This document shows positions 1 to 64,000 of a stretch of 64,000 nt of DNA, one piece after another. This stretch comes from Pseudomonas subflava. Lineage in GTDB: Bacteria; Pseudomonadota; Gammaproteobacteria; Pseudomonadales; Pseudomonadaceae. The stretch spans positions 62,001 to 126,000 of the forward strand of contig NZ_JAMXBF010000001.1 in the NCBI RefSeq assembly GCF_023823685.1. The letters run 5' to 3'. The translations under genes and the position numbers were made by a program. Every line of letters starts with the position of its first letter. Within the stretch, counting starts at the first letter, position 1. Under the pieces are notes generated by a model. The model was not told the DNA's origin. It searched no databases and saw nothing but the letters and a program-made list of their open reading frames with translations.

Positions 1-1452
1 GTGGCCACCACGGATAATCAGCTCTTTCTTGCGGCCCGTCAGCCAGAAATAGCCTTCGGCATCTTGGCGGCCCAGATCACCAGTATTGAGCCAGCGCCGG
101 TGATCGATCTCGATCCAGACACCCTTGTTGTGGTTGCTGTCCAGGTAACCGGCAAAGACGTTCGGGCCATGGATGGCAATGACGCCGACCTCATCCACGG
201 CGGCATCGCGCAGATATGTCCCCGCGTCGTTGAGTATCACCGCGCGCATGTCCTGGTAGGCCAGGCGCAGGCCGATGGAGCCGACTCGCCGTTCGCCCTC
301 CGGAGGGTTGCTGGAGGAGACGCAGGCGCCTTCCGTCAGCCCATAGCCTTCGAGAATGCGCACGCCGACGCGGCGTTCGAACTCGCGGAACAGCTCGACC
401 GGCATGGGCGCAGCGCCACAGAGCGCGTACTGCAGGCTGGAGAGATCGAAGCCGTTTACCGGATGCTGCAGCAGCGCCGAATAGACGGTGGGCACACCGG
501 AGAAGGAGGTGATCCGGAAGTGCTGAACGATGGCCCAGAAATTGGCGATGACCCCTTCGCCACGGTAACCCTGGGGAGTGCCGATGATCACCCGGTCACC
601 GTGGGTCCAGGGCATGAGCCCGGTCACCAGCTGGCCGTTGACATGGAAGAGCGGCAGGCCACAGAAGATCACCTGGCCGGAAGCTCTCGGCTGAGTGGCG
701 GCATCCATGGACCAGGCATTGAATACCTCCGAGCCATGGGTGCGGATGGCGATCTTCGGCAGGCCGGTGGTACCTCCCGTGCAGAAGTAGGACGAATGCT
801 CGTTCGATCGAATCTGCCTGCCGCTTTTGAGGTGGTCCTGGGGCTGCCGGCGCATCAGGGCGCGCAGGTTGTGCATGCGCCGTCCCCGGTGATGGGATTT
901 CTCCCGTGCGGCCATCCAGCGCAAGGCGAGTGCGGAAAGCGCGCCTACATAGGGCGTCATGTCCACCCACACGATGTCCTGCACGCACGGCAGGCGTTCA
1001 AGCTCGCTGGAGAGCTTGTCCCACAGATCCACTCCTGGGGTGGGGGCCAGCGTCACCACTACCTTGGCACCGGCAGCGCGAAGCAGGTCGCCGATCTGAG
1101 AGGCTTCCAGCATGGGGTTGACCGCCATGACGATGCCGGCGGCTTCACCGCCCCAGATGGTGAAGTGGGTTTCCGGCAGGTTCGGCAGCAGGAAGGCGAT
1201 CACATCCTTGGGGCCGATACCCAGGTCATGAAACGCATTGGCCGCCCGGGTGATATCGGCGAACAGCTCTGCGTAGCTCCATTCATGAGTGTTCTGGTAG
1301 TCCTTGCTGTGCAGGAAGAAGCTCAGCGCTGGCGCATCGGCATACGCTGCGGCGCAGCGCCGCAAGGCTTCGTAAGTGCTCGCGGCCAGGCCCCGCTGCG
1401 CCAAGGGCGGGCTTTCGAGGACGTGAATATCGTGCAGGGAACGAACGGCCAT
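1..1452 (-). CDS. acyl-CoA synthetase / AMP-dependent ligase, C-terminus outside window
   Basis: This is an ANL-superfamily ligase that activates a carboxylic acid to its CoA thioester with ATP. About 484 residues are present and the frame runs off the left edge. Visible landmarks are the P-loop 'YFCTGGTTGLPK' near residue 225, 'GYGLTEGA' near residue 368, and the hinge and adenylate-binding stretch 'NTGDLG...DAEGYFWLTGRKKE' near residues 454-475. The ATG at 1452 overlaps the stop of the upstream FAH-family gene (TGATG), so the two are translationally coupled. Position at the end of a dioxygenase/hydrolase operon suggests it activates an acid pathway intermediate; the substrate cannot be read from the sequence. 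Confidence 0.9.
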   Translation of the reverse strand, partial: MAVRSLHDIHVLESPPLAQRGLAASTYEALRRCAAAYADAPALSFFLHSKDYQNTHEWSYAELFADITRAANAFHDLGIGPKDVIAFLLPNLPETHFTIWGGEAAGIVMAVNPMLEASQIGDLLRAAGAKVVVTLAPTPGVDLWDKLSSELERLPCVQDIVWVDMTPYVGALSALALRWMAAREKSHHRGRRMHNLRALMRRQPQDHLKSGRQIRSNEHSSYFCTGGTTGLPKIAIRTHGSEVFNAWSMDAATQPRASGQVIFCGLPLFHVNGQLVTGLMPWTHGDRVIIGTPQGYRGEGVIANFWAIVQHFRITSFSGVPTVYSALLQHPVNGFDLSSLQYALCGAAPMPVELFREFERRVGVRILEGYGLTEGACVSSSNPPEGERRVGSIGLRLAYQDMRAVILNDAGTYLRDAAVDEVGVIAIHGPNVFAGYLDSNHNKGVWIEIDHRRWLNTGDLGRQDAEGYFWLTGRKKELIIRGGH

Positions 1453-2552
1453 CAGGCTTGCTCCATCACGACATTGCGTTGTACGCCGAGGTCGATGGCG
1501 CCATCGGCGCTGCGGATGGACGCTTCCACCACATCGCCTGCTTTCAGGTAATGGCTGCTGCGGCCCTCCTGGGCTTTCATGAATACCTTCCATTTCACCG
1601 ACTCTGGCAGCAGGGCGCCGATGCGCTGCTTAGTGGGCGACGGGATCGTCAGGGCGCAGCCGGCTGGCGTGCCGGTGGCGATCAGGTCTCCGGCGGCAAA
1701 GTCATGCACGCCGGAGAGCTCCGTGAGAGTTTCCGCGGGCCCGTACACCAGGTTGGCGGTACTGTCGTTCTGGCGTGTCTGCTGGTTCACGCTCAGGTGC
1801 AGCTGTAGGCGCTTGAGATAGCCCATGTCCTTGGCTTCCAGCAGGCACAGGTATGGCCCGACCGGGCCGAAGGTGCGGAAGCTCTTGCCCTTGTAGAACT
1901 GCATTTGCGGAATCTGGATATCCCGCGCCGAGTAGTCATTGACGATCACCAGCCCGGCCACGAACTCGTGCAGGTTGGCGTCCGTGACCTGCACCTGGCC
2001 CGTGATCTCGCGCTTGAGCACCAGGCCGAGCTCGATCTCGTAATCGAGGAAGCGCACCACGCGCGGTTTGATCAGCGGGCTGTTCGCCGGGACGATGCAG
2101 CTGGAAGCCTTGGTGAAGATCATGTTGAAGTTCTTCGCGTCAGGGTCCATCCCCGACTCGATCATGTGCTGCCGGTAGTTGGCGCCCTGGCACACGAACT
2201 GCTGGTTCTGCGTCACGGGCGATAGCAGGGTAACGGCATCCAGGCTCAGCTCATCACCGCGCAGCTCGGCCAGTTCGGCGATGCGGGTTTCCCGTATCAG
2301 CTCGCCGGTGGTGGCAAACTCACCGGGAATGATCGATATGCGGTCCTGGCGAATGACGCCCCACTGGACCTTGTTCTGGTGTTCGAAGCGGACTACGTGA
2401 ACGGGCATGACGATGGCTCCCGATGAGGAGGGTGGTGGCACAAAGGCTGGGTGTTGTTGTTCTGTAAAACTGCTCGTCGAAGTCGGCAGCAAGGCCCCAC
2501 CTGCCAGGGTCAACCCGGCCTTGAGCGCTGAGCGGCGACTCCAGATCTTCAT
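1452..2552 (-). CDS. fumarylacetoacetate hydrolase family protein with Tat-like leader
   Basis: The FAH fold is clear: 'QGANYRQHMIESG', then 'PLIKPRVVRFLDYEIELGLV' and 'VNDYSARDIQ', with 'IATGTPAG' near the C-terminus. The motif carries the usual acidic metal ligands (E..E..D). FAH-family enzymes hydrolyse or decarboxylate C-C bonds in ring-cleavage products. Two starts are plausible. ATG at 2552 lies 8 bp after the upstream stop and adds an N-terminus 'MKIWSRRSALKAGLTLAGG' that resembles a twin-arginine signal (366 aa). ATG at 2408 has a better Shine-Dalgarno (GGGAG) and gives a cytoplasmic 318-residue form. I list the longer one because the leader is in frame and looks like a real signal. 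Confidence 0.8.
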   Translation of the reverse strand: MKIWSRRSALKAGLTLAGGALLPTSTSSFTEQQHPAFVPPPSSSGAIVMPVHVVRFEHQNKVQWGVIRQDRISIIPGEFATTGELIRETRIAELAELRGDELSLDAVTLLSPVTQNQQFVCQGANYRQHMIESGMDPDAKNFNMIFTKASSCIVPANSPLIKPRVVRFLDYEIELGLVLKREITGQVQVTDANLHEFVAGLVIVNDYSARDIQIPQMQFYKGKSFRTFGPVGPYLCLLEAKDMGYLKRLQLHLSVNQQTRQNDSTANLVYGPAETLTELSGVHDFAAGDLIATGTPAGCALTIPSPTKQRIGALLPESVKWKVFMKAQEGRSSHYLKAGDVVEASIRSADGAIDLGVQRNVVMEQA

Positions 2553-2560
2553 GGCGCGGG

Positions 2561-3652
2561 CTATCCGAAAAGCCGCGCCAGCATCACCAGTTTTCGCCAG
2601 GTCAGGTCCGGGCTTCGCCGCAGGTTGCGCAGTAGCAGTCGCAGATTGGTGAAGTTGAGTACCGGCTTGGTGAAGCTCTTCGGCATGCGCTGGCCCCATT
2701 GGGCCATGGCCTCGGGGCTTACGCTGTGCAGCTCGGTGGGCCGCTCGCTGGTGAACAGATCACCGTCGCAGTAGTGCTCATGCTTGTCGCCCCAGGGGTC
2801 CTGCCAGTAGTCGAAGATCTGGCTGCCAAGAATGTGCCGGCCGATGCCCCAGGCATGCTTCCAGCCGCGTTCCTGCAGGATGCGCTGGCCGACCCCGACG
2901 GCATCGGCATCCACCACTTCGTAGGCGCTGTGGCTGTACGTCGCCATGAATCCCTGGGCCATAGCCAGCGTGTGATGGTCGGCCGGCTCGTTTCCCAGAT
3001 CCAGACGCATGAAGGCGACGGCCGGCGAGCCGTCCGGTAGCACCTGGACGTCGCTGGGGATCAGGCCGAAATGCTGGGTGTACCAGGCGCACGTGGCCTG
3101 GAAATCGGCAACTTCCAGCACCACATGGCCCAGCCGGATCACTTCCGGTGGAGTGATGGGCGGGCGCTGAGTGCCGTTGATACGGGCATGGCTGTCGACC
3201 TGGTTGAGCGGCAGAGCAGGCCGATGTGGAATGACGTCGGCGGGGGTCTGGCCGAATACCACCTCGACTACGAACCCGGAGGGATCGGTCAGGCAGACCT
3301 TTTCGCCGCCACCCGGGGCCTGATTGGGCTGGATGGGAGAGGCACCTGGCAGGCGCGAGATGACCTCCAGATCCGCCCGGGAGGCGAGGGCAAGGCCGAG
3401 GCCAACGAAGCGTGTCTTCTCGGCACGACGGACCTGGTAGCAATAGGCGGCGCTGCCAGTGCCGCGCATATAGAGATTGTCGGCATCGCGGCGGGCCACG
3501 CGCAGGCCGAAGTCAACGAGGAAGCGCTCAGCAAGACTCAGGTCCGCACGCTCGAAGATGAGATGGGCAAGCGCCGTGGCCTTCACCGTGGGCTGGGGAT
3601 GCCTGGCGGGCTGAGGCGTCACCAGCGGGGGTTGCATGCTCGGTATTGTCAT
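2561..3652 (-). CDS. two-domain VOC protein, extradiol ring-cleavage dioxygenase-like
   Basis: The protein is 363 aa with two vicinal-oxygen-chelate modules. The C-terminal module keeps a plausible 2-His-1-Glu metal set of type I extradiol dioxygenases: His in 'LGHVVLEV', His in 'YSHSAYEV' and Glu in 'KHEHYCDGD'. The N-terminal module starts at 'ALAHLIFERADLS'. Such enzymes open catechol rings next to the diol using Fe(II) or Mn(II) and O2. The start at 3652 is chosen over an upstream GTG (3667) because GGAG lies 7 bp before this ATG. It ends 8 bp before the FAH-family gene, so the two form an operon. The exact substrate is unknown. Confidence 0.8.
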   Translation of the reverse strand: MTIPSMQPPLVTPQPARHPQPTVKATALAHLIFERADLSLAERFLVDFGLRVARRDADNLYMRGTGSAAYCYQVRRAEKTRFVGLGLALASRADLEVISRLPGASPIQPNQAPGGGEKVCLTDPSGFVVEVVFGQTPADVIPHRPALPLNQVDSHARINGTQRPPITPPEVIRLGHVVLEVADFQATCAWYTQHFGLIPSDVQVLPDGSPAVAFMRLDLGNEPADHHTLAMAQGFMATYSHSAYEVVDADAVGVGQRILQERGWKHAWGIGRHILGSQIFDYWQDPWGDKHEHYCDGDLFTSERPTELHSVSPEAMAQWGQRMPKSFTKPVLNFTNLRLLLRNLRRSPDLTWRKLVMLARLFG

Positions 3653-3731
3653 CGTTGTTCTCCGCACTTTTTTCAGGCAAGGCTTCGCCTTCGACCCCGA
3701 ATCACGGGGTCGCTAGAAACCGGATAAACAG

Positions 3732-4346
3732 TCAGTCCACAGCGGGTAGGGGCGGCAGATCGAGCCTGGCCAACCGCAGCGCCTCCTCGGCGGGAACACC
3801 CAGAGCGCGAAGCAGCAGCTCAACGGCTTCGGTGCCCGCGTCGCGCCAGGTTTTTATCCCCTCGCGCACCATGAAAATCGCCCCAAGCGTGGCGCCGGCA
3901 ATCAGCGAGATCACACTGGCCAGAGTCTCCTGGCGAATCTGGTAGCGACCGGTCTTCAGCCCTTGGAGCAGGTCGATGGTGGCCTGGCTATAGAGCATCT
4001 CGCGCATCGAGGCGTTGCTCAGTGCAAAGCGGTTGAGGAACGCTCCCCAGTGGGGCTCGTCGTGGGCTCGGCGGATGAACAGGCGCATACCCTTGGAGAG
4101 ACGCTCGGCTGGGTCCTCGACGCTGGCAAAGCTGAGCGCGATGCGCTGATGCATCTCACTGCTCAATTGGCTGGCCACCTGCTCGAACAGTTGCTCCATC
4201 GTCTCCACGTTGTTGTAAATGGTGCCGCGCGCCACTCCCGCCTCCTCGGCGAGGTCGCTGATATTCAGCTGCATGACCCCTTTCTCGGCAAAGAGGCGCA
4301 GGGCTGCCTGGTGAATACGGCGCTGAGCTTGATTGAGACGGGTCAA
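3732..4346 (-). CDS. TetR-family transcriptional regulator (first)
   Basis: A 204-aa repressor with an N-terminal helix-turn-helix ('LNISDLAEEAGVARGTIYNNV') and an all-helical ligand domain. The likely start is a TTG at 4346, preceded by GGAG with 8-bp spacing. An upstream TTG at 4394 in the same frame would fall inside the putative operator and is less likely. The gene lies 79 bp upstream of the dioxygenase gene on the same strand and may be cotranscribed with it. A perfect inverted repeat in its own promoter suggests autorepression. The ligand is presumably a pathway metabolite (inference). Confidence 0.85.
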   Translation of the reverse strand: MTRLNQAQRRIHQAALRLFAEKGVMQLNISDLAEEAGVARGTIYNNVETMEQLFEQVASQLSSEMHQRIALSFASVEDPAERLSKGMRLFIRRAHDEPHWGAFLNRFALSNASMREMLYSQATIDLLQGLKTGRYQIRQETLASVISLIAGATLGAIFMVREGIKTWRDAGTEAVELLLRALGVPAEEALRLARLDLPPLPAVD

Positions 4347-4375
4347 CGGAATATCTCCAGATTCGACATGAGTAA

Positions 4376-4404
4376 ATTGAACAGTAATGTTCAAAATTGG
4401 TCAA
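4376..4404 (-). promoter_or_regulatory. putative promoter with overlapping TetR operator
   Basis: On the minus strand there is TTGACC (4404-4399), a 17-bp gap, then TTCAAT (4381-4376), a plausible sigma70 pair. The dyad TTGAACA-GTAA-TGTTCAA (4377-4394) overlaps the spacer and the -10 element. This is the arrangement expected for an autoregulated TetR gene. Only the sequence match is seen; binding is inferred. Confidence 0.5.
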
Positions 4405-4638
4405 TCTATTTTGTTTTTATCTGATGGTGAGCATTTGTAAGGTGCTCAAGCATGCGCTGACACATGCGGTATGTGAGCACAAGGCGGGCGCTCGGTGGCC
4501 GAGGTTTGCCGACCGCGAAGCCCCAAAAGGTGGCAACGCATGCCCGGTCTGGCGAGCAAAGTAGCTGCGATGCTTGCTAATGAGCTTTCGCTGAGAGTCT
4601 CAACTGGTGAAAGAGGGGAGTGTGCTCGCTGCTTTGAC

Positions 4639-5271
4639 TCAGCCCGGCAGCGGCTGCTGGGCGAGCTTGCGTGCGCGGGCCGGGGTGGTGCCTAGGGCCT
4701 TGAGCACCATCTCCGCGACCTGGCTGTCGTGGTTCTGGATGCCGCGCCCCTCTATGACTGCGCGCATCCCGCCAACCACGCAGGACACCACCAGATCCCG
4801 AGCGATATTCTCGTCGGGGTAAGAAAAGACGCCCTCCTCAGCGCCCGCGCGCAGATCGACCAGTACATAGTTGGCGATCTTCGAGCGAATCGCCTGATCG
4901 AAATGCACCACGCGGATTACCGCACTGGCCCAGGTCGGATCTGCAGCAGCGCGGCGAATGAACATGCGCACGCCAATCGCAAGGCGAAGGGCGCCACTAT
5001 TCACGTCGATGCTAAGAGCCGAAATGGTCTCGGAGAATTTGTCAGCCAGCGCGATGCCGACTGCCTCGATGACTTCGTCGCGAGTGCGGAAGTAGTTGTA
5101 GATGGTGCCGTTGGCTACCTCCGCCTCAGTGGCCACTTCCAGCAAGGCGACCTCGCCGACTTCCTTGCGCGCCAACAGGCGCAGCGCGGCCTCGATCAGG
5201 CTCTGACGTGTACGCTCGCGCTTTTTATGGCCGCGGGTCAGAGGGGCGTCGGTTCGGTCTGTGTTGCTCAT
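4639..5271 (-). CDS. TetR-family transcriptional regulator (second)
   Basis: A 210-aa protein. The helix-turn-helix is at about residues 38-62 ('VALLEVATEAEVANGTIYNYF'), after a basic leader with 'RGHKKRERTRQSLIEAAL'. The C-terminal ligand domain is divergent and shares 'GVRMFIRRA' with the neighbouring TetR protein (4346-3732), which carries 'GMRLFIRRA'. The pair may therefore be old paralogues with similar ligands. The gene sits between the FAD monooxygenase (65 bp upstream, same strand) and the first TetR gene, and probably controls part of this catabolic cluster. Confidence 0.85.
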   Translation of the reverse strand: MSNTDRTDAPLTRGHKKRERTRQSLIEAALRLLARKEVGEVALLEVATEAEVANGTIYNYFRTRDEVIEAVGIALADKFSETISALSIDVNSGALRLAIGVRMFIRRAAADPTWASAVIRVVHFDQAIRSKIANYVLVDLRAGAEEGVFSYPDENIARDLVVSCVVGGMRAVIEGRGIQNHDSQVAEMVLKALGTTPARARKLAQQPLPG

Positions 5272-5335
5272 TGGGCCACTCGCTGGAGAAGTAGGCCCGA
5301 TGATAGTGGAAGCGTCCGCATTGGGGCAGACCCAC

Positions 5336-6925
5336 TCAATAGCCGAGCAGTGCCAGGCTTTCCCTGATCAGCTTGCCGGCCTGGGCTTGCGGGCCCTCAT
5401 GCATGACGATGCGATCGGGACGCACCACTGCGAGCGAGCCGGCTGGTGCCTTGCCGAGCAGGGCGTTGTTGAGGTCCTCGACAAAGGGGGTTGCAGCACG
5501 GCTCATCTGCCCCTGCAGCCCGACGTGCAGGTAGTGACCGCCGCAACCCTCCCAGCAGCGGCGAATTTCTTCGTCCAGTAGGGTGCGAGGGTCGATGCCG
5601 AAGCCGACCAGGGTTAGGTGGTCGCCCAGGCTATCGTCACTGAGGCTGATGCTGCCATTCTGTGTACGTACAAGCCCCTGTGGGAACAGCCCGCCACGAC
5701 GTAAGCGGCGACCACGGGCCACCGGCATGAACAGGCCACGTTTGAAGTTGTTCTTTGGCTTGATCTCCAGTTCCTCGAACAGTGATCTCAAGTAAGGGAC
5801 CAGCCTTAACGATCGCATCAGCCCGTGCACCAGAAAGGCCACGGGAGCATTCTTGGGCATCACCAGGCCCCCCATCATTTTAGCCAGCGCGATCATTTCG
5901 CGGGCATGAGGGCGACGTTCCTGGTCGTAGCTGTCGAGAATCTTCGAGCTGGCGCGGCCATTCACTACCCAGGCGAGCTTCCAGGCCAGGTTGGCGGCAT
6001 CGCGCAGGCCGGCCACCAGACCTTGGCCGACGAAGGGCGGGGTGATATGCGCCGCGTCGCCGATGAGGAACACCCGGCCGCTCTGGAAGCGTTCGCAGCA
6101 ACGCGCGTGGAATCGGTAGACCGCCTTGCGCTCGATCTTCAGCTGGTCCGCATCTATCCAAGGCTGCAGCAAGGCGGCGATGTGTTCATCGTTCTCCATC
6201 TGCTCACGGGTTTCGCCGGCCCGGAGCATGAATTCCCAGCGCTCTCGTCCGCCAGGTGCCGGCATGTGCGGGGTAGGGCGGCGGTGATCGCAGATGAACT
6301 CGATATGGTCGATGGCCTGTTGTTCGCGCTCGGCCGCGTCGACGATCAGCCAGTCCTGGCTGTAGCTGGTGCCCTGGAACTCCTGGCCGATCAGGCTGCG
6401 CACTTTCGAGCTAGCGCCATCGGCGCCTACCAGGTATTGCGAACGGACCTGCTGCAGGCTGCCTTCTTCATCGCGCAGGATGGCCAGCACTCCGCTGTCA
6501 TCCTGGATCAGGTCCACCAGCTCGAAGCCACCCTGGTGCTGAACACTGGCGAAGTGGCGGGACTGGGCGCGCATCGAGTGCTCCAGGTCCGGTTGATAGA
6601 AGGTCACCAATTTCGGATGGCCGTCCAGACTGCCGCTGGTATTGGCGCGACCGAACTGGCCGACCATCGGGCAGTGCATGCGTACCTCGGGTATGACGAT
6701 CTTGTCGAACGCATCCTCGGCCAGGCCGGCCAGTTGAAGGATGCGCAGCGCCTCGTTGTCGAGGGCGATCGCGCGGGGCATCAGCAACACCTCATGAACC
6801 CTGTCGACCGCCAGGACGTGAACTCCATAGCGACCGAGCAAGGCGGCCAGCGTGGCGCCAACGGGGCCGTAACCGATGATCAGTATGTCCACTGCTGCAG
6901 GCAGCTTGGTCTTGTTGTCGTGCAT
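5336..6925 (-). CDS. FAD-dependent aromatic monooxygenase (MhpA-like)
   Basis: A 529-aa class A flavoprotein hydroxylase. The dinucleotide-binding motif GYGPVG is at residues 18-23, the DG motif is in 'LVGADGASSKVR', and the second FAD motif is in 'VFLIGDAAHITPPFVGQG'. The overall pattern matches 3-(3-hydroxyphenyl)propionate hydroxylase and related phenol hydroxylases, which add an ortho hydroxyl using NAD(P)H and O2 to make a catechol. That product would suit the extradiol dioxygenase-like protein in this cluster. It is transcribed divergently from the PhyH-family gene across a 140-bp gap with a palindrome. Confidence 0.87.
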   Translation of the reverse strand: MHDNKTKLPAAVDILIIGYGPVGATLAALLGRYGVHVLAVDRVHEVLLMPRAIALDNEALRILQLAGLAEDAFDKIVIPEVRMHCPMVGQFGRANTSGSLDGHPKLVTFYQPDLEHSMRAQSRHFASVQHQGGFELVDLIQDDSGVLAILRDEEGSLQQVRSQYLVGADGASSKVRSLIGQEFQGTSYSQDWLIVDAAEREQQAIDHIEFICDHRRPTPHMPAPGGRERWEFMLRAGETREQMENDEHIAALLQPWIDADQLKIERKAVYRFHARCCERFQSGRVFLIGDAAHITPPFVGQGLVAGLRDAANLAWKLAWVVNGRASSKILDSYDQERRPHAREMIALAKMMGGLVMPKNAPVAFLVHGLMRSLRLVPYLRSLFEELEIKPKNNFKRGLFMPVARGRRLRRGGLFPQGLVRTQNGSISLSDDSLGDHLTLVGFGIDPRTLLDEEIRRCWEGCGGHYLHVGLQGQMSRAATPFVEDLNNALLGKAPAGSLAVVRPDRIVMHEGPQAQAGKLIRESLALLGY

Positions 6926-6991
6926 GTCGGTCTCTTGTCGTTATTGAGGGCGCGGTTTGTTTGTGGCAGATTATTCAAAAATGAGCAATCT

Positions 6992-7003
6992 CTCAATATT
7001 GAG
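6992..7003. promoter_or_regulatory. 12-bp palindrome in divergent promoter region
   Basis: CTCAATATTGAG is a perfect dyad lying midway between the divergent FAD monooxygenase and PhyH-family genes, in an AT-rich stretch that probably holds both promoters. Three TetR genes are close by, so a regulator site is reasonable, but which one binds is unknown. Confidence 0.4.
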
Positions 7004-7065
7004 TTGTTCCGCGATTTCCCTATTCCAATTACAAACCGAGCACGCTGTGCCGAGGGAGTTGAACC

Positions 7066-8040
7066 ATGTCCTATCCCGCATACCCCGTACGAGTCCTGAC
7101 CGCCGAGGAAATCCAGCGCTACCGCGACGATGGCGTGGTGATGATCAAGGGGGCGATTGACCCGAACTGGATGGCGATGATCGAAAGCGGCCTGGAGGCG
7201 GCGCGGAGCAATGCATCCGTGGTGGGGCGGTTCATGTCGCGCAAGGTGGAGGGCTACCAGATGGATATCTTTCTCTGGAAGCGCATTGATGCTCTGCGCG
7301 ACCTGATCTACTACGGCCCCTTCGCCCGCTGGGCCCAGCAGTTGATGGGCTCCCAGGAGGTCCGCTTCTTCTACGACCAGATGTTCGTCAAGGAGCCCGG
7401 TACGGATGCCCCCACGCCGTGGCACCAGGACCTGAGCTTCTGGCCGATTCGCGGCGAGCAGATCTGCTCGTTCTGGATTCCCTGTGATCCGGTCAACCGT
7501 GAGAACAGCGGGCTGCTGTACGTGAAGGGCTCGCACAAGTGGCCACAGCGCTTCAAGGCGATCTCGCCGGATTACGTGGCGGCGATCATCGATGACGGGA
7601 TGGACGATATTCCGGACATCAATGCCCATCCCGAGCGCTATGAGCTGCTCGACTGGGACATGGAACCGGGCGATATCCTGATGTTCCACCCGTTGACGCT
7701 GCACGGCTCATACGGCAATCAATCGAGGACCCGTCGTCGGCGTGCCTTGGCCTTGCGCTGGACCGGCGACGACGTTGTCTATGCGCCTTCAGCCAAGCGT
7801 ATGCCCATTCATTTCGAGCACGCCTCGCTGCCCGGAGGCGCGCTGCGTGGCGCGGCATTCCCCCGTATTCTGCCGGCGATGGACCCTCTGGAGCGGGCAG
7901 TTCGCGCCACTCCCGAGCGGCCAAAGTTCTCCAGCCTGCTGCGGTCGTCTCTCGATAACGCCATCGCCGCTACACGGCTGTCGCTGGAAAGGGGGAAAAG
8001 GAAGTCCCTTCAGCAGACCTGGTCACGCCCCGATGTTTGA
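7066..8040 (+). CDS. phytanoyl-CoA dioxygenase family (PhyH) oxygenase
   Basis: A 324-aa Fe(II)/2-oxoglutarate dioxygenase of the PhyH family. The iron-binding HxD is in 'TPWHQDLSFWPI' and the distal His is in 'FHPLTLHGSYGN', followed by an Arg-rich stretch that would hold 2-oxoglutarate. Members hydroxylate acyl-CoAs, small acids or natural products. It is the first plus-strand gene after the divergent promoter. The next gene, a TetR regulator, is convergent and ends 12 bp away. A role in the same catabolic route as the neighbouring oxygenases is inferred from position. Confidence 0.85.
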   Translation: MSYPAYPVRVLTAEEIQRYRDDGVVMIKGAIDPNWMAMIESGLEAARSNASVVGRFMSRKVEGYQMDIFLWKRIDALRDLIYYGPFARWAQQLMGSQEVRFFYDQMFVKEPGTDAPTPWHQDLSFWPIRGEQICSFWIPCDPVNRENSGLLYVKGSHKWPQRFKAISPDYVAAIIDDGMDDIPDINAHPERYELLDWDMEPGDILMFHPLTLHGSYGNQSRTRRRRALALRWTGDDVVYAPSAKRMPIHFEHASLPGGALRGAAFPRILPAMDPLERAVRATPERPKFSSLLRSSLDNAIAATRLSLERGKRKSLQQTWSRPDV

Positions 8041-8052
8041 GGGGCAGGGCAG

Positions 8053-8664
8053 TCAAACCTCGGACTTCAGGCTGGCGAGGGCTTCACAGAAAATGTCCGC
8101 CATCGGCTTCCTTTGTCGGCTCTGGTTGCCCCAGGCCTGTGTTGTCAGCTTCATCGCGCCGATGCAGATGATCGCCACCATCCGTAGCGCCACCTGGCGC
8201 TCGGGTTGCCTCCAGACTTCGCAGAGCGTGGCAAACAGCGCCTGCTCCTGCTCTGCGTAGAAGATCTGCTTGCGCGCAAGCAGTGACTCGCTCGAACGCA
8301 TCAGGTTGTCGAGAGACGTCATTTCCTCGGTGGTGTAGCGCGACATCTGCTTCGCCATGACATCGCGCACGGCGTCCAGTGGTTGCTCATCGGGCGAGGT
8401 CTTGAGCAGGTCTGCGCACATGCTGGCCCAGCCGGCGTCCATGACCGACATAACGATATCGTCCTTGGACTTGAAGTAGGAAAAGAAGGTGCGCCGCGAG
8501 ATACCGGCTTTGGCGGCGATGGCGTCCAGTGTCGTTGCCTGGTAGCCATTGGCGAGAAACAGGCTCAGCGCGGCGTCGACGATGCGCTGATGCGTCTCTC
8601 GGCGCTTTTGCTCACGCACGCCTTCCGCGGGTGTGCGGCCGCTGGGAAGAGAGGGTTTTGACAT
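8053..8664 (-). CDS. TetR-family transcriptional regulator (third)
   Basis: A 203-aa protein. The DNA-binding domain 'TLDAIAAKAGISRRTFFSYFKSKDDIV' is typical TetR. The ATG at 8664 has AAGG upstream at a suitable distance. The frame stays open to about 8700, but the extra stretch lacks a normal start codon. It is divergent from the SDR gene at 8771. The roughly 105 bp between them carry several TGCAC half-sites, suggesting that it represses the SDR gene and itself. Confidence 0.87.
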   Translation of the reverse strand: MSKPSLPSGRTPAEGVREQKRRETHQRIVDAALSLFLANGYQATTLDAIAAKAGISRRTFFSYFKSKDDIVMSVMDAGWASMCADLLKTSPDEQPLDAVRDVMAKQMSRYTTEEMTSLDNLMRSSESLLARKQIFYAEQEQALFATLCEVWRQPERQVALRMVAIICIGAMKLTTQAWGNQSRQRKPMADIFCEALASLKSEV

Positions 8665-8686
8665 ATGCTGTGCCTTATTGTAATTC

Positions 8687-8734
8687 TGCACTCGGTGCAA
8701 TTAAGCTTGCACTAGATGCTTTTAAAAGTGCACT
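8687..8734. promoter_or_regulatory. cluster of TGCAC dyads, putative TetR operator
   Basis: TGCAC-TCG-GTGCA (8687-8699) is a perfect 5-bp dyad. It is followed by TGCACT at 8708-8713 and AGTGCACT with the palindrome GTGCAC at 8728-8733. All lie between the divergent TetR and SDR genes. Recurrence of the same half-site is the evidence. Confidence 0.45.
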
Positions 8735-8770
8735 CAGCATACCTTCCATCCGTTCTGCGGGGCAAAGGCC

Positions 8771-9706
8771 ATGGCCAGCTGGAAAACTTCTGACATTTCC
8801 TTCCAAGGCGGCCGAACGGCCGTGGTGACCGGAACCGGCGGCATCGGCTTCCAGGTTTCACTGGCGCTGGCCCGAGCTGGTGCTCAGGTCATTGTGGCGG
8901 GGCGAAATCCCTTGAGAGGCGCTGCAGCCATCGAGCAGATTCGCCGGGAGGTTCCGGCGGCAGACGTTCGTTTTGAGGCGGTCAACCTGGCCTGTCTGGA
9001 ATCGATAGAGGCCCTGGGCGAGCGCTTGCGCTACTCGCAGGACAGTCTGGAGCTGCTGGTCAACAACGCGGCGGTCATGACGCCGCCGATGCGCCGGGAG
9101 ACGTCCGACGGCTTCGAACTGCAGTTTGGCACCAACTATCTAGGGCACTTCGCTCTGACGGCTCGGCTACTGCCATTGCTGCGCAACGGCTTGAACCCGC
9201 GTGTTGTTAGCCTGTCGAGCGTGGCGGCGCGACGCGGCGCCATCAACTTTGACGACTTGCAGTCAGAACGCGACTACAAGCCAATGGTGGCCTACAGCCA
9301 ATCCAAATTGGCCTGCCTCATGTTCGCACTCGAGTTGCAGCGCCGCAGCAATGCGGAGTGCTGGGGCATCCAGAGCATCGCATCCCATCCGGGCATCGCG
9401 CGGACCGAACTGATACCTAATGGCATGGGTGCCCGCAGCGTGCCAGGGATGCTCCGCCGCTACATGTGGTTCCTGTTCCAGCCCGCGGCGCAGGGGGCGC
9501 TACCCACTCTGTTCGCCGCCACGGCGCCTCATGCTCAGTGCGGCGGTTACTACGGTCCGAACGGGCTCAGCGAAACTCGCGGTTTCCCAACCTCGGCTTT
9601 CATCCCGCGAAGAGCGCTGAATACGGCTGATGCTGCGAGGCTTTGGGCGGAATCGGAGCGCATAGTTGAGCTGCACTATCCCGCGACGGAGAGTCATGTT
9701 CCTTAA
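8771..9706 (+). CDS. short-chain dehydrogenase/reductase (retinol dehydrogenase-like)
   Basis: A 311-aa classical or extended SDR. The cofactor motif is 'VVTGTGGIGFQ' (residues 19-29), a TGxxGIG variant. The structural motif is 'LLVNNAAVM' and the active-site pattern is 'YSQSK' with the upstream Ser in 'VVSLSSVAA'. The length and the internal 'NYLGHFALTARLLPLL' resemble retinol dehydrogenase/WWOX-like SDRs that act on hydrophobic alcohols or ketones with NADP(H). It is divergent from and probably regulated by the adjacent TetR gene. The substrate is unknown. Confidence 0.85.
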   Translation: MASWKTSDISFQGGRTAVVTGTGGIGFQVSLALARAGAQVIVAGRNPLRGAAAIEQIRREVPAADVRFEAVNLACLESIEALGERLRYSQDSLELLVNNAAVMTPPMRRETSDGFELQFGTNYLGHFALTARLLPLLRNGLNPRVVSLSSVAARRGAINFDDLQSERDYKPMVAYSQSKLACLMFALELQRRSNAECWGIQSIASHPGIARTELIPNGMGARSVPGMLRRYMWFLFQPAAQGALPTLFAATAPHAQCGGYYGPNGLSETRGFPTSAFIPRRALNTADAARLWAESERIVELHYPATESHVP

Positions 9707-9991
9707 CCAAGCTGACCCCAGATTTATGCCGGGGGAAGGGTCTACGAAGGGCGGCTTTTGGCCGATAGCAGCCAGTCACCAGCGTCTGCTACCGGCCGGT
9801 GGCTTCCAGTTAAAATATGTATCTGTCATTTGTTCGGCTTGGAACTCATCGTCTGCGGGACCAGTAGCCTGGCTGTGCCGGACTAGGACCCATGGCAACG
9901 CAGCCGCTCAACTTTGAAAGTATCTGAGGCCGGAATAGAGTCTTGGGAACTGTCAGCAAGACGCGCACCTGCAGCGCAACAGCGGTTTACC
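9707..9991. other. non-coding stretch between catabolic cluster and stress island
   Basis: About 285 bases with no convincing gene on either strand. The text is mixed, without clear tandem repeats, transposase remnants or a tRNA. It marks the change from the catabolic cluster on the left to the stress genes on the right and may be a junction of acquired DNA, but no attachment site or terminal repeat is visible. Confidence 0.4.
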
Positions 9992-10025
9992 AAAGAAAAG
10001 CCAGGCAATTGCCTGGCTTTTCTTT
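9992..10025. terminator. 34-bp perfect palindrome, bidirectional terminator
   Basis: AAAGAAAAGCCAGGCAA followed by its exact complement. The hairpin has A/T flanks on both sides, so it can end transcription from the Mn-catalase gene (minus) and anything arriving from the SDR gene (plus). Confidence 0.85.
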
Positions 10026-10075
10026 CACTGCGATCTCCGGCTCGCCGGCTGCGTTTCGCCTCGCAGCGGTGGGCG

Positions 10076-10954
10076 TCACTTTTTCGAGTAGGCGCCCGAG
10101 CCGAGGTCTGCACCCGTAAGCGGGTCGAGGGATGGATCGGATGCAGTGCGCACCGCCATCTGCTTTACAACATCCGCCTGCTTCTTCGGAAGCTTGACGG
10201 TCGGGTCACCATCGCCACCGTCCACTGCCGGCTCGGGATTCTCCACGAACTCCCACTCATCGCCCTGGTTCCAGGGGCCGCGAAGATCGCCATCACCTTG
10301 GGACATGTTGAAGTAGACGTTGGTGAACTCGGGCATGCCGGGCAGCTTGCCTTGCGGGAAGTTGGGCTGGATGGTGTGCAGCGCCTTCTCGAACGATTGC
10401 TGGTGCGCCAGTTCGCGGGTCATGAGGAAGCCCAGTGCCTCCTTGATGCCCGGATCATCCGTGACGTTGATCAGCCGCTCGTAGACGATTTTGGCCCGTG
10501 CCTCGGCCGCGATGTTGGAGCGGAAATCCGCGGTGGGTTCGCCGATGGAATCCACGTAGGCCGCGGTCCACGGCACGCCCGCGGAGTTGGTCAAGGCCGG
10601 GCCGCCGCCATAAAGCAACGAGGTGATGTGCGAGTCGTTGCCGCCTTCGGTCAGCGAGCGATAAAGCACCGCCTCCTTCTCCACCGCCTCGGCCAGATCG
10701 CCTTTGGCGCCTTTGTTCAGCATCCCGACGATCGAGCCGATGATCTCCAGATGACTCAGCTCCTCCGTTGCGATGTCCAGCAGCAGGTCCTTGCGGCCTG
10801 GGTCGTCCTCATTCAGGCCCTGGGTGAAATAGCGCATCGCTGCGGCCAGTTCCCCCTGTGGCCCGCCAAACTGCTCCAGGAGCAGGTTGGCTAGGCCCGG
10901 GTTGGGGCCAGCAACACGCACGGTGTATTGCAGTCGCTTGTTATGTACGAACAT
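10076..10954 (-). CDS. manganese catalase
   Basis: A 292-aa di-manganese catalase that converts H2O2 to water and oxygen without haem. The four-helix ferritin-like core shows metal-ligand Glu/His runs: 'GELAAAMRYF', 'DIATEELSHLEIIG', 'NIAAEARAKIVYERL' and 'LMTRELAHQQSFEKAL'. The C-terminal tail ('WEFVENPEPAVDGGDGDP...') is typical of the non-lactobacillary type. ATG 10954 follows a strong GGAGGAG; a TTG directly before it is not needed. It has neighbours of the YciF/DUF892 type, a common pairing in Pseudomonas stress islands. Confidence 0.93.
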   Translation of the reverse strand: MFVHNKRLQYTVRVAGPNPGLANLLLEQFGGPQGELAAAMRYFTQGLNEDDPGRKDLLLDIATEELSHLEIIGSIVGMLNKGAKGDLAEAVEKEAVLYRSLTEGGNDSHITSLLYGGGPALTNSAGVPWTAAYVDSIGEPTADFRSNIAAEARAKIVYERLINVTDDPGIKEALGFLMTRELAHQQSFEKALHTIQPNFPQGKLPGMPEFTNVYFNMSQGDGDLRGPWNQGDEWEFVENPEPAVDGGDGDPTVKLPKKQADVVKQMAVRTASDPSLDPLTGADLGSGAYSKK

Positions 10955-11179
10955 CAATGACTCCTCCGGTTGGGTTCGTCCCTAATGTTTTTCTGCGAGG
11001 CCGTCCGGGCTCATCAAAGATGAAGAGTCGCCCTCAAGTGGCACAGTTCAGGGAGATTGCGTACCGGCCGCAAGCGAAGCGAGAGCCTCTAGCACGGGGG
11101 GTTGCCGACGGCGAATTAGGTTGAACCCAGGATGCGGACAGGCTTCCGACATACAGGGCACCACCGGAGGAATAGCGCT

Positions 11180-11449
11180 ATGGCTGACAAACGAGCAAAC
11201 CTAGTCGACTGGCTGCGCGACGCCCATGCGATGGAGCAACAGCCGGAGCAGATGCTCAGCGCGCAAAAGTCGCGACTGGAAAACTACCCGAAGCTGCGCA
11301 CCCGAATCGAAAAGCAGACGCATAAGGCATGCGAGCAGATCCTGCCGCAGGAGATCGCGATGGCCGAGTGGCTCAAAGAGCACCTGCCAGAGTTGACCCA
11401 GGCCTTCCTTGATCGCTCCGAGACACCGGGGCTCGAGGCCAAGAGATGA
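11180..11449 (+). pseudogene. DUF892 (YciE/YciF-like) ferritin-like protein with internal deletion
   Basis: The 89-aa frame is intact, but the protein reads as the two ends of a roughly 165-aa DUF892 protein joined together. It has N-terminal helix 'LVDWLRDAHAMEQQPEQML' and C-terminal 'CEQILPQEIAMAEWLKEHLP'. The middle helices of the four-helix bundle, which would carry further carboxylate/His ligands, are missing just after 'LRTRIEKQTHK'. RBS CGGAGG sits ahead of ATG 11180. Its stop overlaps the ATG of the DUF2061 gene (ATGA). I call it a probable non-functional deletion derivative; a short functional protein is not excluded. Confidence 0.65.
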
Positions 11450-11751
11450 GAGCCGTGCTTCGTGGATGCTGTCGGGCTGGGGTTCAAGACCAACAGCCCT
11501 TGCTCAAGACCCTGAGCTTTGCCGTGCTGCACTTTTGCATAGCATTTACGGTTGCCTACCTGCTGACGGGAAGTCTCTTGACCGGTGGCCTTGTCGCACT
11601 CATCGAGCCTGCCTGTAACACCGTCGCGTTCTATTTCCACGAGCGCTTGTGGAACAAGCGTGGCTCCCCTGTACGGCGCGAAGAAGGGCATGGTCATGGC
11701 AACTTCATTGGTGCGTTCAAGTCGCAGGGCAACCGGCAGGAAAGCCCATGA
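11446..11751 (+). CDS. DUF2061 small membrane protein
   Basis: A 101-aa protein with a hydrophobic core 'LLKTLSFAVLHFCIAFTVAYLLTG' followed by 'GGLVALIEPACNTVAFYFHERLW', the hallmark of DUF2061 predicted membrane proteins. Two transmembrane segments are likely. Its start overlaps the stop of the preceding DUF892 fragment, so it depends on that message. The C-terminal tail 'VRREEGHGHG' is His-rich. Function of the family is not established; association with stress genes is the only clue. Confidence 0.75.
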   Translation: MRAVLRGCCRAGVQDQQPLLKTLSFAVLHFCIAFTVAYLLTGSLLTGGLVALIEPACNTVAFYFHERLWNKRGSPVRREEGHGHGNFIGAFKSQGNRQESP

Positions 11752-11778
11752 ACGCAATGCGCATCTGACCTGATCGGC

Positions 11779-12234
11779 GTGGTGACCAACAAGCGTGTTA
11801 CAGCGCAGCAGCTCGGCCTGGATGAGGGACTGGCCAAGGCAAGTGACGCTGCGCTGTTCAAGTGGCTGGTCGCGTGCCTGCTATTCGGAAAGCCGATCCA
11901 GCAATCGATTGCCGAGCAGGCCTACCGGGTCATCGTCGATCAGCACAAGTTGGATACGCCGCAAAAGCTGGGCAACTCCAGCAAGGCAGCGCTGGTGAAC
12001 ATGCTCGGTAAGGCGCGCTATGTTCGGTACGATATTTCCACCGCGGATCGCCTGGTGAAGTTGTGCCGAAAGCTGGATATGCAATATGGCGGGAAGATCA
12101 GCGCCATGCATCAGCAAAGCGTCAATCGCGACGAGTTCGAACGACGCCTGGCCGAATTCGAGGGCGTAGGCCCCAAGACTATTGAGATATTCATGGGGGA
12201 GGCGGCGTCAGGTTTGTACGGGGAGAACGACTGA
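11779..12234 (+). CDS. HhH-GPD-type DNA-repair-like protein
   Basis: A 151-aa protein resembling the helix-hairpin-helix part of endonuclease III/AlkA-type glycosylases, with HhH motif 'FEGVGPKTIEIFMGE' near residues 126-140 and an N-terminal helical domain 'LFKWLVACLLFGKPIQQSIAEQAYRVI'. No catalytic Lys after the hairpin and no Fe-S cysteine cluster are visible, so glycosylase activity is uncertain. The start is a GTG (11779 or the adjacent 11782) with a weak RBS. It lies 27 bp after the DUF2061 gene and probably shares its transcript. Confidence 0.65.
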   Translation: MVTNKRVTAQQLGLDEGLAKASDAALFKWLVACLLFGKPIQQSIAEQAYRVIVDQHKLDTPQKLGNSSKAALVNMLGKARYVRYDISTADRLVKLCRKLDMQYGGKISAMHQQSVNRDEFERRLAEFEGVGPKTIEIFMGEAASGLYGEND

Positions 12235-12251
12235 GCGTTCTCCCACTTTCC

Positions 12252-12750
12252 TTAGGACAGCGTCGCCGCTTGGTTGCCGCCTTCTTCCGCGATATTGGTC
12301 AGCTTCTCATCGGTACTCTTTTCTTCCGCCATCGTTTCCTTCAGCAGCGATATCGCCTCTGAATCGAGCCCAAGGTGCTTGGCCATCGCAAGTAGAGTGC
12401 CGTACCCCGAAATTTCGTAGTGCTCCACCTTCTGCGCTGCGCCGATCAAGCCGGCATCGAGGACGGGGCCTTTCTCGATCTCGTCGATGAGCTCTTTGCC
12501 TTCTTCGATCAAGCCCTCCATAGCGATGCACTTCATGCGCTTGAGCTTCAGGCCGGTAATCTCAACCACCTTATCGATACGCTCAATTTGTCCTTGGGTC
12601 TCTTCGATGGGCCTGAAAGGCTTGGCTCAGGAGCGGGTTGGTGGCCGCCCGTGCCATTTTCGGCAACGCCCGGGTGATCTGCTTCTCCGCGCTGTAGATG
12701 TCGGAAAGTTCGTGAATGAAAAGGTCCTGGATTGTCTTTCGAGCCATCAT
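12252..12750 (-). pseudogene. YciF-like DUF892 ferritin-like gene, frameshifted
   Basis: Translation from ATG 12750 (GAGGAGACGA upstream) gives a normal YciF N-terminus: 'KTIQDLFIHELSDIYSAEKQ', then 'NPLLSQAFQAH'. It then runs into a stop. The remainder, 'VVEITGLKLKRMKCIAMEG' through 'LTNIAEEGGNQAA', continues in another frame from about 12600 to 12252. The expected 'HLEETQGQ' junction is broken near 12601-12610, consistent with loss of two bases (CATCGAAGAG where CATCTCGAAGAG is expected). It is a recent pseudogene or a sequencing error. The intact protein would be about 166 aa. Confidence 0.75.
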
Positions 12751-13063
12751 TCGTCTCCTCGGCGCTTGTTGTCAGGGCAAGTGCCCCTGAGGATCGACAG
12801 ATCGGCTGGAGCGGGAGTTCAGGCAATCGCTGACTGTGGCGACTGTTGGCTCTCTAGCTGGAAGCGTGAGGCCGTATATGGCCGATGATGGCTTTCGGCA
12901 GAAGCAACCCGTTGTCTGCGTAACTGCTGAACGATCACCGGGCGCTGCCGTCGCGGTTCGGGGGCGCAGCGGAAGATCGCCTGTCATGTGAAACCCGGAT
13001 ACTGATCGCGCTGTCTGCACTGGGTCTGGATGGGACGTCCCAATTGCCATAGTGAGTAAGCCA
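12751..13063. other. non-coding region upstream of alginate-lyase-like gene
   Basis: About 310 bases without a credible gene. It would contain the promoter of the YciF pseudogene (left, minus strand) and of the PL7 gene (right, plus strand). No strong dyad or repeat stands out. Confidence 0.4.
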
Positions 13064-13807
13064 ATGCGTCGATCACTCCTTTGCCTGGCCGGTGTGCTGC
13101 TGATCGCCGGCTGCAGCCACGATGAACAGACCGACTACCGTTCGCCGTCCGGCAACTACGATTTGAGCCACTGGAAGCTGACGCTGCCGGACGACGACGC
13201 CAGCGAGGTGGACAACGCCAAGTTGCGCGACGGCTATGCCTCGCGCTACTTCCACCTGGCCGACAACGGCGCTATGGTCTTCGTCGCGCCGTCCGGCGCC
13301 GGCAGCACCAAGAACTCCGATTACCCGCGCTCCGAGCTGCGTGAGCTGCTCGACCCGACCGACGACAACCGCAACTGGTCCGGCAGCGGCTTCCACCAGC
13401 TCAGCGCCAGCGCCCGCGTGCTGCGCGCGCCGAGCACGCAGAAGATCATCGTTGGGCAGATCCACGGCTTCGACGCCCGCCCGCTGATCAAGCTGCAATG
13501 GCAAAAAGGCAAGCTTAGGGCGCTGATCAAGCGCCATCCCAAGGGCCCCAATGAGGACATCAGTCATGTCTTCGCCACGCCGGTGGACAACGACCTGTTC
13601 TCCTATGTCATCGAGCTGCGCGACGGCGTGCTGGCGGTGGAGGTCAATGGCGAACGCATCACCCACGACGTCTACGCCGAGGACCCGGCTTGGCGCGATG
13701 TGACCTTCTATTTCAAGGCCGGCGCCTACGTGCAGGACGACGACGAGGACGGCGACGACGACCTGGGTGAGGTGCAGTTCACCCAGTTGAACGTGCGCCA
13801 CGACTGA
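13064..13807 (+). CDS. polysaccharide lyase family 7 (alginate lyase-like) lipoprotein
   Basis: A 247-aa protein starting with a lipoprotein signal (LLIAGC, Cys at residue 17). The beta-jelly-roll lyase motifs are in the expected order: 'PRSELREL', 'VGQIHGF' and 'YFKAGAYVQ', corresponding to the RxELR, QIH and YxKxGxYxQ motifs of PL7 lyases. These cut alginate by beta-elimination; the QIH form is usually linked with preference for guluronate-containing blocks. An in-frame GTG at 13052 is the alternative start, but ATG 13064 gives a better signal peptide. Lipid anchoring would hold it at the envelope. It stands alone, not in an alginate operon. Confidence 0.87.
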   Translation: MRRSLLCLAGVLLIAGCSHDEQTDYRSPSGNYDLSHWKLTLPDDDASEVDNAKLRDGYASRYFHLADNGAMVFVAPSGAGSTKNSDYPRSELRELLDPTDDNRNWSGSGFHQLSASARVLRAPSTQKIIVGQIHGFDARPLIKLQWQKGKLRALIKRHPKGPNEDISHVFATPVDNDLFSYVIELRDGVLAVEVNGERITHDVYAEDPAWRDVTFYFKAGAYVQDDDEDGDDDLGEVQFTQLNVRHD

Positions 13808-13896
13808 AAGGCGAGGTGCCGCTCACCGGCCGAACGTGCGCCACGACTGGTCGGCGGCTATCCTATGCGCCCGTTTCGCCCGCCCAGGACCGTCCC

Positions 13897-14430
13897 ATGA
13901 ATGCCCAGCTCCTCGAACTCATCACCCTGATCAGCTCCGGCTGCATGACCGACGAGGAGATTGCCCGCATCGCCGACGAGGCCGCCCAGGCCTACGCCGA
14001 CCCGGCGGCATTCCTGGCTGCCAATCCGGACATCAACTACGACGACGATTTCCCGATTCCGCTGGGCGAGTGGGTGGTGATCGGCAGCCTGCCGGAGACC
14101 GTGCTGTTCCAGGCGGACTCCTACGACCAGCTGCTGCAGCAGATCATCGACTCCTTCGGCCCGCAGGTGAGCTTCAACATCAAGCCCAAGCAGTTGCAGA
14201 AGGTCGAGCCGCTGAAGGCGCTCAACCGCATCCAGGTGCAGCTCTCGGCGCTGTACAAGGAGAAGGGCGGCTACGTGCTGGTGGACCTCAGCGAGCCGCT
14301 GGATGACGAGCTGCAGTGCGTACTCGTCTACACCAGCGACCTGCCGCGGGTGCTGGCGCTGGCGGTGGAGGTCGGCATCTATGCGGCGCCGGCCCTCGAA
14401 GCGCTCAAGGCCGAGCTGGAGCCCGACTGA
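13897..14430 (+). CDS. conserved hypothetical protein
   Basis: A 177-aa acidic, apparently cytoplasmic protein that I cannot assign. It opens with a helical stretch 'LLELITLISSGCMTDEEIARIADEAAQAYAD' and continues as a mixed alpha/beta domain ('PLGEWVVIGSLPETVLFQADS'). No signal, membrane segment or catalytic motif is evident. ATG 13897 is the first reasonable start. Its last 26 bp overlap the end of the convergent solute-binding-like gene. Confidence 0.65.
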   Translation: MNAQLLELITLISSGCMTDEEIARIADEAAQAYADPAAFLAANPDINYDDDFPIPLGEWVVIGSLPETVLFQADSYDQLLQQIIDSFGPQVSFNIKPKQLQKVEPLKALNRIQVQLSALYKEKGGYVLVDLSEPLDDELQCVLVYTSDLPRVLALAVEVGIYAAPALEALKAELEPD

Positions 14431-15220
14431 GCTCGCTCGCTGCCGGGCAGGGCAGGGCGGCGAAGCCGTAGCGAGCCGCCGTGGTGCGCCATTCGGGCTG
14501 GCAGTGCAGGGCGTCGATGGCAGCGTTCAGCGGTTCCAACAGCTCACCGGCGTGTTTGCCCACCAGAATATGCCGCGTGAAGCCGGCCTCTCCGCCGGGT
14601 ACCGGGAGGGCCGCCAGGCGCTCGCCCAGCCCGGGCTTGCGGCTCAGGTGGCGATACATCAGCTGATTCATGAAGGTCAGGTCTCCGCGCCCGGCGGCCA
14701 CCATCTGCAGGGTCTGCAATTCGCTATTGAAGTCCTCCCGCTGCAGTTGGCCGTTCTTCACCAACTCGTCGAGCAGCCTCAGCCGCTGACCGCGCACGGC
14801 GAGCAGGCGCTTGCCCTGTAGCCAGGCCCGGTCCGCTTCCGCCGGCGCCTGCTCCGCCCGCATGACCAGCACGTTGTGATCCTGGAACAGTGGCTTGCTC
14901 CACAGGTATTCACGCTGCTGCGCATCGCCGACGAACCCGGGGCTGAGCAGCATTACCACGCCGTCGAACTGCGCCGGCTCGCGCAGGTGCTGCTGCAGCA
15001 GGCGGGCGCGTGGCAGGTTGCGCAACTGCAGGCGGTAATGCCCGACCAGCAAGCGGTTCAATTGGTCGACCAACTCGGGCACCAGGCCCTGCTCGCCGGC
15101 GATCAGAAAGGGCGCGGCTTCGTAGGTGTTGAACGCGGGAATCGGCTTTGCCGCGGCCGCGGCAGGAAGTGTCGGCAACAGCGCCAGCAGGAGAATTAGG
15201 AGTGGGGTGGTGTGCGGCAT
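14405..15220 (-). CDS. periplasmic solute-binding-like protein (SBP_bac_3 type)
   Basis: A 271-aa exported protein. The signal peptide 'LLILLLALLPTLPAAAAA' is followed by a domain like those of ABC-type amino-acid binding proteins ('LVPELVDQLNRLL', 'FDGVVMLLSPGFV', 'YLWSKPLFQDHNVLVMR', 'GRGDLTFMNQLMYRHL'). No permease or ATPase gene is near, so it may be a stand-alone sensor partner or a redeployed binding protein. It follows the histidine kinase gene on the same strand after about 200 bp, and a role as an accessory ligand binder for that kinase is possible (inference). AGGA precedes ATG 15220. Confidence 0.7.
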   Translation of the reverse strand: MPHTTPLLILLLALLPTLPAAAAAKPIPAFNTYEAAPFLIAGEQGLVPELVDQLNRLLVGHYRLQLRNLPRARLLQQHLREPAQFDGVVMLLSPGFVGDAQQREYLWSKPLFQDHNVLVMRAEQAPAEADRAWLQGKRLLAVRGQRLRLLDELVKNGQLQREDFNSELQTLQMVAAGRGDLTFMNQLMYRHLSRKPGLGERLAALPVPGGEAGFTRHILVGKHAGELLEPLNAAIDALHCQPEWRTTAARYGFAALPCPAASELSRAPARP

Positions 15221-15419
15221 GCCGGGGTCCTGGGGTGTGCCACCCGGAATCGCGGCCGGTTCGATGCGGGGCGGGGCCGGCGCGGGATTCCCGTTGCTCG
15301 TTGTTGTGATTGACCGCCGACGGCGCGATTCGATCCTGCGTCGGCACTCCGCCGCTTCGCCGGCGAGATGAGTACGCCTGCAAACTCGACGAGGGGGCAG
15401 GGCCGCGGCCCGATTCGGC

Positions 15420-17519
15420 TCAGCCTGGCAGCGCCGGCAGGCGAATGACGAAGCAGGCGCCCTGGCCGACGGGGCGCGGTTCCACGGCAATGGTGCCGCC
15501 GCAGCTCTCGACGATGCTGCGGCAGATCGGCAAGCCCATGCCCATGCCGTTGCGCTTGGTCGTGAAGAAGCTGTCGAACAGCCGCTGCACATGCTCATCG
15601 GCGATGCCGGGGCCGCTGTCCGTCACCGTCAGCAGCAGCCATTCGGGACTCTCCCTGCGGGTGGAGAGCACGATGCGGCGCTCCTCGCACTCGGTCTGGG
15701 CCATGGCCTGCGTGGCATTGACCAGCAGGTTGACCAGCACCTGCTGCAACAGGGTGCGGTCGCCGTTCAGCTTCGGCAGCCCGGCGCGCAGGTGCAGCTC
15801 CAGCAGCACCCGCTGGCTGCTCAGCTCGTGGCGCAGAAAGGCCACGGCCTCGCGCACCACGGCGTTGAGCGCCAGCGGTTGCGGTTCGGGCGTCTGGTGC
15901 CTGGCCATGCCGCGGATGCGCGCGATGATTTCGGCGGCGCGGCGGGCATCGGCCACCATGTGCTGGGTCAGGTCGCGCACTTCGTCGAGGTCCGGCTGCG
16001 GGCGACCGAGCCAGCGCAGGCCGGCCTCGCCGTAGGTGGCGATGGCAGCCAGGGGTTGGTTGACCTCATGGGCGATGGAAGCGGTCAGCTCGCCGAGCAT
16101 GGAGATGCGTGCGGCGTGCATCAGGTCGCTCTGCATGCGCTCCAGGCTGTTGCGCGACGCCACCAGTTCGCTAATGTCGATGTTGCCCACCACCACCATG
16201 CCGCGGTCACGCATCTCGGGCGGCGCGGTGACGAAGAACAGGACGTCCAGCTCGCGGCCGTCCAGGGTGCGCGTCTTGGTTTCGGCCAGGTAGCCCGGCT
16301 CGCGGCGCCAGGCCGCCTCCAGGCTGTGACGGAAGGCCTCGTCGCGGCCGGGAATCCAGAAGCGCGTCACCGGGCCGAGCATCTCGCTGCGCTCCTTCGC
16401 GCCGTACAGCGCCATGGTGCGCTGGTTGACGTCGATGGCGACGGTGGCGTCCATCGCCCGGCGGACGAACTCGGGATGCTCGTCGATGTGGGCGGCCAGG
16501 TCGCTCACGCCCTGCTCGCGCAGCTCGGCGAACAGGCGATTGGTACCGCTGGAGTCGAGCTGCCAGAACGACACCGCCATCACCTCGAACAGATTGCGGT
16601 AGCGGAACTCGCTCTGCTCCAGCGCGGCGTAGGCCTGATTGCGCGCGGAGAGGTCGATCACCCCGACCATGAGCAGGCCCTTCTCCATGTTCTCCGGCGG
16701 GAAGGAGGCGGTGAACAGCGCATCGAACTCCTCGCCGTCGATGGAGCGCAGGCGGGTCTCCTTGACGTAACTGGGCGCCTTGGTCACCGCGGCGATCACG
16801 CTCTCGGCGAACACCTCGGAGCTAGCATGCGGCCAGAACGGCTCCACCGTGGTCAGCAGCTCGCGCTTGTCGCCGCGGCCGAACAGGCGCACGGTCTGCT
16901 CGTTCACATCCAGCACGCGGGTGGCCAGCATCATCTCGCGCACCAGTTCGGGGTGGTCGGCGAAGTGCTGACGCAGGTTGGTGACGCCGCTCTTGTACAA
17001 CGCCCGGACCATGCCGCCGACGGCGCTGAAGTCCAGCTCCCAGAACGACGCGGCCATGGCCTGGAACAGGTTGCGGTAGCGGTATTCGCTCTCCGCCAGC
17101 GCCTGGTTGGTGGCCCGGCGGGCGGCGATGTCGCGGCCGCTCTCGACGATGCCGAGCGGCGTGCCGTCGGCGGCGCGGTGCAGCGACCAGCGCGCCTCAA
17201 TCAGCAACTCGCGGCCGTCCGCGCTGCGCCGGCCGATCTCGCCGCACCAGCGCCCGTCGTCGTGCGCCTGGCGGTCCAGCTCGGTGATGGGCAGCGCGTG
17301 GCGGCAGCGCAGCAGTTCGTGGGCGGGCTGGCCGAGCGCCTCGGCGGCGCTCCAGCCGTAGAGCGTTTCGCAGGCCTTATTCCAATAGCGGATATGGCCC
17401 TCGAGGTCGCGCAGGAAGATGCTTTCGTCGACCAGGTCGAGCAGCTCCAGGCCCGGCAAGGCGCCGGCCGCCCAACGGTCGTCGAGTGGAGTCAGGGTGC
17501 CGCAGTCTTGCCCTTCCAT
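15420..17519 (-). CDS. multi-PAS sensor histidine kinase
   Basis: A 699-aa kinase without obvious membrane segments. An N-terminal PAS domain (about 25-130, 'ELLDLVDESIFLRDLEGHIRYWNKACETLYGW') is followed by two tandem repeats of about 135 aa, each starting 'YRNLF..MA.SFW.LD' and ending in a PAC-like 'VGVIDLSA/VGNIDISE'. Then come the HisKA H-box 'SIAHEVNQPLAAIATYGEAG' and an ATPase domain with 'DSGPGI', 'LFDSFFTTK' and 'GMGMGLPICRSIVE'. It should phosphorylate a FixJ-type regulator; candidates lie at 22240 and 22970. ATG 17519 directly follows GGGAGGAG. It is probably cytoplasmic, and what the repeats sense is unknown. Confidence 0.9.
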   Translation of the reverse strand: MEGQDCGTLTPLDDRWAAGALPGLELLDLVDESIFLRDLEGHIRYWNKACETLYGWSAAEALGQPAHELLRCRHALPITELDRQAHDDGRWCGEIGRRSADGRELLIEARWSLHRAADGTPLGIVESGRDIAARRATNQALAESEYRYRNLFQAMAASFWELDFSAVGGMVRALYKSGVTNLRQHFADHPELVREMMLATRVLDVNEQTVRLFGRGDKRELLTTVEPFWPHASSEVFAESVIAAVTKAPSYVKETRLRSIDGEEFDALFTASFPPENMEKGLLMVGVIDLSARNQAYAALEQSEFRYRNLFEVMAVSFWQLDSSGTNRLFAELREQGVSDLAAHIDEHPEFVRRAMDATVAIDVNQRTMALYGAKERSEMLGPVTRFWIPGRDEAFRHSLEAAWRREPGYLAETKTRTLDGRELDVLFFVTAPPEMRDRGMVVVGNIDISELVASRNSLERMQSDLMHAARISMLGELTASIAHEVNQPLAAIATYGEAGLRWLGRPQPDLDEVRDLTQHMVADARRAAEIIARIRGMARHQTPEPQPLALNAVVREAVAFLRHELSSQRVLLELHLRAGLPKLNGDRTLLQQVLVNLLVNATQAMAQTECEERRIVLSTRRESPEWLLLTVTDSGPGIADEHVQRLFDSFFTTKRNGMGMGLPICRSIVESCGGTIAVEPRPVGQGACFVIRLPALPG

Positions 17520-17665
17520 TACTCCTCCCACACCGGCGCCAAGGCGCCTGCCGACAGACCGAAAGGCCGAGCATGGCACAGCGCCACGCTTAACCTTCCA
17601 AGGCTAGTCGCAGTCGGCGAAAGTGCGCGTTCGACTTTCGTCCAAGGCGGGTGTGGTGGGAGGGC

Positions 17666-17692
17666 TGCCGGGCACCGCGAGGGTGCCCGGCA
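17666..17692. terminator. strong hairpin between catalase and kinase genes
   Basis: TGCCGGGCACC / GGTGCCCGGCA is an 11-bp perfect stem with a 5-base loop. No T-run follows on the minus strand, so it may be an attenuator or mRNA processing/stability element rather than a full terminator. Confidence 0.5.
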
Positions 17693-17697
17693 TGGCG

Positions 17698-19134
17698 TCA
17701 CTCGAGCAGGCGGGCGACGGCCTCGCGTACGCCGGCGCCGTACGCGGGGTCGGCCTTGCTGCAGTTGCCGATGTGCCGCTCGATCACCTCGAGCGAGGCG
17801 CCGTGGATGGCCCGCGCGGTGTTGTCGAACAGCGTCTGTTGCTGCGCCGGCGACATCAGGCGGAACAGCGCCCCGGGCTGCGAGTAGTAGTCGTCGTCGA
17901 CCCGGTGGTTCCAGTGGTCGGCGGCCCCTTCCAGGCTCAGCGGCGGTTCGGCGTATTCCGGCTGCTCGGCCCATTCGCCGTAGCTGTTGGGTTCGTAGGC
18001 CAGGCGCGAACCCTGGTTGCCGTCGACGCGCATCTGGCCGTCGCGGTGGTAGCTGTGGTACGGGCAACGCGGCGCGTTGACCGGGATCTGCGCGTGGTTC
18101 ACGCCCAGGCGGTAACGCTGCGCGTCGCCGTAGGAGAACAGCCGGCCCTGGAGCATCTTGTCCGGCGAGAAGCCGACGCCCGGCACCACGTGGGCGGGGT
18201 TGAAGGCGGCCTGCTCGACCTCGGCGAAGACGTTGTCCGGGTTGCGGTTGAGCTCCAGCACGCCGACCTCGATCAGCGGGTAGTCTTTGTGCGGCCACAC
18301 CTTGGTCAGGTCGAAGGGGTTGATGCCGTAAGTGCCGGCCTCATGCTCCGGCATCACCTGGACGTAGAAGGTCCAGCGCGGGAAGTTGCCCTTCTCGATG
18401 TTCTCGTAGAGGTCGCGCTGGCTGCTCTCGCGGTCCACGGCCACCACCTGCCCGGCCTCGGCGTCGCTGAGGTTGCGGATGCCTTGCTGGGTCTTCCAGG
18501 TGAACTTCACCCAGTGCCGCTCGTTGGCGGCGTTGATGAAGCTGTAGGTGTGGCTGCCGAAGCCGTGCATGTGGCGGTAGCCGTCGGGCACGCCGCGGTC
18601 GCTCATGACGATGGTGACCTGGTGCAGCGCCTCCGGCAGGTTGGTCCAGAAGTCCCAGTTGTTCTGCGCGCTGCGCATGCCGGTGCGTGGGTCGCGCTTC
18701 ACCGCGTGGTTGAGGTCGGGGAACTTCAATGGGTCGCGCAGGAAGAACACCGGCGTGTTGTTGCCGACCAGGTCCCAGTTGCCCTGTTCGGTGTAGAACT
18801 TGATGGCGAAGCCGCGGATGTCACGCTCGGCGTCCGCCGCACCGCGCTCGCCGGCCACGGTGGAGAAGCGCACGAAGATGTCGGTCTGCTTGCCGATCTG
18901 GGCGAACGGCGCCGCGCGGGTGTAGCGGGTGATGTCGTGGGTGGTGGTGAAGGTGCCGTAGGCGCCGGAGCCCTTGGCGTGCATGCGCCGCTCGGGGATC
19001 ACCTCGCGGTCGAAGTGGGCGAGTTTTTCCAGGAACCACACGTCCTGCAGCAGGGCGGGGCCGCGCGGCCCTGCGCTCTGGATGTTCTGGTTGTCGACGA
19101 CGGGCGCGCCGACGGCATTGGTCAGCTTCTTCAT
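17698..19134 (-). CDS. haem catalase (clade 3 monofunctional)
   Basis: A 478-aa catalase. The catalytic His is in '[18 protein letters not shown]', the Asn in '[18 protein letters not shown]', and the proximal haem Tyr in '[14 protein letters not shown]'. The length and motifs fit small-subunit catalases such as Pseudomonas KatA. The second ATG (19134) is preferred because GAGGAG lies 7 bp upstream, whereas it is too close to the first at 19140. No signal peptide is seen, so it is cytoplasmic. Its position in an operon with hydrolases and a kinase, rather than beside a bacterioferritin gene as for classical katA, suggests it is the cluster's own peroxide scavenger. Confidence 0.93.
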
Positions 19135-19215
19135 GATCATGCTCCTCGTTGTTGTAATGGCAGTAATCGTTGCTGGCGGCGGCCGGCCCGGCGAGCCGGG
19201 CCGGCGCGGCGTGTG

Positions 19216-19953
19216 TCAGTCCTTGGCGTTCCAGGTGGCCGGCAGCGACAGGTCGCCGGAGGCCACGTCCCACACGCTGGAGACGCACAGCAGCGGGTCG
19301 TGCAGGTCGGCGTTGACCTGCAGGGCAGCGGTCACGCCGTCGTAGTTGAAGGTCTCGGGAAAACCCACGGCCTTCAGCGGCACGCGGATCTGCGCGGCGT
19401 CGTCCTTCACGCTCAGGTCGTAGCCGGGCGAGTCGATGTAGATCGGCGCGCCGGGCCAGGTCGGCGGCAGCTTGGGCTTGGCGCCCTCGGGAATGTCGCG
19501 CACCTTGAGGCCGGACGGGCCGCAGGTTGCATCCTTGGTCAGCACCACCCAGTGCGAGTGCCAGAGACCGCCGTCGTTGTCCTTCTTGCCGTCGGCGTTC
19601 TCGTCCAGCTGCGGCGTGTCGTCGAAGTCGGGGTGCGATGTCAGGGCCAGGGCGAGGATGCCCGAGCCCGCCTCGAAGCCGACGCTGCCGGCGTCCAGGC
19701 TGGTCGGCCAGACGTAGCTGTACACCTCGGCGCCGGCGAAGCTGCCCTTGGGCGAGGGCATGCGGCTGCCGGCCTTGGCATCGACCAGCTGCTCGAACAC
19801 CAGCATGCCGCCGTCCTTGGACACCCGGGTGTGCACCAGGTCGAAGGCTGCCTCGACCTTGGCGGTCTTCTCGCTGTGGATGCCGCCCGGTTCGTGGGCC
19901 TGCGCCGAGGCGACGAACGCGCCGGCCAGGCCGAGTGCGAGGAGGCGCTTCAT
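19216..19953 (-). CDS. exported protein of unknown function
   Basis: A 245-aa protein with a clear signal peptide ('RLLALGLAGAFVASAQA') and a mature part starting 'HEPGGIHSEKTAKVEAAF'. Conserved-looking stretches include 'GLWHSHWVVLTKD', 'DENADGKKDNDGG' (acidic, calcium-loop-like) and 'LLCVSSVWDVASGDLSLP'. I do not recognise the family. ATG 19953 has GAGGA 7 bp upstream and overlaps the stop of the upstream isochorismatase-fold gene (ATGA), so it is translationally coupled to it and belongs to the catalase operon. Confidence 0.75.
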   Translation of the reverse strand: MKRLLALGLAGAFVASAQAHEPGGIHSEKTAKVEAAFDLVHTRVSKDGGMLVFEQLVDAKAGSRMPSPKGSFAGAEVYSYVWPTSLDAGSVGFEAGSGILALALTSHPDFDDTPQLDENADGKKDNDGGLWHSHWVVLTKDATCGPSGLKVRDIPEGAKPKLPPTWPGAPIYIDSPGYDLSVKDDAAQIRVPLKAVGFPETFNYDGVTAALQVNADLHDPLLCVSSVWDVASGDLSLPATWNAKD

Positions 19954-20513
19954 GCGGCGTTCCTCGTGTGCTGGCCGAGGTACTCGGCGGTGGAGATCAC
20001 CGGCGCATAGCCGAAGCTCAGCGCCGCCATGAAGGCCGCGTGCACGTGGGCCGCCGGCACCTTTACCCCGTCGAACTCCAGGTCGAGGGTGGCGCAGGCG
20101 TCGTGCAGCACCGTGGTGCGGTAGCCGAAGTCCACCGCCGTGCGGGTGATGCCGTCCACGCACATGTGGCTCATGTTGCCGACCACCACCACCTCGTCCA
20201 CGCCGGCGTCGTCGAGCACCTGCTTCAGCTCGGTCTCGCGGAACGAGTTGATGTAGTGCTTCAGTACCACCGGCTCGCCGGGCTGGTTGATCACGCTGGG
20301 GTGGAGCTGCGCGCCTTCGCTGCCGGGGCGGAAGAAGGGCGCGTCCTGGCGGGTGAATTCATGGCGGATGTGCACCACCAGGTCACCACTGGCGCGGAAT
20401 GCCGCGATCACCTGGGCGGCCTTGGCGGCAGCGGCCTCGACCTTGCTCAGCGTCCACAGGCCGCCGGGGAAGTAGTCGTTCTGGATGTCCACCACGATCA
20501 GTGCCTTGCTCAT
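19950..20513 (-). CDS. isochorismatase-fold cysteine hydrolase
   Basis: A 187-aa hydrolase. Catalytic Asp is in 'LIVVDIQNDYF', Lys in 'VVLKHYINSF', and nucleophilic Cys in 'VGNMSHMCVDGITRTA'. The family includes nicotinamidases, isochorismatases and carbamoylases acting on amide or ether bonds; the exact substrate is not evident. AAGGAG is 7 bp ahead of ATG 20513. It lies between the alpha/beta hydrolase (47-bp gap) and the exported protein (4-bp overlap), so it is part of one operon. A second, different isochorismatase-fold protein is encoded at 23463. Confidence 0.88.
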   Translation of the reverse strand: MSKALIVVDIQNDYFPGGLWTLSKVEAAAAKAAQVIAAFRASGDLVVHIRHEFTRQDAPFFRPGSEGAQLHPSVINQPGEPVVLKHYINSFRETELKQVLDDAGVDEVVVVGNMSHMCVDGITRTAVDFGYRTTVLHDACATLDLEFDGVKVPAAHVHAAFMAALSFGYAPVISTAEYLGQHTRNAA

Positions 20514-20561
20514 CTCGTCTCTCCTTTTTCGCAGAGCCCGCCGGGCGGCGGGCAAGTGGGA

Positions 20562-21386
20562 TCAGCTGCGCAGGAAGGCCAGCAGGTCGGCGTTGAGTTG
20601 GTCTTTGTGGGTGTCGGCCAGGCCGTGGGGCGCGCCGGGGTAGACCACCAGCTTGGCGTCGGCGATGAGCTTGGCCGAGGCCAGGCCGGCGGCGCCGATC
20701 GGCACGATCTGGTCGTCGTCGCCATGCAGCACCAGGGTGGGCACGTCGAACTTCTTCAGGTCGTCGCGGAAGTCGGTGGCGGAGAAGGCGGCGATGCAGT
20801 CGTAGGCGCTCTTGTGGCCGGCCATCATGCCCTGCATCCAGAAGGCGTCGATGATGCCCTGGGACGGCTTGGCGCCCGGGCGGTTGTAGCCGTAGAAGGG
20901 GCCGCCGGCGATGTCCTTGTACAGTTGCGATCGGTCGGCGACGGAGCCGGCGCGGATGCCGTCGAACACCTCGATGGGCAGGCCGTCGGGGTTGCTCTCG
21001 GTCTTCAGCATCAGCGGCGGCACGGCCGAGATCAGCCCGGCCTTGGCCACCCGGTCGGTACCGTGGCGGCCGATGTAGCGCGCCACCTCGCCGCCGCCGG
21101 TGGAGAAGCCGAACAGCACCAGGTCGCGCAGGTCGAGAACCTCGATCAGCTCGGCCAGGTCGTCGGCATAGTGGTCCATGTCGTTGCCGTGCCAGGGCTG
21201 GCTGGAGCGGCCATGGCCGCGACGGTCGTGGGCGATCACCCGGTAGCCGTGGTCGGCGAGGAACAGCATCTGCGATTCCCAGCTGTCGCCGTTCAATGGC
21301 CAGCCGTGGCTGAACAGGATGGGCTGACCGCTGCCCCAGTCCTTGTAGTAGATCTCGACGCCGTCGCGGGTAGTGATGGTGGCCAT
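20562..21386 (-). CDS. alpha/beta hydrolase (non-haem chloroperoxidase / arylesterase-like)
   Basis: A 274-aa enzyme. Oxyanion-hole '[11 protein letters not shown]', nucleophile elbow 'FGFSTGGGE' (Ser), acid Asp in '[10 protein letters not shown]' and His in '[10 protein letters not shown]'. This set matches cofactor-free haloperoxidase/arylesterases, which act as esterases and can make peracids from H2O2 and acetate. Occurrence in an operon with a catalase is therefore interesting. RBS AAAAGGAG precedes ATG 21386. Cytoplasmic, no signal peptide. Confidence 0.9.
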
Positions 21387-21414
21387 GCGAAGTGCTCCTT
21401 TTCTGTTTTGGGTA

Positions 21415-21921
21415 CTACTGCGGTTGGGCCAGCCCGGCGTGCCGCGCGCGCAGGCGCAGGCACTGGTAGCCGAAGCCGACCAGGAAGAGGAGCAGCGCGA
21501 CCAGGAGGGCCAGCTTCACCTCGGGGGAATCGGGGCCGTTGCCGATGGGCGCGGACGGCGGCAGGCGCGACAGGGATTCGTTGAGCCCCGGAATCATCAG
21601 CAGCAGGAAGCTGAAGCTCATGCAGGCCGTTTCCAGGTACGGGCGCAGCTGGCCGAGGCGCTGCAGCTGCAGGCTCTGGCGGCCGAGCAGGATGACCGCG
21701 AGGGCCAGCAGGCCGATGGCGTGGCCGCTGTTGAAGCCGCCCGTGCTGGACAGGCCGAAGGCGCTCACCACCGAGCCGAGCATGCCGTACCAGTAGGTCT
21801 CGCCCAGGGCGCCGCGCGGCGGAATGCGGCCGAGGCGGAGAAAGGCGTAGAGGCCGATCAGCACCGGCGCCAGGCTGATGGCGGTGTGGACGATGCCCAG
21901 GGTGGAGAGGGGAGTGGCCAT
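21415..21921 (-). CDS. small integral membrane protein of unknown function
   Basis: A 168-aa protein with about four hydrophobic segments ('[20 protein letters not shown]', '[14 protein letters not shown]', '[13 protein letters not shown]', '[19 protein letters not shown]'). The family is not recognised. It is the first gene of the minus-strand operon facing the FixJ-like regulator gene and lies 28 bp upstream of the alpha/beta hydrolase gene. Confidence 0.7.
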
Positions 21922-22076
21922 GGTGTCGTACCTCCAGCAGATGGAACCGCATGGGGCGTCGCCGTCTGCCTGGGGCTACTGCACGGTGTGCCGTCCGGGG
22001 TCGCACTGCCGACCCGTGTTGCCGACTATGGGCGGCCGGCGCCGGGGCGACCATTCTACGAAGGGGCGTGCGGCGC

Positions 22077-22090
22077 CATATCTAGGTATG
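22077..22090. promoter_or_regulatory. dyad motif copy 1 in divergent promoter
   Basis: CATATCTAGGTATG is a near-perfect 14-bp dyad (one mismatched pair). Its complement, CATACCTAGATATG, closely matches the copy at 22144-22157. It lies between the divergent arms of the kinase/FixJ cluster. Confidence 0.5.
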
Positions 22091-22143
22091 AGGTCACCAT
22101 CCACAAGCACGGCCCGACCCAGACGCCGCGCGGCGCAGGCGCC

Positions 22144-22157
22144 TATACCTTGGTATG
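22144..22157. promoter_or_regulatory. dyad motif copy 2 in divergent promoter
   Basis: TATACCTTGGTATG contains the dyad ATACC-TT-GGTAT. It is about 67 bp from copy 1 (centre to centre) and about 85 bp before the regulator's start. With copy 1 it gives the consensus YATACCTWGRTATG, a candidate site for the LuxR-type output domain of the adjacent regulator. Confidence 0.5.
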
Positions 22158-22239
22158 GGTGCCCCGCGCGCTGGGTCGGGGTAGGGTGCCGGGCTACGAC
22201 TAGACTGTGGGGCTGGGAATGTCGGGCGAGGAAGGCGTA

Positions 22240-22875
22240 ATGCGGGAAGAGGCGGGACTGGTTCATATCGTCGACGACGACACATCCCTGCGTACGGCAC
22301 TGGACAGTTTGTTCCGCTCGGTCGGCATGAGCACCCGGCAGTACGGCTCGGCCCAGGAATTCCTCGACGCCGAGCACCCCGAGCAGGCCTCTTGCCTGGT
22401 GCTCGACGTGCGCCTGCCCGGGCGCAGCGGTCTGGACTTCCAGGCCCAGCTGCTGGAGCTGAAGAATCCCATCCCGGTGGTGTTCATGACCGGCCACGGC
22501 GACATCTCCATGTCGGTGCGCAGCATGAAGGCTGGCGCCGTCGACTTCCTGACCAAACCGTTCCGCGACCAGGACATGCTCGACGCGGTCGCCGCCGCCC
22601 TCGACAAAGATCGCCTGCGCCGTGCCCAGCAGCGCGACGCCGACGGCGTGCACGAACGCTTCGCCAGCCTCAGCCCGCGCGAGCGTCAGGTGATGGCGCT
22701 GGTCACCACCGGGCGGCTGAACAAGCAGGTGGCCGCGGAGCTGGGCCTGAGCGAAATCACCGTGAAGATCCACCGCGGCCATGCCATGCAGAAGATGCAG
22801 GCGCGCTCCCTCGCGGAGCTGGTGAAGATGGCCGGCGTGCTGCAGCTCGAACGCGACGGCACGTTGCGCACATGA
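22240..22875 (+). CDS. FixJ/NarL-type response regulator
   Basis: A 211-aa protein. The N-terminal receiver starts '[15 protein letters not shown]', with phospho-acceptor Asp in '[16 protein letters not shown]' and switch residues in 'VVFMTGHGD' and 'DFLTKPF'. The C-terminal LuxR helix-turn-helix is '[37 protein letters not shown]'. It should be phosphorylated by the PAS kinase encoded at 15420-17519. Start 22240 is chosen because GAGGAAGG precedes it and translation reaches the receiver at once; ATG 22219 is an alternative. It is the first gene of the plus-strand arm. Confidence 0.92.
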
Positions 22876-22969
22876 ACCTCCGTATGATGTTCAAGTCTCT
22901 TTCTTCGCGCCAAGCTGCATTCGACTGACACGCGACCGTCCGCCGCGTAGGCCTGCCGAGGATGAGCCA

Positions 22970-23338
22970 GTGTCCGATTCTCCGCTGATTTCCATCATCG
23001 ACGACGACGAGTCGGTGCGCCTGGCCACCGCCAGCCTGCTGCGCTCGGAGGGCTATCGCACCGAGCTGTTCGCCAGCGCCGAGGATTTCCTGGCCAGCGA
23101 TGCTGCGCGCTTCGCCTGCGTGGTCAGCGACATCCAGATGGCCGGCATGAGCGGCATCGACCTCACCGGCCAGTTGCTGGCCGACGACGCCGACGCGCGC
23201 ATCATCCTGATGACCGCGCGCACCGAGGAAGACCTGCACCAGCGTGCCGGCGCCAGTGGCGCCGTCTGCCTGCTGAACAAGCCCTTCGCCGCCGAGCAGC
23301 TGCTGAACTGCGTGGAGCGCGCGCTGACCCGCGGCTGA
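22970..23338 (+). CDS. stand-alone receiver-domain protein
   Basis: A 122-aa single receiver: 'ISIIDDDESVRLA' (acidic pocket), Asp in 'CVVSDIQMAGMSGIDL', Thr in 'IILMTARTEE', Lys in 'CLLNKPFAAEQLL'. There is no output domain, so it may act as a phosphate sink, a CheY-like effector or an intermediate in a relay between the kinase and the FixJ-like protein. It starts at GTG 22970 with GAGGA 7 bp upstream; an overlapping ATG at 22962 is out of frame. It lies 94 bp after the FixJ-like gene. Confidence 0.9.
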   Translation: MSDSPLISIIDDDESVRLATASLLRSEGYRTELFASAEDFLASDAARFACVVSDIQMAGMSGIDLTGQLLADDADARIILMTARTEEDLHQRAGASGAVCLLNKPFAAEQLLNCVERALTRG

Positions 23339-23462
23339 CCTATACCAATGCATGAGCCGGCTGAACCGCGGTCTGATGGCGTCGGCGGCGGTGTGGCGCG
23401 ACGATCATCCCCGGACCGACCGGAGCCACGAACCATCGCGGCGCGGTCCGAAGGAGAAGATC

Positions 23463-24077
23463 ATGGGCTATTCGAAGCGGGACACCGGGCTGCTGCTGGT
23501 TGATCCCTATAACGACTTCCTCAGCGAGGGCGGCAAGCTCACCGGGTTGGCCAAGCCCGTCGCCGATCGCCTCGGCACCCTGGCCAATCTGCGCGCCGTG
23601 GTCGACGCCGCGCGCCAGGCCGACATCCGCATCTTCTATGTGCCCCATCATCGAGCGCGGCCCGACGATTTCCAGTGCTGGGCGCATGCCAGCCCCTACC
23701 AGTTGGGTGCGGCGAAGGCCCAGGTCTTCGCGGCCGGCAGCTGGGGCGGCGAATGGCACCCGGATTTTCAGCCCCAGGCGCAGGACGTGCTGGTACAGGA
23801 GCACTGGGGCAGCAGCGGCTTCGCCAATACCGACCTGGACCTGCAGCTCAAGCAGCACGGCGTGCGCCGGGTGATCGTCGTTGGCCTGTTGGCCAACACC
23901 TGCATCGAGGCCACCTCGCGCTTCGCCGCCGAGCTGGGCTACCACGTGACTCTGGTGCGCGACGCCACCGCCGCCTTCTCCGAAGAGGCGCTGCATGCCG
24001 CTCATGAGATCAACGGGCCGACCTACGCCCACGCCATCCTCACCACAACCGAAGTGATCGCGGCCCTGGCCGCCTGA
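23463..24077 (+). CDS. isochorismatase-fold cysteine hydrolase (second)
   Basis: A 204-aa hydrolase with Asp in 'LLLVDPYNDF', the Lys position replaced or shifted ('VLVQEHWGSSGF'), and Cys in 'VVGLLANTCIEATSRFA'. It is only distantly like the isochorismatase-fold hydrolase at 19950-20513, so the cluster has two different members rather than a recent duplication. GAAGGAG is ahead of ATG 23463. A weaker TATACC half-dyad lies at 23340-23353 upstream. It forms a probable operon with the aldo/keto reductase 23 bp downstream. Confidence 0.87.
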   Translation: MGYSKRDTGLLLVDPYNDFLSEGGKLTGLAKPVADRLGTLANLRAVVDAARQADIRIFYVPHHRARPDDFQCWAHASPYQLGAAKAQVFAAGSWGGEWHPDFQPQAQDVLVQEHWGSSGFANTDLDLQLKQHGVRRVIVVGLLANTCIEATSRFAAELGYHVTLVRDATAAFSEEALHAAHEINGPTYAHAILTTTEVIAALAA

Positions 24078-24100
24078 GCAAACCTCACGGGAGAATCGCC

Positions 24101-25153
24101 ATGCGCTACACCACTTTCGGCCGCCGCTGCGGCCTGCGTGTTTCCGAACTGGCTCTGGGTACCGGCAACTTCGGTACCGGCTGGGGCCATGGCGCCGAGC
24201 GCGACGAGGCGCGGAAGATCTTCGACGGCTACGTCGAGGCCGGCGGCAATTTCTTCGACGCCGCCAACGGCTACCAGGCCGGCCAGGCCGAGGTGCTGCT
24301 CGGCGAATTCCTCGGCAGCCAGCGCGACGATTTCGTGGTGGCGACCAAGTACAGCCTCGGCACCGCGCCCGGCGCCGGCATCGCCCACACCGGCAACAAC
24401 CGCAAGAACCTGGTGCGCGCGGTGGAGGAAAGCCTCAAGCGCCTCAACACCGATCACCTGGACCTGCTGTGGGCGCACATCACCGACGGCATGACGCCGA
24501 TGGACGAGATTCTGCGCGGCTTCGACGACCTGGTCAGCGCCGGCAAGATCCACTACGCCGGGCTGTCCAACTTCCCGGCCTGGCGCATCGCCCGCGCCGA
24601 CCTGCTGGCCGAGCTGCGCGGCTGGGCGCCGCTGGTGGGCATCCAGCTGGAATACAGCCTGGCCGAGCGCAGCGCCGACCGCGAGCTGCTGCCGATGGCC
24701 GAGGCGTTGGGCCTGGGCGTCACCCAGTGGTCGCCGCTGGGCGGCGGCTTCCTCACCGGCAAGTACCGCGCCGGCAACGACGACAGCCGCGCGACCAAGC
24801 TGGGCATGCTGGTGCATGGCGAGAAGAGCACCCGCGAAACCGCCATTCTCGATGCATTGCTGCGTGTGGCAGAGGAGCAGGACAGCAGCGCCACGCGGGT
24901 GGCCATCGCCTGGCTGCTGCACAAGGCGCGGCGCTTCAGCACCGCGCTGATCCCGATCCTCGGCTCACGCACCCGCGAGCAATTCGATGCCACCCTGGGC
25001 GCGCTGCAGCTGAGCCTGAGCGACGAGCAGTTCGCTCGTCTGGACGCCGCCAGCGCCATCGCGCTGGGCGTGCCGCACGAGCAAGCGGAGCAGATGCGCG
25101 AGCCGCTGTCCGGCGGGCGCGACCTGCACTGGCCGCGGGTGCCGGTGGTCTGA
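24101..25153 (+). CDS. aldo/keto reductase
   Basis: A 350-aa NADPH-dependent oxidoreductase of the AKR fold. The catalytic tetrad is visible: Asp in 'NFFDAANGY', Tyr in the same segment, Lys in 'VVATKYSLG' and His in 'DLLWAHITDG'. Cofactor-binding 'IPILGSRTREQFD' is near the C-terminus. This subgroup reduces aldehydes and ketones. It probably detoxifies carbonyl products in the stress response served by the catalase and hydrolases of the cluster (inference). It is the last gene of the plus-strand arm, convergent with rhlG. Confidence 0.9.
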   Translation: MRYTTFGRRCGLRVSELALGTGNFGTGWGHGAERDEARKIFDGYVEAGGNFFDAANGYQAGQAEVLLGEFLGSQRDDFVVATKYSLGTAPGAGIAHTGNNRKNLVRAVEESLKRLNTDHLDLLWAHITDGMTPMDEILRGFDDLVSAGKIHYAGLSNFPAWRIARADLLAELRGWAPLVGIQLEYSLAERSADRELLPMAEALGLGVTQWSPLGGGFLTGKYRAGNDDSRATKLGMLVHGEKSTRETAILDALLRVAEEQDSSATRVAIAWLLHKARRFSTALIPILGSRTREQFDATLGALQLSLSDEQFARLDAASAIALGVPHEQAEQMREPLSGGRDLHWPRVPVV

Positions 25154-25160
25154 GCGATGA

Positions 25161-25931
25161 CTAGAGGCTGAAGCCGCCGTCGATGGGGATGATGGCGCCG
25201 GTCATGTAGGCGCCGGCCGCGCTGCACAGGCTGATGGCCAGGGCCGACATCTCCTCCTCGCGGCCCCAGCGGCGCATCGGGATGTGCGCCACGTCCTCGG
25301 CCATGGCCGCCTCGTCGCCGGCGATGTGGCGGGTCATCTTGCTGGGGAAGCGTCCGGGGGCGATCACGTTGACGTTGATGTGTTCGCTCACCAGCTCGCG
25401 GGCCAGCAGGCGCGACAGCTGGTGTAGCGCCGCCTTGCTCGGGCCGTAGGCGTAGGCCTGTTCGCCGAAGGAGCTGATGCCGGCCACCGAACCGATGTTG
25501 ATCACCCGTGCCGGGCTGGCCTCGCTACCCGCCTTGCGCAGCAGCGGCAGCAGTTGCTGGATGCAGCTGAACACGGCGGTGACGTTGAGCTGCATGACCT
25601 TCTCCCAGCCCTTGACCGGGTAGCTCTCCAGCGGCGCGCCCCAGGTGGTGCCGGCGTTGTTCACCAGAATATCGAGTTGCTCGATGCGGCCGCTCAGTTC
25701 CTCGGCCAGGGCGCGGGCGCCTTCTTCGCCGGACAGGTCGGCGGCCAGGCCGATGCACTCGCCATGCAGCGACAGTTCTTCGGCCACCTGCAGGCAGGCG
25801 GCGCCATCGCGGCCGCAGATGAACACGCGCGCGCCGGCCTCGAGCAGGCCCTGAGCGATCATCCGGCCGATGCCGCGACTGCCGCCGGTGACCAGGGCGG
25901 TACGGCCCTGCAGGCTGAAATAGGGATGCAT
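25161..25931 (-). CDS. rhlG: RhlG-like beta-ketoacyl reductase (SDR)
   Basis: A 256-aa SDR: 'ALVTGGSRGIGRMIAQGLLE', 'LDILVNNAGTTWGAPLESYP', catalytic Ser in 'VINIGSVAGIS', 'YAYGPSK'. The sequence agrees almost position for position with remembered P. aeruginosa RhlG, an NADPH-dependent reductase linked to 3-hydroxyacyl supply for rhamnolipids and PHA, although its exact role is debated. It is monocistronic and convergent with the aldo/keto reductase gene. Confidence 0.88.
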   Translation of the reverse strand: MHPYFSLQGRTALVTGGSRGIGRMIAQGLLEAGARVFICGRDGAACLQVAEELSLHGECIGLAADLSGEEGARALAEELSGRIEQLDILVNNAGTTWGAPLESYPVKGWEKVMQLNVTAVFSCIQQLLPLLRKAGSEASPARVINIGSVAGISSFGEQAYAYGPSKAALHQLSRLLARELVSEHINVNVIAPGRFPSKMTRHIAGDEAAMAEDVAHIPMRRWGREEEMSALAISLCSAAGAYMTGAIIPIDGGFSL

Positions 25932-26021
25932 GGCGATTCCTCGAAGGTGGGAGACGAGCCCGTACCCTAAACGAGGCGGCCGACGGGCGCGGCGCTTATT
26001 GCCGGCGCAAATGCCGGGGCA

Positions 26022-26240
26022 TCAGCGTTTGCCCTGGCGTAGCGGCTCCAGCAGCGGCTTGAGGCCGTTGTGGTCGATCTCCTGCATCAACGCGAGCAGG
26101 CGGCCGATCTCGCCCTTGGGAAAACCCTCGCGGGCGAACCAATTGAGGTAGTTACCGGGCAGGTCGGCGATCAGCCGGCCCTGGTATTTGCCGAAGGGCA
26201 TGGTGCGGGTCACCAGCAGGAGGAGGTCTTCGGGATTCAT
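26022..26240 (-). CDS. DUF3820 small protein (QSregVF_b family)
   Basis: A 72-aa protein with the family signature 'MPFGKYQGRLIADLPGNYLNWFAREGFP' followed by a short helical tail. The Pfam family is described as a putative quorum-sensing-regulated virulence factor in P. aeruginosa; the biochemical function is unknown. ATG 26240 is preferred over an upstream in-frame start because it begins at the conserved domain. Confidence 0.8.
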   Translation of the reverse strand: MNPEDLLLLVTRTMPFGKYQGRLIADLPGNYLNWFAREGFPKGEIGRLLALMQEIDHNGLKPLLEPLRQGKR

Positions 26241-26359
26241 GGCGTGGTCGAGGTGAAAGGGGCGCTCAGGATAACCCGGCGGCACCGCGGCGCGGCCAGC
26301 GTTGTCGTCGCGGCGGCCGCCGCGGTAGGCTGCGGCCTGATCGGCAAGGAGCGAGTGCG

Positions 26360-27826
26360 TTGGACTTCAAGGCGAAGATTTCCCTGGGCCGTGCCCGCGA
26401 CAGCGGCACGGCCCCCCGGCCCGGCGACGCCGACTGGCTGTTCGAACTGGGCGAGCACCTGGAGAGCGACCGCGGGCGCATTCTCAATTCGGCGGCGGTG
26501 CGGCGGCTGCAGCAGAAGACCCAGGTCTTCCCGCTGGAGCGCAACGCCGCGGTGCGCAGCCGCCTGACCCATTCGCTGGAAGTGCAGCAGGTCGGCCGGC
26601 ACATCGTGCGCACGCTGTTCCAGAAGCTCGGGGACGATGCCAAGCGGTATGGCCTGGAGGATCTGGAGCGGGCGCTGGAAACCCTGGTGGAGATGGCCTG
26701 CCTGACCCACGACATCGGCAATCCGCCGTTCGGCCATTTCGGCGAATTCGCCATCGGCGACTGGTGCGCGCGCCACCTCGAGGGGCTGTTCGCCGCCGCG
26801 GTGCCGCAGGGTGATTCCGAGTTGCGCCAGCAGATGCTGACCGACCTCGCCGCCTTCGAGGGCAACGCCCAGGCCATCCGCCTGGTGCATCGCCTGCACG
26901 ACATGAACCTGACCTACAGCCAGACCGCGTGCATGCTCAAGTACGTGCGCGCGGCGCACCAGCCGAAGCCGGAGCGGGGCAGCGCCGGCGCCTACCTGCG
27001 CAAGAAGCCGGGCTTCTACCTGAGCGAGCAGGGCTTCGTCGAAACACTGTGGCAGGCGCTGGGCATGCAGCCGCAGACCCGCTATCCGCTGGTCTACGTG
27101 ATGGAGGCGGCGGACGACATCTCCTACTGCCTGGCCGACCTGGAGGACGCGGTGGTCAAGGGCATCCTCGACCTGCCACGGCTGTGCGAGCTGCTGCGCG
27201 GCACCTTCGCGCGCGACTGGCCGGACGTACGGGCTATCGATGCCAACGACCGCAGCTTCGACGAACTGCTGCAGGACGCCCTGCAGCGCGCCGACGACGA
27301 GCCGGTGGACAAGGTCGGCAAGTTCTTCATCCGCCTGCGGGTGAACCTGATCCATCCGCTGGTGCAGCACGCCGCCGAGCAATTCATCGCGCAGCTGGAC
27401 GCGGTATACGCCGGCACCCTCGATCGCGCCCTGCTGGAGGACGACAGCCCCGCCTGCGCGGTGGTGCAGACGTTCAAGCGCGTCGGCGCCGAGCATGTGT
27501 TCTGCCACCGCGAGGTGGAGACCCTGCAGCTGCGTGGCCTGCGCATTCTGCAGGGACTGCTGGAGGTGTACGGCGCGCTGCTCGGCACGGGCGGCGGAGA
27601 GTTCGCCGCGCTGCTGGAAGGCCGCGGTCGCGCCGACCTGCGCATGCTGGTACGCCGCCTGCCCAGCCACCTGCTGGCCGCCTACCAGGTGGCCCTCGGC
27701 GAGCACGCCGGGGCGGACGCGCCGCTGTGGGAGTTCTACCACCGCGCACGGCTGCTCCTGGACTTCGTCAGCGGCCTTACCGACCAACTGGCCGAAGACG
27801 AATACCGGGTGCTCACCGCCCAGTAG
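26360..27826 (+). CDS. dgt: deoxyguanosinetriphosphate triphosphohydrolase (dGTPase)
   Basis: A 488-aa HD-superfamily enzyme that hydrolyses dGTP to deoxyguanosine and triphosphate. Metal-binding HD signature: His in 'RSRLTHSLEVQQVGRHI', His-Asp in 'ACLTHDIGNPPFGHFGE', later Asp in 'YVMEAADDISYCLADLEDA'. The length agrees with E. coli Dgt (about 505 aa). The start is TTG 26360 with AGGAG 8 bp upstream. It is divergent from the DUF3820 gene; downstream is a block of tandem repeats. Confidence 0.92.
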   Translation: MDFKAKISLGRARDSGTAPRPGDADWLFELGEHLESDRGRILNSAAVRRLQQKTQVFPLERNAAVRSRLTHSLEVQQVGRHIVRTLFQKLGDDAKRYGLEDLERALETLVEMACLTHDIGNPPFGHFGEFAIGDWCARHLEGLFAAAVPQGDSELRQQMLTDLAAFEGNAQAIRLVHRLHDMNLTYSQTACMLKYVRAAHQPKPERGSAGAYLRKKPGFYLSEQGFVETLWQALGMQPQTRYPLVYVMEAADDISYCLADLEDAVVKGILDLPRLCELLRGTFARDWPDVRAIDANDRSFDELLQDALQRADDEPVDKVGKFFIRLRVNLIHPLVQHAAEQFIAQLDAVYAGTLDRALLEDDSPACAVVQTFKRVGAEHVFCHREVETLQLRGLRILQGLLEVYGALLGTGGGEFAALLEGRGRADLRMLVRRLPSHLLAAYQVALGEHAGADAPLWEFYHRARLLLDFVSGLTDQLAEDEYRVLTAQ

Positions 27827-27848
27827 GGGGCACCGTGGGCGCGCCGTG

Positions 27849-28050
27849 TTCGGCGTCGCGCCGGAGCCGCGGCTGTCGCGTAGGGTGCGCCATGCGCACC
27901 GATTGTACGGAGCGGTGATCGTTGGTGCGCACGGCGCACCCTACGTCCGGCGTTGCGTGGGGAGCGATATTCGGCGTTGCGCCGGAGCCGCGGTTGTCGC
28001 GTAGGGTGCGCCGTGCGCACCGTTTATACCGAGCGGTAATCGTTGGTGCG
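27849..28050. repeat. about 121-bp tandem repeat (1.7 copies) with inner inverted motif
   Basis: Two units begin with TTCGGCGTYGCGCCGGAGCC at 27849 and 27970 and share GTAGGGTGCGCC...GCGCACC. The inner motif recurs inverted as GGTGCGCACGGCGCACCCTA, so each unit can fold as a REP/BIME-like hairpin. The region 27827-28112 between dgt and ahpF holds no gene; a short dyad CATGGAC-AA-GTCCATG follows at 28082-28097. Confidence 0.8.
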
Positions 28051-28112
28051 AGCGGTGATTATTGGCGCGTATCGCACAACCCATGGACAAGTCCATGTGA
28101 GTAAATCGCGGG

Positions 28113-28153
28113 CACGAAGAAGCCGGGTCTCTCGCGAGCCCGGCTTCTTCGTG
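28113..28153. terminator. terminator downstream of ahpF
   Basis: A 15-bp perfect stem, CACGAAGAAGCCGGG and its complement, with an 11-base loop, ending 10 bp before the ahpF stop on the minus strand. Confidence 0.8.
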
Positions 28154-28163
28154 GCGGCGCCGA

Positions 28164-29717
28164 TCAGCTGTGGCGGATCAGGTAGTCGAAGGCGCTCAGG
28201 GAGGCCTTGGAGCCTTCGCCCATGGCGATGACGATCTGCTTGTACGGCACGGTGGTCACGTCGCCGGCGGCGAACACGCCGGGCACGTCGGTCTGGCCGC
28301 GGGCGTCGACTTCGATCTCGCCGAAGCGGTTCATCTCCACGCTGCCCTTCAGCCAGTCGCTGTTGGGCAGCAGGCCGATCTGCACGAAGATGCCTTCCAG
28401 CGCCACTTCCTGCACCAGCTCGGTGGCGCGGTCCTTGTAGACCAGGCCGGTGACCTTCTGGCCGTCGCCCTTGACCTCGGTGGTCTGGGCGCTCTTGATC
28501 ACGGTGACGTTGGGCAGGCTGTAGAGCTTCTTCTGCAGCACGGCGTCGGCACGCAGGGTGTCGGCGAACTCCAGCAGGGTGACGTGGCCGACGATGCCGG
28601 CCAGGTCGATGGCCGCCTCGACGCCGGAGTTACCGCCGCCGATTACCGCCACGCGCTTGCCCTTGAACAGCGGGCCGTCGCAGTGCGGGCAGAAGCACAC
28701 GCCCTTGGCCTTGTATTCCTGCTCGCCGGGCACGCCCATCTCGCGCCAGCGGGCGCCGGTGGAGATGATCACGGTCTTGGCCTTGAGGCTGGCGCCATTC
28801 TCGAACTGCACCTCGTGCAGGCCGCCTTCGGCCGCCGGAATCAGCGCGCTGGCGCGCTGCAGGTTCATGATGTCGACCTCGTACTCGCGCACGTGCTCTT
28901 CCAGCGCGCGGGCCAGTTTCGGGCCTTCGGTCTCCTTTACCGAGATGAAGTTCTCGATGGCCATGGTGTCCAGCACCTGACCGCCGAAGCGCTCGGCGGC
29001 GACGCCGGTGCGGATGCCCTTGCGCGCGGCGTAGATGGCGGCTGCGGCGCCGGCCGGGCCACCGCCGACCACCAGCACGTCGAAGGCTTCTTTGGCGTTC
29101 ATCTTCTCGGCGTCGCGGCTGCCGGCCTGGGTGTCGATCTTGGCGAGGATTTCCTTCACCTCCATGCGACCCGAGGCGAACACCTCACCGTTCAGGTAGA
29201 TGCTCGGCACGGCCATGATCTGGCGACGCTCGACTTCTTCCTGGAACAGCGCGCCGTCGATGGAGACGTTGCGGATGTTGGGGTTGAGCACGGCCATCAG
29301 GTTCAGCGCCTGGACCACGTCCGGGCAGTTCTGGCAGGACAGAGAGAAGTAGGTCTCGAACTCGAACGTGCCCTCGATGGCCTTGATCTGCTCGATGGTC
29401 TCGGCGTCCAGCTTGGACGGGTGGCCGCCAACCTGCAGCAGCGCCAGCACCAGCGAGGTGAACTCGTGGCCCATGGGGATACCGGCGAAGGTCAGGCCGA
29501 TGTCCGCACCGGGGCGGTTGAGCGAGAACGATGGACGACGGGCGTCGTTGCCATCGGTCTTCAGGGTGATCTTGTCGGTCAGGCCGACGATGTCGTTGAG
29601 CAGCCCGAGCAGTTCCTGGGATTTCGCGCTGTCATCGAGGGACGCGACGATCTCGAAGGGCTGGGTGACCTTCTCGAGGTAAGCCTGCAACTGGGTTTTC
29701 AGAGTGGCGTCCAACAT
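28164..29717 (-). CDS. ahpF: alkyl hydroperoxide reductase subunit F
   Basis: A 517-aa flavoprotein disulfide reductase that passes electrons from NADH to AhpC. The N-terminal tandem thioredoxin-like domain has CQNC ('[16 protein letters not shown]', about residues 129-132). The linker is followed by FAD-binding '[14 protein letters not shown]', the redox pair in '[11 protein letters not shown]', NAD-binding '[14 protein letters not shown]', and '[15 protein letters not shown]' at the C-terminus. It lies 132 bp after ahpC with a hairpin between, a usual ahpCF arrangement. Confidence 0.97.
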
Positions 29718-29750
29718 GACGGGAATCCTCTAGCGAATTTCGGACAAACA

Positions 29751-29779
29751 AACGCCCGGACGGATCGCGCCCGGGCGTT
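29751..29779. terminator. hairpin between ahpC and ahpF
   Basis: AACGCCCGG / CCGGGCGTT stem, with another small stem GCGGGGC-CGTA-GCCCCGC at 29824-29841. These probably lower, but do not abolish, readthrough from ahpC into ahpF. Confidence 0.55.
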
Positions 29780-29849
29780 CGGGCACTTGCGGCTGGGGTA
29801 CAGCGGCGAAGCGCGGAAACGGAGCGGGGCCGTAGCCCCGCGCAAGACC

Positions 29850-30413
29850 TTAGATCTTGCCGACCAAGTCCAGGGACGGAGCCAGGGTCTTCTCGCCTTC
29901 CTTCCACTTGGCCGGGCAGACTTCGCCCGGATGAGCGGCGGTGTACTGGGCAGCCTTCAGCTTGCGCAGGGTTTCGCCCACGTCACGAGCGATCTCGTTG
30001 GAGTGGATTTCCAGGGTCTTGATCACGCCTTCCGGGTTGATCACGAAGGTGCCGCGCAGGGCCAGGCCTTCTTCCGGGATGTGCACGCCGAAGGCGTTGG
30101 TCAGCTGGTGGGTGGCATCACCGATCAGCGGGAACTGAGCCTTGCCCACGGCCGGGGAGGTTTCGTGCCAGACCTTGTGGGAGAAGTGGGTGTCGGTGGT
30201 GACGATGTACACCTCGGCACCGGCCTTCTGGAACTCGGCGTAGTTGTTGGCGGCGTCTTCGATCTCGGTCGGGCAGTTGAAGGTGAAGGCTGCCGGCATG
30301 AAGATCAGGACGGACCACTTGCCCTTCAGGCTTTCCTCGGTCACTTCGATGAACTTGCCGTTGTGGAAAGCGTTGGCCTTGAACGGCTGAACCTGGGTGT
30401 TGATCAGGGACAT
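29850..30413 (-). CDS. ahpC: alkyl hydroperoxide reductase subunit C (peroxiredoxin)
   Basis: A 187-aa typical 2-Cys peroxiredoxin. The peroxidatic Cys is in 'PAAFTFNCPTEIEDAA' near residue 47, and the resolving Cys in 'HPGEVCPAKWKEG' near residue 166. It reduces H2O2, organic peroxides and peroxynitrite and is recycled by AhpF. The peroxidatic loop reads FTFNCPTE where many homologues have FTFVCPTE, a conservative local variant. It is preceded by a well-matched OxyR-type site. Confidence 0.97.
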   Translation of the reverse strand: MSLINTQVQPFKANAFHNGKFIEVTEESLKGKWSVLIFMPAAFTFNCPTEIEDAANNYAEFQKAGAEVYIVTTDTHFSHKVWHETSPAVGKAQFPLIGDATHQLTNAFGVHIPEEGLALRGTFVINPEGVIKTLEIHSNEIARDVGETLRKLKAAQYTAAHPGEVCPAKWKEGEKTLAPSLDLVGKI

Positions 30414-30493
30414 TCTGAGAACTCCTTATGGTTTTTGAATGTGGGGTGAAGAATTTACGAGGCCTATCCTAGCGTCTGTGGCTAAAGACGCTA

Positions 30494-30530
30494 ATTGATA
30501 GAACCCATGGATATGATTGCTTTGGCCTAT
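30494..30530. promoter_or_regulatory. OxyR-type operator upstream of ahpC
   Basis: Four tetranucleotides with exact 7-base spacing: ATTG-N7-CCAT-N7-ATTG-N7-CTAT. The OxyR consensus is ATAG-N7-CTAT-N7-ATAG-N7-CTAT, so 13 of 16 core bases match. The inner T and A of the first half-site also match. It lies 81-117 bp upstream of the ahpC start, suitable for activation. Confidence 0.65.
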
Positions 30531-30559
30531 GTCCTTGAGGACAAAAGAAATTGCGGTGT

Positions 30560-31180
30560 TCAGGATAGCGGTCGGCCGCCGATCCGCAATTCCGGGTGGC
30601 GCTGACGGTACTGCTCGAAGATGAACTGGCGCAAGCGTTCGACATGATCATCGTGTTGCAGCTGCAGCCGGTACGCCGCCTGCCGCGGGGCGATGCGGCG
30701 AATCCGCTCGCCGCGGATCGGCAGGCGAAGGTTGCCGGCAAGCGGCAGCCAGAGCGCGAAGCGGCCCGGCAGATCGTCGTTCGCCGCCTCGAGTACCAGG
30801 CCGTGGGGCGACAGCTCGAGGACCCGCAGGCCGGCGTCTTCACCGTTTTCCCGATGCAGGCGCAATGGCGTATCGAGCGTCACGCGCCAGGGGCGGCGCA
30901 CGGCACCTTCCTGGTAGATGCTCGGTGCGCCCATCTCCAGGTGCAGGCCGTGCAACTCGTCTTCGACCAGTTGCAGAGGAAAGCTCATCCGGCAGTCGTC
31001 CAGGCGTGCTTCCAGGCACAGCCCTGCGTGGGTGCCCAGGCGTGCGAGCAGCGCGTTAGCGCTGGGGCCGCCGTCGATGGTGTAGCTGGGGAAGGGCAGG
31101 GACTTGCCGTTCAGGGGGCTGTCGAAGACGTGGCGGATGAAGTCCAGTTCCTCGCTGGACAGGCTGTTGTGCGCGGACAT
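30560..31180 (-). CDS. PilZ-domain protein
   Basis: A 206-aa protein with an N-terminal YcgR-N-like beta domain ('LLARLGTHAGLCLEARLDD...CRMSFPLQLVEDELHGL'). A PilZ-like domain follows, with 'RRPWRVTLDTPLRL' fitting the RxxxR phosphate-binding box and 'VLELSPHGLVL' at the (D/N)xSxxG position. Glu replaces Asp/Asn there, which could weaken cyclic-di-GMP binding. GGGAG precedes ATG 31180. It is divergent from the flavodoxin gene. Confidence 0.75.
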   Translation of the reverse strand: MSAHNSLSSEELDFIRHVFDSPLNGKSLPFPSYTIDGGPSANALLARLGTHAGLCLEARLDDCRMSFPLQLVEDELHGLHLEMGAPSIYQEGAVRRPWRVTLDTPLRLHRENGEDAGLRVLELSPHGLVLEAANDDLPGRFALWLPLAGNLRLPIRGERIRRIAPRQAAYRLQLQHDDHVERLRQFIFEQYRQRHPELRIGGRPLS

Positions 31181-31351
31181 GACGATCTCCCGGCGTTCAG
31201 GGCGAATGGCGGCAAACTGCGCGTCTGCCACTCTGAAAAGCTGAGCACCGCAGCCTTGGGATTCGCGCGCGCAACGCGAGTTCAGAGCGGCCCGACGAAC
31301 GCACATGCGGCATAATGCGCGGCCGATGCCCACTGCCTTGCGGAGAAATCC

Positions 31352-31795
31352 ATGAAAATCGCCATCCTGTCCGGTTCGGTCTACGGTGCCGCGGAAGACG
31401 TTGCCCGCGTCGCCGTGGAGGTGCTGGAAGCCGCCGGCCACCAGCCCTGGCACAAGCTCGGCGTGACGCTCGAGGAGCTGCTCGCCTTCGGCCCGGAGGC
31501 CATTCTGGTGGTGACGTCCACCACCGGCATGGGCGAGCTGCCCGGCAACCTGCAGAACCTTTACTACGCGCTGCGCGACCGTTTCCCGGCGTGGAGCGGT
31601 GTGCCTGGCGCGGTGATCGCCCTGGGCGACTCCAGCTACGACGTGTTCTGCGGCGGCGGCGAGCAGATGCGCGAGCTGCTGCTGGAATTGGGCGTGCGCG
31701 AGGCGCTGCCGATGCTGCGCCTGGACGCCAGCGAGACCGTCACGCCCGACACCGATGCCAAGCCCTGGCTGACCGAGCTGGCCCAGGCGCTCTGA
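31352..31795 (+). CDS. flavodoxin (MioC-like)
   Basis: A 147-aa FMN-binding electron-transfer protein. Phosphate-binding loop 'ILSGSVYGAAEDVA' at the N-terminus, then 'VVTSTTGMGELPGNL' and 'VIALGDSSYDVFCGGGEQ' around the isoalloxazine site. It resembles short-chain flavodoxin-like MioC proteins. Its stop overlaps the ATG of the following cupin gene (TGATG), so the two are coupled. Confidence 0.88.
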   Translation: MKIAILSGSVYGAAEDVARVAVEVLEAAGHQPWHKLGVTLEELLAFGPEAILVVTSTTGMGELPGNLQNLYYALRDRFPAWSGVPGAVIALGDSSYDVFCGGGEQMRELLLELGVREALPMLRLDASETVTPDTDAKPWLTELAQAL

Positions 31796-32262
31796 TGCAT
31801 CCGCGCGTCGCAGAGCTGATCCGCGAGCTGCAGTTGGCCGCCCATCCCGAGGGTGGTTATTACCGGCGGCTGTTCACCTCGTCGGTGCGCGATGGCGCTG
31901 GCCGTGCCGCCTCCAGCGCCATCCTGTTCCTGCTGCCGGGCGGGGTCGCCAGCCGCTGGCACCGCATTGACGCAGACGAACTCTGGCACTTTCACGAGGG
32001 TGCACCGCTGGAGCTGCTGATCGGCGAGACGCCGGATACGCTGCGCCGCGAGGTCCTCGGCCCGGTGGCCGACGGCCAGCTGCCGCAACGCGTGGTGCCG
32101 GCAGGCGCCTGGCAGGCGGCGCGCAGCCTGGGCGATTTCACCCTGGTCGGCTGCACGGTGGCGCCGGAGTTTCGCTTCGAGGACTTCCGCCTGCTGGCCG
32201 ACGATCCGCAGGCACGGGCCGCCTGGCCGCTGCTGAGCCGCGACCACGCCGACCTGGTCTGA
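31795..32262 (+). CDS. DUF985 cupin-fold protein
   Basis: A 155-aa single-domain cupin: 'LQLAAHPEGGYYRRLFTSSV', 'ILFLLPGGVASRWHRIDADELWHFHEGAPLELL' (metal-binding His/Glu pattern) and 'VPAGAWQAARSLGDFTLVGCTVAPEFRFEDF', the characteristic DUF985 C-terminus. Enzymatic role is unknown. It starts within the stop of the flavodoxin gene. Confidence 0.85.
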   Translation: MHPRVAELIRELQLAAHPEGGYYRRLFTSSVRDGAGRAASSAILFLLPGGVASRWHRIDADELWHFHEGAPLELLIGETPDTLRREVLGPVADGQLPQRVVPAGAWQAARSLGDFTLVGCTVAPEFRFEDFRLLADDPQARAAWPLLSRDHADLV

Positions 32263-32357
32263 CCCGCAAGGCCAGTGCGCTGGCCTGCAAGGCGACTGGT
32301 GAGGGCGACGAGCCTCGCTAGACTCCTCGGCACAACAACAGTGCCGAGGTGACCGCC

Positions 32358-33134
32358 GTGAACGCTCCGCTCAACCTTCCCAACGTCAAGAACCAGGTTT
32401 CCGAGGCCGAATGGCGCGCCCGCGTGGACCTCGCCGCCTGCTACCGACTGATCGCCCTGTACGGTTGGGATGACCTGATCTTCACCCACATCTCGGCCAA
32501 GGTCCCCGGCACCGAGGACTTCCTGATCAACCCCTACGGGCTGATGTTCCACGAGATCACCGCGTCCAGCCTGGTCAAGGTCGACCTGGCCGGCAAGAAG
32601 CTGATGGACGGCCCGTTCGACATCAACCCGGCCGGCTACACCATCCACAGCGCGGTGCATGAAGTCCGCCATGACGTGGGCTGCGTGCTGCACATCCACA
32701 CCGCCGCCGGCATCGCCGTGTCGGCGCAGAAGGGCGGCCTGCTGCCGCTGTCGCAGCAGTCGCTGTTCGTCCTCGCCAGCCTGGCCTACCACGGCTACGA
32801 GGGTGTGGCGCTGAACCACGACGAGAAGTCGCGCCTGCAGCATGACCTGGGCGACAAGAACTTCATGATTCTGCCCAACCACGGCCTGCTCACCGCCTTC
32901 GGCAGCATCGCCGATGCCTTCCTCGGCATGTTCACCCTGCAGCGCGCCTGCGAGATCCAGGTGATGGCGCAGAGCGGCGGTGGCGAGCTGATCCACATTC
33001 CGCAGCAGATCCTCGACGGCGCGCGGGCGATGATCGCCGGCGTGATGAAGAGCCCGCAGGGCATGGGCGGTGCACTGCCGTGGCCAGCGCTGCTGCGCAA
33101 GCTCGATCAGCAGATGCCGGGCTACGACCAGTGA
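32358..33134 (+). CDS. class II aldolase/adducin family protein
   Basis: A 258-aa zinc-dependent aldolase-fold protein. 'DDLIFTHISAKVPG' contains the N-terminal His, 'VLHIHTAAGIAVSA' gives two zinc-binding His and 'MILPNHGLLTAFGS' the third. Relatives include fuculose-phosphate aldolases and many oxidoreductase-associated proteins. The start is GTG 32358 (GAGG 8 bp upstream) or GTG 32349. Its stop overlaps the GTG of the alpha/beta hydrolase gene (GTGA), pointing to a shared pathway of unknown identity. Confidence 0.85.
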   Translation: MNAPLNLPNVKNQVSEAEWRARVDLAACYRLIALYGWDDLIFTHISAKVPGTEDFLINPYGLMFHEITASSLVKVDLAGKKLMDGPFDINPAGYTIHSAVHEVRHDVGCVLHIHTAAGIAVSAQKGGLLPLSQQSLFVLASLAYHGYEGVALNHDEKSRLQHDLGDKNFMILPNHGLLTAFGSIADAFLGMFTLQRACEIQVMAQSGGGELIHIPQQILDGARAMIAGVMKSPQGMGGALPWPALLRKLDQQMPGYDQ

Positions 33135-34036
33135 GTTCGCTGCCGGGCATTGCCCTGGCCGACTGGCGGGCGCAGGGGCGCGGCTTCAGCTTCAACGGCC
33201 AGGCCATCCGCTACTGGGTGGCGGGCGAGGGCGAGCCGCTGTTGCTGATCCACGGCTTCCCCACCGCCAGCTGGGACTGGCATTACCTGTGGCAGCCGCT
33301 GGCGGCCAGGTACCGGGTCATCGCCTGCGACATGCTCGGCTTCGGCTATTCGGCCAAGCCGCGCGGTCATCGCTACAGCCTGCTGGAGCAGGCCGACCTG
33401 CAGCAGGCGCTGCTGGCCCACCTGGGCATCGCCGAGCCGGTGCATGTGCTGGCGCATGACTATGGCGACAGCGTGGCCCAGGAGCTGCTGGCGCGGCATC
33501 AGGAGCGGCGCATCCAACTGGCCAGCTGCGTTTTCCTCAACGGCGGCCTGTTCCCCGAGACGCACCGCCCGGTGCTGATGCAGAAGTTGCTGCTCAGCCC
33601 GCTGGGTTCGTTGCTGGGCGGGTTGTTCTCGCGGGCCAAGCTCAAGGCCAACCTGACCAAGGTGTTCGGCCCGCAGACGCCGCCCGGCGAGAGCGAGCTG
33701 GATGCCTTCTGGGAGCTGATCTCGCACAACGACGGCCCCAAGGTCATGCACCTGCTGATTCGCTACATCCTCGACCGCCGCGTCAACCGCGAGCGCTGGG
33801 TGGCGGCGATGCAGGAAACGGACGTGCCGATGCGGGTGATCGACGGCGCGCTCGACCCGATTTCCGGGGCGCACATGGTCGAGCGCTATCGTGAGCTGAT
33901 CGAGAGCCCCGACACGGTTTTGCTGCCGGCCATAGGCCACTATCCGCAGACCGAGGCACCCGCAGAGGTGCTTGCCCATTATCTGGAGTTCCGTGAGCGC
34001 CTGGAGGCCATCGCATGCAAAGACGCACTCTGTTGA
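33131..34036 (+). CDS. alpha/beta hydrolase, epoxide hydrolase / dehalogenase-like
   Basis: A 301-aa enzyme with oxyanion motif 'LIHGFPTASWDWHYLW', nucleophile elbow 'VLAHDYGDSVAQ' in which Asp is the nucleophile (as in epoxide hydrolases and haloalkane dehalogenases), acid near 'VIDGALDPISG', and base His in 'LPAIGHYPQTEAP'. The start is GTG 33131, overlapping the aldolase-family stop. Its end overlaps the next gene by 22 bp, so the three genes are tightly coupled. Confidence 0.87.
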   Translation: MSSLPGIALADWRAQGRGFSFNGQAIRYWVAGEGEPLLLIHGFPTASWDWHYLWQPLAARYRVIACDMLGFGYSAKPRGHRYSLLEQADLQQALLAHLGIAEPVHVLAHDYGDSVAQELLARHQERRIQLASCVFLNGGLFPETHRPVLMQKLLLSPLGSLLGGLFSRAKLKANLTKVFGPQTPPGESELDAFWELISHNDGPKVMHLLIRYILDRRVNRERWVAAMQETDVPMRVIDGALDPISGAHMVERYRELIESPDTVLLPAIGHYPQTEAPAEVLAHYLEFRERLEAIACKDALC

Positions 34037-34545
34037 AAGGTGCCGCCGTAGGCGGTGTCGTGGTCCTGGGTGCCGGCTTCTGGGCGCTGTCCAGCGGCGC
34101 TGCGCCGGCGGCGCTGAGTCTGGACGGCGCGCGCAGGGTGCTGAAGGACTTCGAGGGCAAAACCCTGACCAGCATCGAGGGCTGGACCCCGACCGAGGTG
34201 TTCAACCACTGCGCGCAGAGCATCGAGTATTCGCTGGACGGCTACCCCGAGTTGAAGCCGGCCTGGTTTCGCCACAGCGTCGGGCCCGCCGCCTTCACCG
34301 TGTTCAGCGCCCGCGGCGCCATGCGCCACCCGCTGACGGAGGCCATCCCCGGCGCCGCGCCGCTGGCCGAACCGGCCAGCCAGGACGCCGCGCTGCAGCG
34401 CCTGCAGGCCGCCTTCGAGCGCTTCGCCGCCCACACCGGCGCGCTCGAGCCCCACTTCGCCTATGGCGCCCTCGATCACCAGGAGTACGCCCAGGCCCAC
34501 GTGATGCACCTGTACAACCATCTCAGCCTGATCCGCCAGGCCTGA
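34015..34545 (+). CDS. DUF1569 protein with Tat signal
   Basis: A 176-aa protein starting 'QRRTLLKGAAVGG', a twin-arginine signal followed by a hydrophobic stretch. The mature part has 'WTPTEVFNHCAQSIEYSLDG' and 'HVMHLYNHLSLI', matching DUF1569 (DinB-like helical bundle with conserved His). It is probably folded with a metal before export to the periplasm. The ATG lies inside the end of the alpha/beta hydrolase gene. Confidence 0.78.
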   Translation: MQRRTLLKGAAVGGVVVLGAGFWALSSGAAPAALSLDGARRVLKDFEGKTLTSIEGWTPTEVFNHCAQSIEYSLDGYPELKPAWFRHSVGPAAFTVFSARGAMRHPLTEAIPGAAPLAEPASQDAALQRLQAAFERFAAHTGALEPHFAYGALDHQEYAQAHVMHLYNHLSLIRQA

Positions 34546-34549
34546 ATCG

Positions 34550-34566
34550 GGCCCCGCGCCGGGGCC
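34550..34566 (+). terminator. terminator after the aldolase-hydrolase-DUF1569 operon
   Basis: GGCCCC-GCGCC-GGGGCC stem followed by GTTCCGTTT. The stem is strong and the T-run weak. Confidence 0.55.
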
Positions 34567-34763
34567 GTTCCGTTTGCGCCATCGCCCGGGGCTGGAAAGG
34601 CTTTTCCGGCCCTGGCGCGCAATCATCCTCTCCGCGTTTTCTGCCGTTTCGCTCAGTCTGACGGCACGTTCTCCGAGGATTGCCGCTGATCAGGTTTGTC
34701 GAACCTCTCGCACCGCTGCTCACTCGTTTTCTTCGTAACACATCCATTTTTCGAGGTGAGCCC

Positions 34764-35444
34764 ATGAACAAGAAACCGCTTTCGGCGTTGGTGTTCAGCG
34801 CCCTGTTGACCGGCGTCTCCGTACCCGCGCTGGCCGAGACCGACTCCACAGGCCCGACCAATCCGGGAGCGACCTCGCCGACCCCGGCCGAAGTCCCCGG
34901 CGGCACCTCGCCGAACGGCACCGATAGCGGCACCGGTACTGGTACCGGGACCGGCACCTTCACGCCGGGCTCGCCGACCGGCAATGGCACCGGCACCGGC
35001 ACCAACGGCACCGGTACCGGCCTGGGTAACGGGACCGGTACAGGCACCGGTACGGGCACTGGCATTGGGACCGGCACCGGAACGGGTACTGACAGCGGCA
35101 CCGGCACGGGAACTGGCACCGGAACCGGTAGTAACGGCGGGATCGGTACCGGCACCGGCACTGGCACCGGAACTGGTACGGGTACCAGTACTGGCACTGG
35201 CTCAGGAACCACGGGCACCGGTACCACTGGCGGCACCGGCACCGGCTCGACCGGTGGTCCTACCGGCGGCACCGGTACCGGCACCGGCGGCACGGGTGGT
35301 AGCACCGGCGGCGGTACTACCGGAGGCGGCAGCACTGGCGGTGGCTCCACCGGTGGCGGCGCGACCGGTGGTAGCGGTGGCTCGGGTGGTGCCGGCGGCT
35401 CCGGCGGTGCCGGTGGTGCGGGCGGCGGCGGTGGCGGCGCATAA
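34764..35444 (+). CDS. secreted Gly-Thr repeat low-complexity protein
   Basis: A 226-aa protein. The signal peptide '[22 protein letters not shown]' is followed by a short Thr/Pro/Gly-rich linker. A long run of alternating Gly-Thr, broken by Ser, Asn, Asp and Ile, spans about residues 50-175. It grades into GGSTGGG units and ends in Gly/Ala-rich '[11 protein letters not shown]'. It contains no Cys and no aromatic residue in the repeat. It is likely periplasmic or outer-surface and disordered; a structural, adhesive or matrix role is possible but unproven. RBS GAGG is ahead of ATG 34764. Repeat number will vary easily by slippage. Confidence 0.8.
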
Positions 35445-35549
35445 GGTCGCATTATCGGCTGTCATTCAGGCAGGCCGCGCGCGCTTGTGAAGCGCGCGGC
35501 ATCTGCCGGACACTCGGGCTTTTAGTCGACTGCCTGAGGAATCCTGTCC

Positions 35550-36461
35550 ATGAGCGACGCCATCCGTTTTCAAGATCAAGTGGTGATTGTCACCGGCGCC
35601 GGTGGCGGCCTGGGTCGCGCCCACGCGCTTCTGTTTGCCCAGCATGGCGCCAAGGTGGTGGTCAACGATCTGGGTGGCAGTACCCACGGCGAAGGCGCCA
35701 ATGCCTCGGCCGCCGACAAGGTGGTCGCGGAGATCAAGGCGCTGGGTGGCGAGGCGGTGGCCAACCATGACTCGGTGACCGACGGTGGCAAGATCGTGCA
35801 ATGCGCGCTGGACAGCTTCGGCCGCATCGACGTGGTGGTGAACAACGCCGGCATCCTGCGCGACAAGTCTTTTCACAAGATGGAAGACGCCGACTGGGAC
35901 CTGGTCTACAAGGTCCATGTCGAGGGCGCATACAAGGTTACCCGCGCCGCCTGGGAACACCTGCGCGAGCAGCAGTACGGCCGCGTCATCTTCACCGCGT
36001 CTACTTCCGGCATCTACGGCAACTTCGGCCAGTCCAACTACGGCATGGCCAAGCTCGGCCTGTACGGCCTGACACGCACGCTGGCCATCGAGGGCCGCAA
36101 GAACAACGTACTGGTCAACGCCATCGCCCCCACCGGCGGCACGCGCATGACCGAGGGCCTGATCCCGCCGCAGGTGTTCGAGCAGCTCAAGCCCGAGCTG
36201 GTCAGCCCGCTGGTGGTGTACTTGGGCAGCAACCAATGCCAGGACACCGGCGGCCTCTACGAAGTCGGCGGCGGCTGGATGGGCAAGGTGCGCTGGGAGC
36301 GCAGCCTGGGCGCCGGCTTCGATCCGAAGACCGGCTTCAGCCCGGAAGACGTGGCGGCCAGCTGGAAGCAGATCGGCGACTTCGAGGGCGCGGCACACCC
36401 GGACGACAACGTCACCGCCCTGCGCGAGATGATGGCCAACCTGCAGAAGCACGCGGGCTGA
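35550..36461 (+). CDS. SDR dehydrogenase, multifunctional-enzyme type 2-like
   Basis: A 303-aa NAD(H)-dependent SDR: 'VIVTGAGGGLGRAHALLFA', 'VVVNDLGGSTHGEG', 'VVVNNAGILRDKSFHKM', catalytic Ser in 'VIFTASTSGIYGNFGQ' and 'YGMAK'. The insertion 'NDLGGSTHGEGANASAADKVV' is typical of the (3R)-hydroxyacyl-CoA dehydrogenase unit of peroxisomal MFE-2. It probably oxidises 3-hydroxyacyl-CoA in a fatty-acid route; it could also be annotated as a FabG-like protein. Confidence 0.88.
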   Translation: MSDAIRFQDQVVIVTGAGGGLGRAHALLFAQHGAKVVVNDLGGSTHGEGANASAADKVVAEIKALGGEAVANHDSVTDGGKIVQCALDSFGRIDVVVNNAGILRDKSFHKMEDADWDLVYKVHVEGAYKVTRAAWEHLREQQYGRVIFTASTSGIYGNFGQSNYGMAKLGLYGLTRTLAIEGRKNNVLVNAIAPTGGTRMTEGLIPPQVFEQLKPELVSPLVVYLGSNQCQDTGGLYEVGGGWMGKVRWERSLGAGFDPKTGFSPEDVAASWKQIGDFEGAAHPDDNVTALREMMANLQKHAG

Positions 36462-36524
36462 TCCGCCAGCTCTGCGGGGAGATCGGCCAGCGCGCTGCTT
36501 TCTCCCCGGGGTGAGGTTAACGTG

Positions 36525-36553
36525 AAGGGCCGGCAGCGATGCCGGCCTTTTTT
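36525..36553 (+). terminator. rho-independent terminator
   Basis: GGCCGGCA-GCGA-TGCCGGCC followed by TTTTTT, a textbook terminator for the SDR gene. Confidence 0.88.
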
Positions 36554-36642
36554 CGCCTGCCGTCAGGATGCGCCGGGTTTGCATGGATGCAGGAACTCGG
36601 TGCGCGCGGCGCACCCTGCCGGCCCCTCACGGAGTTTCCGCC

Positions 36643-37416
36643 ATGGCGGTGTTGATCGAGAAGAATGCCGCGGTTACCACGCTGATCATCGATCGCCCTC
36701 AGGTGCGCAATGCCGTCGACCGGCCCACGGCCGAGGCCCTGGCCGACGCGTTGCGCGCCTTCGAGGCGGATGACGAGGCGCGTGTGGCGGTGCTTACCGG
36801 GGCGGGCGGCACCTTTTGCGCCGGCGCCGACCTGGGCGCGGTGGCCGAAGGTGGGGCACGCAGCAATCGCCTGGAAGAGGAGGGCGACGCGCCGATGGGG
36901 CCGAGCCGCATGCTGCTGACCAAGCCGCTGATCGCGGCCATCGAGGGGCATGCGGTGGCGGGTGGCCTGGAGTTGGCGCTGCTGGCCGATCTGCGGGTGA
37001 TGGCGGCGGACGCGGTGCTCGGGGTGTTCTGCCGGCGCTTCGGCGTGCCGCTGATCGACGGCGGGACCGTGCGCCTGCCGCGCATCGTCGGTCAGGGCCG
37101 GGCGCTCGACCTGATCCTTACCGGCCGCCCGGTGCAGGCCGAGGAGGCGCTGCAGATGGGCCTGGTCAACCGGGTGGTGAAGCCAGGGCAGGCGCGCGCC
37201 GTGGCCGAGGCCCTGGCGCGTGATATCGCCGCGTTCCCGCAACGCTGCCTGCTGGCGGACCGGGCCAGTGCCTATGGTCAGTGGGAATTGCCGCTGGAGG
37301 CGGCGCTGCGTGCCGAATTCCGCGGCGGCCTGGCCGTGGTGGAGAGCGGCGAGACCGGCACCGGCGCCCGCCGTTTTCGCGACGGCGCGGGACGCCACGG
37401 CGAGTTCGAGCGCTAG
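36643..37416 (+). CDS. enoyl-CoA hydratase/isomerase
   Basis: A 257-aa crotonase-fold protein. Acyl-CoA oxyanion hole 'GAGGTFCAGADLGAV' and 'IEGHAVAGGLELALLADLRVMA'. The catalytic Glu positions are partly altered ('RRFGVPLIDGGTVRLPRIVGQ', Asp-Gly in place of the usual Glu-Gly), so it may be an isomerase or thioesterase-type member. GGAG 8 bp before ATG 36643 fixes the start. It is followed by a repeat-rich intergenic region. Confidence 0.87.
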   Translation: MAVLIEKNAAVTTLIIDRPQVRNAVDRPTAEALADALRAFEADDEARVAVLTGAGGTFCAGADLGAVAEGGARSNRLEEEGDAPMGPSRMLLTKPLIAAIEGHAVAGGLELALLADLRVMAADAVLGVFCRRFGVPLIDGGTVRLPRIVGQGRALDLILTGRPVQAEEALQMGLVNRVVKPGQARAVAEALARDIAAFPQRCLLADRASAYGQWELPLEAALRAEFRGGLAVVESGETGTGARRFRDGAGRHGEFER

Positions 37417-37548
37417 GGCGGCCGGGCATGTACGCCGTGGCCTTGGTGCGCACGGCGCACCCTACTTAGTTTGCACGCCAATCGACTCGACAGCACCTCT
37501 GCGCGCGTTCGGCGTTCGAGGCGGGCATCGCTGCGTACTCGAGCCGCT
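37417..37548. other. non-coding stretch with a single REP-like inverted motif
   Basis: No gene. It contains GGTGCGCACGGCGCACCCTA at 37444-37463, the inverted form of the motif found in the tandem repeats that follow and in those near 27.9 kb. Confidence 0.5.
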
Positions 37549-37938
37549 TGGCGGGCTGCCGCTGCGCGGCGAGGCCGCCATACGGTGGTTCCGCGCTTCG
37601 CGCTCGTAGGGTGCGCCGTGCGCACCAGGGCAGGACTCGCACCAGACCGAGGTCATCTGCGTGCGTATGCGCGGTGCTAGTGGTGGGAATCGTGGGTGTG
37701 CATGAGCGCGCTGGCGGACTGCCGCTGCGCGGCGAGGCCGCCCTACGAGGACGTTCGGCGCTGAGACCCGTAGGATGCGCCGTGCGCACCATGGCAGAAC
37801 TCGCACCGAGTCGAGGTCATCTGCGTGCGTTTGCGCGGTGCTGGTGGTGGGAACCGTGGGTGTGCATGAGCGCGTTGGCGGGCTGCCGCTACGCGGCGAG
37901 GCCGCCCTACGAGGTCGTTCCGCGCCGAATGCCGTTAG
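37549..37938. repeat. about 164-bp tandem repeat (2.4 copies)
   Basis: Units start with TGGCGGRCTGCCGCTRCGCG at 37549, 37712 and 37876 (163 and 164 bp apart; the last copy is partial). Each full unit carries GGATGCGCC or GGGTGCGCC followed by GTGCGCACC, then a conserved GAGGTCATCTGCGTGCGT and GTGGGTGTGCATGAGCGCG. No gene is visible on either strand. It lies between the enoyl-CoA hydratase gene and the convergent transglutaminase-like gene. Confidence 0.85.
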
Positions 37939-37944
37939 GGGGGG

Positions 37945-38757
37945 CTAGTGCAGCGCCGGGGCGCGACCGCGTTGGCCGAGCTGGTCGATGCGCTGGGCCA
38001 GCTGGACCCGCTCGCGCTCGTCGTCGCACAGCAGCAGGGCGCGTTCCAGGTCGAAACGTTCGGCCTGGGGGCAGTCCAGCTCGTGGTAGATGGCCGCGCG
38101 CAGCAGGTGGTCGGCACTGGTCGGCGCGGCCAGCTGGAGGATGCGCTCGGCGTCCTTGAGCGCCGCCATATGATCGCCGTCGGCGCCATGCAGGTGGCAG
38201 AGGTTGCGCGACAGGCGCAGCAGTAGGGCATGGCCGTCGCAAACCTGGAAGTGCCGCGCGCTGAGTTCGGCGCCGGGGCCGGCGACGCGGGTCAGCAGGT
38301 CGCGGCAGTCCCGGGTGTAGAGCCGCCGCCCGTTGCATGGGTCGAGCAGGTGGTCGGAGCCGGGCACGCGCAGCAGCAGGTGGCCGGGGAAATTCACCGC
38401 CTGCAGTGGAATATCCAGGCGCTGGGACAATTCGAGGGCGATCAGCGCCAGCGACAGTGGCTGGCCGCGGCGCCGTTGCAGCACGTGGTTCAGCAGCGCG
38501 GCGCGAGGTCGTACGGGCAGGTCGTCGTCCTCGTGGAAATCCAGCTCGCCCAGGCGCCGCAGCAATGGCTGGGCGAGTTCGGCCGCCGCCAGGTTGGGCA
38601 GGCCGGCGGCCACCTGCTGACGCAGGTTGGCGAACTCGCGCATCACCTGCGCCGGCTGCAGCGTCGGCTCATGCTCGGCGGCGATCCACAGGGCCGCCTC
38701 GAGCAGCGCGGGCGGGTCCGTTTCCAGGCAGGTCAGCCAGGCGGGGCGAGCAGTCAT
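37945..38757 (-). CDS. SirB1-like transglutaminase-fold/TPR protein
   Basis: A 270-aa protein of the SirB1/UPF0162 family: 'LLNHVLQRRRGQPLSLALIALELSQRLDIPLQAVNFPGHLLLRV', then 'LLDPCNGRRLYTRDCRDLL', and a C-terminal helical repeat region ('LRAAIYHELDCPQAERFDLERALLL'). The transglutaminase-like core lacks the usual active Cys and probably acts as a scaffold. GGAG 7 bp upstream supports ATG 38757. Cellular role is not established. Confidence 0.83.
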   Translation of the reverse strand: MTARPAWLTCLETDPPALLEAALWIAAEHEPTLQPAQVMREFANLRQQVAAGLPNLAAAELAQPLLRRLGELDFHEDDDLPVRPRAALLNHVLQRRRGQPLSLALIALELSQRLDIPLQAVNFPGHLLLRVPGSDHLLDPCNGRRLYTRDCRDLLTRVAGPGAELSARHFQVCDGHALLLRLSRNLCHLHGADGDHMAALKDAERILQLAAPTSADHLLRAAIYHELDCPQAERFDLERALLLCDDERERVQLAQRIDQLGQRGRAPALH

Positions 38758-38848
38758 GCGGTTTCTCCGTGACGAGACGCGTAGCTGACTATTAGCCGTC
38801 TGGGTCGGACTCGTCCAGTCATTCACGCAACGGTGAATCGCGCGAGCG

Positions 38849-38872
38849 AAAAACCCGCTCCACGAAGGAGCG
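38849..38872 (-). terminator. terminator for the 38884-39192 gene
   Basis: On the minus strand: CGCTCC-TTCGT-GGAGCG followed by GGGTTTTT. Confidence 0.7.
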
Positions 38873-38883
38873 CGTCGGGCGGC

Positions 38884-39192
38884 TCAGGCGTAGACGCGCT
38901 GGCCGCGGTACATCCGTACGGAAGGTCCACGGGTTCCGTCTTCGGTGATTGCCGGCGCAGGAGCAGGCGACTCCGGGCCGCGCTGCGGCGTGGATGGTGT
39001 ACCGGCCGAGTCGCTCAGCTCGGCCAGGCGAATGCCCAGGTGGCGGGTGTCCTGGTCATTCGAGCGCAGGCAGGCCAGCAACATGGCCTCCACCGCGTCG
39101 GGCTGACTCAGGCGGATGTCCAGCGACATTTCCTCGCGCAGGCGTCGGCGCAGCGACTGCATGCAATCCAGAACGGCTTTGTTCAGTTCCAT
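38884..39192 (-). CDS. hypothetical protein
   Basis: A 102-aa protein with a helical N-terminal half ('ELNKAVLDCMQSLRRRLREEMSLDIRLSQPDAVEAMLLACL') and a Pro-rich linker ('TPSTPQRGPESPAPAPAITEDG'). It ends in a short basic tail 'VRMYRGQRVYA', recalling the COG4718/HHP-like tails of some Pseudomonas proteins. Not recognised. ATG 39192 has GAGGAAG upstream. A clear terminator follows, so it is monocistronic. Confidence 0.65.
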   Translation of the reverse strand: MELNKAVLDCMQSLRRRLREEMSLDIRLSQPDAVEAMLLACLRSNDQDTRHLGIRLAELSDSAGTPSTPQRGPESPAPAPAITEDGTRGPSVRMYRGQRVYA

Positions 39193-39420
39193 GTCCGCTT
39201 CCTCGTGTCGGTGGCTGACCCACAATCACTCGACCAAGCCATAGCAAGGCGCGTACCAGCGACGCCAGGCCGCGAACTGTGAGGTACTTCACGTGTCCCA
39301 TGGGCGACCGGTTGCCCGCCGCTGGTGCGCTTCGCACCGCGCTGGCGCCCGCTGAAGGCGGAGCGGCTAACCGGGTATACTGCCCGCCACCTGTCCGCCT
39401 TTCGTATTTTGAAGGTTCCT

Positions 39421-40245
39421 ATGCGCAACGACGCCCACGACGAGCTGGACCACGTCCCCAGCCTGACCACCGACCCGCGCGACCGCGACGACTTCCAGGT
39501 CGGTCACGCCGAGCACTCCCACAAGCCGCACCGCAGCGCGCCGACCTATCCGCAGGTCGAGCGCCGCCGCGGCTTCGGCACCGGCCCGCTGTGGGCCCTG
39601 ATCGGTGCCCTGGTCATCGCCCTGGCGGGGCTGAGCTGGTGGAGCTTCCAGCAGGTCGCGCAGATGCAGGCGCAACTGGTGGTGACCCAGGAGACCTTCG
39701 CCCGCATCAGCGAGGAAGCCGCCGGGCGCATCCAGGACATCTCCGGCAAAGTCGTCGCCACCGAGTCCAACGTCACCAGCGGCAGCGAGGCTCTCAAGCT
39801 GCGCGTCAAGCAGCTCGAGACCAAGCTGGCCGAAGTGACCAAGCAGCAGCAGAATCTCAATGGCCAGCAGAGCGGCCAGGGCAAGCGCATCGACCAGTTG
39901 GCCGCCGACCTGAAGAGCCAGCAGGGCACCGTCGCCCAGTTCGATGGCAGGCTGGACCAGCTGGCCGCCGAGCAGAAGACCGGGCTGGCCGGTGTCGGCA
40001 AGCTGCAGGAGCAACTCAAGGGCCAGGCCTCGGCCATCGAGGCGCTGAAGAAGAAGGAGGACCCGAGTCAGTCGATTCGCAGCCTGGAACAGGATCTGCT
40101 GGTACTGCGCAGCGAGCTGGAGAACCGTCCGGCGCCGCAGAACAACACCGCCGAGTTCGACGCCTTCCGCGCCCAGGTCACCCGCAACATCAACGGCTTG
40201 CAGGCCCAGATGCAGAACCTGCAGCAGCAGCTCAACGCCCGCTGA
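39421..40245 (+). CDS. single-pass membrane coiled-coil protein
   Basis: A 274-aa protein with a cytoplasmic, charged N-terminus (about 50 residues). One transmembrane helix ('LWALIGALVIALAGLSWWSF') is followed by a long predicted coiled coil rich in Gln, Leu and Lys ('LRVKQLETKLAEVTKQQQNL', 'LDQLAAEQKTGLAGVGKLQEQL', 'LQAQMQNLQQQLNAR'). It looks like an envelope-spanning scaffold conserved in pseudomonads; function unknown. The ATG at 39421 has AAGG upstream, and a strong terminator follows. Confidence 0.72.
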   Translation: MRNDAHDELDHVPSLTTDPRDRDDFQVGHAEHSHKPHRSAPTYPQVERRRGFGTGPLWALIGALVIALAGLSWWSFQQVAQMQAQLVVTQETFARISEEAAGRIQDISGKVVATESNVTSGSEALKLRVKQLETKLAEVTKQQQNLNGQQSGQGKRIDQLAADLKSQQGTVAQFDGRLDQLAAEQKTGLAGVGKLQEQLKGQASAIEALKKKEDPSQSIRSLEQDLLVLRSELENRPAPQNNTAEFDAFRAQVTRNINGLQAQMQNLQQQLNAR

Positions 40246-40259
40246 AGACCGCCGTGTCG

Positions 40260-40289
40260 AAAAAGCCCCGCTTTGGCGGGGCTTTTTTA
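40260..40289 (+). terminator. rho-independent terminator
   Basis: AAAAAGCCCCGC-TTTG-GCGGGGCTTTTTT; works for the coiled-coil gene and, in reverse, for the convergent glycolipid-binding gene. Confidence 0.9.
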
Positions 40290-40301
40290 TGCTCGTGCGC
40301 C

Positions 40302-40889
40302 TCAGGCGCAGCGGGCGTGGCGCAGGGTCTGCCGGCTGGTGCGGATGAACTGGCCGATTCCCTGTACCAGCAGCCCGGCCTCGTCCAGGGTCAGTTCGCA
40401 GGGCTCGTGGCCTTCCGCTTCGCAGCGGTAAACGGCATGGCTGGCATGGTGCTGCAGGCACTGGTAGCGCTGGCTGCGTGCCTCCACCCGCAGGCCGAGT
40501 AGGTCAACATGGGCGACGCGGAAGCGCTCGCTGTCGCCGGTTTCCAGCAGGCCGGGGCGCAGCAGCGGGCTGTGGGTGAAGGGAGAGGCGGAGAGCATGA
40601 CGTGCTGGCAGTCGCCGAGGTCGTCGCGCAGTTGGCCGTTGAGGTGCCAGTGGCCGCGGATGTCGCGACGCAGCTCCAGGGAGCGTTGGCCGTGGTTGTC
40701 GACCTTCAGCCAGAGGCGGCGGAAGCGCCAGCGTTCGTCGTAGGCGAGCAGGTAGGTGGCGGCGATGCTGTTGCCGCGGATGCTCTGGATCAGTTGGCCG
40801 CTGGCGCTGACGCCGTCGTTGCCGATGGCCAGACTGAGATGCTCTATTCCGGGGTTGGTCCAAGGCTTCCAGACCAGGTTGTGCTGCAT
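40302..40889 (-). CDS. putative glycolipid-binding protein (DUF1089)
   Basis: A 195-aa beta-rich protein: 'LVWKPWTNPGIEHLSLAIGNDG', 'YLLAYDERWRFRRLWLKV', 'GHWHLNGQLRDDLGDCQHVMLSASPFTHSPLLR' and 'SQRYQCLQHHASHAVYRCE'. This is the pattern of the Glycolipid_bind family (PF06475). The family has a structure but no firm cellular role. GGAG 7 bp upstream supports ATG 40889. Confidence 0.78.
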   Translation of the reverse strand: MQHNLVWKPWTNPGIEHLSLAIGNDGVSASGQLIQSIRGNSIAATYLLAYDERWRFRRLWLKVDNHGQRSLELRRDIRGHWHLNGQLRDDLGDCQHVMLSASPFTHSPLLRPGLLETGDSERFRVAHVDLLGLRVEARSQRYQCLQHHASHAVYRCEAEGHEPCELTLDEAGLLVQGIGQFIRTSRQTLRHARCA

Positions 40890-41013
40890 CCTTGCACTCC
40901 TTTGCTCAAGGTGGGCCGGCATCCTGCCAGCGCGCAACGGAGAAGGAGTTTAAGACGAACGCTGCGCAGTGTCTGTCAGCCAAAGCCGACACCTGCGCAG
41001 CAACTTGCGCAGG

Positions 41014-41352
41014 TCAGGCCTTGCGCTTGAGCGGCGGGCGATCGAAATGCACGCCGCCCAGGCCGGTGTCCTGCAGGGCGCGGATGTTGGCGTGGTCGTT
41101 GCCGGCCGGGTTGGCCAGCACGGCGCGGAAGTGCTCGCCGAAGGCGCGCAGGGTCTCTTCCAGGCTGAGGTTTTCCAGCAGCGCCAGGCCGAGGGTCTTG
41201 CAGGAGCCCTCGTTCTGCCCGGAGGCGTTGTCCACCGAGCCGTTGCGGAAGGCGCTGGGCTGGTAGTCGTAGTGCTCGGCCACGAAGGCCAGGGTCTCGG
41301 CGAACTGGAACTGCTCGCCGTGCAGGCGGGCGCGAAAGTCTTGCAGGGTCAT
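41014..41352 (-). CDS. HopJ-family protein
   Basis: A 112-aa protein matching the HopJ family: 'FAETLAFVAEHYDYQPSAFRNGSV', 'NEGSCKTLGLALLENLSLEETLRAFGEHFR', 'NHANIRALQDTGLGGVHF' (here 'DHANIR'). The name comes from a plant-pathogen effector screen, but most members are housekeeping-like proteins in non-pathogens. No type III secretion locus is present here. The ATG overlaps the stop of the DUF1244 gene (ATGA). Confidence 0.85.
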   Translation of the reverse strand: MTLQDFRARLHGEQFQFAETLAFVAEHYDYQPSAFRNGSVDNASGQNEGSCKTLGLALLENLSLEETLRAFGEHFRAVLANPAGNDHANIRALQDTGLGGVHFDRPPLKRKA

Positions 41353-41645
41353 CGTTGTGGGTTTCCTTTGTCGAAGGCCGCCAGCTGCTCGGCGGTGGCC
41401 TCCTTCTGGTATTGGGCTTTCCACTCGGCGTATGGCATGCCGTAGACGATTTCGCGGGCCTGCTCCATGTCGACGGCCACGCCCTGCTCATCGGCGGCGG
41501 CCTTGTACCACTTGGACAGGCAGTTGCGGCAGAAGCCGGCGAGGTTCATCAGCTCGATGTTCTGCACGTCGGTGCGTTCACGCAGGTGCCCGACCAGGCG
41601 GCGGAAGGCGGCGGCTTCGAGCTCGAGGCGTTGTTGTTCGGTCAT
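41349..41645 (-). CDS. DUF1244 protein
   Basis: A 98-aa protein with the DUF1244 core 'AAFRRLVGHLRERTDVQNIELMNLAGFCRNCLSKWY', including the conserved Cys pair, and 'MEQAREIVYGMPYAEWKAQY'. Function is unknown. The conserved cysteines could bind metal (inference). It forms an overlapping two-gene operon with the HopJ-family gene. Confidence 0.85.
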   Translation of the reverse strand: MTEQQRLELEAAAFRRLVGHLRERTDVQNIELMNLAGFCRNCLSKWYKAAADEQGVAVDMEQAREIVYGMPYAEWKAQYQKEATAEQLAAFDKGNPQR

Positions 41646-41805
41646 ACAGGCTCCTTGTCATCGGAAGCGGATTCAAAGTCTCGCGAGCTAGAGCCAGGCT
41701 AGGCGGGAAAGGGGCGAGGGCGCGGAGTTTACATGACGTAAATGAGCACCCGAGGCCCTTTTCCAACGACGCATGGCCGACGCGCAGCAGACTTTGGGCC
41801 GCTTT

Positions 41806-42177
41806 TCAGCGGTGGGCGGCGAGGGTGATGGATACCGACTCGGCGAAGCGCAGCGCGTGCAATTTGTCCACCTCGACCTCGGCGTAGCGCACCGCCGGGT
41901 GGGCCATCACCAGATCGAGGATTTCCTGGGTCAGGCGCTCGAGCAGGGCGAAGCGGTTTTCCTCGACGTGACGGATCACCGCCTTGGTGATGGTGCGGTA
42001 GTTCAGGGCGTGCTCGATGTCGTTGACCTGCACCGCCGCGTCGGCCGGGTAGAGGATGGTGAGGTTGATCAGCACGTCCTGCTTGTTGTTGATCTCCTCT
42101 TCCTTGATGCCGATGTAGGTGCGCAGGCGCAGGTCCTTGACCCGGATGCGCGCCATCCCAGGTTCCAGTCGCGGCAT
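41806..42177 (-). CDS. folX: dihydroneopterin triphosphate 2'-epimerase
   Basis: A 123-aa member of the T-fold FolB/FolX family: '[26 protein letters not shown]' and '[30 protein letters not shown]', with pterin-binding Glu in '[19 protein letters not shown]'. It epimerises dihydroneopterin triphosphate to the monapterin form. In Pseudomonas, FolX and FolM make tetrahydromonapterin, the cofactor for phenylalanine hydroxylase. folM lies 66 bp upstream on the same strand. Confidence 0.93.
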
Positions 42178-42243
42178 GGGTAAGCTCCGTCGATCGTTGC
42201 GAAAGTCACCGGCGCGTGCGCCGGGCGCCCAGCATAACCGCGC

Positions 42244-42951
42244 TCAGCGCAGATGACGACCGCCGTTGACCGTCACGGTGGTGCCGGTGACGTAGGGGTT
42301 GTCCAGCAGGTAGCGCAGGCTCTGGTAGACCACCTCGGCGCCCGGCTCGAAGCCCAGCGGCGTTTCGGCCAGGCGCTTGGTGCGGTATTCGGCGCTGTCG
42401 CCTTCGTTGAACTGGATCAACGCCGGGGCGATGCCGTTGACCTTGATCGCCGGGGCGAAGCGCGCGGCGAAAGACAGGGTGAGGCTGTCCAGCCCCGCCT
42501 TGCTGGCGCAGTAGGCCGGGCGCTTGGCGCTGCCCTTGGCCGTCACGTCGTCGCCCAGGTGGACGATGTCCGCCGGGCCGCCGTGGTGCAGCAGCGCCTC
42601 GCAGTGCAGGTTGATCAGGTAGGGCGCCAGCATGTGCACGCTGACCATGCGTTGGAACACCTCGGCCTCGTGGCCGGGGGTTTCCGTCTCCCAGTCGGAG
42701 GCGTTGTGGACGATCGCGCGCAGGCGCTCGGTGTGGCCTTTCACCTGCTCGATGAAGTCCAGGATGCCGGCTTCGCCGGAGAAATCCGCCTGCAGGCCGA
42801 TGGCGCCGCGCTCGCGCAGCAGGGTCACGCCCTCGCGTTCGCTGCGGTAGCTGAAGATCACCGGCTGGCCCTCGTCGAGCAGGCGCAGCGCGCAGTGCAG
42901 ACCGAGGCGCTGGCCGGCGCCGGTAATCAGGATGGGGGCTGGAGCGGTCAT
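42244..42951 (-). CDS. folM: dihydromonapterin reductase (SDR)
   Basis: A 235-aa SDR with an atypical cofactor loop 'ILITGAGQRLGLHCALRLLD', 'AIVHNASDWETETPG', active-site 'YCASKAG' and C-terminal 'GTTVTVNGGRHLR', all features of FolM/PTR1-like pteridine reductases. It reduces dihydromonapterin to tetrahydromonapterin with NADPH. Its partner folX is just downstream in the same operon. Confidence 0.92.
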   Translation of the reverse strand: MTAPAPILITGAGQRLGLHCALRLLDEGQPVIFSYRSEREGVTLLRERGAIGLQADFSGEAGILDFIEQVKGHTERLRAIVHNASDWETETPGHEAEVFQRMVSVHMLAPYLINLHCEALLHHGGPADIVHLGDDVTAKGSAKRPAYCASKAGLDSLTLSFAARFAPAIKVNGIAPALIQFNEGDSAEYRTKRLAETPLGFEPGAEVVYQSLRYLLDNPYVTGTTVTVNGGRHLR

Positions 42952-43034
42952 GCGCGCACTCGTCGATCTCTGGAGCGGGCAAGTAAACCCCAGGCCCCGC
43001 CGCGCGACAACCATGCGCGGCCTAGGGGAGCGCC

Positions 43035-43598
43035 TCAGCGCGGCTGCAGCGCCTCGTCCGCGCGGCGCTCGCGACGGCCCTGCAGCCAGGGCTCCAGCAG
43101 GCGCGTGGAGAGGGGAATGAACCAATAGGTCATCAGCGGCGTCAGCGCCAGGGTGCTAAGCAGCACGCGCAGTACCAGCGGCCAATCGCTCATGAAACCG
43201 CCGAACAGCAGGTTGAAGGCCAGCGACACCGGGAAGAATGCCAGCCAGATGGCGACGCTCTGCTTCCAGCGCGGCGGCCGGTGGAGGGCGTGGCCGAACC
43301 AGGCGTCGAGGCCGCTGACCCGGCGCTCGTGGGGTTGGGCGAACAGGCCGCTGCCGCGCTGCAGCCAGGCACGGCGCGAGGCGGAGTGCTCCCAGGCGGC
43401 GAGGGTGGCGGAGTCGGCGAAGCGGAAGACGATCTGGAACTCGTCGTCCATGGGCGGCGGGGCGAGGACGCCGGAGCCGAGATAGCCGGGGAAGTCGGCG
43501 GCGAGCTGCTGGCCTTCGTGCAGCCAGGCGCGGAAATCTTGGAAGCACTCGCGCGGAACGCGGCGTGCCACCAGCATGGTGACCGGATCGGTAGACAT
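43035..43598 (-). CDS. ABM-domain protein with membrane tail
   Basis: A 187-aa protein. The N-terminal half is an antibiotic-biosynthesis-monooxygenase-like ferredoxin fold ('VTMLVARRVPRECFQDFRAWL', 'FPGYLGSGVLAPP', 'FQIVFRFADSATLAAWEHSASRRAWL'). The C-terminal half has two transmembrane segments ('SVAIWLAFFPVSLAFNLLFG' and 'LVLRVLLSTLALTPLMTYWF'). Such fusions are common in proteobacteria and of unknown function; a quinol- or haem-related oxidase role has been suggested for ABM domains in general. Confidence 0.78.
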   Translation of the reverse strand: MSTDPVTMLVARRVPRECFQDFRAWLHEGQQLAADFPGYLGSGVLAPPPMDDEFQIVFRFADSATLAAWEHSASRRAWLQRGSGLFAQPHERRVSGLDAWFGHALHRPPRWKQSVAIWLAFFPVSLAFNLLFGGFMSDWPLVLRVLLSTLALTPLMTYWFIPLSTRLLEPWLQGRRERRADEALQPR

Positions 43599-43796
43599 CG
43601 TGTATCTCCACAGCGACAGGCGCGGCCCGGATAGGGCGGTGCGCGGTATGGCTCGCCGGGGTGATGGCGGGCCATAGAATTAGGTCAGGATTATTGCCAT
43701 TTTTCGCCAATAAGCCAGTGCTGCGACCGCTGTTCGTCGGGTGTATCGGAAGAAGCCGCGATGCGGCGATCGCCCGTGGCGCGTTTCGCGCGGGCA

Positions 43797-43824
43797 AGAA
43801 AAAGCCCGGCACTAAGGCCGGGCT
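43797..43824 (-). terminator. terminator for fumarase gene
   Basis: On the minus strand: AGCCCGGC-CTTAGT-GCCGGGCT followed by TTTTCTT. Confidence 0.85.
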
Positions 43825-43844
43825 CGATCGCAGCGCGTGGGCGC

Positions 43845-45368
43845 TTACTTCACTTCCACCGCCAGGCTTTCGGCGATCTTCTTGTTCCAGATCGCCGGGC
43901 CGGTGATGTGTACGGACTCGCCCTGGGTGTCGACCGCTACCGTGACCGGCATATCCTTCACTTCGAACTCGTAGATCGCTTCCATGCCCAGTTCGGCGAA
44001 GGCCAGCACCTTGGACTTCTTGATCGCCTGGGCGACCAGGTAGGCGGCGCCGCCGACGGCCATCAGGTACACGGCCTTGTTGTCCTTGATTGCGTCAATG
44101 GCGATCGGGCCGCGCTCGGACTTGCCGATCATGCCCAGCAGGCCGGTGCTCTCGAGGATCTGGCGGGTGAACTTGTCCATGCGGGTTGCGGTGGTCGGAC
44201 CGGCCGGGCCGACCACTTCGTCACCGACCGGATCGACCGGGCCGACGTAGTAGATGAAGCGGCCTTTCAGGTCCACCGGCAGTTCTTCGCCCTTGTTCAG
44301 CATGTCGACCATGCGCTTGTGCGCGGCATCGCGGCCGGTGAGCATCTTGCCGTTGAGCAGGACGGTCTCGCCCGGCTTCCAGCTCTGCACTTCTTCCGGG
44401 GTAATGGTGTCGAGGTTGACGCGGCGCGCGCTCGGGCCGGCTTCCCAGACGATTTCCGGGTAGGCGGACAGGTCCGGCGCTTCCAGTTCGGCTGGGCCGG
44501 AGCCGTCCAGCACGAAGTGGGCGTGACGGGTGGCGGCGCAGTTGGGGATCATGCACACCGGCAGGGAGGCGGCGTGGGTCGGGTAGTCCATGATCTTCAC
44601 GTCGAGCACGGTGGTCAGGCCGCCCAGGCCCTGGGCGCCGATGCCCAGCTGGTTGACCTTGTCGAACAGCTCGAGGCGCATTTCCTCGATCTTGTTCTGC
44701 GGACCGCGGGCCTTCAGTTCGTGGATGTCGATGTGCTCCATCAGCACTTCCTTGGCCATCACCGCGGCCTTCTCGGCGGTACCGCCGATGCCGATGCCGA
44801 GCATGCCCGGCGGGCACCAGCCGGCGCCCATGGTCGGCACGGTCTTGAGCACCCAGTCGACGATCGAGTCGGACGGGTTGAGCATGGCCATCTTCGACTT
44901 GTTCTCGGAGCCGCCGCCCTTGGCCGCGACGTCCACTTCCACCTTGTCGCCGGGGACGATGGAGTAGTGGATCACCGCCGGGGTGTTGTCCTTGGTGTTC
45001 TTACGTGCGCCGGCCGGGTCGGCCAGGATCGAGGCGCGCAGGACGTTTTCCGGCAGGTTGTAGGCGCGGCGTACGCCCTCATTGATCATGTCGTCGACGC
45101 TCATGGTGGCGCCGTCCCAGCGCACATCCATGCCGACCTTGACGAACACGGTGACGATGCCGGTGTCCTGGCAGATCGGGCGGTGGCCGGTGGCGCACAT
45201 GCGCGAGTTGATCAGGATCTGCGCCATGGAGTCGCGCGCGGCGGGCGACTCTTCCTTCAGGTAGGCCTCATGCATGGCCTGGATGAAGTCGACGGGGTGG
45301 TAATAGGAAATGAACTGCAGGGCGTCGGCGACGCTCTGAATCAGGTCGTCCTGCTTGATCACGGTCAT
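43845..45368 (-). CDS. fumA: class I (4Fe-4S) fumarate hydratase
   Basis: A 507-aa TCA-cycle enzyme that interconverts fumarate and malate. The alpha domain holds 'MCATGHRPICQDTGIVTVFV' (Fe-S Cys), 'GAGWCPPGMLGIGIGGTAEKA' (second Cys) and 'SLPVCMIPNCAATRHAHF'. The beta domain has 'GRFIYYVGPVDPVGDEVVGPAGPTTATRMDKF'. It is oxygen-sensitive, unlike FumC. GAGGAG is just ahead of ATG 45368. It is divergent from the diguanylate cyclase gene, the arrangement remembered for P. aeruginosa PA4333-PA4332. Confidence 0.95.
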   Translation of the reverse strand: MTVIKQDDLIQSVADALQFISYYHPVDFIQAMHEAYLKEESPAARDSMAQILINSRMCATGHRPICQDTGIVTVFVKVGMDVRWDGATMSVDDMINEGVRRAYNLPENVLRASILADPAGARKNTKDNTPAVIHYSIVPGDKVEVDVAAKGGGSENKSKMAMLNPSDSIVDWVLKTVPTMGAGWCPPGMLGIGIGGTAEKAAVMAKEVLMEHIDIHELKARGPQNKIEEMRLELFDKVNQLGIGAQGLGGLTTVLDVKIMDYPTHAASLPVCMIPNCAATRHAHFVLDGSGPAELEAPDLSAYPEIVWEAGPSARRVNLDTITPEEVQSWKPGETVLLNGKMLTGRDAAHKRMVDMLNKGEELPVDLKGRFIYYVGPVDPVGDEVVGPAGPTTATRMDKFTRQILESTGLLGMIGKSERGPIAIDAIKDNKAVYLMAVGGAAYLVAQAIKKSKVLAFAELGMEAIYEFEVKDMPVTVAVDTQGESVHITGPAIWNKKIAESLAVEVK

Positions 45369-45647
45369 GGGGCGCTCCTCTATCAGGGAACATCTATAAG
45401 GAAGCGCCGGACCACGACCCGGCGCAACTGCGGAAAAAACGGCGCCGCAGTATAGCGCGGTGGCCGGTGCCGGCACAGACGCAGGCGCTGGCCGATGGTC
45501 GAGCGGGCGCCCGTTGCCGCTTCGCTCGCCGGCCGGATCGGGGCCTCCCCAGGCCACGAAATAAGCGTGTCGGAGCCCTCCGGCGCGCTATCAATTTTGT
45601 GATCACGAGGGTAGAGTTTGGCAAGGTGCCACTACGGGATGGAGCCC

Positions 45648-46775
45648 ATGAGCACGAGCAGTTCGGGCGTCACCAAGAGAAGCCTGCAAAGCCTGCTGCT
45701 GAAGCGTTTCGGCATGGCGGTGGCGAGTTACGCCCTGGTATTGCTGCTCATGTGGGTGGCGCTGTGGGCGGGCGTCTATAGCGGCTCCGTTTCCCTCGCG
45801 CTGCTCTGCACCGGGCTGGTCATCACCAGCCAGCTGATCTTCTATGCGCTGTTTCGCAGCGGTCGCAATCTGCGTTTCGCCGATCCCAGCCTGACCGAGG
45901 CGCAGATCCTCGTCGGTCTCGCGCTGCACACCGTGCTGCTGGCCCAGTTCGACAACGCCCGCGGCAGCATGCTGATGTTCTACCTGATCATCCTCATGTT
46001 CGGCGTGTTCCAGCTGCGTCCGAGGGTGTTCGTGCGCTGTGCCGCCATCGCCTTCTTCGCCTTCGCCGGGCTCAACCTCTGGGAAGGCTATCAGCTGCGC
46101 CTGGACAATCCCGGCCAGGCCCTGCTGCAGTGCTGCGCGCTGTTCATTGGCCTGGTCTGGCAGAGCCTGTTTGCCAGCTACGTGCAGGCGCTGCGCCAGC
46201 GCATGCGCCAGCGTCGCTACGCGCTGCAGGCGCACCAGGACACCCTGCGCGGCATGATGCGCCAGCTCGAAGACCTGGTGGCCACGGACGAGCTGACCGG
46301 GCTGTTCAACCGCCGCCACTTCCTGCGCCTGGCCATGCGCGAGCTGGACAACCTCGAGCACGGCCGTCAGCACGGCCTGGCGCTGATCGACTTGGACCAC
46401 TTCAAGCGGATCAACGACATGCACGGCCATGCCGCCGGCGACCGTGTGCTGCAGACCTTCGCCGCGGTGGCGCGTGCCTGCCTGCGTGACGGTGACGTGC
46501 TGGCCCGCTACGGCGGTGAAGAGTTCGTGCTGCTGCTGCCCAACACCGATGCCGACCAGTTCACCAGCTGCTGCGAGCGTCTGCGCGAGGCCTTCGCCAG
46601 CGCCGAGCCGGTGGGCATGCAGGTGAGCAACCTGAGCCTGTCCGCCGGCATGACGCTGCTCAGCGAGGGCGACGACCTCGACGAGGCCCTGCAGCGCGCC
46701 GACCAGGCGCTTTACCGGGCCAAGCGCGGCGGACGCAACCGCTGCGACGCGGCCTGGGAGAACGCCGGTGCCTGA
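45648..46775 (+). CDS. membrane-bound diguanylate cyclase (GGDEF)
   Basis: A 375-aa protein. About five or six transmembrane helices lie in the first 190 residues ('ASYALVLLLMWVALWAG', 'LALLCTGLVITSQLIFYAL', 'LMFYLIILMFGVF'), then a linker helix and a GGDEF domain: 'ATDELTGLFNRRHFL', 'LIDLDHFKRINDMHGHAAGD', catalytic 'RYGGEEFVLLLPNT' (GGEEF, active type). It makes cyclic-di-GMP. By gene order it matches the position of P. aeruginosa SadC (PA4332), but it is shorter than my memory of SadC, so I leave the symbol blank. ATG 45639 is an alternative start. Confidence 0.9.
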   Translation: MSTSSSGVTKRSLQSLLLKRFGMAVASYALVLLLMWVALWAGVYSGSVSLALLCTGLVITSQLIFYALFRSGRNLRFADPSLTEAQILVGLALHTVLLAQFDNARGSMLMFYLIILMFGVFQLRPRVFVRCAAIAFFAFAGLNLWEGYQLRLDNPGQALLQCCALFIGLVWQSLFASYVQALRQRMRQRRYALQAHQDTLRGMMRQLEDLVATDELTGLFNRRHFLRLAMRELDNLEHGRQHGLALIDLDHFKRINDMHGHAAGDRVLQTFAAVARACLRDGDVLARYGGEEFVLLLPNTDADQFTSCCERLREAFASAEPVGMQVSNLSLSAGMTLLSEGDDLDEALQRADQALYRAKRGGRNRCDAAWENAGA

Positions 46776-47706
46776 TATCACCGCCGCCGGCCGGTCCTGG
46801 TCAGTGGCACCCGGCAGCAACTTGCTCGATGCCCTGAATGACGCCGGCCTGCGCGTGCCTTACAGCTGCCGCTCCGGCAGTTGTCACGCCTGCCTGGTGC
46901 GCTGCCTCGGCGGCGAGCCACTAGACCAACAGCCCGGTGCGCTCGGCGAGGCGCTGCGCGAACAGGGTTGGCGCCTGGCCTGCCAGTGCCGGGTGGTGGA
47001 CGATCTGCAGATCGAACTGTTCGACCCCGCCCGCGACGGCCTGCCCGCGCGGGTGCAGGCGCTGGACTGGCTGAGCCCGACAGTGCTGCGCCTGCGTCTG
47101 CTGCCGGAGCGGCCGTTGCGTTATGCCGCGGGCCAGCACCTGGTGCTGTGGACGGCCGCAGGCGTGGCGCGGCCCTATTCGCTGGCCAGCCTGCCGGGCG
47201 AGGAACCCTGGCTGGAATTCCATCTGGACTGCCGGCAGAACGGCGCCTTCAGCGATGCCGCCCGTCTGCTGCAGCCGGGCGATCCGCTGCGCCTCGGCGA
47301 GCTGCGTGGCGGCGCGCTGCACTACGATCCCGACTGGTGCCAGCGCCCATTGTGGCTGCTGGCCGCGGGCACCGGCCTGGCGCCGCTCTGGGGCGTGTTG
47401 CGCGAGGCGCTGCGTCAGCATCACCAGGGCGAGATACGGGTCATTCATGTGGCCCATGACGCGGCCGGGCACTACCTCGCCGAGCCCCTGCGCGCGCTGG
47501 CTGCGGCCGATCCGCAGGTGCAGTTGCAGCTGCCGGCGGCGTCCGAGCAGGCTGCGGTTTTGGCGGAACTGCGGCTTGTTTCGCGGCAAACCCTCGCCTT
47601 ACTCTGCGGCTCACCCGCCAGCGTGGAAGCCTTCGCCCGCCGCCTGTTCCTGATCGGCGTGCCGCGCAACCAGGTGCTGGCCGACGTCTTCCTGCCCCAC
47701 GCCTGA
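46768..47706 (+). CDS. 2Fe-2S ferredoxin / NAD(P)H-flavin oxidoreductase fusion
   Basis: A 312-aa electron-transfer protein. The N-terminal plant-type 2Fe-2S domain has ligands in 'SCRSGSCHACLVRC' and 'WRLACQC'. The C-terminal FNR module has FAD-binding 'RPYSLASLPG' and NAD-binding 'LWLLAAGTGLAPLWGVL'. It probably feeds electrons to an oxygenase or radical enzyme. The start is GTG 46768, overlapping the end of the diguanylate cyclase gene by 8 bp. Same order as remembered for PA4331. Confidence 0.88.
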   Translation: MPDITAAGRSWSVAPGSNLLDALNDAGLRVPYSCRSGSCHACLVRCLGGEPLDQQPGALGEALREQGWRLACQCRVVDDLQIELFDPARDGLPARVQALDWLSPTVLRLRLLPERPLRYAAGQHLVLWTAAGVARPYSLASLPGEEPWLEFHLDCRQNGAFSDAARLLQPGDPLRLGELRGGALHYDPDWCQRPLWLLAAGTGLAPLWGVLREALRQHHQGEIRVIHVAHDAAGHYLAEPLRALAAADPQVQLQLPAASEQAAVLAELRLVSRQTLALLCGSPASVEAFARRLFLIGVPRNQVLADVFLPHA

Positions 47707-47739
47707 TACACCGGCCGGGGCGCATGCCCTGGAGCCGCC

Positions 47740-48513
47740 ATGAGCGAACACATACTGGTCGAGCGCGAAGACGGGTTGCTGACCCTGCGCCTGAACCGTC
47801 CGGACAAGCTGAACGCGCTGACCCGCGCCATGTACAGCCAGATGGCCGAGGTGCTGGATGCGGCCAATGTCGACCGTTCGGTGCGCGCCGTGCTGATCAC
47901 CGGCGGGGCGGAGTGCTTCACCAGCGGCAACGATGTGGCCGACTTCCTCCAGGCGCCGCCCACCGGGATGGACAGCCCGGTGTTCCAGTTCATGCGTGCG
48001 CTGTTCGACTTCGAGAAGCCGGTGGTGGCTGCCGTGGCCGGCCCGGCCGTGGGCATCGGTACCACCCTGCTGTTGCATTGCGACCTGGTCTACGTCAGCC
48101 GCGACGCCAAGTTGCGCACCCCCTTCGTCAATCTCGGCCTGTGCCCGGAATTCGGTTCCAGCCTGCTGCTGCCGCGCCTGCTCGGTCAGGCCAGGGCTGC
48201 CGAGGTGCTGCTGCTCGGTGAGCCTTTCACCGGCGAGCAGGCGGCCGAGTGGGGCATTGCCGGTGCTGCCCTCGAAGACGGTCCGAGCACCCTGGCCAAG
48301 GCCCGCGAGATGGCCCTGCGTTTCCTCGACCTGGCGCCCTCGGCGGTGGCCGACAGCAAGCGCCTGATGCGCGCGCCGGGGCGCGAGGAGCTGCGCCGGG
48401 TGATCGAGGAGGAGGGCGCGCTGTTCGGCCAGCGCCTGCGCTCGCCGGAGGCCATCGAGGCGCTGTCGGCGTTCATGCAGCGTCGCAAGCCGGACTTCTC
48501 GAAGTTCGCCTGA
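47740..48513 (+). CDS. enoyl-CoA hydratase/isomerase
   Basis: A 257-aa crotonase-fold enzyme: 'LTLRLNRPDKLNALTRAMYSQM', oxyanion hole 'TGGAECFTSGNDVADFL', 'AAVAGPAVGIGTTLLLHCDLVYVS', and 'TPFVNLGLCPEFGSSLLLPRLLG' with a Glu at the hydratase/isomerase position. It likely acts in fatty-acid or amino-acid CoA metabolism. The stop overlaps the ATG of the small downstream gene (TGATG). Confidence 0.9.
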   Translation: MSEHILVEREDGLLTLRLNRPDKLNALTRAMYSQMAEVLDAANVDRSVRAVLITGGAECFTSGNDVADFLQAPPTGMDSPVFQFMRALFDFEKPVVAAVAGPAVGIGTTLLLHCDLVYVSRDAKLRTPFVNLGLCPEFGSSLLLPRLLGQARAAEVLLLGEPFTGEQAAEWGIAGAALEDGPSTLAKAREMALRFLDLAPSAVADSKRLMRAPGREELRRVIEEEGALFGQRLRSPEAIEALSAFMQRRKPDFSKFA

Positions 48514-48715
48514 TGGAGGGCGCCGAGCTGCTCTGGGGCCTGCTGATCGGCAGCATCGGGCTCGGCTATGTGATCTACGGTCGCCGCCGAGCAAGCCGGT
48601 GCCCTTCATCTGCGGCCTGGCGCTGATGGCGTTCCCCTATCTGGTGGACAGCAACCTGGCGTTGGTGCTGATCGGCGGCACGCTCGGCGCGCTTCCCTAC
48701 TTCGTGCGTTTGTAG
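48513..48715 (+). pseudogene. small two-helix membrane protein, frameshifted
   Basis: Translation starts well with 'ELLWGLLIGSIGLGYVIYGRR' and then leaves frame. The remaining frame (offset by one base deletion near 48585-48592, in CGCCGCCGAGCAAG) reads 'KPVPFICGLALMAFPYLVDSNLALVLIGGTLGALPYFVRL'. Joined, this is a roughly 67-aa protein of the small membrane family often labelled 'amino acid transport protein' in Pseudomonas. It is either a single-base deletion mutation or a sequencing error in a GC repeat. Confidence 0.72.
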
Positions 48716-48730
48716 TTTCCGCCGGGCATG

Positions 48731-48758
48731 AAAAAGGCCGCTCATCGAGCGGCCTTTT
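48731..48758. terminator. terminator between convergent genes
   Basis: AAAAGGCCGCTC-ATC-GAGCGGCCTTTT, symmetric, serving both the pyruvate kinase gene (minus) and the ech/small-membrane genes (plus). Confidence 0.9.
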
Positions 48759-48773
48759 CGTATGCGTCGGGGA

Positions 48774-50225
48774 TCAGACCAGCGGATCGCCCACGTGGAG
48801 GATCTTCATGGTGTTGGTGCCGCCGGTGCCGTGGTAGCTGTCGCCCTTGGTCAGGATCACCCAGTCGCCGGGCTCCACGAAGCCGCGCTTGAGCAGCTCG
48901 TCGACCGCCGCCTGGCTGACCTTGTTGGCCGGCATGGACGTCGGGTCGAACGGCACGGTGTAGACGCCGCGGAACATGGCTACACGGGCCTGCGCCTCGC
49001 GGTGCGGGGTGAACGCGAAGATCGGGATCGACGAGCGGATGCGCGACATGATCAGCGGGCTGTAGCCGCTCTCGGTCAGGCTGATGATGGCCTTGACGCC
49101 CGGGAAGTGGTTGGCGGTGTACATGGTGGCCAGGGCCACGCTCTCGTCGCAGCGCTCGAAGGTGCGGCCGATGCGGTGGCTGGACTTCTGGCTGGTCGGG
49201 TGCTTCTCGGCGCCCAGGCACACGCGGGCCATGGCCTCGACGGCTTCGACCGGATACTCGCCGGCGGCGCTCTCGGCCGACAGCATCACCGCGTCGGTGT
49301 AGTCCAGCGCGGCGTTGGCCACGTCGGACACTTCCGCGCGAGTCGGCATCGGGCTGTGGATCATCGACTCCATCATCTGGGTCGCGGTGATCACCGCTTT
49401 GTTGTAGCGACGGGCGTGGGCGATGATCTTCTTCTGGATACCGACCAGCTCGGCGTCGCCGATTTCCACGGCGAGGTCGCCACGGGCCACCATCACCGCG
49501 TCGCTGGCGCGGATCAGGCCGTCCAGCGCGGCGTCGTCGGCCACCGCCTCGGCGCGCTCGATCTTGGCCACCAGCCAGGCGTTGCCGCCGGCTTCGGTGA
49601 GCAGGCTGCGGGCGTAGTCCATATCGGCGGCATCACGCGGGAACGACACTGCGACGTAGTCCAGCTCCATCTCGGCAGCCAGCTTGATGTCGACCTTGTC
49701 CTTCTCGGTCAGGGCCGGTGCGGTGAGGCCGCCGCCGCGACGGTTGATGCCCTTGTTGTCGGACAGCGGGCCGCCGATCTCGACGCGGCAGTGCAGCTCG
49801 TCGGCGCCCTTGAGCTCGACGCGCATGACCACGCGGCCGTCGTCCAGCAGCAGTTCGTCGCCGACATCGCAGTCCTGGATCAGCGCCGGGTAGTCGATGC
49901 CGACCACTTCCTGGGTGCCCGCGGTGCGCGAGTGGCTGGCGGAGAGGCGGAACAGGTCGCCTTCCTTCAGTTCGATGCGCTTGTTCTCGAACTTGGCGAT
50001 GCGGATCTTCGGACCCTGCAGGTCGCCCAGCAGCGCCACATGGCGCCCGTGCTTGGCCGCCAGTTCGCGCACCAGCGTGGCGCGGGCCTTGTGATCGTCG
50101 GCGGTGCCGTGGGAGAAGTTCAGACGGGCGACGTCGATGCCGGCGATGATCAGCTGCTCCAGCACTTCCGGGGAGCTGCTGGCGGGGCCGAGGGTAGCGA
50201 CGATCTTGGTGCGGCGCAGGGTCAT
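48774..50225 (-). CDS. pykA: pyruvate kinase (PykA type)
   Basis: A 483-aa glycolytic enzyme converting phosphoenolpyruvate and ADP to pyruvate and ATP. 'RRTKIVATLGPAS', 'VARLNFSHGTADDH', 'LLGDLQGPKIRIAKF', catalytic Lys region 'WLVAKIERAEAV', 'VMVARGDLAVEIG', 'KAVITATQMMESMI' and 'DAVMLSAESAAGEYPVEAV'. The N-terminus and length fit the PykA isozyme. GGAG precedes ATG 50225. Confidence 0.96.
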   Translation of the reverse strand: MTLRRTKIVATLGPASSSPEVLEQLIIAGIDVARLNFSHGTADDHKARATLVRELAAKHGRHVALLGDLQGPKIRIAKFENKRIELKEGDLFRLSASHSRTAGTQEVVGIDYPALIQDCDVGDELLLDDGRVVMRVELKGADELHCRVEIGGPLSDNKGINRRGGGLTAPALTEKDKVDIKLAAEMELDYVAVSFPRDAADMDYARSLLTEAGGNAWLVAKIERAEAVADDAALDGLIRASDAVMVARGDLAVEIGDAELVGIQKKIIAHARRYNKAVITATQMMESMIHSPMPTRAEVSDVANAALDYTDAVMLSAESAAGEYPVEAVEAMARVCLGAEKHPTSQKSSHRIGRTFERCDESVALATMYTANHFPGVKAIISLTESGYSPLIMSRIRSSIPIFAFTPHREAQARVAMFRGVYTVPFDPTSMPANKVSQAAVDELLKRGFVEPGDWVILTKGDSYHGTGGTNTMKILHVGDPLV

Positions 50226-50370
50226 GCGGTAACTCCGGTTTTCATGGCTTGCCGCGAGGCTACTACGGTCGATCACTGTAGTCATTGTTCGCCTGCACTA
50301 CTTGTCGTCGACGAGCCGCTGCAGAAAACCGGCCATTCGCCGATACACTGCAACAGCGGAGGAATTCACC

Positions 50371-50745
50371 ATGCGCACCCTGATCCTGATGCTCACCCTG
50401 ACCAGCCTGTTCGGCTGCTCCCGCATGGCGCTGGACCGCCACCTGGACGAGGCCTACCGGCACTACGACCAGGGCGATTGCGACCAGGCCCTGCTCGATC
50501 TGTCGCGGGCCGAGCGCAACAGCCGCTCGCGCCGCTATATCCAGCCGGAGATTTCGCTGCTGCGCGGCCAGTGCCTGGAACGGCAGAACCTGTTCGTCGA
50601 CGCGGCGCAGACCTACGAGTTCATCGTCAATCGCTACCCCAGCAGCGAATACGCGTTCCGCGCCCGGGCCAGGCTGGAGACATTGCGCCAGCTCGGGCAT
50701 CATCGGGCGGCCGAACCGGCCAAGGCCACGCCGGCGTCGTTGTGA
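50371..50745 (+). CDS. small TPR-like lipoprotein
   Basis: A 124-aa protein with lipobox 'LTSLFGC' (Cys near residue 16), then two helix pairs of TPR character ('LDEAYRHYDQGDCDQALLDLSRAER' and 'LFVDAAQTYEFIVNRYPSSEYAFRARARLETLRQL'). It is likely anchored in the envelope as a small adaptor. RBS GGAGGA lies ahead of ATG 50371. No recognised name. Confidence 0.75.
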   Translation: MRTLILMLTLTSLFGCSRMALDRHLDEAYRHYDQGDCDQALLDLSRAERNSRSRRYIQPEISLLRGQCLERQNLFVDAAQTYEFIVNRYPSSEYAFRARARLETLRQLGHHRAAEPAKATPASL

Positions 50746-50801
50746 CGCCGGGCTGCCCACTCGGGAAGGGCAGCGCCAGGCTCGCCGCAGGAGGGATTCG
50801 C

Positions 50802-51227
50802 ATGCGTCATCTGATCTTCATCGCTCTGCTCGTGCCAGGCCTGGCCGGCGCGGAGATCTATCGCTGGACGGACGCACAGGGCCGCGTCCACTTCGGCGAA
50901 AAGCCCGGCGGCAATGGTGCCGAACAGGTACAGGTGAAGCCCCAGGTGGTCGAGCGCGACGAGGCTACCCGTCAGCGCGAGCAGCGCACCCAACAGTATT
51001 TCGATGCCCGTCGCGACGAGCGTGCGGCGGCCGATGCCCGCGCCGCCGAGGTCCACGCCGAGCGCAGCAAGGAATGCGGCGAGCTGCGCAACAGCCTGGC
51101 GCAGATCCAGCGCGGCGGGCGCTACTTCACCACGGACGCCGCCGGCGAGCGCCAGTACATCGACGAGGCCGACGTGGAGGCCGCCCGCAGCCGTCTGTCA
51201 TCCCGCATCGCCGAGCGTTGTGGCTGA
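50802..51227 (+). CDS. DUF4124 exported protein
   Basis: A 141-aa protein. The signal peptide 'HLIFIALLVPGLAGA' is followed by the DUF4124 motif 'EIYRWTDAQGRVHFGEKPGG', then a long charged helix rich in Arg, Glu and Ala ('VVERDEATRQREQRTQQYFDARRDERAAADARAAEV') and a short C-terminal region with two Cys (KECGEL, ERCG). GGAGGG 6 bp upstream fixes ATG 50802. Function unknown; DUF4124 proteins are common envelope proteins in Pseudomonas. Confidence 0.8.
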   Translation: MRHLIFIALLVPGLAGAEIYRWTDAQGRVHFGEKPGGNGAEQVQVKPQVVERDEATRQREQRTQQYFDARRDERAAADARAAEVHAERSKECGELRNSLAQIQRGGRYFTTDAAGERQYIDEADVEAARSRLSSRIAERCG

Positions 51228-51287
51228 GGGTGGTCGACCCGCCCCTGGCAAGGCATACTCGAACTTCTTCTATAGCGATTGGCCACC

Positions 51288-51647
51288 ATGCATACCCAGC
51301 GCCGCATCGAACGCCACCAGCTGCCCTACTACCTGAAGGTGTTCAACCGCATCACCGACAAGCCCATGGGCTACATCGGCAACCTCTCGCTGGACGGGCT
51401 GATGCTGATCAGCCAATACCCCCTGCTGGTCAACGCGCGCTTCGATATGCGCCTGAAGGTGCCGGGCCGCGACGGCCGCATCCACAACGTGGACTTCGCC
51501 GCGACCTGCCACTGGAGCCGCGAGGACGTCACCCCCGGCACCTACGACTCCGGGTTCTCCCTGGTGGCGCCGCCTACCGAATACGTCGAGATGGTCGACG
51601 CCCTGCGCAGCTACTTCAGCTTTCATCCCCTGGCCGCCTCGGCCTGA
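51288..51647 (+). CDS. PilZ-domain cyclic-di-GMP-binding protein
   Basis: A 119-aa single-domain PilZ protein with both binding boxes: 'RRIERHQLPYYLKV' (RxxxR) at the N-terminus and 'IGNLSLDGLMLIS' ((D/N)xSxxG). It should bind cyclic-di-GMP, linking to the diguanylate cyclase at 45.6 kb. The target is unknown. Confidence 0.88.
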   Translation: MHTQRRIERHQLPYYLKVFNRITDKPMGYIGNLSLDGLMLISQYPLLVNARFDMRLKVPGRDGRIHNVDFAATCHWSREDVTPGTYDSGFSLVAPPTEYVEMVDALRSYFSFHPLAASA

Positions 51648-51673
51648 CTGAACCCCACCTTCGCTGACCGCCC

Positions 51674-52600
51674 TCAGGCGATCGACGGCAGCACGATCTC
51701 GTCGCTGCGACGGATGCCCGCGGTCATCTCCCGGCACAGCTCGAGAAACTCACGCATTGCCGCGGTTTGGTACTTCTGCCGGTGCCAGATGAAATAGAAC
51801 TGGCGGGTGAGGTCCAGCTCCGGCGTCTCCACCGGAACCAGGCTGCCGCGGCGGAAGGCGTCGCGCAGGGCCAGGCGCGAGATGCAGCCGATGCCGAGGC
51901 CCGACTCCACGGCGCGCTTGATCGCCTCGGTGTGTTCCAGCTCCAGGCGGATGTTGAGCTGGGAAGGGTGATGGCGCATGGCCTGGTCGAAGGTCAGGCG
52001 CGTGCCCGAGCCCTGCTCACGCAGGATCCAGGCCTCGCGGCCGAGCTCCTCCAGGGTCGCGCTGCCGCGCTCGGCCAGCGGATGGCGCGGCGCGCAGAAC
52101 ACCACCAGCTCGTCCTCGACCCAGGGCTGCACCTCGATGTCCGGGTGCTGGCAGTCGCCCTCGATCAGGCCCAGGTCCAGCTCGTAGTGGGCCACCTGCT
52201 GCACCACGTTGGCGGTGTTCTGCACATGCAGCTTGAGGCGGCATTCCGGGTGGCGCTGCATGAAGTTGCCGATCAGCAGGGTGGCCAGGTAGTTGCCGAC
52301 GGTGAGCGTGGCGCCCACTTCGAGCAAGCCGAAGCCGGTCTTGCCGCTCAGCAGATGCTCGATTTCCTTGGCCTGGTCCAGCAGCGCCACCGCCTGGGGC
52401 AACAGCTGGCGGCCGAGGGCGTTGAGCGACAGGCGTTTGCCGGCCCGGTCGAACAGCTGGCAGTCGGATTGCCGCTCCAGTTCGCTGAGTGAGGTACTGG
52501 CCGCCGACTGCGACAACGCCAGCGATTCCGCGGCTCTGGACACGCTTTCCTGCTTGGCTACGGCGACGAAAACTTGCAGTTGTCTGAGTGTGAATCGCAT
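51674..52600 (-). CDS. finR: LysR-type regulator FinR
   Basis: A 308-aa LysR-family protein: HTH 'RQLQVFVAVAKQESVSRAAESLALSQSAASTSLSELE', then a substrate-binding-like domain ('FGLLEVGATLTVGNYLATLLIGNF', 'ELDLGLIEGDC'). Divergent position next to fpr is the conserved finR-fpr arrangement of Pseudomonas, where FinR activates fpr under superoxide and iron stress. The symbol rests on context and sequence type. ATG 52600 gives the usual LysR N-terminus. Confidence 0.85.
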   Translation of the reverse strand: MRFTLRQLQVFVAVAKQESVSRAAESLALSQSAASTSLSELERQSDCQLFDRAGKRLSLNALGRQLLPQAVALLDQAKEIEHLLSGKTGFGLLEVGATLTVGNYLATLLIGNFMQRHPECRLKLHVQNTANVVQQVAHYELDLGLIEGDCQHPDIEVQPWVEDELVVFCAPRHPLAERGSATLEELGREAWILREQGSGTRLTFDQAMRHHPSQLNIRLELEHTEAIKRAVESGLGIGCISRLALRDAFRRGSLVPVETPELDLTRQFYFIWHRQKYQTAAMREFLELCREMTAGIRRSDEIVLPSIA

Positions 52601-52606
52601 ATCTAC

Positions 52607-52624
52607 ATAACCAATATTGGATAT
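52607..52624. promoter_or_regulatory. dyad in finR-fpr intergenic region
   Basis: ATAACCAATATTGGATAT has a perfect 10-bp core CCAATATTGG and matching flanks except one pair. It lies just upstream of the finR start and is a candidate autoregulatory FinR site. Confidence 0.45.
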
Positions 52625-52770
52625 CTTGATAATTCGCTTAACAGATATTGTGGTCGTCACTAGAATGGCGCGCAATGTTGCCGGTGCGCCTTTTCCCGCA
52701 TTGATCTGGCTCAACCAGAGCGGATGCACTTTCCGGCATTCTGAATACCGAGACTTTTGAGGACACCCGC

Positions 52771-53550
52771 ATGAGCAACATGAACTCGGAACGCGTACTC
52801 AGTGTGCACCACTGGAACGACACCCTGTTCAGCTTCAAGTGCACCCGCGACCCGGGCCTGCGCTTCGAGAACGGCCAGTTCGTGATGATCGGCCTGCAAC
52901 AGCCCAACGGCCGCCCGCTGATGCGCGCCTACTCCATCGCCAGCCCGAACTGGGAAGAGCACCTGGAGTTCTTCAGCATCAAGGTACCGGACGGCCCGCT
53001 GACCTCGCAGCTGCAGCACCTCAAGGAAGGCGACGAGATCATCATCAGCAAGAAGCCCACCGGCACCCTGGTGCTCGATGACCTCAACCCCGGCAAGCAC
53101 CTGTACCTGCTCAGCACCGGCACTGGCCTCGCGCCCTTCATGAGCGTGATCCAGGACCCGGAAACCTACGAGCGCTTCGAGAAAGTCATCCTGGTCCACG
53201 GCGTGCGCTACGTGAACGAAGTCGCCTACCGCGAGTTCATCACCGAGCACCTGCCGCAGAACGAGTTCTTCGGCGACGCGCTGAAGAACAAGCTGATCTA
53301 CTACCCGACCGTGACCCGCGAGCCTTTCGAGAACCAGGGCCGCCTGACTGACCTGATGCGCAGCGGCAAGCTGTTCCAGGACATCGGCCTGCCGCCGATC
53401 AATCCGCAGGACGACCGCGCGATGATCTGCGGCAGCCCGAGCATGCTCGACGAAACCAGCGAAGTGCTCGACAGCTTCGGCCTGAAGATCTCCGCGCGTA
53501 TGCGCGAGCCGGGCGACTACCTGATCGAGCGCGCCTTCGTCGAGAAGTAA
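52771..53550 (+). CDS. fpr: ferredoxin-NADP+ reductase
   Basis: A 259-aa bacterial-type FNR. FAD-binding 'RAYSIASPNWEEHLEFFSI', NADP-binding 'LYLLSTGTGLAPFMSVIQD' and 'VILVHGVRYVNEVAY', C-terminal 'EPGDYLIERAFVEK', the bacterial subclass I/II tail. It exchanges electrons between NADPH and ferredoxin or flavodoxin in redox balance, Fe-S repair and oxidative stress. GAGGACACC precedes ATG 52771. Confidence 0.95.
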   Translation: MSNMNSERVLSVHHWNDTLFSFKCTRDPGLRFENGQFVMIGLQQPNGRPLMRAYSIASPNWEEHLEFFSIKVPDGPLTSQLQHLKEGDEIIISKKPTGTLVLDDLNPGKHLYLLSTGTGLAPFMSVIQDPETYERFEKVILVHGVRYVNEVAYREFITEHLPQNEFFGDALKNKLIYYPTVTREPFENQGRLTDLMRSGKLFQDIGLPPINPQDDRAMICGSPSMLDETSEVLDSFGLKISARMREPGDYLIERAFVEK

Positions 53551-53568
53551 GCGCCAGTCGCCGCACCG

Positions 53569-53592
53569 CAAACCCGCCTCTCGGCGGGTTTG
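53569..53592 (+). terminator. terminator after fpr
   Basis: CAAACCCGCC-TCTC-GGCGGGTTTG followed by TCGTTTCT. Confidence 0.8.
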
Positions 53593-53695
53593 TCGTTTCT
53601 GGCCTCGGCAAATCCCTCTCCCGTTCATGAGAGGGGCAGGGCAGAGGCGTCCACCGAGGTGCTGTCGTTCCGGATGCAATCCGGGACCGCGCCGT

Positions 53696-54388
53696 TTACC
53701 CCGGCACCACCTCTAGCACCCGAATGATCCCCGGCCCGGGGTAATGCCAGCGCACCTGCACGTCCCACAGCAGCACACCGTAGCGGCGTTCCGGCTCGGG
53801 CACCTGATAGGCCGGGCGCGGGTCCTGGGCCAGGCACTGCTCGATCAGCTCCACCAGCGGCTCGCCCAGGCGCAGGGCGTGCTCGCCGGCCTGGTGCAGG
53901 GCCGCGTCGTCCCACTCAAGGGCGATCCGCGCGGGCGGCGAATCGGCGATGCGATTGAAGGCATCGGGCACCTGATCCGCGTAGGGCACGTAGGGTTTGA
54001 TGTCCAGCACGGGGGTGCCGTCCAGCAGATCGATGCCCGACAGCCAAAGCCGCCCCGGCTCGATATTTTCCAGCTTCACTACCGACTGGCCAATGCCGTT
54101 GGGCCGGTGCGTGGCCCGGGTGGCGAACACGCCCATGGACGCGTTGCCGCCCAGCCGAGGCGGGCGCACCTTGAGCCGCGGCTTGTCCTCCAGCGCCTCA
54201 TGAAAGAGGAACAACAGCCACACATGGCTGACCTGTTCCAACCCCTCGACGGCCTCGGCGCGGTCGAAGGGCGCCGCCAGCTCCAGCACACCGCGTGCGG
54301 CCGGGGCCAGTTGCGGCTGGCGCGGAATGGCGAACTTCTCCTTGAAGCAGGAGCGCAAATAGCCGATGGGAGCGACGGAGTAGGACAT
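53696..54388 (-). CDS. trmO: tRNA (t6A37) N6-methyltransferase TrmO (TsaA/YaeB family)
   Basis: A 230-aa protein starting 'VAPIGYLRSCFKEKFAIPRQPQLAPAARGVLEL', with 'VSHVWLLFLFHEALED', 'GVFATRATHRPNGIGQSVVKLE' and 'GTPVLDIKPYVPYAD'. It is the SAM-dependent beta-barrel family that methylates t6A at position 37 of tRNAs reading ACY codons. ATG 54388 starts the conserved domain. Confidence 0.92.
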   Translation of the reverse strand: MSYSVAPIGYLRSCFKEKFAIPRQPQLAPAARGVLELAAPFDRAEAVEGLEQVSHVWLLFLFHEALEDKPRLKVRPPRLGGNASMGVFATRATHRPNGIGQSVVKLENIEPGRLWLSGIDLLDGTPVLDIKPYVPYADQVPDAFNRIADSPPARIALEWDDAALHQAGEHALRLGEPLVELIEQCLAQDPRPAYQVPEPERRYGVLLWDVQVRWHYPGPGIIRVLEVVPG

Positions 54389-54435
54389 GGCGGCACGCGA
54401 GGCGAGAGACCCGCCCATGGTAGCGAGCGGCCGCC

Positions 54436-54846
54436 TCAGTCGGCCACCTCGTCATAGCCGCGCCCTTGCCACTGCAGCAAGCACAGCCCATGACCGAAGG
54501 GATCGCGCAGCACCGCTAGGCGCCCGTACGGCCTGTCCGTGGGCCCGCGCTCCAGCGTCGCGCCCGCCGCCAACGCGCGGGCCAGCGCGACATCCAGATC
54601 ATCGACGACCACGTCCAGGTGCAACGGCGTCCAATGCGGGCCGTAATCCCGGCCCTGCTCGCTCTCGGCAACCGGTCGGCTACCCGCCTCCTGATGCAGC
54701 AGGTAGACCGGCACGGCCGCGCCCTCCAACTCCGCCACACCGCCATCGAACAGGTAACGCCGCAGACGCAGCCCAATGGCCCGCTCATAGAAGGCCAGGC
54801 CTGCTTGCAGGTCGGGTACGTCGAGGTTGATCAGCAGGTCGGTCAT
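54436..54846 (-). CDS. VOC/glyoxalase-superfamily protein
   Basis: A 136-aa single VOC domain: 'LLINLDVPDLQAGLAFYERAIGLRLRR', 'HLDVVVDDLDVALARALAAGATLE', 'PYGRLAVLRDPFGHGLCLLQW'. It could be a resistance or glyoxalase-like protein; metal ligands His (HLDV) and a possible acidic residue are present but incomplete. It lies immediately beyond the truncated distal attC site, in the same direction as the cassette genes, so it could be read from the array or be the remnant of a last cassette. Its GC-rich, host-like base use argues for a host gene. Confidence 0.8.
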   Translation of the reverse strand: MTDLLINLDVPDLQAGLAFYERAIGLRLRRYLFDGGVAELEGAAVPVYLLHQEAGSRPVAESEQGRDYGPHWTPLHLDVVVDDLDVALARALAAGATLERGPTDRPYGRLAVLRDPFGHGLCLLQWQGRGYDEVAD

Positions 54847-54880
54847 GGCTGGGGCTCGTGCTGGATATGTGACTCTTTAT

Positions 54881-54907
54881 AAGCGGCAGTTGAGCGCATT
54901 GTTAGGC
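54881..54907 (-). other. truncated distal attC site
   Basis: Only one arm remains: AGCGGCAGTTGAGCGCATT and the core GTTAGGC (54901-54907). It matches the same arm of the complete sites at 55643-55731 and 56001-56089. The other arm and the conserved GATTAAGCTAA stretch are missing, so this end of the array is degenerate and the sixth cassette is probably not excisable here. Confidence 0.8.
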
Positions 54908-55267
54908 GCTGGGCCTCACATAAGTGCCGTACATACGTTCCATGTGTTTTTCAAACTCCATGCTCCCGCTGATATTCCAGAATGACGAGTCTACGGCTTG
55001 CAGCCTACAGCACTCAATTCCATTTATTAGCCCAGAAAAGCATCCATCAACTGTTTGATGGATTCCTGCATAAAGCTGCCAGAATTCTAGGTTTTTTATG
55101 CGAGCAGGCTCGGTTGAGATTTTTTCAATTTCTTGGGCCATTTCCCCAAGGCACCAATCTATTTGAATTTCCCACTCTTCGATTGCGAAGAATTTTTCTA
55201 TATCGCATTTGAATACGACCATATCGAAAAGCTCTTCGTTATCTCCGTGCTGTCGGATCGAGATCAT
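54902..55267 (-). CDS. integron cassette 6: unknown protein
   Basis: A 121-aa acidic protein, low-GC and unlike the host: 'EELFDMVVFKCDIEKFFAIEEWEIQIDWCLGEMAQEIEKI' and 'FWQLYAGIHQTVDGCFSGLINGIECCRLQ'. No signal peptide or known domain is recognised. Its stop lies within the truncated attC. It is the cassette farthest from IntI and so the least likely to be expressed from a promoter near attI. Confidence 0.72.
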   Translation of the reverse strand: MISIRQHGDNEELFDMVVFKCDIEKFFAIEEWEIQIDWCLGEMAQEIEKISTEPARIKNLEFWQLYAGIHQTVDGCFSGLINGIECCRLQAVDSSFWNISGSMEFEKHMERMYGTYVRPSA

Positions 55268-55271
55268 AAGC

Positions 55272-55359
55272 GCCTAACGGTTAAGCTAAAAGGCGAGCAA
55301 AAGCGCAGCTTTTGCGAGTCCAGTGAGCGAAGCGAACGGTGTTGAGCGTATTGTTAGGT
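55272..55359 (-). other. attC site (88 bp)
   Basis: Bounded by GCCTAAC (55272-55278) and GTTAGGT (55353-55359), with inner inverted arms including AAAAGCGCAGCTTTTG. Typical imperfect dyad of a Pseudomonas-type attC. Confidence 0.88.
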
Positions 55360-55374
55360 CAGCACTTGTTTTGT

Positions 55375-55632
55375 TTACTCATAAATCGCGCATTCTTCTT
55401 TTTCTATGTCTACAAGCACGATGCTTGGACCATCGAGGATGCTGCCGCTCTTCGACCACTCAACTAGCACTGACCATTTGATATAGATTTTTCGATCTTT
55501 GCTATTTTCTGCTGTTAAATCAGGCTTGGCCCCTACGCATTTCCATTCCCATCCCTGAGTGCTTTGGGATGACAGAAACGAATTCGCTAGTGCTAGCGCT
55601 TTTTCTTCTGCTTCCGTATTGCTGATATGCAT
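55375..55632 (-). CDS. integron cassette 5: unknown small protein
   Basis: An 85-aa acidic protein: 'EAEEKALALANSFLSSQSTQGWEWKCVGAKPDL', 'DRKIYIKWSVLVEWSKSGSILDGPSIVLVDIEKEECAIYE'. It looks like a small alpha+beta domain with no known motif; a structural resemblance to immunity-type proteins is only an impression. Flanked by attC sites on both sides, so this is a complete cassette of about 370 bp. Confidence 0.72.
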   Translation of the reverse strand: MHISNTEAEEKALALANSFLSSQSTQGWEWKCVGAKPDLTAENSKDRKIYIKWSVLVEWSKSGSILDGPSIVLVDIEKEECAIYE

Positions 55633-55642
55633 AACTTAAAGG

Positions 55643-55731
55643 GCCTAACGATTAAGCTAACGAGCGGCCAAAAGCGTAGCTTTTGGACGTCCAGCGAACG
55701 AAGTAAGCGACAGTTGAGCGCATTGTTAGAT
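55643..55731 (-). other. attC site (89 bp)
   Basis: GCCTAAC (55643-55649) to GTTAGAT (55725-55731), with the inner dyad AAAAGCGTAGCTTTTG. The stop codon of the next cassette gene (55726) lies inside the core. Confidence 0.88.
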
Positions 55732-55992
55732 GGCACCTCCACGCTGCAGGTATTGGCCAAGTGCGATACTGGCGACGAAGCCGATGAAAAATATTACGCC
55801 TGTGCGCTGAATATAGCGCTGGCTTTTTGGCAGAAGCTTGGCTGACAGAAACCACCACGGGCTTACTGAGCCTAGTAGTTTGCGTGATGGATTGTTCTCG
55901 CGCTCAACTACAAAGGCAGCACACCAGCAGACCAAGAAGCCTGCCATAGATGCCAGAGCTGTGAATGATAGGGCGGTGCGCACGAAGTCCAT
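55726..55992 (-). CDS. integron cassette 4: small membrane protein
   Basis: An 88-aa protein with two hydrophobic segments ('ALSFTALASMAGFLVCWCAAFVV' and 'TGVIFFIGFVASIALGQYL') joined by a basic loop with 'SVSPWWFLSAKLLPKSQRYIQ'. The frame is open further upstream through the attC, but ATG 55992 lies within the cassette and is chosen. Not recognised; a small inner-membrane protein is likely. Confidence 0.7.
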   Translation of the reverse strand: MDFVRTALSFTALASMAGFLVCWCAAFVVERENNPSRKLLGSVSPWWFLSAKLLPKSQRYIQRTGVIFFIGFVASIALGQYLQRGGAI

Positions 55993-56000
55993 TTGGTGCC

Positions 56001-56089
56001 TTCTAACGATTAAGCTAATGGGCAGACAAAAGCGCAGCTTTTGGCTGTCCAGCGAGCGAAGTGAGCGGCAGTTGAGCGCATTGTTAGAG
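56001..56089 (-). other. attC site (89 bp)
   Basis: TTCTAAC (56001-56007) to GTTAGAG (56083-56089), with the inner dyad AAAAGCGCAGCTTTTG. The left core starts with T instead of the usual purine. Confidence 0.85.
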
Positions 56090-56092
56090 CCG

Positions 56093-56566
56093 TTACTCGC
56101 CGCATAGTGCTTTGTAGCCAACCTGAATAGATACACCATTTATAAGAGTTCTGGCAAAGGACTCTACCTGCTCAAAAATGGGTAGGGCTTTGGCTCCAGT
56201 AACAATATATTCAAGCTGCTTCGTGGAGTAGAGCTGGTTTAGCAACTCCATTGCTCCTTCCTCTTCTGGCTTGAACTTTACGTGCGACAGCAAGCCTAGC
56301 TCTTTGGCTTTTCTATGGCATGCATGCAGGTCGTGGCCGTATTTTTTTGAGCGAAGCTCGCGAAGCTGTACACCTTTATTAAGAAGGTATGATTTAAGGC
56401 CTAGCTCAATAGAGTGCCCTATCAAATAAAGGCTTGGGATCGACGGGATTAGTTTTCTGGGGTTTTCAGTTGCAGATTGCACTTCAACTGCTTTTGCTGC
56501 GCCATAAAACTCATGAGCATAGCGAGCAAGACCAATCGGTGTTGTTCTCTCTGGGTTCTCATGCAT
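56093..56566 (-). CDS. integron cassette 3: HEPN-like protein
   Basis: A 157-aa helical protein. The stretch 'IPSLYLIGHSIELGLKSYLLNKGVQL' followed by 'KKYGHDLHACHRKAKELGL' resembles HEPN-domain proteins (helical, often RNases or partners of nucleotidyltransferases in defence and toxin-antitoxin systems), although the catalytic RxxxxH is not evident. It starts at ATG 56566 and ends 4 bp before the next attC. No nucleotidyltransferase partner is in the array. Confidence 0.68.
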   Translation of the reverse strand: MHENPERTTPIGLARYAHEFYGAAKAVEVQSATENPRKLIPSIPSLYLIGHSIELGLKSYLLNKGVQLRELRSKKYGHDLHACHRKAKELGLLSHVKFKPEEEGAMELLNQLYSTKQLEYIVTGAKALPIFEQVESFARTLINGVSIQVGYKALCGE

Positions 56567-56576
56567 GGGTAGTAGG

Positions 56577-56652
56577 CTCTAACGTTTGGTTAAGGGGCCG
56601 CGGTACGCGGTCCCGAGCGAGCGAAGCGAGTGGCTTGAACCAGTTGTTAGGC
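56577..56652 (-). other. attC site (76 bp, divergent type)
   Basis: CTCTAAC (56577-56583) to GTTAGGC (56646-56652). Inner sequence GGGGCCGCGGTACGCGGTCCC differs from the other sites (GTTTGGTTAAG instead of GATTAAGCTAA), suggesting a cassette from another host's array. Confidence 0.83.
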
Positions 56653-56666
56653 CTTCCACTCCAATG

Positions 56667-57125
56667 CTAGAGTTGCTCATAATTTAGTGCTACCCATAGC
56701 TTTGAAACCTCCTCCCTGAAGGCGCTCGGACAAAAACTGGCTACTGATATATTTGGAATCCAGTCAACATCATGGCTCAACTCAGTATCTTTGGTGAATC
56801 CAAAGCGAGCCCATTTTATTTCTGATTGAGTTGATATCTGCTCGGCAACGAGTACGGTGCAGTGGAAATCCATGTCGTCTGGGCATACTAGTAGCGGAAC
56901 AATTACCGATTCACCAAGACGCTCCCAGTTATAGAGGCGCTCCCAAGCTAAATCGATATCAGCCCTAGATGTTAAGTGGCCGTGAACAAAAGCTAGGGGC
57001 TCACATAGTTCGTGCTTTACCCAACCTTTTATCCAGGTCTCAAAATATTCCCCGTTTATCCATAACACGGGATATCCCGCTTCCGCGTGCTCTGGCGGGT
57101 AGGAACCTGCAATGATGTCGAGCAT
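56667..57125 (-). CDS. integron cassette 2: unknown protein
   Basis: A 152-aa acidic soluble protein: 'GYPVLWINGEYFETWIKGWVKHELCEPLAFVHGHL', 'AWERLYNWERLGESVIVPLLVCPDDMDFHCTVLVAEQ', 'VDWIPNISVASFCPSAFREEVSKLWVALNY'. The WIPN/CPSAF ending recalls immunity-like or DUF families seen in other cassette arrays, but I cannot name it. ATG 57125. Confidence 0.72.
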   Translation of the reverse strand: MLDIIAGSYPPEHAEAGYPVLWINGEYFETWIKGWVKHELCEPLAFVHGHLTSRADIDLAWERLYNWERLGESVIVPLLVCPDDMDFHCTVLVAEQISTQSEIKWARFGFTKDTELSHDVDWIPNISVASFCPSAFREEVSKLWVALNYEQL

Positions 57126-57131
57126 TAATCT

Positions 57132-57207
57132 GCCTAACGATTAAGCTAAGGGGCCGGCTTCGCCGGTCCCAGCGAACGGAGTGAGCGCTTTGAGCGCATT
57201 GTTAGGT
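57132..57207 (-). other. attC site (76 bp)
   Basis: GCCTAAC (57132-57138) to GTTAGGT (57201-57207). It keeps the GATTAAGCTAA stretch of the 88-89 bp sites but has a shorter loop, GGGCCGGCTTCGCCGGTCCC. Confidence 0.88.
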
Positions 57208-57220
57208 GTTGGCCTCATGC

Positions 57221-57508
57221 TTAGAGCGTGCAATAGGCTGAAGCAACTTGGGAGCCGTTGTCTTTAGTGCAAACCATTTTTCCCGGCGTGGAATTTTTAT
57301 CACACAGCATCTCTGACCATTCTTTTTGCGACTGACACGAATCAAGATCTTTAAATCGGGCGGCAACAAAGCAGGATTTCTCACCAGGCGAGCAAATAAC
57401 ATATTTCACCGGCGTTTCACCTTTGGCGTTTTTGACGCCGTCGTCCTCTCCCGCTGTGCAACCGGTAAGAATTGCTAAGGCTGCAAATGCGTAACAGTTA
57501 ATCTTCAT
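57221..57508 (-). CDS. integron cassette 1: small lipoprotein-like protein
   Basis: A 95-aa protein with a lipoprotein signal ('FAALAILTGC', Cys near residue 16) and a Cys-rich mature part (Cys in 'VICSPGEKSCF', 'DSCQSQKEWSEMLCDK', 'MVCTKDNG', 'AYCTL'), suggesting disulfides in the envelope. The start ATG 57508 lies just inside the attI-side core GTTAGGT. It is the first cassette and the most likely to be expressed. Family not recognised. Confidence 0.73.
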   Translation of the reverse strand: MKINCYAFAALAILTGCTAGEDDGVKNAKGETPVKYVICSPGEKSCFVAARFKDLDSCQSQKEWSEMLCDKNSTPGKMVCTKDNGSQVASAYCTL

Positions 57509-57512
57509 AAAC

Positions 57513-57519
57513 ACCTAAC
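57513..57519 (-). other. attI recombination core
   Basis: GTTAGGT on the minus strand, where the first cassette joins the integrase-proximal region. The full extent of attI toward 57.6 kb cannot be set by eye. Confidence 0.7.
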
Positions 57520-57530
57520 TATAAGTAGAC

Positions 57531-57566
57531 GACGCATGTGGCGTAATTTTTTACGCCACATGTGTC
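57531..57566. repeat. 16-bp inverted repeat between attI core and intI
   Basis: GACGCATGTGGCGTAA (57531-57546), loop TTTT, then TTACGCCACATGTGTC (57551-57566); 15 of 16 pairs match. It could be a terminator/attenuator, a regulator site for intI or cassettes, or part of the attI structure. Confidence 0.6.
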
Positions 57567-57654
57567 GCATAACGTTCCTTGTCGTCCGGCAAGTCCTTGT
57601 CTAGCCTACAAAACGCATCAGGAGATGCGATATCAGTCAAGGAGCAATAGCGAC

Positions 57655-58620
57655 ATGGATGACAAGCCCAAACTGCTCGATCAGGTGCGCGAGCAAATTC
57701 GCCTGCGACACTATTCGATTCGCACTGAAACTGTCTATCTGGAGTGGGTGAAGCGGTTTATCCGCTTTCATAAATATCGCCATCCTCAGGAGATGGGCGC
57801 GGCCGAGGTGGAGGCGTTTCTGAGTGATCTGGCGGTGCGCCGGGATGTCTCGGCATCCACGCAGAACCAGGCGCTGTCGGCGATTCTCTTTCTTTACAAG
57901 CAGGTGCTGCAGGTCGAATTGCCCTGGATGGACGGGGTGATTAGGGCGCGCAGGCCGCAGCGTTTACCGGTGGTGCTGACGCGGGAGGAAGTGGCGAGCG
58001 TGTTGGCGCAGTTGGATGGGACGCTTTGGCTGGTGGCCAGTCTGTTGTATGGCTCGGGTATGCGGTTGATGGAGGTGCTGCGTCTGCGGGTCAAGGATGT
58101 CGAGTTTGCTCGTTGCGAGATTCTGATTCGCGACGGTAAAGGACAGAAGGATCGGGTGACCATGTTGCCGCGCAAATTAGTGGCGCCCTTGCAGTTGCAT
58201 CTGGAGCGGGTGCGGGCGCTACACGCCCAGGATTTGCAGGAGGGGTTCGGGCGGGCAAACTTGCCACACGCATTGGCTCGCAAGTATCCGAATGCAGCTG
58301 CCGAATGGGCCTGGCAGTTCGTGTTTCCTTCGGTCAACCGTTCTGCAGACCCGCGTTCAGGCGGAATCTTTCGCCATCATTTGCATGAGAAGACCATACA
58401 GCGAGCCATCCGCAACGCGGTGCGGCGGGTAGGGCTGCACAAGCCGGCCACGCCGCACACGCTGCGCCACTCCTTTGCCACGCATCTGCTCGAGAGCGGT
58501 CAGGATATCCGCACCGTGCAGGAGCTCCTGGGGCATTCGGACGTGAAGACGACGCAGATCTACACCCATGTGCTCAATCGTGGCGGCATGGGGGTGTTGA
58601 GTCCGTTGGATCGGGTGTGA
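57655..58620 (+). CDS. intI: integron integrase IntI (tyrosine recombinase)
   Basis: A 321-aa tyrosine recombinase with the complete catalytic set: Arg137 ('[10 protein letters not shown]'), His268 and Arg271 ('[12 protein letters not shown]'), His294 ('[11 protein letters not shown]') and Tyr303 ('TQIYTHV'). The integron-specific insertion lies at about residues 203-226 ('[20 protein letters not shown]'), which separates IntI from XerC/D. It recombines attI and attC to capture and excise cassettes. ATG 57655 has GGAG upstream; in-frame ATG 57625 is an alternative. The sequence is like P. stutzeri-group chromosomal IntI proteins. The gene runs opposite to the cassettes, as usual. No premature stops, so it is probably active. 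Confidence 0.95.
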
Positions 58621-58800
58621 GCTGGGGTGGGGGGCGTGGAGGCGTTATCGTGGCTGAAGCCACTCCTATAGGATGGGCCGGCCCTGGGCACTGCTGTCGC
58701 GGCCAAGGCCCCTCCTACGGAGCGAGCTGGTGCATCGCGGCTGAAGCGGAATGCCGCCCAGCCGTTCCCACTAGAGCTGCGGCTGGGATAGCCCTTGAAC

Positions 58801-58832
58801 AAGAGGCCCCGCATTGCGCGGGGCTTCTTTTT
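58801..58832. terminator. terminator between intI and rimO
   Basis: GCCCCGC-ATTGC-GCGGGGC followed by TTCTTTTTAT on the plus strand. Upstream, 58625-58790 holds GC-rich short-repeat sequence but no gene. Confidence 0.8.
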
Positions 58833-58844
58833 ATACCTTAGCGC

Positions 58845-60167
58845 TTAGACCAGCTCGGCCCAGAGGTCGTACTCGTCGGCGTCGGTGATGCGCACGCGCA
58901 CCTTGTCGCCCGGCTGCACGGTGGTGGAGTCGATGAACACGCTGCCGTCAATTTCCGGGGCATCGGCCCAGGAGCGGGCGACGGCGCCTTCGTGGTCGAC
59001 TTCATCGACCAGCACTTCGATCTCGGTACCGATCTTGCGCTGCAGGCGCGAGGTGGAGATCGCCTGCTGATGCGCCATGAAGCGCTCCCAACGGTCCTGC
59101 TTCACGTCGTCCGGTACCGGCTCCAGGCCCAGGTCGTTCGCCGGGGCGCCGTCCACCGGGCTGTACTGGAAACAGCCGACGCGGTCGAGCTGGGCTTCGG
59201 TCAGCCAGTCCAGCAGGTACTGGAAGTCTTCTTCGGTCTCGCCGGGGAAGCCGACGATGAAGGTGGAGCGAATGGTCAGTTCCGGGCAGATCTCGCGCCA
59301 GGACTTGATGCGCGCCAGGGTCTTGTCCTCGAAGGCCGGGCGCTTCATGGCCTTGAGCACTTTCGGGCTGGCGTGCTGGAAGGGGATGTCCAGGTACGGC
59401 AGCAGCTTGCCGGCGGCCATCAGCGGGATCACGTCGTCCACGTTCGGGTACGGGTAGACGTAGTGCAGGCGCACCCACACGCCCATGCTGGAGAGCGCCT
59501 CGCACAGCTCCTTCATGCGCGTCTTGACCGGCTGGCCTTCCCAGAAGTCGGTCTTGTACTTGAGGTCTACGCCGTAGGCGCTGGTGTCCTGGCTGATCAC
59601 CAGGATCTCCTTGACCCCGGCCTTGACCAGGCGCTGGGCCTCGGACAGCACGTCTCCCACCGGGCGGCTGACCAGCCTGCCGCGCATGGACGGAATGATG
59701 CAGAAGGCGCAGCTGTGATTGCAGCCCTCGGAAATCTTCAGGTAGGCGTAGTGGCGCGGGGTGAGCTTGATGCCCTGCGGTGGCACCAGGTCGACGTAGG
59801 GGTTGTGGTCGACCCTGGGCGGGATCACCTCGTGCACGGCATTGACCACCTGCTCGTACTGCTGCGGGCCGGTGACGGCCAGCACGCTCGGATGCACGTC
59901 GCGGATGGCGTTTTCGGACACGCCCATGCAGCCGGTGACGATCACCTTGCCGTTCTCGGCGATGGCCTCGCCGATGGTGTCCAGCGACTCGGCCTTGGCG
60001 CTGTCGATGAAGCCGCATGTGTTGACCACCACCACGTCGGCGTCCTCGTAGGTGGGCACGATCTCGTAACCCTCCAGGCGCAGCTGGGTGAGGATGCGTT
60101 CGGAATCGACGGTGGCCTTCGGGCAACCCAGGCTGACGAATCCGACTTTCGGTGTGGCGGTGGACAT
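58845..60167 (-). CDS. rimO: ribosomal protein S12 methylthiotransferase RimO
   Basis: A 440-aa radical-SAM enzyme. N-terminal MTTase domain '[22 protein letters not shown]' with Cys in '[12 protein letters not shown]' and 'VIVTGCMGV'; radical-SAM CxxxCxxC in '[20 protein letters not shown]'; C-terminal TRAM domain '[28 protein letters not shown]'. It methylthiolates Asp88 of ribosomal protein S12. Full length and ordinary. Confidence 0.97.
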
Positions 60168-60370
60168 CGGTGGCTAACCTCAAACGGGCGCTCGGGAGGG
60201 CGCCTCTGATCAAAAAGTGCGCAATTCTAGCGGCAGGTCGCGGACTTGAACAGCCTGGGCGGGCAACTCATCTAAGCTGTGCCGAGCGGCCTGTGCGGTT
60301 CTGCGATGGCCCTGGCTCGGGCCGCGCGACGGTGGCAGGATGCGCACCACTCGTCCGGATGGAGTCCTTC

Positions 60371-62269
60371 ATGAGCGAAGTCGTCGCCGATCACGCCAAA
60401 TCCTCCCATGCCTCGTCCGCCATCGGCCTGCTGGTCGGCGCGGTGGGCGTGGTCTACGGCGACATCGGCACCAGCCCGCTGTACACCCTCAAGGAGGTGT
60501 TCAACGGCGGCTACGGCGTGCAGGTCAACCACGAAGGCGTGCTCGGTGTGCTGTCGCTGATCTTCTGGTCGCTGATCTGGGTGGTGTCGCTCAAGTACGT
60601 GCTGTTCGTGCTGCGCGCGGACAACCAGGGCGAGGGCGGGGTGATGGCGCTCACCGCGCTGGCCAGCCGCGCCGCCTCCGCGCATCCGCGGCTGAAACTG
60701 GTACTGGTGCTGCTCGGGCTGTTCGGCGCCGGGCTGTTCTACGGCGACAGCATGATCACCCCGGCCATCTCCGTGCTCTCGGCGGTGGAGGGCCTGGAGA
60801 TCGCCTTCGACGGCCTGGAGCACTGGGTGGTGCCCTTGGCGCTGATCCTGCTGGTGGGCCTGTTCCTGATCCAGAAGCACGGCACGGCGCGCATCGGCAT
60901 TCTGTTTGGCCCGGTGATGCTGCTCTGGTTCGCCGCGCTGGGCGCGCTGGGCGTGTACGGCATCCTGCACCAGCCGCAGGTGCTGCAGGCGCTCAATCCG
61001 TACTGGTGCATCCATTTCTTCATCGCCCACCCGGGCATTGGCGTGGCCATTCTCGGCGCGGTGGTGCTGGCGCTGACCGGCGCCGAGGCGCTGTACGCAG
61101 ACATGGGCCACTTCGGCCGCAAGCCGATCGCCCGCGCCTGGTTCCTGCTGGTGCTGCCGGGCCTGGTGCTTAACTACTTCGGCCAGGGCGCGATGCTGCT
61201 GGAGAACCCGGCGGCGGCGCGCAATCCCTTCTATCTATTGGCGCCGGGCTGGGCGTTGCTGCCGCTGGTGGGCCTGGCCACCTGCGCCACCATCATCGCC
61301 TCCCAGGCGGTGATCTCCGGCGCGTTCTCGCTGACTCGCCAGGCCATCCAGCTCGGCTACATCCCGCGCATGCAGATCCAGCACACCTCGGATGCCGAGC
61401 AGGGGCAGATCTACATCCCGGCGGTGAACTGGTCACTGATGACCGCGGTGGTGCTGCTGGTACTGGGCTTTGGCTCGTCCGACGCCCTGGCCGCCGCCTA
61501 TGGCGTGGCGGTGACCGGCACCATGCTGATCACTACATTGCTGTCGGCGGCCGTGGTGCTGCTGTTGTGGAAGGCGCCGCGCTGGATCGCCATCCCCGCG
61601 CTGCTGGCGTTCTTCCTGGTGGACGCGCTGTTCTTCGCCGCCAACGTGCCGAAGATCGTCGAAGGCGGCGCCTTCCCGGTGATCGCCGGGCTGGCGGTGT
61701 TCGTGCTGATGACCACCTGGAAGCGCGGCCGCCACCTGCTGGTGGAACGCCTGGACGACAACGCGCTGCCGCTGCCGATCTTCATCTCCAGCATCCGCAG
61801 CCAGCCGCCGCACCGGGTGCGCGGCACCGCGGTGTTCCTCACCGCGCGCTCGGACGCCGTGCCCCACGCGCTGCTGCACAACCTGCTGCACAACCAGGTG
61901 CTGCACGAGCAGATCGTGCTGTTGACGGTGGTCAGCGAGGACGAGCCGCGCCTGGCGCCGGAGCGGCGCTTCGAGGTGGAGGCCTATGGCGACGGCTTTT
62001 TCCGGGTGATCCTGCACTTCGGCTTCATGGAAGAAACGGACGTGCCGGCGGCCCTGCGCCTGTGCCATCTGGATGCACTCGACTTCAGCCCGATGAGCAC
62101 CACCTGGTTCCTCAGCCGCGAGACGGTGGTGGCGAGCAAGCGCTTCGGCATGGCGCGCTGGCGCGAGGCGCTGTTCGCCTTTCTGCTGCGCAACGCCAAC
62201 AGCAACCTGCGCTTCTTCAGGCTGCCGCTGAACCGGGTGATCGAGCTGGGGACTCAGGTCGAGATCTGA
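60371..62269 (+). CDS. kup: KUP-family potassium uptake protein
   Basis: A 632-aa K+/H+ symporter with about 12 transmembrane segments. '[20 protein letters not shown]' near the N-terminus, '[25 protein letters not shown]' and '[18 protein letters not shown]' are KUP signatures. The cytoplasmic C-terminal third starts near '[14 protein letters not shown]'. GGAG precedes ATG 60371, which gives the usual family length. Confidence 0.96.
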
Positions 62270-62288
62270 CCTGGGTGAGTGTGCGTCG

Positions 62289-63038
62289 CTAGCGTTCGAC
62301 CAGGAACTTGCTGAGGAACTGGCGGGTGCGTTCTTCCTTCGGCGCGCTGAACAGCGTCCGGGCATCGCCCTGTTCGACGATCACGCCCTGGTCGATGAAC
62401 ACCGCGCGGTTGGCCACGTCGCGGGCGAAGCTCATCTCGTGGGTGACGATGACCATGGTGCGCTTCTCCTCAGCCAGGCCGCGGATGGTCGCCAGCACCT
62501 CGCCGACTAGCTCCGGGTCGAGGGCCGAGGTGGGCTCGTCGAACAGGATCACGTCCGGCTGCATGGCCAGGGCGCGGGCGATGGCCACGCGTTGCTGCTG
62601 GCCGCCGGAGAGGCGCTTGGGGTAGGCGTCTTCCTTGCCGCTCAGGCCGACCTTAGCGAGCAGCGCGCGGGCGCGCTCGACGGCCTGGGCGCGCGGCTCC
62701 TTCTTCACCTGTACCGGGCCCTCGATGACGTTCTCGAGGGCGGTGCGGTGGGGGAACAGATTGAAGTTCTGAAACACGAAGCCGACGTGCTGGCGCAGCT
62801 TGCGCACCAGGCCCTGCTGGGCCTTGAGCGGTTTGTCCGCGTCAATGGCGATACTGCCGACGGTTATCTGCCCGCCGCTGGGCTCTTCCAGCAGGTTGAG
62901 GCAGCGCAGCAGGGTGGTCTTGCCCGAGCCGCTGGGGCCGATGATGGCCACCACTTCGCCGGGCGCGACGTCCAGGTCGATGCCCTTGAGTACTTCCTGG
63001 CCCTTGAAGGCCTTTCTCAGGTTGCGGACGGAAATCAT
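62289..63038 (-). CDS. tcyN: cystine/amino-acid ABC transporter ATPase
   Basis: A 249-aa ABC ATPase: Walker A '[17 protein letters not shown]', Q-loop '[19 protein letters not shown]', signature '[17 protein letters not shown]', Walker B '[13 protein letters not shown]' and H-loop 'VIVTHEMSF'. Polar amino-acid type. Its ATG overlaps the permease stop (TGATG), giving the binding protein - permease - ATPase order of the FliY-YecS-YecC (TcyJ-TcyL-TcyN) cystine system. Confidence 0.88.
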
Positions 63039-63706
63039 CAGGAGTCCTGCTCGTGCCGGTTGACCCGCGCCTCCAGGCGCGACTGGAAGTGCGCGAGGAT
63101 GCTGGCCAGCACCCAGTAGATCAGCGCGGCGGCTAGGTACATGGTGAAGATCTCGAAGGTGCGCGCGGTGATCAGCTGTGCCTGGCGGAACAGTTCCGGT
63201 ACCTGGATGGTGGCGGCCAGGGCGGTGTCCTTGACCAGCGAGATGAAGCTGTTGCCCAGTGGCGGCAGCGCGGTGCGCGCGGCCTGGGGCAGGATGGCGC
63301 GGTACAGGGTCTGCGCCTTGCCCATTCCGATGCTCGCCGCCGCCTCCCACTGACCGCGGTCGATGGAGGCGATGGCGGCGCGCAGAATCTCGGAGGTATA
63401 CGCGCCCATGTTCAGCGAGAAGCCGATCAGGGCGGCGGTCAGCGGCTCCAGCTGGAGACCCAGCTGGGGCAGGCCGTAATAGATCATGAACAGCTGGACC
63501 AGCAGCGGCGTGCCGCGGAAGAACGAGACGTAGATCCGCGACAGCCACTGCAGCGGCCAGTAGCCGTACAGCCGCAGCAGGGCCAGGGCGAAGCCGAGCA
63601 GCAGTCCGAAGAACATGCCGCCCAGGCTCAGTACCACGGTCCATATCGTGCCCTTCAGCAGGAAGGGCAGGGAGTCCAGCGCGAGCTGCAGGCTGCTTTC
63701 GATCAT
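63038..63706 (-). CDS. tcyL: cystine ABC transporter permease
   Basis: A 222-aa inner-membrane permease with the HisMQ-type EAA loop ('[41 protein letters not shown]') and about five transmembrane segments. The N-terminus '[36 protein letters not shown]' and the end '[27 protein letters not shown]' agree closely with remembered E. coli YecS (TcyL). Its start overlaps the binding-protein stop (ATGA). Confidence 0.9.
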
Positions 63707-64000
63707 TGGGTGACGTCAGCCTTGAACCACTTTTCCGACAGTTGCTTGAGGGTGCCGTCGGCCTTCAGCTTGGCGATGGCCTTGTCGATGGCCGCCAGCA
63801 GCTCGGGGTTGCCCTTGCGCAGCGCCACGCCCGACTCCTGGCGGGAGAAGGCGTCGCCGGCCACGGCCAGGCGGCCGCCGGTCTTCTCGACCATCTCGAA
63901 GGCGGCCAGGCGATCCACCAGGATCACGTCGATGCGGCCCACGGCCAGGTCCTGGAACTTAGTCGGGTCGTCGTCGTAGGTGCGGATGTCGGCCTGCGGC
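63703..64000 (-). CDS. tcyJ: cystine-type solute-binding protein, N-terminus outside window
   Basis: Only the C-terminal 98 residues are inside the window ('[27 protein letters not shown]' through '[15 protein letters not shown]'). They fit the family 3 solute-binding fold that delivers ligand to the adjacent permease. The gene continues beyond 64000. Specificity for cystine is inferred from the permease similarity. Confidence 0.82.

Follow-up and report, generated by a model that had tools for sequence, protein, structure and literature searches.

The window, that is, the whole stretch of 64,000 nucleotides of Pseudomonas subflava analysed here, contains an integron integrase gene (intI), an attI region and an array of six cassettes (table 1). 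Read along the minus strand from intI, the order is the attI core, cassettes 1 to 5, each followed by its attC site (attC1 to attC5), cassette 6 and a truncated attC6. The direction of intI is opposite to that of the array, with all six cassette genes reading away from it, which is the standard arrangement. As described in the first-pass annotation, the cassettes are AT-richer than their surroundings, with 44-53% GC compared with 65% in the window and 65-69% in the flanks; its coordinates for the array and intI were correct. The end of the cassette 4 gene (to 55726) overlaps attC4 (from 55731). Rfam and tRNA scans gave no match.

Table 1. Features of the integron locus, with positions in the window
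Feature	Position	Strand	Remarks
VOC/glyoxalase-like flank gene	54436..54846	-	Pfam PF18029, E 5e-18; 69% GC
attC6, truncated, array terminus	54907 to about 54881	-	R'' end only (~27 bases)
Cassette 6 gene	54902..55267	-	121 aa; without relatives in the data searched
attC5	55359-55272	-	88 bp; profile E 9.3e-13
Cassette 5 gene	55375..55632	-	85 aa; without relatives in the data searched
attC4	55731-55643	-	89 bp; profile E 1.3e-11
Cassette 4 gene	55726..55992	-	88 aa; hydrophobic segment near N-terminus
attC3	56089-56002	-	88 bp; profile E 2e-13
Cassette 3 gene	56093..56566	-	157 aa; possibly HEPN-like
attC2	56652-56577	-	76 bp; profile E 4.4e-16
Cassette 2 gene	56667..57125	-	152 aa; unnamed family, P-L-L-V-C-x-D-D ... 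E-Q ... W-x-R-F-G
attC1	57207-57132	-	76 bp; profile E 4.7e-18
Cassette 1 gene	57221..57508	-	95 aa, start ATG 57508; predicted lipoprotein, lipobox LTGC
attI region and intI leader	57513..57654		core GTTAGGT at 57519-57513, limit of conservation
intI, integron integrase	57655..58620	+	321 aa, complete, start ATG 57655

The intI product scored 530 bits against the NCBIfam model TIGR02249 'integron integrase' (cut-off 265) and matched IntI4 (PDB 2a3v) with E 3e-89 over residues 8-320. All five catalytic residues (R137, H268, R271, H294 and Y303, read from motif positions) are intact and the integron-specific insert aligns with that of IntI4, in agreement with what had been claimed for this gene. 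The integrase is 91-96% identical in related Pseudomonas genomes. Compared with four relatives, intI showed dN/dS of 0.024-0.042, and about half of the synonymous sites differed. It is thus under strong purifying selection and has remained functional through a long divergence. The draft genome, which is of Pseudomonas type and comprises 31 contigs (4.44 Mb), has no other intI.

Five complete attC sites of 76-89 bp and a truncated one had been proposed for the array, and the same five were recovered by an independent profile. This profile was seeded with the sites of the PDM15 locus (see below) and trained on 71 attC sites of nine relatives, the window being left out in order to avoid circularity. 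Across the 64 kb, its matches to complete sites (E 4.7e-18 to 1.3e-11) were these five and no others, and the best match in shuffled controls (10 of the window and 10 from the array composition) had E 2.8. Over 26 bases, the attC6 remnant matches the start of attC4 with 96% identity. There are two main sub-types of site, GGTTCAA...TTAACCAA and GCGCTCAA...TTAGCTTAAT, plus GGCT/AGCC forms. In the relatives, the L''/L' stem shows paired changes (GGTT/AACC and GGCT/AGCC), and the sub-types and forms just named mean that it varies on both sides. A failure of the sites to fold, which had been raised as a possibility, was not what we found: their bottom strands form predicted hairpins with such paired changes, although in single-sequence folding the individual z values, from -1.4 to -3.1, were only modestly better than those of shuffles.

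At the intI end, an alignment of 15 loci (14 relatives and the window) shows conservation between the core site and intI, and beyond the core the sequences are unrelated unless the first cassette is shared. A break of this kind at the attI core is what the insertion of cassettes at attI would be expected to leave. A search of 57450-57700 revealed no canonical LexA box (CTG-N10-CAG), and SOS control is therefore not supported. Promoter-like hexamers facing the array occur inside intI (57737-57710, minus strand), where a cassette promoter would sit. By consensus count there was 1 such match where 3.2 would be expected by chance; the sequence is kept in six relatives, but there it is located in coding sequence.

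Comparison with related loci

In a sample of 400 congeners, intI was found at E <= 1e-90 in 43, this genome included. The closest intI loci were those of P. alcaligenes MB-090714 (L034, 96%), Pseudomonas sp. PDM15 (L035, 95%) and Pseudomonas sp. 8AS (L036, 94%), followed by P. guryensis (L037, 93%) and Stutzerimonas sp. S1 (L038, 88%). In all five intI adjoins rimO, an arrangement also seen in over 20 related loci, copies of one genome among them. In L034, L035 and L038, trmO lies on the other side at a distance of 4 to 10 kb; trmO-fpr-lysR is a block conserved across the genus. The earlier description of the array as flanked by rimO and trmO holds, with rimO beside intI and trmO on the far side, and the detail to be added is a VOC gene standing between the array end and trmO. 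L035 has a VOC homologue (79%) at the corresponding position next to trmO, and L034 lacks the gene there. We considered this gene as a seventh cassette and rejected it, since it is conserved beside trmO in L035 and is GC-rich.

The shared location contradicts a recent insertion of a mobile, resistance-type integron into the chromosome, and we rejected this explanation as hardly credible. Integrons can be mobilised, and the intI relatives of other Pseudomonas lineages do not all adjoin rimO; nevertheless, the nearest relatives also carry intI beside rimO. Moreover, the array and its edges lack transposition, qacE, sul and resistance genes according to family searches and the ORF list, as the first-pass annotation had noted for resistance, qacE-delta1, sul1 and transposition genes, and the attC sites show a homogeneity that those of mobile integrons lack (PMC8618304).

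None of the six cassette genes is present in L034-L038, and the arrays of the relatives comprise 1 to 20 attC sites in the stretch compared. The array DNA gave 307 matches to the compared loci, none of which, in a relative, went beyond an attC by more than 25 nt; the array of the window and those of its relatives thus have only attC sequence in common. Additionally, a search of 249 congeners gave no homologue for five of the six cassette genes and, for the remaining one, cassette 2, only relatives of 32-40% in 16 of these genomes. The cassettes are thus not ordinary chromosomal genes of the genus, and their content differs completely between species in which intI, attI and rimO are conserved. 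The conserved location, the attI, the selected intI and the variable cassettes, compared between species, indicate that the locus is almost certainly a resident chromosomal integron of Pseudomonas, as had been proposed; the refuting conditions named with that proposal, checked at the level of species, did not overturn it.

Sedentary chromosomal integrons have been named for Pseudomonas stutzeri (Q, BAM), P. alcaligenes and P. mendocina (PMC3108266), and a passage of the same paper credits the recombination activity of the P. stutzeri integron to Holmes 2003. The integron of the window resembles them in its intI facing away from the array, its attI, its short array of unnamed cassettes and its homogeneous attC sites, and its near relative L034 is itself labelled P. 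alcaligenes; it differs from them in cassette content. The kind of system is long known, and its interest lies in the unnamed cassette genes, which are the usual state of such arrays. Our data add one well-delimited integron to those of Pseudomonas. Because its named relatives share the rimO side and hold entirely different cassettes, turnover becomes measurable.

Products of the six cassettes

Searches of Pfam, NCBIfam, PADLOC and PHROGs assigned none of the six products to a family with confidence, which bears out their description as unnamed small proteins. That their functions are undescribed, as had also been suggested, is true, but it is the rule for such integrons; the six genes could enter functional screens as candidates, on a par with thousands of other cassettes. 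In V. cholerae, no phenotype was detected under the conditions examined when the whole integron had been deleted (PMC11551772), a result that calls for caution in assuming a strong function for each cassette.

The product of cassette 1 looks like a small lipoprotein (MKINCYAFAALAILTGC) and that of cassette 4 is probably a small membrane protein. The latter had no relatives in the data searched, and its match to a K+/H+ antiporter subunit was too weak to be retained (E 0.001; 19 bits, the cut-off being 93).

Cassette 2 matched no Pfam family, and invariant positions are common to the alignment with its relatives in the other congeners. Another relative (about 30% identity) was found on the 5 kb plasmid pTT1-3-4 of Acinetobacter towneri (L139, 671-1195). 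There the gene is framed by pdif-like Xer sites at 610-637 and 1190-1217. These have 2 and 0 mismatches to the pdif consensus, and by chance no such site would be expected. The cassette 2 family seems to travel both as an integron cassette and as a pdif module. The one viral contig with a match to cassette 2 was set aside: the gene lies at the contig end among genes also present in Pseudomonas chromosomes, and the contig is probably host DNA.

Viral contigs gave no match for cassettes 3 and 6, nor did phage records for cassette 3, and a match of cassette 3 to PDC-S19 was too weak (E 0.004). A relative of cassette 3 is encoded on a Rhizobium plasmid (36% over residues 17-114, E 5e-6), and one of the pair weakly touches Pfam HEPN (E 0.11). 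HEPN proteins in integron cassettes are a published idea (PMC3710099). By our own reading, the G-H-[DN]-L motif of cassette 3 and its Rhizobium relative resembles that region of HEPN proteins; however, the structure 3jrt of the integron cassette HEPN family (PMC3710099) was unmatched by the cassette 3 sequence, which had no PDB match. The Rx4-6H motif reads R-S-K-K-Y-G-H in the window, and its R is replaced by K in the only relative. As the catalytic R is thus not conserved between the two, we do not claim membership for cassette 3, although it may be HEPN-like. Structure predictions (AlphaFold for cassette 3) had mean pLDDT of 42 for cassette 3 and 43 for cassette 2, too low for use.

Since the cassette 2 family is an integron cassette here, is framed by pdif sites on the Acinetobacter plasmid and is scattered in Pseudomonas chromosomes, cassettes 2 and 3 might be read as uncharacterised conflict functions (phage defence, toxin or immunity) moving in more than one recombination system, a reading that we regard as rather doubtful.

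A second attC cluster and the turnover of the array

Searches of the same genome with attC4 and attC1 found further sites on contigs C7 (115250-115323) and C8 (366-439, 1036-1111 and 1506-1579), and the C7 site is identical to attC1 over 74/74 bases. The end of C7 and the start of C8 are the same 120 bases, so that the two contigs probably join into one cluster, with at least four attC sites, small unnamed genes and no integrase. Such a cluster is probably a CALIN, that is, an attC cluster without an integron integrase (PMC8618304, PMC12444791); it resembles these elements in its at least four attC sites of the window type and its lack of intI, and differs in lying outside the window.

The identity of attC1 with the C7 site suggests a recent shared origin, which argues against a formerly active integron that is now frozen, its array a remnant on which IntI no longer recombines. 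The array is indeed short, with six cassettes and a truncated distal attC, and no recombination has been seen so far, the comparison being one between species. Nevertheless, intI is intact, with the low dN/dS given above, attI and the five attC sites are well preserved, and the array content is completely unlike that of sister species. We therefore consider a frozen array very improbable.

In a resident chromosomal integron, the recombination chemistry of IntI can be predicted from its family: it would recombine folded single-stranded attC with attI, so that new cassettes would enter at the intI end, and excision between attC sites would remove cassettes. Together, these two processes would make the array turn over and the platform stay. 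Also by analogy with the family, the first cassettes would be transcribed from a promoter at the intI end. In such arrays, cassettes near intI are expressed and distal ones are mostly silent. The most likely role of the array is to store and shuffle genes.

A functional IntI is able to act in trans and mobilise CALINs (PMC12444791), and the intI of the window would be the likely actor in trans on the second cluster. More divergent attC-like sites were observed at both ends of that cluster (C7 115250-115443, L161; C8 1-2000, L160).
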